A stretch of DNA of 34,399 nucleotides from Rhodothermales bacterium. GTDB lineage: Bacteria > Bacteroidota > Rhodothermia > Rhodothermales > JAHQVL01. Where the stretch lies: positions 1-34,399 of the forward strand of contig JAWXAX010000293.1 in assembly GCA_034439735.1 (NCBI GenBank), in the 5' to 3' direction. The position numbers were made by a program, and so were the translations under genes. Positions within the stretch are counted from its first letter, which is position 1. Each line of letters opens with the position of its first letter. This document shows positions 1-34,399 of the stretch, in pieces. Below the pieces are notes generated by a model. The model had not been told where the DNA came from and did no database searches. It worked only from the letters and a program-made list of their open reading frames with translations.

Positions 1-1153
1 CCCGCGCACCCATCCGTGCGGCAGCGACACCCTGCACGAACTGCCAGATGCTGCGCTCCACCCGGCGCTCCGGCGACGGCTCCGGTTGACGAGCGACCCG
101 CTCCCAGTCGCCAAACCGGGCCAGCGTCAGCAGCGGCAACGAGCGCAGGTATGGTCGCCGAGGATTCTCGGGGTCCGCCAGGGAATCTAGCGCGGCGTAG
201 TGGGCCAGCCGGCGGGCGGCGTCGCGCGCATCGGCGCCGCGCCCTTCGAAGACAAGTGACGACCATAACAGCTCGCCGTAGTGCCACGCTCCCCCGCCCA
301 TCCCTGCCATCTCGCAACTCGGCACAGACCCTCCGTCGGAATCGAGGGCGCCGTTCAGGGCCAGCGAGGCGTCGTGGTACCGGCCCACGCGCAGGTATAT
401 GCGGGCCGGCAGAAAGCGCAGGTGACGGACCGGAGATGGATGAGAGGCGAGTCGCCGGGCTACATCGAGCGCCACGTCCGGCATCTGGGCCTCCATGATA
501 TGGATATACAGGTGTTGAGCCCCCGGATGATCGGGATGCCGCTCGAGCACGGATTCTAGCAAGCGCAGGGTTTCCACCGTCGTGGGGCGCGGCAATCCTT
601 CAGCATCCCAGGCGTTCCAGCCGGCCTCGCGGAGCAACGCTTCCGCATACAACACCGTCACCGTTGCATCGAGCGGCCATTGTACGTGCAGCAGCCGAAG
701 AGCCGCGCTTTCGGACGCGGTCACGGAGTCGCTTGCGGGTACAGCCCTGGAGACGGCAATCAGCGCCCGATCTCGGGGGGTGGCCGCCGTCGCGTGCTGT
801 GTCGCCAGCGCCAATAGGCGGCGCCGTTCGTGGGACATCGCGACCGTAGGAGTCGCAGGTCTGGCGGCATACGCCAGGCCCCAGTAACAGAGCGCGCAGG
901 AGGAGTCCAGCCGGATCGCTTTACGCAGGAGTCTGTTCGCCTCATCCCACTCGTGGCCGTATGCGTGGGTCATCCCCCGATCAAAAAGCCGTTGGACGCG
1001 CGGTGTGGACGAATCGACGGGCCAGGTAAACACAGCCGCCACAGCCGGATCGGGATCCGGAACCAGGTAGGGCTCGGGCATAGACACTCGCCGGCAGCCG
1101 GTCTGCATCAGGCCGGCGCCTACCAGGACTATGAACCACAGAAAGCGAGGCAT
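1..1153 (-). CDS. TPR-repeat lipoprotein, 3'-truncated by window edge
   Basis: This open frame starts with ATG at 1153 and runs off the left edge after about 384 codons, so the C-terminus is missing. A Shine-Dalgarno-like GGAAGGA lies about seven bases upstream. The N-terminus is a short hydrophobic segment ending in Cys20 (QTGC), which could be a lipoprotein signal although position -3 is unusual. Residues around 55-90 hold a tetratricopeptide-type segment with the CALCYWGLAYA motif typical of large bacterial TPR proteins that count Cys-x-x-Cys-Tyr-Trp-Gly; further helical repeats follow. TPR proteins are protein-interaction scaffolds, here probably on the periplasmic face of a membrane. No catalytic motif is visible. 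The gene lies downstream of the bactofilin terminator and so is probably transcribed separately. The family call is good; a specific function cannot be given. Confidence 0.75.
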   Translation of the reverse strand, partial: MPRFLWFIVLVGAGLMQTGCRRVSMPEPYLVPDPDPAVAAVFTWPVDSSTPRVQRLFDRGMTHAYGHEWDEANRLLRKAIRLDSSCALCYWGLAYAARPATPTVAMSHERRRLLALATQHATAATPRDRALIAVSRAVPASDSVTASESAALRLLHVQWPLDATVTVLYAEALLREAGWNAWDAEGLPRPTTVETLRLLESVLERHPDHPGAQHLYIHIMEAQMPDVALDVARRLASHPSPVRHLRFLPARIYLRVGRYHDASLALNGALDSDGGSVPSCEMAGMGGGAWHYGELLWSSLVFEGRGADARDAARRLAHYAALDSLADPENPRRPYLRSLPLLTLARFGDWERVARQPEPSPERRVERSIWQFVQGVAAARMGAR

Positions 1154-1224
1154 ACGGATGATCCTTCCCGAAACAGTGATCGATTTATTTCTCCACGTCA
1201 ATCCCCATGCCGGATCTCCCTCGC

Positions 1225-1259
1225 AAAAAAGGGGTGCCCGGATCGTTCCGAACACCCCT
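1225..1259 (-). terminator. Intrinsic terminator after the bactofilin gene
   Basis: On the minus strand a 7-bp stem (1230-1236 with 1253-1259), extended by an inner CGGA/TCCG helix, is followed by six T residues (1225-1230 read as A on the plus strand). It lies 37 bases past the bactofilin stop and before the TPR lipoprotein start, so it closes the actin-like/bactofilin transcription unit. Confidence 0.85.
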
Positions 1260-1295
1260 CGGGTCAGCATAAACCTGGTACCGCCACTCTGATTT

Positions 1296-1877
1296 CTACC
1301 AGAAGCGGCCGCGGACGGCGTCGTCGCTATCGTCCGGCAACACTTTTTCGGCGGCGTTCGTTTCCACGATCCGAACGCCGCTTTTCCAGACCGGCTTCAT
1401 CTTCGCCATCGGATTGCCGATATCGCCCATCACGAAGAGTTCCGCTTCCGAGCTGCGCTCCCGGCCAAAGGTCTGCATGCCCACTTCCTCAAAGCTATCG
1501 ACGGGTTCAGCGTTGAGTGGCGTCTTATTGCCGATCTTGATGGTCATTTCGCCTCGTGCGCCTTTTTCGGTGACGATGTCTTGCGCCTCGATCGAACCGT
1601 ACACGCGGGCGGATTCCTTGAGGACGAGCGTTTCGTGCACCTCGATGTTGCCGTGGATCTCGCCGGCGACGATGAGGTTCGTCGCCACGATCCGGCCACT
1701 CACCTTGCCCGTCTTCGATATGATGGCGCGACCATCAACCTCAAGGTCGGATTCGACGTCGCCGTCGATCCGGACGTCGTGGCACAGTTTCAGGTTGCCG
1801 CCCACAAACCTGGCGCTCGTTCCCAGGAGGGAAACCATCTCTATGTTGGGCTCGGGGGTTGTCTTTTTCCACATCAT
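1296..1877 (-). CDS. Bactofilin (polymer-forming cytoskeletal protein)
   Basis: Encodes 193 residues. Residues about 15-115 show the bactofilin (DUF583) pattern: regularly spaced hydrophobic and glycine positions such as VRIDGDVESDLEVDG, GKVSGRIVATNLIVAG and ARVYGSIEAQDIV, which form a right-handed beta-helix. Bactofilins polymerise without nucleotide and scaffold cell-shape, stalk or envelope enzymes. The core is followed by an unusually long tail of roughly 75 residues, acidic near its end and finishing in RGRFW; tails of this kind could recruit partners. The gene begins 43 bases after the stop of the actin-like gene, on the same strand, and is followed by a strong terminator, so the two are probably co-transcribed. 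Two consecutive ATG codons (1877, 1874) could serve as start. The family call is secure; the partner relation is inference. Confidence 0.92.
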   Translation of the reverse strand: MMWKKTTPEPNIEMVSLLGTSARFVGGNLKLCHDVRIDGDVESDLEVDGRAIISKTGKVSGRIVATNLIVAGEIHGNIEVHETLVLKESARVYGSIEAQDIVTEKGARGEMTIKIGNKTPLNAEPVDSFEEVGMQTFGRERSSEAELFVMGDIGNPMAKMKPVWKSGVRIVETNAAEKVLPDDSDDAVRGRFW

Positions 1878-1920
1878 GGTTTCGGTCTTTCAGAAAGTGA
1901 GTTTGTGAGCCGGGCGGCGT

Positions 1921-2958
1921 TTAGTTGGCCACCGTCTCGAGAAGATTGGCGCCGATCACAGAGACGGCCGTGTTAGCGTTGCCGATGTCGAGGCCGACGG
2001 CTGTCGATCCATCGCCATTGGAGAGATGCTTGGACCGCAGGCAGTAGCCCTGGCTCGCGAGTGTCACCGGGTTGTCGACGACCTGCATGTCCAGGATATC
2101 GGCGAATTCCTTCCGGAAACAATCCACCAGATCCTCATACATCGCTCCGCCGCCGGCGAACATCAACTTGTTTGTCTTGGCAAAATCGTTGTCCGTCCAC
2201 TTATTGCGGATAAGCGGCGAGATGACATTCTGGTAGTAGCGTTTGAGTGCGCGTTTACGGGTTTCCCGTATATCGACCCGCTGACGATTGAGCGTGATCG
2301 TTCCGTCCTGGAAGGCAAGGTCGAACTGGTGCTCCGTACGCATGCCCAGGTAATACGCTTCGCTCAACTCCTGCATGGCCAGTTCGACGGCGTAGCGGAT
2401 ACCCGGGGCGCTGACCATCGTACGCTGCACGACGCCTTCCTCATTGCTGAGGCAGGCCTCGAACGTACCGTACCCGAGGCTAATCATAAAGAAATTGCCC
2501 CGCTGCCGCATCTCGCCGAGGCGGACGCCCATGATGTGCCCGATGATTTCCGGCACGACATCGACGGCCGCGATTTCGATATTCATCATCTCCCGCTCGC
2601 CGCCGCCGTAGGTGCACGTGTCGTAGTTCACCTTCTGCGCGTTGCCGATGAACTCGGCGACGTGCTGGCGATTGACGTGGAAAGTAGATTGCGGGAAGCC
2701 TAGCGTGAGCGTGATCGGCGAAGCCCCCATCGTGGCGGCCAGGAGCAGCCCGCTCTTGAGGAGCAACCGGTAGTCGAGATCGAGTGGAGAGCTATTGATC
2801 AGCCGCTGGGGCGCCACGCCTTCTGTCATGGCGAGGTGACCGATGATGTACCCCGATCCATTTTCGTAAATCTTGAGCCCGCGCAGGAGATCGTGCGATA
2901 CGCTCCGCAACTCGCTGTTGTGGCTCTCGACGACGCTCGGGAACATGACCGTTCTCAT
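1921..2958 (-). CDS. ParM/StbA-type actin-like ATPase, apparently circularly permuted
   Basis: Encodes 345 residues from ATG 2958, which has an AGGGAAGG ribosome site about 8-10 bases upstream; the longer frame to 3078 adds low-complexity sequence without motifs. Actin-fold landmarks are visible but out of order. The protein opens with MFPSVVESHN, which in ParM-like proteins comes after the first nucleotide-binding loop. Then come a connect-1-like DVVPEIIGHIMG (133-144), a phosphate-2-like ISLGYGTFEA (159-168) and an adenosine-motif-like KLMFAGGGAMYEDL (264-277). The phosphate-1 motif GLDIGNANTAVSVI sits at 322-335, ten residues from the C-terminus, after a short linker (RSKHLSNGDGS). Phosphate-2 has Ser160 where an Asp is usual. 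Actin-like ATPases form dynamic filaments. Co-location with bactofilin suggests a joint cytoskeletal role, which is inference. Confidence 0.85.
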   Translation of the reverse strand: MRTVMFPSVVESHNSELRSVSHDLLRGLKIYENGSGYIIGHLAMTEGVAPQRLINSSPLDLDYRLLLKSGLLLAATMGASPITLTLGFPQSTFHVNRQHVAEFIGNAQKVNYDTCTYGGGEREMMNIEIAAVDVVPEIIGHIMGVRLGEMRQRGNFFMISLGYGTFEACLSNEEGVVQRTMVSAPGIRYAVELAMQELSEAYYLGMRTEHQFDLAFQDGTITLNRQRVDIRETRKRALKRYYQNVISPLIRNKWTDNDFAKTNKLMFAGGGAMYEDLVDCFRKEFADILDMQVVDNPVTLASQGYCLRSKHLSNGDGSTAVGLDIGNANTAVSVIGANLLETVAN

Positions 2959-3230
2959 GTAAGTGACCTTCCCTGAATGTGGATTTGACTTGGATAGGGA
3001 AGCGGATTTCAAAGAATATGCCACAGGAAACCCCGGCCGCGCCGGCGGCTCGCCAGCCCCCTGTCTCTTGCCCCTCACACTCCTCCCCGTGCTCCCCAGA
3101 ACTATGCTCCTTGCCCAGAAACTGCCGTCTTTTCTGCCTTTCGAAGCCTAAATCGAAGGCGTGTGATTCGCCGGCGGGCCCCGGTAAACCTCTCCAACGC
3201 GAGCGAATGACCGGACGGAATTTTCCTCTA
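2959..3230. other. Intergenic leader between patatin and actin-like genes
   Basis: These 272 bases separate two minus-strand genes. The open frames seen here are low-complexity, pyrimidine-rich on the plus strand, and carry no motif. The stretch is long enough to hold a separate promoter for the actin-like/bactofilin pair. I see no convincing promoter boxes or terminator. Confidence 0.4.
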
Positions 3231-4496
3231 TCAGGCGGAAGGTTTCGCTGTTGTCTCCCGTAGCGCGATGCGGAGGAAGTCCCCGATTTCATCATGCTGC
3301 AGGCGTGCGTCATCGTATCCGATCTCGATGAGTTGGTCGACGTAACCGCGCTCAAAGAGGACCATGCTCATCCAGTCTGCGCTCTTCGTCTGCTCCGAGC
3401 CCAGACCGCGGGTCAAGAGGCGAAACGCACCGCTGAAATGGGGGTGGTGATGGCCGGCTAACCTTCCGATGTCCACAGACGGCCGCAGGAGGAGCATGTG
3501 GATCGGGCGAAGGCCTCGACGGTGTTTGCGCGGGACATGGGTGATGAGCTCGTTGATCCGCCGGAGCATCAGGGCGTCCTGATCAAGTACGTCCAGGAAG
3601 ATGGCGTTCATGAGGATCCCGATCACCTGCGCCACAGGAGGATACCCCACGACGGACGGCTGATCCGCCTCGACACGGGACCGGTCGTACCGGGTGGAGA
3701 TGACCATCAGATGGTCCGCCCCCATATTGACCGCCGGCGACAGCGGCATGGTCATCCGAACGCCCCCGTCGCCGTACCAGGCGCCATTGATGTAGACCGC
3801 CGGGAAAATGACCGGCAGCGCCGCCGAAGCCATGATATGATCCACTTCCATCCTCGTCGATATGGCGATCCGGTTCGGGCGTACCCAGCGATCGACGGAG
3901 CTGCCGTGGACAAACGTGGTCGTCTGCCCCGTCATATAGTTGGTGGCCGTAACGGCAAGGGCATGGAGCCGGCCAGCGGCGATGTTGGCGCTTACGCCGT
4001 CGAGCAGCCCGTTGCGCGCGTTGAGCTTATCCATCATGTAGTCGCGCAGCGGGGAAGGATCGAGCAGCCCCCGCCGGCCGGACATGTTGAAGTCGCCGGC
4101 ACCGGCTACGGAATCGGCATCTACGGAATTCATCATGCGCCGGATGAAACTGACGGTCGACTCAGGCCGGATCACCCGCTCGTGCACGAGATCCCGCCAG
4201 CAGTCTAGCAGCCCGGCGGCGGCCTCCCGAAAGGTCCCGGTGTGGTTGGCGAGATATCCGGTGTTGATCGCGCCCGCGGAGATGCCGGTCATGATCTGAA
4301 ACTGGGTTTCGGGAAACGCTTCGGCAATGTACTTTAACACGCCGGCCTGGTACGCGCCGCGAGCTCCCCCACCGCTCAGCACGAGCGCCAGTTTTTTCGG
4401 CGGTGCGGGGGGAACGAAAAACGTCCGGATTTTTTGATACGTTGAGTCGAGCACGCGATCTTCGGGTTCGTCTGCGGTCGGGTTGTCCGTTGCCAC
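3231..4496 (-). CDS. Patatin-like phospholipase (RssA type)
   Basis: The oxyanion-loop motif LVLSGGGARGAYQAG is followed by the nucleophile elbow GISAG and, later, the catalytic Asp in GDGGVRMTMPLSP. This is the Ser-Asp dyad order of patatin-family lipid acyl hydrolases. The remaining fold, including VTATNYMTGQTT and SAALPVIFPAV, matches bacterial RssA-like proteins, which cleave phospholipid or other lipid acyl esters in the cytoplasm or at the membrane. No signal peptide is visible. The start is uncertain: GTG 4496 is given, but TTG at 4514 (preceded by GGGGG) and TTG at 4553 are in frame. The gene lies 272 bases upstream of the actin-like gene on the same strand and is divergent from the DprA-like gene. 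A shared promoter region would lie in 4497-4583. The substrate is unknown. Confidence 0.88.
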   Translation of the reverse strand: MATDNPTADEPEDRVLDSTYQKIRTFFVPPAPPKKLALVLSGGGARGAYQAGVLKYIAEAFPETQFQIMTGISAGAINTGYLANHTGTFREAAAGLLDCWRDLVHERVIRPESTVSFIRRMMNSVDADSVAGAGDFNMSGRRGLLDPSPLRDYMMDKLNARNGLLDGVSANIAAGRLHALAVTATNYMTGQTTTFVHGSSVDRWVRPNRIAISTRMEVDHIMASAALPVIFPAVYINGAWYGDGGVRMTMPLSPAVNMGADHLMVISTRYDRSRVEADQPSVVGYPPVAQVIGILMNAIFLDVLDQDALMLRRINELITHVPRKHRRGLRPIHMLLLRPSVDIGRLAGHHHPHFSGAFRLLTRGLGSEQTKSADWMSMVLFERGYVDQLIEIGYDDARLQHDEIGDFLRIALRETTAKPSA

Positions 4497-4583
4497 GCCT
4501 TTCCGTCGTCGCAAAATAACCCCCGATCGAAGATAACCCCAATTCGTTTTCAAGTTCGACGAAAACCTGACGATCGCGCCGGC

Positions 4584-5480
4584 ATGCCCGTATCCCCACG
4601 CTCCTTACTCGCTCACGCGCTGGAACGCCTCGACGGTGTCGGGCGCATCAGCGCCGGCCGGTTGCTGCGCTATTTCGAGAGCTACGAGGCCCTGACTTCG
4701 TTCCCACGTGAGCAAGTGCTGACCCGTCTGAAGAGCGCCCCGAACGGAGGCCGACTGGTCGATCGTCTGTTCGATCGGGCAGAGATGGAGCCGATCCTGG
4801 CCAACTCGGCAGCCGAACTCGGCGCTCTGACGGCAACGGGCATCACGCCGCTGGCGGCTGGAGATCCCGGGTGGCCGGCCGGCATCGCTCTGCTTCCCGC
4901 GGCCGAGCAGCCCAATCTGCTGTATGTCTACGGCGCGACAGGCGTGTTGCGCCGACCGCTTGTCGCGTTTTTCGGCAAGGCCACGCTGCGTACGGAGGCG
5001 TTCGAATATGCACAGGGATTGGCTGTGTTTCTGGCCAGCCGGGGGATCCACCCCGTGATCGGGGCCGCGCACGGATTCGATGTCGTTCTCGCGAAACTGA
5101 GCGCCAGCCCCGAATCGCCGGCCGCCGCCCTGATGACCTGCGCCTGCGGCCTTGCCCAGATCGCTCCGCCGGTTCGGCCAACCGTCAGCGCCACCGTGCG
5201 CGCCGGCGGAGCGCTGATGTCCAGCTTTGCCCTGCATCATCCCCATTACCCGCACCAGGATGACGACCAGGCGCTACTGATGGCGGCGACGGCTTCCGCC
5301 GGCGTCTTTCTGGACCCCGCACCGGGCGAGCCGGCGTGGAAGGCCCTCGAGTGGATGCTGGCGACGCACCAGCCGGTCTTCGCGACGACAGACGGCAACC
5401 ATGCCCTCCCTAAAGCCGTGCACCTATTGGCTTCCGACATGGATCAAGAATGGGTAGCCGCGTCGTTGACACTCACGTGA
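4584..5480 (+). CDS. DprA/Smf-like protein with eroded motifs
   Basis: Encodes 298 residues. The N-terminal part (about 5-45) has a helix-hairpin-helix-like region, LDGVGRISAGRLLRYF, as in DprA. It is followed by a Rossmann-like domain whose order resembles DprA: DPGWPAGIALLPAAEQPNLLYVYG (the family has YP..L..I.DPP..L...G), VAFFGKATLRTEAFEYAQGLA (where VG.R..T.YG is usual), LASRGIHPVIGAAHGFD (where SG.A.GID..AH is usual), then FATTDGNHALPKAVH near the end. DprA loads RecA on incoming single-stranded DNA during transformation. Here the VG.R arginine and the histidine after GID are not in their usual places, so DNA binding may be changed or lost. The downstream metalloenzyme gene overlaps it, which suggests translational coupling. 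The family call is moderate. Confidence 0.62.
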   Translation: MPVSPRSLLAHALERLDGVGRISAGRLLRYFESYEALTSFPREQVLTRLKSAPNGGRLVDRLFDRAEMEPILANSAAELGALTATGITPLAAGDPGWPAGIALLPAAEQPNLLYVYGATGVLRRPLVAFFGKATLRTEAFEYAQGLAVFLASRGIHPVIGAAHGFDVVLAKLSASPESPAAALMTCACGLAQIAPPVRPTVSATVRAGGALMSSFALHHPHYPHQDDDQALLMAATASAGVFLDPAPGEPAWKALEWMLATHQPVFATTDGNHALPKAVHLLASDMDQEWVAASLTLT

Positions 5481-6442
5481 CTACGCCCGCGTACATCCTG
5501 TTCATCTTCGTCGACGGCATCGGCCTGGGGCCGGCGAATGCGTCGACCAATCCGTTTGCCGCACGTACATACCACGGCATGGAGGCCCTTGCCGGCGGAC
5601 AGCCGCTTACGATGGAGGCCGGCAGCATCAGCGAATTGAACCACGTATTCCACGGTATCGATGCCACGCTGGGGATGGACGGCCTACCCCAGAGCGGCAC
5701 CGGCCAGGCTACCCTGTTCACGGGTCGAAACGCCGCGCAACTCGCCGGCCAGCATTATGGGCCGTATCCGCCCATCGCCACCCACGCGAGCATCGCCGAA
5801 GCCAACCTCTTCCGACAATTGTCGACGCAGCGTGCACTCCCAATCGACCGACTCGCCTTCGCCAATGCCTATCCGCCGCCGTTTTTTTCATATGCGGAAT
5901 CGCGAAACCGGTGGACCGTCACGACGCGTTGTTGCCGGGACGCCGGCGTCCGGATCCGGACAATGGACGACCTCAGGGCCGGCGAGGCTCTATCCGCCGA
6001 ATTGACTAACCGCAGTCTGGTCGAAAAATTGGGCATCGACTGCCCAATCGTTTCCGAAGAGGAGGCCGCCCGGCGGCTGGTGGATCTGGCCCAACGTCAC
6101 GTGTTTACCCTTTTCGAGTATTATCTGACCGATAAGGCCGGCCATGCGCAGGACACCGCGCGCGCGGAGGACGTAGTGCGTTCGCTCGACCGCTTCGTTG
6201 GCACATTGCTTGAGACGGTGGATCTAACACGGACGCTCCTCATCCTCACGTCGGATCACGGCAACCTGGAAGACCTCGGCACCCGTGGCCATACCCGCAA
6301 CCCGGTACCCTTTGTGGCGCTCGGGGCCGGTGCCTCGGCCATGGCCTCGGTGAGATCGTTGATGGATGTCGTGCCCGCGCTGCTGGCGATCCCGACGAAA
6401 GCCGTCGGGGCTGCGCATGCGCCGGCCGGCGCTTCGAGTTGA
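5477..6442 (+). CDS. Alkaline-phosphatase-superfamily metalloenzyme (phosphoglycerate mutase-like)
   Basis: The protein carries the split metal-binding signature of the metalloenzyme family that includes cofactor-independent phosphoglycerate mutase and phosphopentomutase. It has FIFVDGIGLG at the N-terminus, a nucleophile region LPQSGTGQATLFTG, YYLTDKAGHAQD in the middle, and TSDHGNLED plus RGHTRNPVPFVALG near the C-terminus. At about 321 residues it is shorter than full phosphoglycerate mutase (around 510) and lacks the inserted phosphatase domain, so it is probably a hydrolase or mutase on another phosphorylated small molecule. GTG 5477 gives a four-base GTGA overlap with the upstream stop; ATG 5450 is an equally open alternative adding nine residues. 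It is cytoplasmic, with no signal peptide. The substrate is unknown. Confidence 0.8.
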   Translation: MTTPAYILFIFVDGIGLGPANASTNPFAARTYHGMEALAGGQPLTMEAGSISELNHVFHGIDATLGMDGLPQSGTGQATLFTGRNAAQLAGQHYGPYPPIATHASIAEANLFRQLSTQRALPIDRLAFANAYPPPFFSYAESRNRWTVTTRCCRDAGVRIRTMDDLRAGEALSAELTNRSLVEKLGIDCPIVSEEEAARRLVDLAQRHVFTLFEYYLTDKAGHAQDTARAEDVVRSLDRFVGTLLETVDLTRTLLILTSDHGNLEDLGTRGHTRNPVPFVALGAGASAMASVRSLMDVVPALLAIPTKAVGAAHAPAGASS

Positions 6443-6538
6443 AACGTGGCCACAAAACGTGGCCTTGAAACATGCCCTTTCAGGGTTCGTTTTCACCCTC
6501 GTGATCCGTGCCATCACCCTCTCATTCCGGGATCCCAC

Positions 6539-8320
6539 ATGAACGCCGCGCCTTCCGTTGGCCCTGCCGCACGCCCCCCTCGCAGCCGGGCTTTAACGCA
6601 AGGGCTGTGCCTGCCCGTGCGCCTCGTTGTGTGGCTCAGTATGTCACTCAGTCTGTCACTCATCGTTGGCACGCCGAGCCTCTTCGCGCAGGACGAATCG
6701 GATCGCGAAGGCCGCATCCGGGCCGAACAATTGCTCGTGCGCGGGATGACGCGGGCGTACCTCGGCGAACACACCGAGGCCCTCCAGCTGTACCAGCAAG
6801 CCCTCCCCCTTGCCAGAGGCGACGCGGCCATCCATGCGGCTATAGCGGCTTCCTATGAGGCGACGAGCCAATATGCCTCCGCGATCACCTTTGCCGAGCA
6901 GGCCATCACGCTCGCTCCAGAGCAACACGCCTATTATACCCAACTCGCCAATCTCTTTTTGCTCGCCGGCAACCGGGAGGGCGCCCGAAGCACCCTTGAA
7001 CGTCTGCTGGTGGTAGACCCGGCCAATCTGGACGCCCTGTTTGAATTGGCCTATGTGCAACACATCGACGGTGATTTCTCCGGCGCGATTGCAACGTACA
7101 GACTTATTGAAACCCATACAGGGCCGGCGCTGGACATAAAATTCCGCCAACTCCAGCTGTATCAGAAGATGGGCGACCATAGCGGGGCGGAGGCCACGTT
7201 GCGGGAGATGATCACGCTCGAGCCTGAAAATGTGACGCTGTATCAACGGCTGAGCGAAGCGTATCTGAGTAACGAGCAGCCCGCCGAAGCGCGTCACATG
7301 CTGGAAACGGCGCTGGAGTTTGAGCCGGCGAACGTGGACCTGATCGTTGCGCTGGCTACCGAGTACCGCAAGGAGGGCCAGGGCGAACGCGCCGATTCGC
7401 TCATGCAGCGTACCTTGTCGGACGACAGCAGCACCGCCGAGCAACGACTGTTGCAGGCGCGTTATCTGTATAATGAATCCCGGCGAGACTCCGCCTTTGT
7501 ACAGCCGGCGCGTGCGCTCCTGGAGCGCATCACTCGGCTCGACACGCCAACCGAAGAAGCCTGGCTGATGCTGGGCGAAATACAGATTGCCTCGGGCGCT
7601 TTACGCGCCGGCGGCGAGTCGATTTACCAGGCGTTGACGCTCAACCCGCGTTCGCAGGGCCAATGGTCTCGCTCCGCCTGGGCGTTTCTTGAGGGTGGGA
7701 TGGCCGAGCGTTCGGCCGAAGTGGCTGAAGAAGCGCTAATGCTTTTCCCAGGAGACATCGAACTGCTCAGAATTTCCGGTCTGGCGCTCCTGGAATTAGA
7801 CCGCAACGAAGAAGCGGTCGACCGCCTTGCCGAGGCCATCGAGTTGACACGTCGCGATGCCGTCGAGGCCCCCATGGCAAGCGACCTCTATGCCGCGCTC
7901 GGTATGCTTTATGGGCGTCTGGGCCATATCGAAAGCGCCGATGCGCACTACGAACAGGCGATCGAGGTCAACCCGAACAATGTCATGGCGCTAAACAATT
8001 ACGCCTACAGCCTCGCGGTTCGCGGCGATCAATTAAAGAAAGCGCAACGGTATGCGGAACACGCCGTGGCAACTTCTCCCGGCAGCCCATCGTTTGTGGA
8101 CACCCTGGCCTGGGTGTATTTCGCCTCGGGCGACTACGAAGGCGCGCGCGCATTGCTTGAACAGGCGCTGAGGCTTCGTGGCGCCGGCCCTGCCGTCCAC
8201 GAGCACTATGGCGATGTGCTGCACAAGCTCGGCCGGCACCCAGAAGCCCGGTCCGCCTGGGAAAAGGCGCTCCAGATGGACCCGGCCAACACGTCGCTCG
8301 AATCCAAACTGAGCCAATAA
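6539..8320 (+). CDS. Secreted TPR-repeat protein
   Basis: Encodes 593 residues from ATG 6539; the open frame extends upstream to 6446, but that part has no signal-like start. Residues about 20-50 form a hydrophobic signal sequence ending in SLFAQ, so the protein is exported. The rest is a long array of tetratricopeptide repeats, for example AYLGEHTEALQLYQQALPLA, YAQLANLFLLAGNREGARSTL-like units and ANYAYSLAVRG-type helices, ending in GRHPEARSAWEKALQMDPAN. TPR arrays bind other proteins; in Bacteroidota an exported TPR protein commonly precedes a DUF4292 lipoprotein and an M23/EnvC gene, as it does here. The stop lies ten bases before the ATG of the next gene, so the genes are likely co-transcribed. 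A structural or assembly role at the envelope is inference from context. Confidence 0.85.
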   Translation: MNAAPSVGPAARPPRSRALTQGLCLPVRLVVWLSMSLSLSLIVGTPSLFAQDESDREGRIRAEQLLVRGMTRAYLGEHTEALQLYQQALPLARGDAAIHAAIAASYEATSQYASAITFAEQAITLAPEQHAYYTQLANLFLLAGNREGARSTLERLLVVDPANLDALFELAYVQHIDGDFSGAIATYRLIETHTGPALDIKFRQLQLYQKMGDHSGAEATLREMITLEPENVTLYQRLSEAYLSNEQPAEARHMLETALEFEPANVDLIVALATEYRKEGQGERADSLMQRTLSDDSSTAEQRLLQARYLYNESRRDSAFVQPARALLERITRLDTPTEEAWLMLGEIQIASGALRAGGESIYQALTLNPRSQGQWSRSAWAFLEGGMAERSAEVAEEALMLFPGDIELLRISGLALLELDRNEEAVDRLAEAIELTRRDAVEAPMASDLYAALGMLYGRLGHIESADAHYEQAIEVNPNNVMALNNYAYSLAVRGDQLKKAQRYAEHAVATSPGSPSFVDTLAWVYFASGDYEGARALLEQALRLRGAGPAVHEHYGDVLHKLGRHPEARSAWEKALQMDPANTSLESKLSQ

Positions 8321-8330
8321 CTGCTTGTTG

Positions 8331-9122
8331 ATGCCGTCTGCGACTCCCCTGCCCATTTTCCTCCTTCTGGCGCTCGTCGCTGGCCTGGCCCTCGCCGGAT
8401 GCAGCGGTCCCCGCTCGGCGGCGATCGAGCCAGCGGCGAGCGGGTTCCCCTACCACTCGCTCGACCAGATCCAGACCGCCCTCGCCGACGCCCTGCCGGC
8501 CACCATCCACTCCTACCGCGCCGAAACCGCCCTCTCCGTCCGTTCCCCGGCTCAGAGCGGCTCGTTTTCGGCCAACATCGTCCACCGAGAAAACGATAGC
8601 CTGCTCATCTCCGTGAGCCCCGGCTTCGGCATCGTGGCGGTGCGCGCGCTGATCACGCCGGACAGTGTGTTTGTGCACGACCGTATCAATCGCGAGCTGA
8701 CCTATGGATCGATCCTCGAAGTGGGCCAGTTTCTGCCCCTTCCCACGGATCCGGCCGGCCTCTACCAGGCCATGCTCGGGCTCCTCGCACCCGAGTTGAC
8801 CATCGCGTGGGTGCTATCCAACGCCGGAGGCCTATACATCCTGAAGACGCCCGACGGACGGCGCTCGTATACGATCGACCCCGCCGCATGGCGCGTTGTC
8901 CGTTATGAAGAACGCAACGGAGAAGGAGGCCTGCTCGAGGAGAGAACATTTTCAGAGTTCGAGCGCTACACAGACGGGTATCTTCCCCGCCGGCTCACCT
9001 TCCGCCGGCCCGAGGACGATACGGCTGCCTCTCTATATTACCGCAAATTGACACTGAATCCACCGGACTTGCGCTTCGATTTCAGCGTCACCGGCAGCGT
9101 ACGCCGCATACCCATGCACTAA
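8331..9122 (+). CDS. DUF4292-type outer-membrane lipoprotein
   Basis: Encodes 263 residues from ATG 8331 (a TTG at 8325 is the alternative). A clear lipoprotein signal ends in LALAGC with the lipidated Cys at position 24. The mature part shows the beta-rich pattern of the DUF4292 family, which resembles LolA/LolB-like lipoprotein carriers: SYRAETALSVRSPAQSGSFSANI, SLLISVSPGFGIVAVRALITPDSVFVHDR and a C-terminal EFERYTDGYLPRRLTF strand set. The molecular function of the family is not established. Neighbours are the exported TPR protein (ten bases before) and EnvC (twelve bases after), the order known from Bacteroidota. The probable location is the periplasmic face of the outer membrane. Confidence 0.82.
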   Translation: MPSATPLPIFLLLALVAGLALAGCSGPRSAAIEPAASGFPYHSLDQIQTALADALPATIHSYRAETALSVRSPAQSGSFSANIVHRENDSLLISVSPGFGIVAVRALITPDSVFVHDRINRELTYGSILEVGQFLPLPTDPAGLYQAMLGLLAPELTIAWVLSNAGGLYILKTPDGRRSYTIDPAAWRVVRYEERNGEGGLLEERTFSEFERYTDGYLPRRLTFRRPEDDTAASLYYRKLTLNPPDLRFDFSVTGSVRRIPMH

Positions 9123-9134
9123 CTCCTCGTCTCC

Positions 9135-10334
9135 GTGCGAACGACCGTACCGTTATCGATCGTGATTTTCGCCCTTTTTGTGGTGATCGGCGCCGGCGCC
9201 GCTTCGGCGCAGTCTCGGCAGGACACCGAAAAACGTCTCCGCGCCCTGCAGGATCAGATGACGCTGGACGTCATCCGTCTCTCCGAAACCGAAGAGCTTG
9301 AAAAAGCCTCGCTGCAGACGCTCAACGACATCGAGCGCCAGATCGCGGTGCGCACCGAGCTGATCGCCACGAACGAGTTACTACTGAGCCAGATCGAACA
9401 ATCGCGCGATTCCATCGCGGCCTCGATGCGCGTACTCGAGAAGGAGCTGGATTATCATCGAAAGATTTACCAGGAGCGCGCGGTGCACGCTTACAAGTAC
9501 GGCCGGCTACACGATGTCGCCCTCATCCTCGCCGCCCGATCCATCAACCAGATGTTGATCCGCGTGCGTTACCTTTCGCGCTTCGCGGACGACCGTAAGA
9601 GCCGGTTCTCTGAAATAAAAAAAGCCAGCGATGCCATCGAAGCGCGTCGGAATGAGATCGCCGAGAACGAAAAAAAGGCGCAGGAGCTGATCGTGCAGTA
9701 CCGCACCGAGGCGGAGAATATGAAATCCCTCCGCGCCAAGCGAAACGAAGTAATCTCGGAACTACGCAGCCAGCGCTCGAGCATCCAGAAGGACCTCGAA
9801 CAGAAGCAGCGGGAGGAGCAGCAGCTGCAATCGCTCGTCCGCAACATCATCACGACCGAGAGCAACCGCCGGGCCGCCGCTCCTCCGGTCGATGAGGCGA
9901 CGGCCGCCGCCAATGCCGAGTTGTCGGGCGCGTTTTCGGCTAACAAGGGGAAAATTCCCTGGCCGGCCGAGGGGGTGGTCACCGAGCCCTTCGGCCAGAT
10001 CGTCAACCCGCTTTATGGCACCGTCACCAACAATCCCGGCATCCTCGTCTCCACGACAGCGTCGGCTCAGGTCACGGCTGTATTCGACGGTGAAGTCTCC
10101 GAAATCTACCCGATGCCCGAATACGGTCGCATTATCACCATCAGCCACGGCGAATACACCAGTCTGTACGGCAACCTCTCGCTGCTGTATGTCGAAGCCG
10201 GCACCGTCGTGAAGGCCGGGCAACTGATCGGGCGCGCCGGCACGGAATCCGAACCCAAGGGCAACGCCGTCTTTTTCGCCATCTTCAGAAACGGCGCGGA
10301 GATCGACCCGCAGACCTGGCTCAGAAGGCGGTAG
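9135..10334 (+). CDS. envC: EnvC-like murein hydrolase activator (degenerate LytM/M23)
   Basis: Encodes 399 residues from GTG 9135. A Sec signal peptide ends in AASAQ at about residue 25. Residues about 25-240 are a long coiled coil rich in Glu, Arg, Lys and Gln (for example DTEKRLRALQDQMTLDV and SIQKDLEQKQREEQQLQ). The C-terminal domain (about 275-399) is LytM/M23-like: GKIPWPAEGVVTEPFG, then VFDGEVSEIYPMPEYGRIITISHGEYTSLYGNLS. Active M23 peptidases need a metal-binding His-x3-Asp and His-x-His. Here the first histidine site reads NNPGILVSTTA and the second YGNLS, so the enzyme is probably inactive and works, like EnvC, by activating a separate amidase during septal peptidoglycan splitting. 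It is the last gene of the run. Confidence 0.87.
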   Translation: MRTTVPLSIVIFALFVVIGAGAASAQSRQDTEKRLRALQDQMTLDVIRLSETEELEKASLQTLNDIERQIAVRTELIATNELLLSQIEQSRDSIAASMRVLEKELDYHRKIYQERAVHAYKYGRLHDVALILAARSINQMLIRVRYLSRFADDRKSRFSEIKKASDAIEARRNEIAENEKKAQELIVQYRTEAENMKSLRAKRNEVISELRSQRSSIQKDLEQKQREEQQLQSLVRNIITTESNRRAAAPPVDEATAAANAELSGAFSANKGKIPWPAEGVVTEPFGQIVNPLYGTVTNNPGILVSTTASAQVTAVFDGEVSEIYPMPEYGRIITISHGEYTSLYGNLSLLYVEAGTVVKAGQLIGRAGTESEPKGNAVFFAIFRNGAEIDPQTWLRRR

Positions 10335-10458
10335 CACCGTCCTGTCCGGCCTCGTCGCGTTCTTCACACAACTTTTCGTCGGAATCGAGATCCTCGCTCC
10401 GCAAACGGGGTTCACGGTTGCGAATTACCCACGTTCCGACAGCAACACCTGATCAATC

Positions 10459-11880
10459 ATGGCATCTTCTAGCTACGACGTAGTCGTTATCGGCACCGGC
10501 CCCGGCGGCTACGAAACTGCGATTCGCGCTACCCAGCTCGGGTTCAAAACGGCCGTCATCGAGAAAAACAAACTCGGCGGCGTATGCCTCAACATAGGCT
10601 GTATTCCGACAAAAGCGCTGCTCAAAAGCGCCGAGGTCATGGCCGATGCCCGGCATCTGGAGGATTTTGGATTGACATTAGAGGGCACCGTGAAGGTGGA
10701 TTTCGCGAAGGTGATCGGCCGCAGCCGGGGCGCGGCGGACAAAATGAACAAGGGCGTCGCGTTCCTCATGAAGAAGAATAAGATCGACGTCATCATGGGC
10801 CAGGCGAAGCTGGCCGGCAAAGGCGCGATCGAGGTCACCCCGTCGGTCGACATGGACGGCACCAAGGTGGGCGAGCCGATGACGGTTCAGGCAAAGCACA
10901 TCATCGTGGCGACAGGCGCGCGCTCCCGGGAGATCCCCCCGCTGCCGATGGACGGCAAAAAAATTATCGGCTCGAAAGAAGCCCTGCTGCAAACGACCCA
11001 GCCGAAGCGGCTCCTGATCGCTGGCGCCGGCGCCATCGGCGTTGAGTTCGCCTACTTCTACCACCAGATGGGCACGGCGGTAACGCTCGTCGAGGTGCTC
11101 GATCGTGTCGTGCCGGTTGAGGACGAAGAGGTATCCAGGGAGCTAGCACGCGCTTTCAAGAAGATGGGGATCACTATCATGACCTCCACGCAGGTGCAGT
11201 CCGTCGACACCAAAGGCAAGGAGCTGACGGTGACGGTGAAAACGGCGAAAGGGACCGAGACCCTCACGACGGATCAGGTACTTTCGGCGGTTGGCGTCGT
11301 GGGAAACATTGAAAACCTGGGCCTGGAGGCGGCCGGCGTCAAAACAGAGCGGGGCGCGATCGTGATCGATGCGTATGGGAAGACCAACGTCGACGGCATC
11401 TACGCCATCGGCGACGTGGCCGGCCCGCCCTGGCTCGCCCACAAGGCCAGTCACGAAGGCATCCTGTGTATCGAGAAGATCGCCGGGCTGGATGTGCGGC
11501 CGATGGATAAGAAAAACATCCCGGGGTGCACCTACTGCCAGCCCCAGATCGCGTCCGTAGGGTACACAGAAGCCCAGGCAAAAGAGGCCGGCCACGAGGT
11601 CAAGGTGGGAAAATTCCCATTTGCGGCATCCGGCAAGGCCTCGGCCATCGGGCACACTGAAGGCTTCGTCAAGGTGATCTATGATGCTAAATACGGTGAA
11701 TTGCTCGGATGCCACATTATCGGTTATGGCGCCACGGAGCTCATCGCCGAGGTCGTAACCGCGCGCACGCTCGAGACTACCTCTCATGAGATCATGGAGG
11801 CTATCCATCCCCATCCCACCCTCTCGGAGGCTATCATGGAAGCCACCCGGGCCGCTTACGGGCACTCGATCAATATCTGA
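10459..11880 (+). CDS. lpdA: Dihydrolipoyl dehydrogenase (E3)
   Basis: Encodes 473 residues, the usual length for E3. The FAD-binding motif VVVIGTGPGGYE is at 8-19, and the redox-active disulfide GGVCLNIGCIPTK has Cys43 and Cys48. The NAD-binding Rossmann motif IAGAGAIGVEFAYF is near residue 180, the second FAD segment is GIYAIGDVAGPPWLAHKA, and the dimer-interface active site HPHPTLSEA is near the C-terminus. The enzyme reoxidises lipoyl groups of pyruvate and 2-oxoglutarate dehydrogenase complexes or of the glycine cleavage system with NAD+ in the cytoplasm. No E1 or E2 gene is adjacent, so it may serve several complexes. It follows EnvC after a 124-base gap and ends in a strong terminator. 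No Shine-Dalgarno sequence is obvious. Confidence 0.96.
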   Translation: MASSSYDVVVIGTGPGGYETAIRATQLGFKTAVIEKNKLGGVCLNIGCIPTKALLKSAEVMADARHLEDFGLTLEGTVKVDFAKVIGRSRGAADKMNKGVAFLMKKNKIDVIMGQAKLAGKGAIEVTPSVDMDGTKVGEPMTVQAKHIIVATGARSREIPPLPMDGKKIIGSKEALLQTTQPKRLLIAGAGAIGVEFAYFYHQMGTAVTLVEVLDRVVPVEDEEVSRELARAFKKMGITIMTSTQVQSVDTKGKELTVTVKTAKGTETLTTDQVLSAVGVVGNIENLGLEAAGVKTERGAIVIDAYGKTNVDGIYAIGDVAGPPWLAHKASHEGILCIEKIAGLDVRPMDKKNIPGCTYCQPQIASVGYTEAQAKEAGHEVKVGKFPFAASGKASAIGHTEGFVKVIYDAKYGELLGCHIIGYGATELIAEVVTARTLETTSHEIMEAIHPHPTLSEAIMEATRAAYGHSINI

Positions 11881-11906
11881 GTTCGTCCCTTCTCTTCTTC
11901 TTTCCC

Positions 11907-11937
11907 AGGCTCGCAGGTCCCCTGCGAGCCTTTTTTT
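11907..11937 (+). terminator. Intrinsic terminator after lpdA
   Basis: A perfect 11-bp stem (11907-11917 with 11921-11931) with a three-base loop is followed at once by a run of T residues to 11937. It lies 26 bases after the lpdA stop. Confidence 0.95.
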
Positions 11938-11964
11938 GTTGTTTTTTATGAGAATTTCCATCGC

Positions 11965-12005
11965 AGGAAGCGCTCCCTTTTTTCAGGAAGCGCTTCTTTT
12001 ATCAT
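11965..12005 (+). other. Second hairpin in the lpdA-amt spacer
   Basis: Two copies of AGGAAGCGCT, itself containing the palindrome AGCGCT, lie about 20 bases apart. They can pair as a stem interrupted by a T-rich loop, followed by CTTTTATCATTTT. It could be a back-up terminator for lpdA or part of the amt leader. The rest of the spacer up to 12090 is AT-rich and is the likely promoter region of the transporter gene. Confidence 0.35.
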
Positions 12006-12101
12006 TTTAATGTGACGCATTATTCCATTATATCTTACTATTTGTTAGTCTTTTTGCCGTTATGCCTAATTCTATTAATTAGCTATTGGAGGTTACCTAC
12101 C

Positions 12102-13505
12102 ATGCGTTCGTTCCTGCTTGTAGTTCTTGTAGTGCTAGGCGTTAGCGCGTTACCCGTGCAAGCGCAGGATGCCGTTCCCGTGGCTGATACACTGGCCGCC
12201 GAAACGGTGGCGGTCGATGTCCCCACCGCCGTGACGTCCGACGATAGCGCCGCCGCGGCGCTTGCCGCCGCCGAGTCCGTGCAGACGAATCTCAACTTTG
12301 TATGGACGATTCTCGCGGCGGTGCTGGTATTCTTCATGCAGGCCGGCTTCGCCCTGCTCGAAACCGGATTCACCCGTTCGAAGAACGCCGTGAACATCAT
12401 CATGAAGAACTTCATGGACTGCGCCGCGGGTAGTCTTGTGTTTTTCGCGGTCGGGTTCGGCATCATGTTCGGGACGTCGGTCGGCGGCTGGTTTGGCAGC
12501 GACGGGTTCTTCCTGAGCGGACTGGGCGATGACCCATGGAATTACGCCTTCTTCCTGTTCCAGGTCGTTTTCGCCGCCACGGCGGCGACCATTGTATCCG
12601 GCGCTGTCGCGGAACGGACGAAGTTTACCGGCTACCTGCTCTTCTCGATCATCATCACGGCCATCATTTATCCCGTGTTTGGCTCGTGGGCCTGGGGCAG
12701 CCTGTTCCGGGGTGAAGGTTGGCTCGAGGGCCTCGGGTTCATCGACTTCGCCGGCTCGACGGTCGTGCACTCCGTCGGCGGCTGGGCGGCGCTCGCCGGC
12801 GCCCTGGTCGTGGGCCCCCGCGTGGGCAAATATGGGCCCGACGGCAAGCCGCGTCACATACCGGGACATAGCCTGCCGTGGGCGGCGCTGGGCGTCTTTA
12901 TCCTGTGGTTTGGCTGGTTCGGGTTTAACGCCGGCTCCACCACCACCGGCAACTCGGACATCGCGCTGATCGCCCTGAACACGTTCCTCGCGGCGGCCTC
13001 TGGCGCGACGGCGGCCATGCTGCTTACCTGGGCAACCAACGCCAAACCGGATGTCCCGATGACGCTTAACGGCGTACTCGCGGGGCTTGTGGGGATTACG
13101 GCCGGGTGCGCGAATCTCACCCCTGGATTCGCCATCATCACTGGCGCCATGGCCGGCATCCTGGTCGTTTATGCCACCAAAGCACTTGATCGGTTCGTCG
13201 ACGACCCGGTAGGCGCGGTGGCGGTACACGGCGTTTGCGGCGCATGGGGCACGCTTGCGGCCGGCCTGTTCAACACCGGCGACATGTTCAACCTGGGCAT
13301 CGTGGGGGTCCAGTTGATCGGCATCGGATCGGCCTTCGTGTGGACCTTCGGCGTGAGCTACGCCATGTTCTTCGCACTCGACAAGACGGTCGGACTGCGT
13401 GTCGACGGTGACATGGAGTCGGAGGGGCTCGACTATCACGAGCACAATAGCTCGGCCTATCCGGAGTTCAAGCCGACGGACGAACTCGCTGCCGCTGAAG
13501 TCTAG
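12102..13505 (+). CDS. amt: Ammonium transporter (Amt family)
   Basis: Encodes 467 residues from ATG 12102, with a GGAGG ribosome site seven bases upstream; this is preferred over the longer frame from 12012. The N-terminus is a signal peptide ending in PVQAQ, common for Amt proteins whose first segment is cleaved. About eleven membrane helices follow. The conserved Amt features are present: ALLETGFTRSKNAVNIIMKN, the pore twin histidines in TVVHSVGGWAAL and AVAVHGVCGAWGTLAAG, and GFNAGSTTTG. It moves ammonium or ammonia across the inner membrane. The usual GlnK/PII gene is not seen next to it. Nitrogen control therefore cannot be read from the context, and no sigma-54 box is evident. Confidence 0.95.
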   Translation: MRSFLLVVLVVLGVSALPVQAQDAVPVADTLAAETVAVDVPTAVTSDDSAAAALAAAESVQTNLNFVWTILAAVLVFFMQAGFALLETGFTRSKNAVNIIMKNFMDCAAGSLVFFAVGFGIMFGTSVGGWFGSDGFFLSGLGDDPWNYAFFLFQVVFAATAATIVSGAVAERTKFTGYLLFSIIITAIIYPVFGSWAWGSLFRGEGWLEGLGFIDFAGSTVVHSVGGWAALAGALVVGPRVGKYGPDGKPRHIPGHSLPWAALGVFILWFGWFGFNAGSTTTGNSDIALIALNTFLAAASGATAAMLLTWATNAKPDVPMTLNGVLAGLVGITAGCANLTPGFAIITGAMAGILVVYATKALDRFVDDPVGAVAVHGVCGAWGTLAAGLFNTGDMFNLGIVGVQLIGIGSAFVWTFGVSYAMFFALDKTVGLRVDGDMESEGLDYHEHNSSAYPEFKPTDELAAAEV

Positions 13506-13521
13506 TTTTCTGTGACGAAAC

Positions 13522-13601
13522 GAGGGTCTGGCAGATCGCTGTGCATGGTCTATTACGTACTTCCCCACGGGAGCCGTATAGAAAGCGCCTGCTAGACCCT
13601 C
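13522..13601. ncRNA. Long structured hairpin between convergent amt and ABC-F genes
   Basis: The 136-base convergent spacer holds an 80-base imperfect hairpin. An outer 13-bp stem pairs 13522-13534 with 13589-13601, including one G-U pair. Inside it are CGCT/AGCG (13537-13540 with 13584-13587), TCTAT plus ACG with CGTATAGA (13549-13557 with 13575-13582, one bulged T) and a tip of CCC/GGG. The T-tract after it is weak (ATTCTTT), so it may act as a terminator or 3' stabiliser for amt, or as a separate structured RNA. The pairing is seen directly; the role is not known. Confidence 0.5.
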
Positions 13602-13641
13602 ATTCTTTGGGTCGGGTTCGGTACGACGGGACGGCCAGCCC

Positions 13642-15576
13642 TCATGCCATCTCCCCCAGTTCGGTCCAACGCTCCAGGTCTTTTTCCAACTGCAAATCCA
13701 GTTTCCCGGTCTCTTCGTAAAGGGCCTGTACTTTACCGAAGTCGCTGCTAGATCGATCCAGGTCCCTGGCAATTGCCTCTTTTCTCTTCTCCGCCGCGGC
13801 GATGCGGGCCTCGATCTGCTCGAACTCCTGCCGTTCCTTGTAGGAAAGCTTGCGCGCTTTGGGCTCGGCGACGGAAGAAGGCGCCACGGGGGGCGCCGGC
13901 CTCCGCGCTTCGGCTTCGGCCGCTCTGGTCTCCTGCGTTTGTCGTTCGAGGAAGGCCGAGTAGTTACCCGGGTAGGCCTTTACCTTCCCATCGCCCTCGA
14001 AGCTGAAGATGTGGTCGATCGTCCGGTCGAGGAAATAGCGGTCGTGTGATACGACGATGAGGCAGCCGTCGAACACGTCGAGGTAGTCTTCGAGGGCGAC
14101 GAGGGTGGGAATGTCGAAGTCGTTCGTGGGCTCGTCAAGCAAGAGCACGTTCGGGGCGCTCATCAGGAGCCGGAGCAGGTACAACCGCCGGCGCTCGCCG
14201 CCGCTAAGGCTGCCAACCATGGCGTACTGCGTGGCCGGCGCGAATAAGAACCGCTCCATCATCTGGCCGGCGGTGATTACATCCCCTTCGGCGGTCTTGA
14301 CCACTTCCGCCACTTCTTTGATGTACTCGATGGCGCGGAGGTCATCCTTTAACGCGCGGCTTTCCTGGTCGTAGTAGCCAAGTACAACCGTTTGCCCCCG
14401 ATCTACCACCCCGCTATCGGGGGTAACGAGACCGGCGATCATATCCAGGAGTGTCGTCTTCCCCGTGCCGTTGGGTCCGATGATGCCGATCCGATCACCT
14501 CGCTCGAAGGTGTGGCTAAAGTTGTCTAGCAGCACCAGCCCCTCATACGATTTCGAGACGCCGACGAGGTCGAACACCTTATTACCCAGGCGCGAGGACG
14601 CGGCGGAGAGCTTCAACTCCTTCTCGCCGGCCTCGCGAGGCGCCTCAAGCAGCGCCGTGGCGCGGTCCACGCGGGCCTTCTGCTTGGTGGTCCGGGCCTT
14701 GGCGCCTCGTCGCAGCCACGCCAACTCCTGCTTCATGAGCTGGCTGCGTTTCTGATCCTCGGTGGCGCGTTGCATTTCCCGCTCGGCCTTTTTCTCGAGG
14801 AAATACGAGTAATTGCCCTGGAAGCGATGCGTCCGTCCGCGTTCCAGCTCGAGCATATTATTGGTGACCCGGTCGAGGAAATACCGGTCGTGGGTGACGA
14901 GTAGGAGCGCCGCGTTCATCCGGGCCAGATAGGATTCCAGCCAGGCGATCGTTTCGGCGTCCAGGTGGTTCGTCGGCTCGTCGAGGATGAGGAGATCGGG
15001 GCGGAGGATGAGCGCGCGCGCCATGGCCACGCGTTTGCGCTGACCGCCGGAGAGGTTGCCGACAAGGGCCGTGGTGTCCGTGATTCCCAGCCGGCCCAGG
15101 ATGGCTTCCGCATGGGCTTCCAGCTCCCACCCGCCGGCTACCTCCAACTCGTGCGCGAGGTCCGTAACCCGCTCGATGAGCGCCGCGTCGCTGCCGTCGC
15201 TTTTGTTGAGGAGGGCGACGGCCTCCTCGTAGTCGTGCAGCCGGCGCATGGTCGGGTCGCCCTTGTCGAACACGGCGTCAACCACCGTCATCGCGTCGTC
15301 GAACACGGGCTGTTGGGGCAGATAGGCGACTCGAGCGTCGTTCGATCGCCATACGCGGCCGTCGTCCGCCGGCTCGATGCCGGCGACGATGCGCAGCAGC
15401 GTCGTCTTCCCCGAACCATTCGGCCCGATGATGCCCATCTTCTCTCCGGGCTCGATACTAAAGGTGACGCCTTCGAGGAGGGGCTTGGTGTCGTAGCGTT
15501 TGATGACGCCTTCTAGCGTTAGGATGCTCAAAATGGTTTCAGGCTTGTCCTGAGGAAAGCGGGCGATAGCCAGCAT
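13642..15576 (-). CDS. uup: ABC-F family ATPase, Uup-like
   Basis: Encodes about 644 residues with two ABC domains in tandem and no membrane segment. It has Walker A GPNGSGKTT and GPNGTGKTT, signature motifs LSGGQRKRVAMARA and LSGGERRRLYLLR, and Walker B LLILDEPTNHLD and VLLLDEPTNDFD. Between the domains lies the arginine- and lysine-rich linker typical of ABC-F (EREMQRATEDQKRSQLMKQE). After the second domain comes a C-terminal coiled coil (KLSYKERQEFEQIEARIAAAEKRK) characteristic of Uup. ABC-F proteins act on ribosomes during elongation; Uup also affects transposon excision and branched DNA. ATG 15576 is preferred, with AGGTAG upstream; an internal TTG just before SILTLEG is possible. It lies downstream of metG with a repeat between them. 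Confidence 0.9.
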   Translation of the reverse strand: MLAIARFPQDKPETILSILTLEGVIKRYDTKPLLEGVTFSIEPGEKMGIIGPNGSGKTTLLRIVAGIEPADDGRVWRSNDARVAYLPQQPVFDDAMTVVDAVFDKGDPTMRRLHDYEEAVALLNKSDGSDAALIERVTDLAHELEVAGGWELEAHAEAILGRLGITDTTALVGNLSGGQRKRVAMARALILRPDLLILDEPTNHLDAETIAWLESYLARMNAALLLVTHDRYFLDRVTNNMLELERGRTHRFQGNYSYFLEKKAEREMQRATEDQKRSQLMKQELAWLRRGAKARTTKQKARVDRATALLEAPREAGEKELKLSAASSRLGNKVFDLVGVSKSYEGLVLLDNFSHTFERGDRIGIIGPNGTGKTTLLDMIAGLVTPDSGVVDRGQTVVLGYYDQESRALKDDLRAIEYIKEVAEVVKTAEGDVITAGQMMERFLFAPATQYAMVGSLSGGERRRLYLLRLLMSAPNVLLLDEPTNDFDIPTLVALEDYLDVFDGCLIVVSHDRYFLDRTIDHIFSFEGDGKVKAYPGNYSAFLERQTQETRAAEAEARRPAPPVAPSSVAEPKARKLSYKERQEFEQIEARIAAAEKRKEAIARDLDRSSSDFGKVQALYEETGKLDLQLEKDLERWTELGEMA

Positions 15577-15666
15577 GACCAAAGGATCTACCTGTCTATA
15601 TGTATAAAGTTAAAGGAAAAAAGCTCTTGAGCCGAGAGAACTCACAAGAGTCGCTATTCCTTCCCA

Positions 15667-15695
15667 CGTCATCCCCAATCAAGTTGGGGATGACG
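15667..15695. repeat. REP-like perfect inverted repeat
   Basis: Two perfect 12-base arms, CGTCATCCCCAA and TTGGGGATGACG, surround a five-base loop. It lies ten bases past the metG stop in the spacer before the ABC-F gene. There is no T-run, so it looks more like a dispersed palindromic repeat or an mRNA 3'-end stabiliser than a plain terminator. Confidence 0.6.
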
Positions 15696-15704
15696 GGACT
15701 GAAG

Positions 15705-17807
15705 TCAGAGCACCGGTGCCCCATCTTCACCGTCGCTCTGGATCAGCGAGAACTTCCCGTCGCGGTTTTCGGCCATGAGGACCATGCCCTGGCTTTCGAA
15801 GCCGCGCAGCTTGCGTGGGGCGAGGTTAGCGACGATGACGACCCGTTTCCCGATCATCTCATCCGGCTTCATCTGCTCGGCGATGCCGGAGAGGATCTGG
15901 CGGGTCTCGAAGCCGAGGTCGATTTCGAGGCGGAGGAGTTTATCGGCCTTCGGGATGCGCTCGGCAACCCGGACGGTACCCATGCGGAGGTCGAGCTTCG
16001 CGAAGTCGTCGTACACAATTTCCGATTTCAACGGGGCGTACGGGAGGGCCGGCGCCTCGGGTGTTTCCGCCGGCGCGGGGTCGCCGGCATGGAGTTTTGC
16101 GAGCTGGGTCTCGATGGCGCTGTCCTCGATCTTGGTAAACAAAATGACCGGCGTGCCAAGCGCGTGCCCGGGCTCTAGCAGCGGCTGGCCGGCGTCGTTC
16201 CAGCCGAGGCCGCGACGGTTGCCCTCGGGCAGGCTCGATCGGATGCCACTCAGATGCAGCATCTCGCGGATCTTCGCCGCGCTGAACGGAAGCACGGGCT
16301 CCATCAATACCGACAACGCCGCGCAGATCTGGAGCGACACATGGATCGTGTTACCGCAGGCCTGCATGTTGGTTTTCCGGGTGTGCCAGGGCTCGGTATC
16401 ATTAAAATACTTGTTGCCCAGGCGCGCGAGGTTCATCGTCTCGAACACCGCTTCGCGGTTGCGATAGGCCTCGTACGAGGCGCCGATGCGGGCAGGGAAG
16501 CCGGCGAGTGCCGTCAGGACCTCGTGGTCCGTCGCGCTCGGGTTTTCGAGCGGCGGCACGCGTCCGCCGAAATACCGTTCGGCGAAGGTCATCGTGCGGT
16601 TGACGAAGTTGCCGAGGATGTCCGCCAGCTCCGAGTTAGCCCGGGCCTGAAAATCCCCCCAACTAAAGTCAGCATCCTTCGTTTCGGGGAGCGTCGTGGC
16701 GAGGGCGTACCGCAGCAAGTCCGGCTCGAATACCTCAAGGTATTCATGAAGCCAGACGGCCCAATTGCGGCTGGTGGAAAGCTTTTTCCCCTCCAGGTTG
16801 AGAAACTCGTTCGCCGGCACATTTTCGGGCAGGACAAAGTCGCCATGCGCCATCAGCATTGCCGGAAACATCAGGCAATGGAAAACGATGTTGTCCTTGC
16901 CGATGAAGTGGACGAGTTTGGATGCTGCGTCCTGCCAGTAGGCCTTCCACCGCTCGGGATCGCCCTGCTGCGCGGCCCATTCGCGGGTGGACGAGATATA
17001 GCCGATCGGGGCATCGAACCAGACGTAGATCACCTTGCCAGTGGCGTCGACGCCGGCGGCGCGGGCGGAGTCCTCTGGCACCGGCACGCCCCAGGGCACG
17101 TCGCGCGTGATGGCGCGGTCTTTCAGTCCGTCGTTGAACCAGCTCTTGACCTGCCCGAGGACGTTCGGCTTCCACTCCGGATGCGTGGCGATCCATTTTT
17201 CGAGCATCGGCTGCATATCGCCAAGCGGCAGATACCAGTGCGTCGTTTCGCGGAGTTCGGGCGTGGCGTCGGAGAGGGTGCTGCGGGGGTTGAGGAGTTC
17301 GAGCGGGCTGAGGGCCGTGCCGCATTTCTCACACTGGTCGCCGTAGGCGTCGTCGTACCCGCAGCTCGGGCAGGTGCCGCGGACGAACCGGTCGGCGAGG
17401 AACATGCCGGCCTTCGGGTCGAACAGCTGCTTTTCGGTGCGGAGTTTAAAGATGCCCTTTTCGGCGAGCCGGCGGAAGAAGTCCTGGCTCGTTTCCCGGT
17501 GGATGTCCGCCGTGGTGCGGCTGTAGTGGTCGAAGCTCATCCCGAAGGCCTGGAAGCCGTCGCGGATCATGGGATGATACAGATCGACGATGTCCTGCGG
17601 GGAGATGCCCTGGGACTGCGCGCGGATCATGATCGCCACGCCGAGTTCGTCCGACCCCCCGACAAACACGATGTCTCGCCCCATGAGGCGCTGGTAGCGG
17701 ACGTACAGGTCGGCCGGCAAGTAGGCGCCGGCGAGGTGGCCGATGCGGATCGGCCCGTTGGCGTACGGCAGGGCCGCGGTGACGAGGATGCGTTTAAAGT
17801 CGGGCAT
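15705..17807 (-). CDS. metG: Methionyl-tRNA synthetase
   Basis: Encodes 700 residues, the length of the long dimeric form. The class I HIGH-type motif is NGPIRIGHLAGAY near residue 17. A four-cysteine zinc knuckle, CPSCGYDDAYGDQCEKCG, follows, and the KMSKS-type loop reads KLSTSRNW. The anticodon-binding helical domain comes next, and the C-terminal 110 residues are a tRNA-binding OB-fold (LDLRMGTVRVAERIPKADKL, GKRVVIVANLAPRKLRG). It charges tRNA-Met, including the initiator, in the cytoplasm. The start ATG 17807 has GGGGGAG about ten bases upstream. It is divergent from hisB, with some 190 bases between them, and I see no T-box in that leader. Confidence 0.97.
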   Translation of the reverse strand: MPDFKRILVTAALPYANGPIRIGHLAGAYLPADLYVRYQRLMGRDIVFVGGSDELGVAIMIRAQSQGISPQDIVDLYHPMIRDGFQAFGMSFDHYSRTTADIHRETSQDFFRRLAEKGIFKLRTEKQLFDPKAGMFLADRFVRGTCPSCGYDDAYGDQCEKCGTALSPLELLNPRSTLSDATPELRETTHWYLPLGDMQPMLEKWIATHPEWKPNVLGQVKSWFNDGLKDRAITRDVPWGVPVPEDSARAAGVDATGKVIYVWFDAPIGYISSTREWAAQQGDPERWKAYWQDAASKLVHFIGKDNIVFHCLMFPAMLMAHGDFVLPENVPANEFLNLEGKKLSTSRNWAVWLHEYLEVFEPDLLRYALATTLPETKDADFSWGDFQARANSELADILGNFVNRTMTFAERYFGGRVPPLENPSATDHEVLTALAGFPARIGASYEAYRNREAVFETMNLARLGNKYFNDTEPWHTRKTNMQACGNTIHVSLQICAALSVLMEPVLPFSAAKIREMLHLSGIRSSLPEGNRRGLGWNDAGQPLLEPGHALGTPVILFTKIEDSAIETQLAKLHAGDPAPAETPEAPALPYAPLKSEIVYDDFAKLDLRMGTVRVAERIPKADKLLRLEIDLGFETRQILSGIAEQMKPDEMIGKRVVIVANLAPRKLRGFESQGMVLMAENRDGKFSLIQSDGEDGAPVL

Positions 17808-17998
17808 GTGTAATACTCCCCCACGAAGTTCTATCTGATCAGGCCGCTTTTAACCCGGCAGGCGGGGAAGGATCCTCCCGGACGCGGCTGGACAAATACA
17901 GAGGGACTAAAACCGCTTCTGTTCGAATTTTCAGACAACCGTCACAAACCCCGACGGGATTAACGAGTACCTTGACTTCCTCTCACCCAATACCAGGC

Positions 17999-18604
17999 AT
18001 GGACTCACCCGCTAAAGACACCCGCCGCGCCACGGTCGAGCGAAATACCGCCGAAACCCGGATTACCCTCGCGCTCTCCCTGGATGGAGAAGGCGGCGGT
18101 AAACGTGCCACCGGCGTCGGGTTTCTGGACCACATGCTCGATCTTTTCGCCCGCCACGGGCAGTTCGACCTGGACGTTTCCTGCGGTGGCGACCTGCATG
18201 TCGACGACCACCACTCGGTCGAGGATGTGGGCATCGCGCTGGGGATGGCGTTTTTCCAGGCCGTCGGCGACAAGGCGTTTATCAACCGCTACGGCCACGC
18301 GTACGTCCCGATGGACGAGGCCCTCGCCCGCGCGGCGGTGGACCTCTCCGGCCGGTTTTATCTCCATTTCGACGCCGTGTTTTCCCGCGAACGGGTCGGC
18401 GACCTCTCTACCGATCTCGTCCGCCATTTCTGGTACAGCTTCGCCGAACAGGCGCGGATGAACCTGCATATCGACCTCCTCCATGGCGAAAACGACCACC
18501 ACCGGATCGAGGCTATTTTTAAAGCCGTGGCCCGCGCGCTCCGCATCGCCGTCCGCAGGGAGGAGGGTAATACACGAATGCCTTCTACGAAAGGGGTCTT
18601 GTAA
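17999..18604 (+). CDS. hisB: Imidazoleglycerol-phosphate dehydratase
   Basis: Encodes 201 residues from ATG 17999 (a TTG at 17972 is the alternative), the length of monofunctional IGPD without the histidinol-phosphatase domain. Manganese-binding motifs are visible: GFLDHMLDLFARHG, VDDHHSVEDVGIALG and the second half LLHGENDHHRIEAIFKAVARAL. It dehydrates imidazole glycerol phosphate to imidazole acetol phosphate in histidine synthesis. It is the first gene of a plus-strand run that continues with proC, hisH, hisA and hisF. Histidinol-phosphate phosphatase activity must come from a gene elsewhere. Confidence 0.96.
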   Translation: MDSPAKDTRRATVERNTAETRITLALSLDGEGGGKRATGVGFLDHMLDLFARHGQFDLDVSCGGDLHVDDHHSVEDVGIALGMAFFQAVGDKAFINRYGHAYVPMDEALARAAVDLSGRFYLHFDAVFSRERVGDLSTDLVRHFWYSFAEQARMNLHIDLLHGENDHHRIEAIFKAVARALRIAVRREEGNTRMPSTKGVL

Positions 18605-18656
18605 GGTGGGTTTAATGTTCGCGGTTTAATGTTTAATGAGGTCATCAGGTAATCTC

Positions 18657-19490
18657 ATGAAGGTATTGGAAAACGCTGCGATCGCCGTGGTTGGCGCCGG
18701 CAACATCGGCCGCGCGCTGATCGGCGGGTTGCTGAAAGGGCACGACCTGAAGGCCGACCAGATTCGCGCCTCACGGCGGACGCAGGAGTCGCTCGATGAA
18801 CTGGCGCATCAGTTTCCGGGCATCCGGACAAGTATCGCCAACACGGACGCCGTCGCTGGCGCGGACATCGTCATCCTGGCGATCAAGCCGCAGATGGCCT
18901 CCGGCGTCATCAACGAAATCAAAGGAAGCCTTCAGAACCATACGCTGATCGTATCGGTACTGGCCGGCGTGACCACGGCCACGCTGCAGGAGCGCTTCGG
19001 CCGCAACCTGCCTGTCGTCCGCACCATGCCCAACACGCCGGCGCTGGTCGACGAAGGCGCGACGGCCATCTGCGCCGGCGCCTTCGCCACGCCCGAGGAT
19101 ACCCTGAAGGCACGGGCCATTTTCGAAGCCGTGGGCCGTGTGGAAGTCGTGCCGGAGTACCTGATGGACGCCGTAACCGGCCTCTCGGGCAGCGGGCCGG
19201 CGTATATCTATATGGTGATCGAGGCGCTGACGGACGCCGGCGTGAAACAGGGCCTCCCCCGCCCGATCGCGGCCCGCCTGTCGGCTCAAACGGTGTTCGG
19301 CGCCGCCAAGCTGGTCATCGAAACCGGAAAACACCCCGCCATCCTCCGCGATGAAGTAACCACTCCGGGCGGGACGACGATTTCGGCCATCGCTGAACTC
19401 GAAAGCCACGGACTCCGGACCATGCTGATCAATGCCGTAGCCACCGCCACCGCGCGGTCGAAGGAGTTGAGCCAGATAAATGACTTTTAG
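18657..19490 (+). CDS. proC: Pyrroline-5-carboxylate reductase
   Basis: Encodes 277 residues from ATG 18657, with AGGT eight bases upstream. The N-terminal dinucleotide-binding motif is AVVGAGNIGRALIGGLLKG. The family's C-terminal motifs are GLSGSGPAYIYMVIEALTDAGVKQGLPR and TPGGTTISAIAELE. It reduces 1-pyrroline-5-carboxylate to L-proline with NAD(P)H in the cytoplasm. It sits inside a histidine gene run, between hisB (52 bases before, a spacer with repeated TTTAATGT words) and hisH. That mixed layout is unusual but could simply share a promoter. The TAG stop overlaps the left arm of a long inverted repeat. Confidence 0.95.
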   Translation: MKVLENAAIAVVGAGNIGRALIGGLLKGHDLKADQIRASRRTQESLDELAHQFPGIRTSIANTDAVAGADIVILAIKPQMASGVINEIKGSLQNHTLIVSVLAGVTTATLQERFGRNLPVVRTMPNTPALVDEGATAICAGAFATPEDTLKARAIFEAVGRVEVVPEYLMDAVTGLSGSGPAYIYMVIEALTDAGVKQGLPRPIAARLSAQTVFGAAKLVIETGKHPAILRDEVTTPGGTTISAIAELESHGLRTMLINAVATATARSKELSQINDF

Positions 19491-19605
19491 GTTGCAGGTT
19501 GGCAGGTGACAGGTTTCTTATACGCGAAGCATGCAAAAACCCGTTAGGACTTTCCATCCAGCCACCCCACAACTTGCCAACCTGCAACCTGCAAACCTGC
19601 CAACC
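19489..19605. repeat. Long inverted repeat between proC and hisH
   Basis: The 19-base left arm (19489-19507) pairs with 19572-19590 at 18 of 19 positions, the exception being a G-U pair in RNA. Part of the right arm is repeated again at 19591-19605. The loop is 64 bases. It ends four bases before the hisH ATG, where no ribosome site is visible, so it may affect hisH translation, or it may be a small mobile repeat. Confidence 0.6.
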
Positions 19606-19609
19606 ATCC

Positions 19610-20284
19610 ATGCTCTGCATCATCGACTACGGGATCGGCAACCTGCGCTCTATGGAGAAGGCCTGCGAAGCGGTCGGGGCCGAGGTGGTTCGTTCGGACG
19701 ATCCGGCTGTGATCGAGGCGGCTTCGCATGTGATCCTTCCGGGCGTCGGGGCGTTCGGGGCGTGCGCGGATGAGATTCGCCGGCGCGGTCTCGAGGAGCC
19801 GATTCACCGCGCCATAGCTTCCGGGAAGCCATTCCTGGGCGTCTGTGTTGGCATGCAGTTGCTGTTCGGGGAAAGCGAGGAGATGGGCCGGCACCGCGGT
19901 CTGGGGATGCTGCCTGGCTCGGTCATCCGATTCCTGCCCACATATGCCGGCATGGCCCTCGCCTTGGACGATCCCGCCCCCGAAATCGGGCTCGCGGAAG
20001 AGCCGACTTCGCTAAAAATCCCCCACATGGGCTGGAATAGCCTGGTTATTCACCGGGATACCCCCCTCCTCGCCGGCCTGCCTGAATCCCCCTATTTCTA
20101 TTTCGTCCACTCGTTCCACGCGGAGGCCGATCTGGCTACCGACGTGGTGGCTTCTACACGTTACGGACGCCTTTTCCCCGCGGTCGTGGGTAGGAACAAC
20201 GTCTATGGGGTCCAGTTTCACCCCGAGAAAAGCCACGATAATGGGCTTCGTATCCTGAAAAATTTCGCTTCGATGCGCTCATGA
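19610..20284 (+). CDS. hisH: Imidazole glycerol phosphate synthase, glutaminase subunit
   Basis: Encodes 224 residues from ATG 19610; the frame is open upstream to 19499 but that part is the repeat and has no homology. It is a class I glutamine amidotransferase: IDYGIGNLRSMEKA at the N-terminus, ILPGVGAFGACADEIR, the nucleophile in LGVCVGMQLLFGESEE, PHMGWN, and the His-Glu pair of VQFHPEKS. It releases ammonia from glutamine and passes it to HisF. The segment LALDDPAPEIGLAEEPTSLK, between residues about 110 and 130, is slightly expanded relative to the usual protein of around 200 residues. The stop overlaps hisA by four bases (ATGA), so the two are translationally coupled. Confidence 0.96.
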   Translation: MLCIIDYGIGNLRSMEKACEAVGAEVVRSDDPAVIEAASHVILPGVGAFGACADEIRRRGLEEPIHRAIASGKPFLGVCVGMQLLFGESEEMGRHRGLGMLPGSVIRFLPTYAGMALALDDPAPEIGLAEEPTSLKIPHMGWNSLVIHRDTPLLAGLPESPYFYFVHSFHAEADLATDVVASTRYGRLFPAVVGRNNVYGVQFHPEKSHDNGLRILKNFASMRS

Positions 20285-21081
20285 CCCTGCCACCCATGCT
20301 CGTCATTCCAGCCATCGATTTACGCGCCGGGCGCTGCGTGCGCCTGTACCAGGGCGAATACGAGCGGGAGACGATCTACTTCGAGGACCCGGTCAAGATG
20401 GCCAAGTTGTGGCGCGTCCAGAACGCCAAGGTGCTTCACGTCGTCGATCTCGACGCGGCCAAAGGCGAGGAGAGCGGGCCGGACAACCGAAGCGTCATCC
20501 ACGCCATCTGCGAGAATCTGGATATCCCCGTCCAGCTCGGTGGCGGCATTCGCTCGCTGGAGGATGTCGAGGCGGCGCTATCGATGGGCGTGTCGCGGGT
20601 CATTATCGGAACGGCCGCCGTCAAACGACCCGAACTCGTCTCCGAGGCCATCACGCACTTCAAAGCGCATCGCGTCGTCGTGGGGATCGATGCCCGCGAC
20701 GGCGAGGTTCGGGTGGATGGATGGACAAAGGGCAGTGGCATCAAGGCGATCGATCTGGCGTTGGAGATGGAAAAGCGCGGGTGTTGCCGGATCGTTTATA
20801 CCGATATCAGCCGCGACGGCACCCTCGCCGGCCCGAACCTGGACGCGTACCGCGAACTTGGCAGCCGGCTCACCCGGTGTAAAATCACCGCGTCGGGCGG
20901 AGTTAGCGACTACAAAGACCTTGTCGCCCTCGCCGGGATGGCCGAATACCGTATCGACTCTGTGATCGTCGGACGCGCGTTATACGAAAACAAATTTCCC
21001 TGCCAGAACATCTGGTGCTGGCACAAGAAGGATGAAGTGAACCTGGACCGATACAGTACCGCTACGCTACGGGCCTGCTAA
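20281..21081 (+). CDS. hisA: ProFAR isomerase
   Basis: Encodes 266 residues in a (beta-alpha)8 barrel. The two catalytic aspartates are in [15 protein letters not shown] and [14 protein letters not shown], and the phosphate-binding loops are [15 protein letters not shown] and ASGGVSD. It isomerises ProFAR to PRFAR in histidine synthesis. The protein is some 20 residues longer than usual because of a C-terminal tail ([17 protein letters not shown] onwards), which has no obvious role. The start ATG 20281 overlaps the hisH stop. It is followed by hisF after 37 bases. Confidence 0.96.
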
Positions 21082-21118
21082 CACCGTCCGCACGTTCAAC
21101 GACACCCTCTTTAACGTC

Positions 21119-21886
21119 ATGGTCGCCAGACGCATCATCCCCTGCCTCGACGTCAACGAAGGGCGCGTGGTTAAGGGCGTTCAGTTTCTCGAATTGATCG
21201 ACGCCGGCGACCCCGTGGAACAGGCGCGCTTTTATAACGATTCCGGCGCCGACGAGCTCGTCTTCCTCGACATCACGGCCACCCACGAGGGCCGCGGCAT
21301 TATGCACGATGTGGTCCGCCGCACGGCCGACGAGGTGTTTATCCCCCTCACCGTCGGCGGCGGGCTCCGCACGATGGACGATATCCGGGCCATGCTCAAC
21401 GCCGGCGCGGACAAGGTCTCCCTTAACTCCGCCGCACTGAATAACCCGGCGATCATCACTGAAGGCGCCACGGCGTTCGGCTCCCAGTGCATCGTCGTCG
21501 CCATCGACGCGAAACGTGTATCCGACGACCCGCTCCGCTGGGAAATCTTCACCCACGGCGGCCGGAAACCGACGGGCATCGACGCGCTCGCCTGGGCGAA
21601 GGAAGCCGAGGAACGCGGAGCCGGGGAATTACTCGTCACGTCGATGGACAAAGACGGCACACGCGATGGCTACGATCTGGCGTTGCTCCAGGCACTCCAA
21701 CGCCTTGTGAACATCCCGGTCATTGCCTCGGGCGGCGCCGGCACGCTCGAACACCTGCGCGACGGCCTGCTCATCGGCGGCGCCGACGCCGTACTGGCCG
21801 CTTCTATATTCCACTTCCGCGAATTTTCTATCCGCGAGGCAAAGGCTTTTCTGCACGACGCCCACATCCCCATCCGCCTCGCCTGA
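21119..21886 (+). CDS. hisF: Imidazole glycerol phosphate synthase, cyclase subunit
   Basis: Encodes 255 residues, the usual length. The catalytic acids are in [12 protein letters not shown] near the N-terminus and in [14 protein letters not shown]. The phosphate loops are [24 protein letters not shown] and [15 protein letters not shown]. With HisH it converts PRFAR and ammonia to imidazole glycerol phosphate and AICAR. It is the last histidine gene in this run; hisG, hisD, hisC and hisI/hisE are not in the window. Confidence 0.97.
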
Positions 21887-21939
21887 AAAAAGGCTAACAA
21901 CGGGCAATAGGCCCCGTACCCACCTCGTTCGTATAGAAA

Positions 21940-21964
21940 GGCAGCCCTCTCGCACTCGGCTGCC
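21940..21964 (+). other. Hairpin downstream of hisF
   Basis: A 7-bp GC-rich stem (GGCAGCC with GGCTGCC, loop of eleven bases) lies 54 bases past the hisF stop. No T-run follows, so it is at best a weak terminator or a leader structure of the next small gene. Confidence 0.3.
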
Positions 21965-21995
21965 CTCAGCGTATCCCCTTTTCCGAGGCGCACTC

Positions 21996-22358
21996 ATGAC
22001 CCTTTCTCCACGGACGATCACCCCCATCCTGGGCGTAGCCGCCCTCGCGCTGTTCGCGCTCAACTTCCATCGTTACCTCGACTATCTCTGGCAAGAGCAC
22101 CAGGCCCATCGCACGTTCTCTGATGCCCGCCACCTACACATCCATCTGTGGCATGGCGGACGCGGCGACCACCACCGCCAGCATCGTCTGTTTATTCGAC
22201 CCGAGCCGGGCGAACGAGGGTTCTCGTTCGAAATACCTCCAGCAGGCGCCGCTCGCCCCGGCGAGCCCTTGCGCTTCGAGTTTGAAGTACGTCGGGAATC
22301 GCGAAACGGGCCATCCGAGACGGTGATCATCGAGCGGACTCCCCCTTCCGATCTCTAG
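21996..22358 (+). CDS. Small membrane-anchored hypothetical protein
   Basis: Encodes 120 residues from ATG 21996, with GAGG about eight bases upstream. Residues about 8-24 (ITPILGVAALALFALNF) form one membrane helix or uncleaved signal. The rest is polar, with a histidine-rich patch (RHLHIHLWHGGRGDHHRQHR) and then a strand-rich end (RLFIRPEPGERGFSFEIPP, LRFEFEVRRES). The histidine cluster could bind metal, which is inference. I do not recognise the family. The gene converges on the proline racemase-family gene, with only eight bases between their ends. Confidence 0.6.
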   Translation: MTLSPRTITPILGVAALALFALNFHRYLDYLWQEHQAHRTFSDARHLHIHLWHGGRGDHHRQHRLFIRPEPGERGFSFEIPPAGAARPGEPLRFEFEVRRESRNGPSETVIIERTPPSDL

Positions 22359-22366
22359 AAACCTGC

Positions 22367-23428
22367 TTACCGCACCATGAAACCCGCCCGGTAGGGATCG
22401 GTGGGGTCGATGAGAAACTGATGCCGACCCGTGATGAAAGCGCGACCCGACACCTCGGGCACGACGGCATCGTACGGGCCGAAGCGACACGCTTCGATCG
22501 CCGCCCCGGTAAACTTACTGCCCAGTATACTCTCGATTTCGATCGGCGCTTGCAACGCCAGTTCCCCCCGTGCGTGCAAGATAGCGACGCGCCCGCTGAC
22601 GCCGGTCCCGGTCGGACTCCGATCCACCTCCCCGTCCGCGAAAATGCAGACGTGCCGGCTGTGGTGGCGGGCCTCCTCGGCGGGCGCTGTGAAGATGACG
22701 CCGTATAAAAAACCCAGATCCTCGGCTATTGGATGGTGGATCGGTCGCTCGGCCATGATCGCCTGCTTGATCCGTCTGCCGGCATCGATGAGGCGCTGGA
22801 CGTCGGCCGGCCGGCAGGTTAGGCCTACCGACGCGGCATCGACATACGCGTAAAATGCACCGCCAAATGCCAGATCATACGTCACGGTCCCGATGCCCCG
22901 TACATCGACCCTGGCATCGCGCTCGACGAGAAACGACGCGACATTGCGGAACGAGACCTGCTGTATTCGCTCGCCGTCGAACTCGATCCGGGCCTCGATG
23001 CGGCCGGCCGGAGTATCGATACGCAACGGTTCCGGAATCGGACCCCCGCCGAAGTATCCCGTCTCCGCCAGCACCGTGGCCAGGCCGATGATGCCGTGGC
23101 CGCACATGGTGCTGTAGCCCTCGTTGTGCATGAAAAGCACGCCGAGATGACCGTCTGGCGTGGCCGGGCAGGTGACGACGCATCCGTACATATCCGCGTG
23201 CCCCCGCGGCTCGAGCATAAGGGCCCGGCGGAGATGGTCGTAGTGCTCGGCGAGGTAACGCCGGCGTTCGAGCATCGTGGCGCCCCGCGGCTCGGGATAA
23301 CCGCTGAGGACAACCCGAAAAGGCTCACCCGCCGTGTGGGCGTCGATCGTCTCGATGCGCCACCAGGTATCGGGAGGACGCCATGAGGTGAGGGCAGCCG
23401 TGGTTAGCAACGGCTCGGGATGCAGCAT
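22367..23428 (-). CDS. Trans-3-hydroxy-L-proline dehydratase (proline racemase superfamily)
   Basis: Encodes 353 residues of the proline racemase superfamily. The first active-site motif is MCGHGIIG with Cys109, and the substrate motifs IDAHTAGEPFRVV and FGGAFYAYVDA are present. In racemases the second motif is SPCGTG; here it is DRSPTGTGVSGR with Thr273 in place of the second cysteine. A Cys/Thr pair is the known signature of trans-3-hydroxy-L-proline dehydratase, which makes 1-pyrroline-2-carboxylate in collagen-type hydroxyproline breakdown. It is cytoplasmic, with no signal peptide. It lies seven bases after the GAF-domain gene on the same strand and is probably its operon partner. The reductase that should follow is not adjacent; proC acts on a different pyrroline isomer. 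Confidence 0.87.
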   Translation of the reverse strand: MLHPEPLLTTAALTSWRPPDTWWRIETIDAHTAGEPFRVVLSGYPEPRGATMLERRRYLAEHYDHLRRALMLEPRGHADMYGCVVTCPATPDGHLGVLFMHNEGYSTMCGHGIIGLATVLAETGYFGGGPIPEPLRIDTPAGRIEARIEFDGERIQQVSFRNVASFLVERDARVDVRGIGTVTYDLAFGGAFYAYVDAASVGLTCRPADVQRLIDAGRRIKQAIMAERPIHHPIAEDLGFLYGVIFTAPAEEARHHSRHVCIFADGEVDRSPTGTGVSGRVAILHARGELALQAPIEIESILGSKFTGAAIEACRFGPYDAVVPEVSGRAFITGRHQFLIDPTDPYRAGFMVR

Positions 23429-23435
23429 GGGTCGG

Positions 23436-25862
23436 TTAGCCAGCTTCCAGCGCGATAGCGGCGAGGTCGATCAACGCCCCGTGCGCGCCATGACCGTCGC
23501 CGGCCGATCGATGCTGCAGGGAGGACCGGGGGCCGGGGCTTGATTCCGAGACGGGATTCGGCGCGATCCGCACCCGCAACGCCTTGAGGCCGTGGACACC
23601 TTGAAGGTCCTCAAGCTGAACATATTCCACCTCGCCGACCAGGTACCCCGTGGCGAGGAGGTAACGCACATAACGCGCATAATCGACGGCCTCGCCATCC
23701 TGCGAATACACGATCGCCATATACCCGGGCTGAGTGAGGCGCTCACTGGTCCCAAAGATGCGCGCCTTGTCAATCCGCTTCTTGACGATCTCGTAGCGGA
23801 TGTTGTACGCGCCGTCGACATCGAACTGCTTCTCGTCGATCCGGAAGCGGATCGAGAGTGGGAAGTCCTGAACGAGCACAAGATGGGCGATATCGAGCGG
23901 CGCCTTGAGTGTTGGCTTCAACGACGCCATCTCCCATTCCACACCGCACATCAGCATCAACTGCCACAAGCGCAGATTGCGAAGGTACAGCGGGTCATAT
24001 CGACCGTTTTGGTGCAGACTGCCCCCGACGTAGAGGTTGTAGTCGACTCCATCCGTCTTGTACATCTCGAAGTAATGTGGATACATCGCCTGGGCGGCCT
24101 CTTCCTGGCGTTCGATATAGGCTCCGATGGTGTGGTTGATGCGGCTGACGCTATCCTCGTAGTCGCGCCGGCGCCGGTACAAAATGCCCAATTCCGCATC
24201 GAGCGCCTCGCGATAACCCTCGATCTGAACGCGTGAAGAAGGTACGATTCGCTCAAACTCCGCAAACAAAGGCTCTATCTCGCTCCGGAGGAAATGGAGG
24301 ATCGTAACCTCTTCCCCCGAGCGCAACTCGTGTTCGACTTCCGCCAGGTACTGTCCGAGCCGGAAGCGGATCTCTTCCAGGACGGGCATCGGGCGATGCT
24401 GCTGGACCTCCAGAAGCACCTCATCCGCAAGCGTCAACTGTTCGGCAAGGTCCGACTGGATAGCCCGGTTACGCTCGGTAGACGAGCCTCGTATATCCGA
24501 GAGCCCATACAGCGGGTGGACGCCATGAAAAACGATCTCTTCGGCCCGCGCGGTCGCCCCCTCCCGACCGCTGTCGATGTAGTTCTTGGCGGCCTCCCGA
24601 AAGCGCCACTCCACCGTCGGGTGGATCGACGTGTATTGCTCTTTGATGACCGCCTGGATTCGATCTTCCCGTTCTTCCAGGCCACGATGGATGGCGACGC
24701 CGAATAACGCTGTGATCTCGCGCAACTGGGTGCTGGCGCCCATCGGGTCGAGGTGCGTATGGCTCCGGGTACCGAGTTCGAGGATGCCCACCAGACGATC
24801 CTGCGAAAAAAGTGGCGCCAGGACCAATGTGTGATACCCCTGATCGCGCAGGTACTCCTCAAACCCCGTGAGATGCGCCAACTCCTCGAGGCGATCGATT
24901 ACGATCGGCTCCGTTCGGCCATCGGACGCTCTGGCGTAGAAGGACTGTTGCCAGGTGTCACAGGATGGCGGGACGCCGCGTTTAAGCAGCAGGCTCCGGC
25001 CCAATGGATGGATGCTGGTGATCCGGTCGAAGTCTCCCTGTTCGATCAGGATGAGACCGATTTCGATCCCTGGGCAGCGGAGGAGCGAACGAATACGCTG
25101 CTGCACGCGATCGATTTTCTCCGGGGTGGCGAGTGCGTCCTTCTGTAGGAGGTCGTGTTTTAATTCAGACAGCAACTGCCCCTCCGTCACTTCGACGGCG
25201 GAAAAGATGGCGAATCCGTGGAAAGCGAAGTGCGCCGGCGGCAGCGCCTCGAACCACCGGCCTAGATCAAACCGATGGGCCATCAGTCCGTCGATCGTCT
25301 CCCGAGACAATGCCGGGGCCTCTCCGACCACCTTAACAGAGCAAAATTGGGTGTCGAAGTCGAGCTTAAAATAACGGACCAGACCTGTCGCGTCGTCGAT
25401 GACAGGCGCCATGAGCGGGAAGTCGATTTCGGTCGTGATGCCATAGATGGTGCGCATGATATACGCGTACGCCATCATGATCTTGGCCGTCATCATGCGC
25501 TCGAAATCCTCCTGAAACACCCGTTTCAGGTGCCGAAAGAGGTCCAACGATGCAAAGGCCGGCGTCATGTAGAAGCTCTGCAGACCAAACGGCACAATGG
25601 CCGCCGCATGCCAGCGGCCGTTGAGGCCGGGCGGGAAAACAGCCGACATCAGGACGTCGACGGTCTCCTGGTGATCAAGCAGGCGGTCGATATCGTCGAT
25701 GGGCCCGAGCAGCGCGGGTATCTCAGTGGCCGCGTCCGACACCATGCGGGCGATTTGAGCCGCGATGCCCGATTGCTCCTCGGCCTGATGGCGCCAGAAC
25801 GCCAGCAAGGGTTCGAAACTGAGAACGGTCTGGAAGGGAAAAACCCCGGGATGTTCTGACAT
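23436..25862 (-). CDS. Large GAF-domain protein of unknown function
   Basis: Encodes 808 residues from ATG 25862 (GTG 25892 is the alternative). It is soluble, with no signal or membrane segment. The middle part, about residues 250-400, resembles a GAF sensor domain (IRSLLRCPGIEIGLILIEQ, GYHTLVLAPLFSQDRLVGILELG). The N-terminal 240 residues and the C-terminal 380 match nothing I can name; the latter includes helical, charged stretches (RFRLGQYLAEVEHELRSGEE) and a strand-rich end (FPLSIRFRIDEKQFDVDGAYN). No kinase, cyclase, GGDEF or DNA-binding motif is visible, so it may be a ligand-sensing scaffold. The dehydratase gene follows after seven bases. Long proteins of this sort occur in Bacteroidota, but I cannot name a characterised member. 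Confidence 0.7.
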   Translation of the reverse strand: MSEHPGVFPFQTVLSFEPLLAFWRHQAEEQSGIAAQIARMVSDAATEIPALLGPIDDIDRLLDHQETVDVLMSAVFPPGLNGRWHAAAIVPFGLQSFYMTPAFASLDLFRHLKRVFQEDFERMMTAKIMMAYAYIMRTIYGITTEIDFPLMAPVIDDATGLVRYFKLDFDTQFCSVKVVGEAPALSRETIDGLMAHRFDLGRWFEALPPAHFAFHGFAIFSAVEVTEGQLLSELKHDLLQKDALATPEKIDRVQQRIRSLLRCPGIEIGLILIEQGDFDRITSIHPLGRSLLLKRGVPPSCDTWQQSFYARASDGRTEPIVIDRLEELAHLTGFEEYLRDQGYHTLVLAPLFSQDRLVGILELGTRSHTHLDPMGASTQLREITALFGVAIHRGLEEREDRIQAVIKEQYTSIHPTVEWRFREAAKNYIDSGREGATARAEEIVFHGVHPLYGLSDIRGSSTERNRAIQSDLAEQLTLADEVLLEVQQHRPMPVLEEIRFRLGQYLAEVEHELRSGEEVTILHFLRSEIEPLFAEFERIVPSSRVQIEGYREALDAELGILYRRRRDYEDSVSRINHTIGAYIERQEEAAQAMYPHYFEMYKTDGVDYNLYVGGSLHQNGRYDPLYLRNLRLWQLMLMCGVEWEMASLKPTLKAPLDIAHLVLVQDFPLSIRFRIDEKQFDVDGAYNIRYEIVKKRIDKARIFGTSERLTQPGYMAIVYSQDGEAVDYARYVRYLLATGYLVGEVEYVQLEDLQGVHGLKALRVRIAPNPVSESSPGPRSSLQHRSAGDGHGAHGALIDLAAIALEAG

Positions 25863-26616
25863 ACGGCGTGGGCGCTCAGTCGATCGGGACACGGTATCTC
25901 GAACGGCAGTCTACTGGAAAGGATTCGCTATAGGTTGTCGGCGCCGTGGTGCCGGTTACACGGCTTCAGATGCCCCTCCTCTTATCCCGGCGGAATCTTG
26001 CCTGGTTGCAATAACAGATTACGGGATTTTGCGAGCTGACAGGCGACCCGATTTTTGTTATTTTCTGATCGATCAAATGTATTCAATACTTCACCACTTC
26101 ATGTTCGCCTTTACTTCACTGGAACAAAAAGCGCTTCCTTCGCACATGCTTCGCACGATCGTAAGCTTTTTCTTAAACGATCTGCGGCATACCTGTCACA
26201 AATCTGTGCTAATTCAACGATTTTGAGCGAATTGTCCGCATCAACGGTAAGAAGTCAGGAACGTATTTCAGCATACAAGCTTAGGATTGCCAACGGGTTC
26301 ACTGGCCGATGTCGTCCCGATTTCTTAAAGACATTTTCTCATTTCGGAATGGGCCAGGGCGCAACTCTTGCGTAGAACGTTGCGTGCTTCAATAGCACGG
26401 TTCTTTGCAAAACGACATGGTGGATGGCGCACGGGAATAACGGCGTACCCTCGCCCCCCTTTCTATCCACGGTGTGATTAATACCCTTGATCGCCGGCCG
26501 ATGCTGGTAGTATCAGGATTCATCGACACATTAACCCGGAAAAATCCGCGGCCCCGCAGTGGGTAAACGAGGAGTTGGATACGGCGGCGCGGGTGCCCGA
26601 CATACATAGATTGCTT
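25863..26616. other. Long non-coding, locally AT-richer stretch
   Basis: About 750 bases lie between the GAF gene start and the small membrane-protein gene. From about 26000 to 26350 the sequence is clearly richer in A and T than its surroundings. Short open frames here show no coding signature. A CAAATGTA at 26074-26081 reads as TACATTTG on the minus strand, which fits the Bacteroidota -7 box TAnnTTTG, but no matching upstream TTG box was found. It must hold the promoters of both divergent neighbours. No tRNA, insertion sequence or attachment site is recognised. Confidence 0.5.
26074..26081 (-). promoter_or_regulatory. Possible Bacteroidota-type -7 box upstream of the GAF gene
   Basis: TACATTTG on the minus strand matches TAnnTTTG. 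It lies about 210 bases upstream of the GAF gene start. The partner -33 element is not clear, so this is weak evidence. Confidence 0.2.
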
Positions 26617-26826
26617 ATGCACGCTGACATGAAACGCAAGGTGCTTGGCGCCTCAAACGCGTTTGTTGTGCTCACCCTGATGGCTTCGTTGCTCGCGCTG
26701 GTTTTTGGCGTGATCTATGCTTTCAAAATCGGCAACTACATGATTGCCGCGGCCAGCATCGTGACGATGTACCTCATCTTCATGGCGAGCGATGTCGTCT
26801 GCCGGCGTTATCTGCGCCCTGAGTAA
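26617..26826 (+). CDS. Small two-helix membrane protein
   Basis: Encodes 69 residues from ATG 26617, or 65 from ATG 26629; no clear ribosome site decides between them. It has two membrane helices, about residues 14-36 (AFVVLTLMASLLALVFGVIYAF) and 43-62 (MIAAASIVTMYLIFMASDVV), joined by a short KIGN loop, with basic residues at both ends. I do not recognise the family, and no function is offered. It is isolated: a long non-coding stretch lies before it and the multi-hairpin element ending in a T-run begins 19 bases after its stop, so that element may terminate its transcript. Confidence 0.5.
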   Translation: MHADMKRKVLGASNAFVVLTLMASLLALVFGVIYAFKIGNYMIAAASIVTMYLIFMASDVVCRRYLRPE

Positions 26827-26844
26827 CGTAACTTTTTACTACCC

Positions 26845-27044
26845 GGTAGACTTCTTCAGCACCGGCGCTCCGTAAAGCGCCGTGATCAAGGCCGGCGCCC
26901 CGTAAGGCGTCGCTTAAGGCCCGGCGCTCCGTAAAGCGCCATGATCGCAAGGCCCCGTAAGGCAGCGCGATCTGGCCCGGCGCCCCGTAAGGCGCTGTGA
27001 TCAGCCCGCCGCAATCGGGCCGCTGAAGAAGTCTACCTTTTTTT
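26845..27044 (+). ncRNA. Multi-hairpin element with 16-bp closing stem and T-run
   Basis: A perfect 16-base inverted repeat (26845-26860 with 27022-27037, beginning GGTAGACTTC) encloses about 160 bases and is followed by seven T residues (27038-27044). Inside are five tandem, imperfect units at 26862-26891, 26892-26920, 26921-26952, 26953-26975 and 26976-27006, each with a core CCGTAAAG or CCGTAAGG. Most fold as a GGCGCY/RGCGCC stem with a CCGTAA-type loop, and base changes in one arm are matched by changes in the other. The whole would form a branched RNA ending like an intrinsic terminator. It lies between convergent genes. It may be a terminator, a structured RNA or a small mobile repeat. 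Confidence 0.65.
26862..27006 (+). repeat. Five tandem degenerate hairpin repeats
   Basis: Units of about 23 to 32 bases share the core GGCGCYCCGTAARGCGCC. Units 1, 2, 3 and 5 carry CCGGCGC at the front; unit 4 is truncated. The stem pairs T with A in units 1 and 3 and C with G in units 2 and 5, so the pairing is conserved although the bases differ. Confidence 0.75.
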
Positions 27045-27085
27045 ATGGACTTTTGGGGGCGCGGTGGGATTCTGTTAGTGGGCCT

Positions 27086-27979
27086 CTACTCAAAAAACGG
27101 AAACAGCCGTTTCAGCTCTTCGCGGGAAGGCTGACTGCCGTATTCGGACATTTCGAAGGCTTCCGCGTACTTAAACGACTGGCCACGCTCCGCACCGTAA
27201 TAGTCGATCAACAGAGCCCGATATTGATCGGCTACCGAAGCATCACGCTCCTGGAATTTCTCCGCGATGTAGGCGACACGGCCGGCTTCATCCACCGGCA
27301 CTTCTACATCGTACCCGTCGAGCCAGGCGTTCCACTCTGAAAACTGCGACCGCAGCGCCGCCATACACGCGTACTTCGGTCCGCTTTGGGCATCGATTCC
27401 AACGATGATGGTTGGCTCAAAGGGATTCGGCTTCTGAAACCGGTCCGCGTAATACAGGAAGACCGGATTCTTCGTGACCCGTGGTGTCGTGGGGGTGAAG
27501 TTGGGGACGGTGACCATGAATGAGGCGTCCTGCACGAGGATCGCCGTGTAGCGGTGGTCCGGGTGATAATCGTTCGAACGCGGGGCGAGTACGATATCCG
27601 CCTGCCATTCACGGATAAGGCGGGCGATGGTTTTACGGTTTTCCAGCGTCGGCATCAGCTCTCCGTCGTGGTTGTCCAGCACTTCGGTTTCAATGCCCAG
27701 CAGGCGCCCGCATTCTTGCGCCTCGGCCTCCCGCCGGCGCGCGAGCGGCCCACCCGAAATCTCGTGGTGACCAATATCGCCATTGGTCACGGAGACGAAC
27801 TTCACCTTGTGCCCCTGCTCCACCCACATACGGGCGACGCCGGAAGCCTTGATCTCGCAGTCGTCCGGGTGGGCGCCGAAGGCGATGATGCGCAGTACGC
27901 CGTTTTCGTCTTGCGCGGCGGCAAGAGGAACGAACAGGCAACCCAACAGCACACTTACTACAATCGAGGACAATTTCAT
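27086..27979 (-). CDS. Secreted PIG-L/LmbE-family deacetylase
   Basis: Encodes 297 residues from ATG 27979, with GGAGGAATT about ten bases upstream. A Sec signal peptide ends in PLAAAQ at about residue 23. The zinc-binding motif AHPDDCE is at 36-42 (His37, Asp39, Asp40), and the second histidine motif HPDH is at 139-142, as in N-acetylglucosaminyl-phosphatidylinositol and mycothiol-type deacetylases. The family removes acetyl groups from amino sugars; the export signal suggests an extracytoplasmic glycan or glycoside substrate, which is not known. It lies downstream of a terminator and is the last gene of the minus-strand run. Related enzymes act on N-acetyl sugars in other bacteria. Confidence 0.9.
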   Translation of the reverse strand: MKLSSIVVSVLLGCLFVPLAAAQDENGVLRIIAFGAHPDDCEIKASGVARMWVEQGHKVKFVSVTNGDIGHHEISGGPLARRREAEAQECGRLLGIETEVLDNHDGELMPTLENRKTIARLIREWQADIVLAPRSNDYHPDHRYTAILVQDASFMVTVPNFTPTTPRVTKNPVFLYYADRFQKPNPFEPTIIVGIDAQSGPKYACMAALRSQFSEWNAWLDGYDVEVPVDEAGRVAYIAEKFQERDASVADQYRALLIDYYGAERGQSFKYAEAFEMSEYGSQPSREELKRLFPFFE

Positions 27980-28048
27980 GGGAATTCCTCCTGGTTAAAC
28001 AGTTGTCATGGGAATCTAGGGGGAGATCAGGAAAACCGCCACGCCTGG

Positions 28049-28092
28049 AAAAAAAAGCCCTTGACTCCGGTCAGGAACCGACATCGAGGGCT
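28049..28092 (-). terminator. Intrinsic terminator after the PHP gene
   Basis: On the minus strand a stem AGCCCTCGA with TCAAGGGCT (one mismatch) is followed by eight T residues (28049-28056 read as A on the plus strand). It lies 18 bases past the PHP gene stop and upstream of the PIG-L gene, so PIG-L needs its own promoter. Confidence 0.85.
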
Positions 28093-28110
28093 ACTGGCCG
28101 AGTAGATTTC

Positions 28111-29217
28111 TTACCGTGTGGCAAACGCCCAGGTAACCCGCGGGTGCGTCCGCGGCGCCGTCACAGCGTTCATGACATCGAACACGAGTTCGACCCTATC
28201 GAGCCGGCCCAGCGTCTTCACGAACACTTTCGTGGTGCTCTGCGGCTCGACGAGCACGAGGTCGGCGTGTTCGTGCAACGAATAGGACGAAGCATTCAGC
28301 AGTACAAAAGGGCTGCTGCTGACGTTTTCCACCTCTACTTCCAGAACGGACTCCTCGTCATCGCCATAGCCGAGACTCCGCATCTGGAGAGAGGCCGCCA
28401 CCAACGGCGTCAGGTGCTGCTCGCGACCGACGAGTATGTCACGGTGAAACACTACCGTTCGACGATCCATCAGGGCCTCCTTGATCGCTTCCGGACTGCG
28501 CTCGCGGGCCATAACCAGCGTGATCGGGCGGTGGCTGTGGGGAACGTTGTAGTCCCAGTCGATGAGCCCGTGGATATCCGACGTTCCCATGATGGTGAGG
28601 TTGTTGTCCAGGGCGATTTGCAGGGCTTCGTCGGAAAACGTGTGTTCGTTTACGACTTCGATGCCATGCAGCAACCCTTCACTCAGAAACTGGCGGTGGA
28701 GGCCATCCAGGCGCGCCACGCCGTCGGCGCGTTGTGCAACCCAGTTGGGATGATTCCAGAAGACAAAGGCGCCCTGCCGGTTCGCCTCCCGAAAAACGGT
28801 GAGCGGATCGTCCGTCAACAGCTTATTAGCGTCGGTAATAAAGATGGCATTCGTGTGTCCAGGCGGCATCTCACGCGTGATTTCCGAGCCGTGAATGAGT
28901 ATGAGGTTGCTGTTCTCGGCCGCCTCTTGCGCAATTACGAGCGATCGATTCCGATCGGGATGAGGGATGTCCTCCTGGTGGGGCTGGTATTCCAGATGCT
29001 CGGTCAGCGAGATGGCGTCGAGTTCGTCTCGGAGGGCCTCCTCAACCCGGATGTCCGGCCAGACCCTGCCGTCGGAGAATACCGTATGCTGGTGGAAGTC
29101 GGTCTTAAGGGTCTGGTACCCCGGCACGTTCGGAAATACGAGAGCGCGCCCGTGCTGGCCGGCGGCCGGCAACGACAGGGCGATCCCGAGGGCGAGTGAA
29201 ATAACAAGCGCTTTCAT
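28111..29217 (-). CDS. Exported PHP-domain phosphoesterase
   Basis: Encodes 368 residues from ATG 29217 (the frame is open further to 29268). A Sec signal peptide ends in PAAGQ at about residue 21. PHP metal motifs are clear: DFHQHTVFSDG (His42 and His44), LTEHLEYQ, HGSEIT, FWNHPNW and GTSDIHGL. PHP enzymes are metal-dependent phosphoesterases; an exported member implies a substrate outside the cytoplasm. About 100 residues after the PHP core form a strand-rich C-terminal domain (VLEVEVENVSSSPFVLLN, KVFVKTLGRLDRVELVF). It lies between the PIG-L gene and the Tat-exported oxidoreductase, each separated by a terminator. The substrate is unknown. Confidence 0.87.
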   Translation of the reverse strand: MKALVISLALGIALSLPAAGQHGRALVFPNVPGYQTLKTDFHQHTVFSDGRVWPDIRVEEALRDELDAISLTEHLEYQPHQEDIPHPDRNRSLVIAQEAAENSNLILIHGSEITREMPPGHTNAIFITDANKLLTDDPLTVFREANRQGAFVFWNHPNWVAQRADGVARLDGLHRQFLSEGLLHGIEVVNEHTFSDEALQIALDNNLTIMGTSDIHGLIDWDYNVPHSHRPITLVMARERSPEAIKEALMDRRTVVFHRDILVGREQHLTPLVAASLQMRSLGYGDDEESVLEVEVENVSSSPFVLLNASSYSLHEHADLVLVEPQSTTKVFVKTLGRLDRVELVFDVMNAVTAPRTHPRVTWAFATR

Positions 29218-29290
29218 GAGACAATGGATGGATGAATAGGGTGGGACTCCCGGCAAGCCTATGCCCACCGGATCACCAAACGATAAACGA

Positions 29291-29320
29291 AAGAGGCGCG
29301 CCCAACCCGACGCGCCTCTT
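29291..29320 (-). terminator. Intrinsic terminator after the oxidoreductase gene
   Basis: A perfect 10-bp stem (29291-29300 with 29311-29320) with a ten-base loop is followed on the minus strand by TTCGTTT. It is about 97 bases past the stop of the Gfo/Idh/MocA gene. Confidence 0.75.
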
Positions 29321-29350
29321 CGTGACTGACGTTGTGCATCGTCCGAGGAC

Positions 29351-29370
29351 GGACACGATACATCGTGTCC
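29351..29370. repeat. REP-like palindrome
   Basis: GGACACGAT and ATCGTGTCC are perfect 9-base arms around a two-base centre. The sequence looks like a dispersed palindromic repeat and sits between the oxidoreductase stop and its terminator hairpin. Confidence 0.5.
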
Positions 29371-29416
29371 CTACGGTTCGTGATGGCGACATCCCTGAAC
29401 CTGTAACCTGGAACCC

Positions 29417-30799
29417 CTACAACTCCCAGCCCTTCCGGTATTCCCGGTGCAGGTACTGGTCGGCGTCGGGCGCGTTCGTGAACTTGCCATTCGCCGCGTC
29501 CCAGAAGAGCTTGCGACCGTAGCCGGCGCGCAGCGCCACCACGCCCAACAGCATGGTCTCGGTGAGCGGACCGCTGTACGAGAACGGACAATTCGCCTCG
29601 CCGATGCCCATACACGCATTGGCCCAGTTCATCTCGTGGCTGACCGCGATGCGCGGCAACGTCTGCGGGATGCTCATGACATCCATCGCCGGACCCTTTG
29701 TGAAGATGCGCGGATTATGACCGTACGTGTCGTACACGATGACGCCTTTGTCGCCGATCAGCATGGCGCCGCCGCCCGGGTTGACTTCCGCGTCGGCCGG
29801 CATCTCCGGTGGCCGGCGCGGCAGCAGTCCGCCGTCATACCAGGTCATCTTGACCGGCGTGCGCCCGCCACGAGCGAATTCGTAATGGACAAGGGTCGAA
29901 AGCGGATACGACGCCTTATCCTCCCCGCCCCAGGGCGAGCCGGCGGCCTCCACCGATGTCGGCGCATCGAGGTCGAGCGCCCAGTACGCGTGGTCAATCA
30001 GGTGGGCGCCCATGTCGCCCAGGGCGCCCGTGCCCCAGTCGGCCCAGCCGCGCCATGAGAAGGGCGTGTAGGCCGGATGGTATGGTACCGCGGGCGCCGG
30101 CCCGAGAAACAGGTCCCAGGCGAGCGTCTTAGGCGCCGATTCGCCCTTCTCCGGGCGAGCCATGCCCTGCGGCCAGATCGGTCGATTCGTCCAGACATGG
30201 ACTTCGCTTACGGTGCCGATGGCGCCGGCCCAGATCCATTCCAGCATTTTCCGACCGTCGTCGTGCGAGTGCCCCTGGTTGCCCATCTGGGTTACGACGC
30301 CGGTCTCGGCCGCTACCTGGCGGAGCACCCGTGCTTCATGGACGGTGTACGTGAGGGGTTTCTGGACGTACACGTGTTTGCCCATTTTCATGGCCATGAC
30401 GGCCGCCGGCGCATGGGTGTGGTCCGGCGTGGCGATGACGACGCCCTCGATGTCCTTCTGCTTATCGAGCATCTCGCGGAAGTCCTTGTACCGCTTTGCT
30501 TTGTCGTAGGCGGCCTTGAGCGCGACGCGATCCTCGCGCGGCTTGCCTTCCCGGTCGACGAACGAGGCCTCGACGCTCCTGTCATCCACATCGCAGATGG
30601 CGACGATATTCTGGCTGACCAGGTTGTTCATGTTGGACGCCCCCATCCCGCCGGCGCCGATAGACGCCACGTTGAGCATATCGGATGGGGCCAGGAAACC
30701 GGGGCCGCCGAGAACATGCCGGGGGACAATCAGGGCGCCAAACGCCGCTGCGGCGCTTTGCCCCATAAAGGTGCGTCGATTGATACCAGTGTGCTTCAT
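29417..30799 (-). CDS. Tat-exported Gfo/Idh/MocA-family oxidoreductase
   Basis: Encodes 460 residues from ATG 30799 (an upstream ATG at 30817 is possible). The N-terminus has a twin-arginine signal, [20 protein letters not shown] (Arg8-Arg9), implying export after folding with cofactor. The nucleotide-binding motif [14 protein letters not shown] follows, and then the family's [31 protein letters not shown]-type segment, where a Lys-Pro pair precedes the substrate site. The C-terminal domain contains the [21 protein letters not shown] pattern shared by exported members of this family in Bacteroidota and Planctomycetota. They use tightly bound NAD(P) to act on sugars. It ends 89 bases after the SDR gene and is probably co-transcribed with it. 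Confidence 0.9.
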
Positions 30800-30888
30800 G
30801 ACCGTTCGGTTGTGCATAAACGTGATAGCCGGTATAGACACCAGCCGGAATCCTCTTCCGTCTAGCTTAGCCCTTTTTGCGGCGAATA

Positions 30889-31734
30889 TCAATATGCCGC
30901 TTCCTCATCAAGTGGGTAGGTACCGGCCTCACCCGGCGCCGGCCAGTTCACGCCCCCCCCACCCGGCACCGACTGGTCAAAGTGCACCAGCGACCCGGTC
31001 ATCAGTCCCGATTCGGCCGACGCCATCCACGCGATGGCGCGCGCCGCCTCCTCGGGCTGGATGAGCCGGCCAAAAGGCAACCGCTCAGAGGCTTGCTCGC
31101 GCCAGTCGTCCCCTCGTTGATCCACCTCACGCTGGATCACGTCCTCGACCGGCGTATCCGTCCACCCCAGCAACAGCGCATTCACGCGGATGCGATGGCG
31201 CATCACCGCGTACGCCACATTTTTCGTAAACACCGACAGCGCTCCCTTCGAAGCCGCGTACGGGCATAACGTGGGCAATCCGCCCGTGGACACCACGCTC
31301 GAGACGTTGACGATGGCCCCTTCGATCCGCTGTTCGACCATCCGGTTCACGCAGGCCTGCGTAAGGATAAACGGTGCGCGCACATTGACGGCCATCAGCC
31401 GATCCCACAACGCCACTGACGTATCGTAGATGCTGCCGCGCGTCGACAGCCCCGCGGCATTCACGAGGACGTGCACGGCGCCGAACCGGTCGTACGCGAC
31501 CTCGACGATGCGTCGACACGCCTCGACGCTTTCGAGGTCGCCATCGACAAAAAGGGTAGGGCATCCGCCGGCGTTCAGCGTCCGGGCCACCAGCGCACCA
31601 CGCTCCGCCTGCCGATCCGTCACAAGCAGCCCCGACGCGCCACGCGCCGCAAATACACGGGCGACCGCTTCGCCGACACCACTCGCCGCCCCGGTTACCA
31701 GAGCTACTTTTCCTTCAAAATCTGTCAGATGCAT
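30889..31734 (-). CDS. Short-chain dehydrogenase/reductase
   Basis: Encodes 281 residues from ATG 31734; upstream extension to 31905 has no homology. The classical SDR marks are present: cofactor motif [16 protein letters not shown] at 10-25, NAAG at 92-95, and the catalytic Ser with YAASK (Tyr159, Lys163). An Asp at about residue 40 (LVTDRQAE) after the second strand favours NAD over NADP. It oxidises or reduces an alcohol/carbonyl pair in the cytoplasm. Its C-terminus is longer and more glycine- and proline-rich ([20 protein letters not shown]) than in typical members. It is the first gene of the minus-strand run and is divergent from the G8 protein. Substrate unknown. Confidence 0.92.
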
Positions 31735-32134
31735 CGTCGTCACCGAGTGGTATGTGTTTTCGATCACGGCGTGAATATAGATCCCGACTCTCTGGCTTGC
31801 GAGCTGACTGGCACGACCGATATCTGTGAAATACCACCCGGACGGAACCGGGGCTCGCGGCGGGGTGTCCTCAAAGAGAAACCGCGTACGTACACGATCC
31901 GACACACACCTCGTCGTTTACGCACGCCCCGTTTTGCGCCCCCCTCCCCCTACGATGGCCTGGAAATGCCTGTTCGTGCGAGCGATCGGCCCAGGTACTA
32001 TCACCGAAGGGTTCGTGGGTCGCTTTTTGCTAAAGGCACCTCACCCCCCGGCCGTCTTTCCTCTGGGCAGTATCTATGCCCGCGCCTCCGGCCAAGCGCC
32101 GCGCGCTGTGTATCCTCTTTTTTGATCTACGACT
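31735..32134. other. Divergent intergenic region
   Basis: These 400 bases separate the SDR (minus) and G8-domain (plus) gene starts and must hold both promoters. Open frames across it are low-complexity and carry no motif. A CTTTTTTTGATC tract lies just before the G8 gene start. I see no repeat, hairpin or operator. Confidence 0.4.
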
Positions 32135-34399
32135 ATGTACGAGCAGACGACTCGATCCGCACGTCCGGTGCGGCCCACGGCCATCGCCTTGCGCTTCGCC
32201 CTGGGGGCCCTGCTACTCCTGATGCTCACTGGCCTGGCCGACGATCCGAATCGCACCTCCCGATACCCGGATGATTACCTCCGCTGGAGTAACCCCGCCA
32301 CCTGGCAGCGTCTCGGCGTACCCGTTCCCGGACCAGGCGCCGTCGTGACGATACCGGAAGGCGCCCACGTCGTGGTCGACCAAGACGTCACAGGCCTCGA
32401 GGGGCTCTTTGTCGAGGGCGGTCTATACTTCGACGACCGGGACCTTACCTTCAGCGCCGACTATGTCATCGTGCGTGGTCTATTCCAGATCGGGACCGAG
32501 GAGCGGCCGTACACGCACCAGGCCATGATCACACTTACGGCCAACTACACCGACCAAGACACCAGCATCGCATCCTGCGGCACCAAGGTCATTTGCGCCC
32601 TGGGCGGCAAACTCGACTGGCACGGCACCGCGACTTCGTCCACCTGGACGCGCCTGGCCGACGGTTCGACCGCTCAAGCCGGCGCGACCGCCATCACCCT
32701 CGAAGCTCCCGTCACCTGGGCGCCCGGGGATGAAATCGTCATCGTCAGTACCGACTTCGACCCCAACCAGGCCGAACGCCGCACCATCACCACCATCTCC
32801 CCGGATGGCCGCACCGTATCGCTCGATGCGCCGCTCACCTATTTGCACTGGGGCGAGATCATGGAATACGCCGGCCGGCCGGTGGACCAGCGCGCCGAGG
32901 TGATGCATCTCACCCGAAATATTCTCATCCAGGGGGACGCCGCCTCCGACGCCAACGGCTTCGGCGGTCATGTGATGATCGTCGCGAAACACCACGAGGA
33001 GATGATGGCCCACGCCGGCCACGACCACGAAGATATGTGGCTCAGCATGTGGGAAGACCCGAAATACGCGAACGACTCGGCTTCAATGAGCCAGATATCG
33101 GGCGTCGCCTTTTATCGCATGGGGCAGACGGGCCGCATGGCGCGGTATCCCGTCCATTTCCACCTTATGGGTCATGCCGACGGTGCGTACGTCAAGAACA
33201 GCGCCGTGTACGACAGCTTCCAGCGGTGCTACACCATCCACGGGACGTTTAATGTCCTCCTCGAGGGCAACGTCGGCTACAACGCCATCGGACACTGCTA
33301 CTTCCTGGAGAACTTCGTCGAACGCGACAACAGGCTCATCCGCAATATCGGCGCCGTCGTCCGCACGTTCCCGGACCCGAGCCAGGAGTTGATCGAAAGC
33401 GACGAAAACCCGTCTGTTTTCTGGATCTCCTTCCCCACGAACACCCTCATCGGCAACGTGGCGGCCGGGGCCGAGGGCTATGGGATCTGGATCGACCTGC
33501 GCGACACCGGAGGCAGCGCCCACAATGAGAATGCGCATGCGCCTATGGGCGAAATGCGCGACAACGTAGTGCACTCGACCGTGCTCGGCAGCCGGCGCGG
33601 ACTGTACGCCAACGGCGACCCCGAACGGCACGGCGGCGCCGGATTTATGTACGAGGGCGGCACCGGGCCGATCGAGAACCTCAATGCCTATAAGAACATG
33701 GTAAACTTCTGGGCGGACGAAAGCTCGGATTTTGAACTGGTCAACTCGACCTTCTCCGACGCCCACTTCCATATCTGGCAGCGCAGGGACGGAAGCCTGA
33801 ACTCGCTCTTTGTCGCGCACACCGACAATATCGGCACGCCGAAAACGCACGACGAACTTCTCGCCGGCCGGACGATCCCGCCGTACATGACCGGGAAAGA
33901 CCGGCAGATTTCGGCCATTATGGGCTTTTACAGCAAGAGTTTTTCGATCAACAACACGTTCGTCGGCTTTAAGTCAGACACGATGTTCGAACGCGGCGTC
34001 GCCAGCGTGGGCGGTCTCAGCTTCGACGCACCCATCTTTTTCGAGGGTTCGACGATGATCGATTCCGACCCGTTCGTCCCCACGCCCGTCAAGGCCGAAC
34101 GTCGCCGCCGGAACGCCGGCGCGGCCGCGGCGCGCACCGAAACCACTCGAGGCGTCGTCATCATTGATTCGGACGGCACGCTCACCGGCGATGGCGCCTA
34201 CCGTGAGGTGCGCGTTGGCCCTCAAATTCTGACCGACGCAACGGCCGGCTGCCGACAGATCGACACGAAGTTCAACACCCCGGTCGTCTCCTGCGAGACG
34301 CGCTCCCTCCGCTTCTCGGCCTTCGAGGGCAACGAGGTCGTGGTGAACGGAACCGCCTACGCGTCAAGCGACACCGAAGCGCTGTTCCTACCGGCCGGC
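32135..34399 (+). CDS. Secreted G8-domain, CEMIP/TMEM2-like protein, 3'-truncated
   Basis: The frame is open from ATG 32135 to the right edge (755 codons, no stop), so the C-terminus is missing. A hydrophobic signal (about 15-35, ALRFALGALLLLMLTGLA) is followed by a G8 domain at about 48-165: YLRWSNPATWQRLG, VPGPGAVVTIPEGAHVVVD and GGLYFDDRDLTF. Next comes a segment like the parallel beta-helix of animal CEMIP and TMEM2, with RYPVHFHLMGHADGAYVKNS at about 337-356, then YTIHGTFNVLLEGNVGYNAIGHCYFLEN. Animal relatives bind or depolymerise hyaluronan. Bacterial members are little studied, so a surface polysaccharide-binding or -cleaving role is inference. The HFH and repeated histidine/aspartate residues (MMAHAGHDHEDMW) may bind metal. 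Confidence 0.82.
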   Translation, partial: MYEQTTRSARPVRPTAIALRFALGALLLLMLTGLADDPNRTSRYPDDYLRWSNPATWQRLGVPVPGPGAVVTIPEGAHVVVDQDVTGLEGLFVEGGLYFDDRDLTFSADYVIVRGLFQIGTEERPYTHQAMITLTANYTDQDTSIASCGTKVICALGGKLDWHGTATSSTWTRLADGSTAQAGATAITLEAPVTWAPGDEIVIVSTDFDPNQAERRTITTISPDGRTVSLDAPLTYLHWGEIMEYAGRPVDQRAEVMHLTRNILIQGDAASDANGFGGHVMIVAKHHEEMMAHAGHDHEDMWLSMWEDPKYANDSASMSQISGVAFYRMGQTGRMARYPVHFHLMGHADGAYVKNSAVYDSFQRCYTIHGTFNVLLEGNVGYNAIGHCYFLENFVERDNRLIRNIGAVVRTFPDPSQELIESDENPSVFWISFPTNTLIGNVAAGAEGYGIWIDLRDTGGSAHNENAHAPMGEMRDNVVHSTVLGSRRGLYANGDPERHGGAGFMYEGGTGPIENLNAYKNMVNFWADESSDFELVNSTFSDAHFHIWQRRDGSLNSLFVAHTDNIGTPKTHDELLAGRTIPPYMTGKDRQISAIMGFYSKSFSINNTFVGFKSDTMFERGVASVGGLSFDAPIFFEGSTMIDSDPFVPTPVKAERRRRNAGAAAARTETTRGVVIIDSDGTLTGDGAYREVRVGPQILTDATAGCRQIDTKFNTPVVSCETRSLRFSAFEGNEVVVNGTAYASSDTEALFLPAG

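Follow-up and report, generated by a model that had tools for sequence, protein, structure and literature searches.

A ParM-like actin of 345 residues, P0001, is encoded on the minus strand of the window (the whole 34,399-nucleotide stretch of DNA analyzed here), and its family is almost certainly circularly permuted, with the phosphate-1 strand at the C-terminal instead of the N-terminal end of the chain.

Chain order of P0001

The reading frame ends with the stop codon at 1921-1923, and its codons carry 79% G+C at position 3 versus 39% at position 2 (61% for the window), a contrast that fits the coding frame of P0001. The protein starts with MRTVMFPSVVE and ends in ...AVGLDIGNANTAVSVIGANLLETVAN. 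Pfam recognizes only the C-terminal part of the archaeal actin family PF21522 (E 4.6e-4; 21.2 bits, below the Pfam cut-off of 27.8), a plain phmmer search against PDB sequences returns zero matches, and NCBIfam gives no relevant family. MreB_Mbl leaves P0001 unmatched and is detected weakly in three of nine family members (best E 0.013). The features that concern the chain order are the following:

1921-2958, minus strand: permuted ParM-like actin P0001, 345 aa (ORF; PHROG 691, 1.1e-15; Foldseek)
1954-2004, minus strand: relocated phosphate-1 beta-hairpin, residues 319-335, TAVGLDIGNANTAVSVI (AlphaFold2 strands 319-325 and 329-335)
1987-1989, minus strand: D324 of the phosphate-1 hairpin
2005-2037, minus strand: last part of the former C-terminal helix and the linker, residues 308-318, RSKHLSNGDGS (helix 300-313, then coil)
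2923-2955, minus strand: new N-terminus, strands within residues 2-12, RTVMFPSVVES (strands 2-7 and 10-12)
3231-4553, minus strand: patatin-like phospholipase (PF01734), directly 5' of the actin gene

The original prediction placed a phosphate-1 D-x-G strand at the extreme C-terminus, and the open reading frame, its coordinates, and its sequences bear this out, the motif GLDIGNANTAVSVIG being residues 322-336. The chain was also said to begin with the segment that usually comes after phosphate 1; the MFPSVV strand indeed aligns at position 25 of the PHROG 691 profile, which pairs with residue 3, and the N-terminal strands are equivalent to the ParM element that comes after phosphate 1. Moreover, no second copy lies 5', as had been claimed: the frame stays open for another 63 codons, but these encode no D-x-G strand, and several homologs have only 2-9 open codons ahead of the start, which leaves no room for an unseen N-terminal phosphate-1 copy. 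The predicted linker between the old C-terminal end and the moved strand is found as helix 300-313, a coil, and a strand from residue 319; among homologs, the sequence of the RSKHLSNGDGS region varies and its length is nearly constant.

In an alignment of 20 sequences with 38-53% identity to P0001, residues G322, D324, G326, N327, and T330 are invariant, which indicates that the C-terminal phosphate-1 motif did not arise by chance. Homologs with the same order had been anticipated, and phosphate 1 is C-terminal in 58 of 58 distinct full-length sequences, lying within the last 13-35 residues with an FPSV-type strand at the start; none of them has the conventional order. With a profile built from the rotated chain, the 24-residue phosphate-1 segment is detected solely after the body and never before it. 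A comparison with Hsc70, whose N-terminus (residues 3-23) aligns at the C-terminal hairpin of P0001, reveals matches that run in rotated order, because columns 318-338 of the native-alignment profile fall on residues 3-23, columns 129-184 on 166-223, and columns 251-318 on 317-385.

The prediction also held that the score would rise once the last 30 residues are moved to the front. Against PHROG 691 ("partition protein," ParM-like, 329 positions), this rotation raises P0001 from 58.6 bits (match 25-318) to 67.7 bits (6-318), and three homologs behave alike (68.1 to 79.3 for L016, 71.4 to 80.9 for L034, and 66.1 to 71.9 for L018), a gain of 6-11 bits in the four proteins. For Pfam ALP_N, the E value of the best family member goes from 1.8e-14 to 2.6e-16 upon rotation. 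In the PDB search, the gains of the rotated over the native profile are small and mixed, being less informative than those with PHROG.

The structural check gives the same picture. AlphaFold2, run on P0001 with 20 aligned sequences, predicts an actin fold (pLDDT 87, pTM 0.88) in which helix 300-313 is followed by the two strands of the hairpin, with a mean pLDDT of 90 over residues 321-330; a model led by the Parapedobacter homolog L039, 38% identical, repeats the same elements with a pTM of 0.87. From homology and model confidence, the hairpin would contact the nucleotide site. Foldseek matches the P0001 model to pCBH ParM (5.4e-16) and Ta0583 (1.4e-14), and the best matches across both models include these two, Dh-cParM1, and CorM. 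P0001 thus belongs to the actin superfamily (ASKHA), with the subdomains of the actin fold and three nucleotide motifs seen by AlphaFold2, Foldseek, and profiles.

An artifact of assembly or sequencing, or two fused genes that merely resemble a permutation, has a negligible probability. The identical order of 58 distinct, independently assembled sequences, the short upstream frames in homologs, and the positive rotation test all argue against it. Frame shift, mis-assembly, and gene joining (a sequencing error that joins two genes having been named beforehand as a way in which the prediction could fail) are out because dozens of independent assemblies agree, nearly all of them with no internal stop.

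Distribution and ancestry of the family

The 58 homologs span the Bacteroidota (Rhodothermales, Balneolales, Cyclobacteriaceae, Sphingobacteriaceae, and others), and every sampled lineage of the family in this phylum has the permutation, with new termini at what was the beta2/beta3 turn of subdomain IA. Among 99 relatives, 10 are carriers, in four genera. Across 84,980 species genomes, 27 loci were found, including those of Balneolales, Salinibacter, Cyclobacterium, Lunatimonas, Lunatibacter, Pleomorphovibrio, Mongoliibacter, Cognataquiflexum, Daejeonella, and Parapedobacter; carriers amount to 24 of 395 in a draw of phylum genomes and to 11 of 341 in the order that holds the Cyclobacteriaceae. 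These counts describe a family that is patchy but broad. Each of the 17 tested host genomes has a separate MreB as well, which makes the permuted protein an extra actin.

The rotated profile, run against 296 phylum genomes to look for an unpermuted close relative, retrieved only permuted members. Among viral contigs, 34 pattern matches turned up, none of them a relative. Of the viral structures, the one that best matches the model is Gp506 of Bacillus phage G (BFVD G3MAP7; Foldseek E 6.9e-21), which may be near the unpermuted parent. Although it can be aligned, Hsp70 was rejected as the parent, the ParMs and Ta0583 being closer in fold. A 60-row tree splits the permuted family into deep, well-separated clades, which fits a single permutation that took place long ago, although the root is unsure. 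Such a single event would have involved a parM-like gene that was duplicated in tandem and truncated.

Nucleotide site and bactofilin neighbor

The original prediction named neither the Trp-tailed bactofilin nor the substituted phosphate-2 Asp. Two further groups of features bear on function, the nucleotide site of the actin and the gene 3' of it:

2548-2550, minus strand: E137, the likely catalytic Glu/Gln equivalent (invariant in the 20-sequence alignment)
2461-2493, minus strand: phosphate-2 loop FFMISLGYGTF, residues 156-166 (alignment with Hsc70/DnaK)
2479-2481, minus strand: S160, in place of the Asp of ParM, Hsp70, and actin
2137-2169, minus strand: adenosine motif KLMFAGGGAMY, residues 264-274 (aligned to Hsc70 317-385)
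1296-1877, minus strand: bactofilin, 193 aa, 43 bp 3' of the actin stop (PF04519, E 3.4e-21, residues 18-108)
1299-1307, minus strand: bactofilin C-terminal tail ...RFW-COOH, proposed actin-docking peptide (terminal Trp statistics)

E137 presumably corresponds to ParM E148 and actin Q137, and the GG(G) of the adenosine motif is invariant or nearly so in the same alignment. The phosphate-2 Asp (ParM D170, Hsc70 D199, actin D154) is replaced throughout the family. Within the motif ISLGYGT, this position is Ser in nearly all members and, in a few, Gly (one Salinibacter paralog group) or Asn (L054). The top PDB match, 1nge (the D199S mutant), also has Ser at this position and scores 20.6 bits versus 17.6 for the Hsc70 chain 1hpm. 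In Hsp70 and ParM, mutation of the phosphate-2 Asp severely impairs hydrolysis. With this Asp substituted, slow hydrolysis would be expected, and we lean slightly toward a permuted actin that hydrolyzes ATP slowly or not at all.

The neighboring gene product is a bactofilin by PF04519 (75.8 bits versus a cut-off of 27.9) and probably shares an operon with the actin. No sigma-70 promoter was found, a result of little weight, since Bacteroidota use promoters other than the sigma-70 type. The adjacency is kept across orders in most lineages, a bactofilin lying directly 3' of the actin in Salinibacter (both paralogs), Balneolales, Cyclobacteriaceae, Daejeonella, and several more families. A terminal Trp is present in 42 of 49 distinct actin-adjacent bactofilins and in none of 23 bactofilins from other places in related genomes, one of which ends in Phe. 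The other adjacent ones have Trp last but one (3/49; WY, WV, WI), Phe (3/49), or a nonaromatic end (1/49; L014, DRQ). A set made nonredundant at 60% identity gives 18/24 versus 0/13 (Fisher p ~1e-5, shared ancestry ignored). Of ten loci retrieved once the hypothesis was in place, two of which repeat earlier loci, eight end in W, one in WI, and one in FF. Gene order and tail conservation make a functional pairing of actin and bactofilin quite probable.

Three Salinibacter-like genomes (G014, G024, and G068) hold two permuted actins each, every one with its own Trp-tailed bactofilin (L006-L008, L011-L013), so the pair was duplicated together. Other arrangements also occur, and they weigh against the pairing. 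Several genomes of families f4 and f18 (genus g54) have the actin with neither an adjacent nor a Trp-tailed bactofilin; L052 and L055, which have no bactofilin beside the actin, carry a probable envelope protein with a signal peptide (MMKLGKFTSLL... and MMYSGKILTIL...) ~350-430 bp 3' of the actin. In three f26 genomes (L057, L058, and L060), the order is actin, a TPR-like protein of ~375 aa, and a bactofilin lacking the Trp tail. The bactofilin N-terminus, which reads MFSKxxK in the membrane-targeting type, varies as well, being MMWKKTT in the window and MFSKREK, MFDFF, or MKFGSNK elsewhere.

Proposed function and comparison with known systems

Bactofilin filaments are nucleotide independent and usually membrane bound (PMC12448750), and bactofilin C-terminal tails bind partners (PMC12364344). 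C-terminal peptides from neighboring genes are known to bind actin grooves, as for ParR in ParM and the Trp-bearing arcadin-2 in crenactin (PMC5173319). Our best overall reading, held as reasonably likely, is a slowly hydrolyzing or nonhydrolyzing permuted actin filament tethered to membrane-associated bactofilin via the Trp tail. The permuted actin would bind ATP and polymerize, and bactofilin polymers would be held at the membrane. The flexible Trp-ending tail would then insert in the hydrophobic groove between actin subdomains IA and IIA, modeled on the ParR and arcadin-2 peptides. Judged from gene order and tail conservation, this docking is a little more plausible than its absence. The outcome would be a stable, membrane-anchored scaffold of two polymers that tethers the permuted actin and may serve cell-envelope growth or shape, not plasmid segregation.

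The original prediction spoke of a filament-forming actin, a property that we infer for P0001. Alternatively, the protein could be a nonpolymerizing permuted actin-fold ATPase, that is, a monomeric or dimeric nucleotide switch or an Hsp70-like chaperone of bactofilin assembly with the Trp tail as its client peptide. The profile aligns with the Hsp70 ATPase domain too, the phosphate-2 Asp is replaced, and bactofilin, the partner, polymerizes without nucleotide (PMC12448750). However, the nearest proteins in sequence and fold are the filament-forming ParMs and Ta0583, and the permuted actin has no substrate-binding domain, which leaves this explanation unlikely. More improbable still is a chromosomal DNA segregation motor of the ParM type, permuted by chance, with bactofilin as an adaptor or positioning the machinery. 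The best profile is a "partition protein" family (PHROG 691), and Myxococcus bactofilins organize ParABS (PMC5703909). Nonetheless, the window holds no ParR-like gene and no parC-like iterons, the neighbors of the actin being bactofilin and patatin; a tblastn search of plasmid and phage collections at E 0.01 retrieves no family member; and the replaced Asp speaks against fast dynamic instability.

Returning to the tethered filament, a role in cell shape can be put forward only tentatively, at somewhat less than an even chance. With similar reserve, an undescribed, widespread cytoskeleton may exist in which a hydrolysis-impaired permuted actin and a nucleotide-independent bactofilin, joined via the Trp tail, shape cells. 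Bactofilins affect shape in other bacteria, according to the literature. Cyclobacterium species are ring or horseshoe shaped, including C. plantarum GBPx2, which is locus L025 (PMC7232363). The carriers in Cyclobacteriaceae (L018-L032 and L040) comprise Cyclobacterium, together with Lunatimonas and Pleomorphovibrio, whose curved shape is suggested by their names alone. A tie between the permuted actin and cell curvature is suggestive only, and a strict link to curved shape is not established.

The permuted family implies that the actin fold tolerates a cut at the beta2/beta3 turn of subdomain IA. The nucleotide loop being synthesized last, nucleotide binding would be completed only at the end of translation. 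The Trp-tailed bactofilin would provide a testable contact between the nucleotide-dependent and nucleotide-independent cytoskeleton of bacteria, and the Ser or Gly at the phosphate-2 position offers a natural variant with which to ask what hydrolysis does in bacterial actins. If the two-part cytoskeleton is real, ring-shaped Cyclobacterium is among its carriers.

With respect to known systems, P0001 and its family are ParM/Ta0583-like actins with circular permutation as the new feature. The original prediction knew of no described natural circular permutant of a filament-forming actin, and likewise the open-access literature on circular permutation in actins and ASKHA proteins yielded no description of a permuted actin. 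BeeR (PMC11929497), FcmB (PMC12645912), CorM (PDB 9rmi), and the cParMs (PMC12270681) are also extra ParM- or MamK-like actins, several of them chromosomal and outside plasmid segregation; "permut" and "bactofilin" are absent from the BeeR, FcmB, and cParM texts. The ParM group (PHROG 691, pCBH ParM, and chromosomal Dh-cParM1) shares with P0001 the actin fold (Foldseek TM <=0.72) and, apart from chain order, the placement of the nucleotide motifs, whereas P0001 is permuted, has the phosphate-2 Asp replaced, shows no ParR/parC, and is chromosomal with a bactofilin neighbor. The archaeal actin Ta0583 (PF21522, MreB-like_C), from the Pfam family nearest to P0001 and the top structural match of the second homolog, has the conventional order, unlike P0001. 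In crenactin/arcadin-2 (PMC5173319) and ParM/ParR, a neighboring gene likewise supplies a C-terminal peptide that binds the actin groove; however, arcadin-2 and ParR are unrelated to bactofilin, arcadin-2 depolymerizes, and the contact here is a presumed one. Finally, BacA, BacP, and CcmA (PF04519) share the bactofilin core and have variable tails, whereas the bactofilins described here are actin adjacent and carry a conserved terminal Trp.
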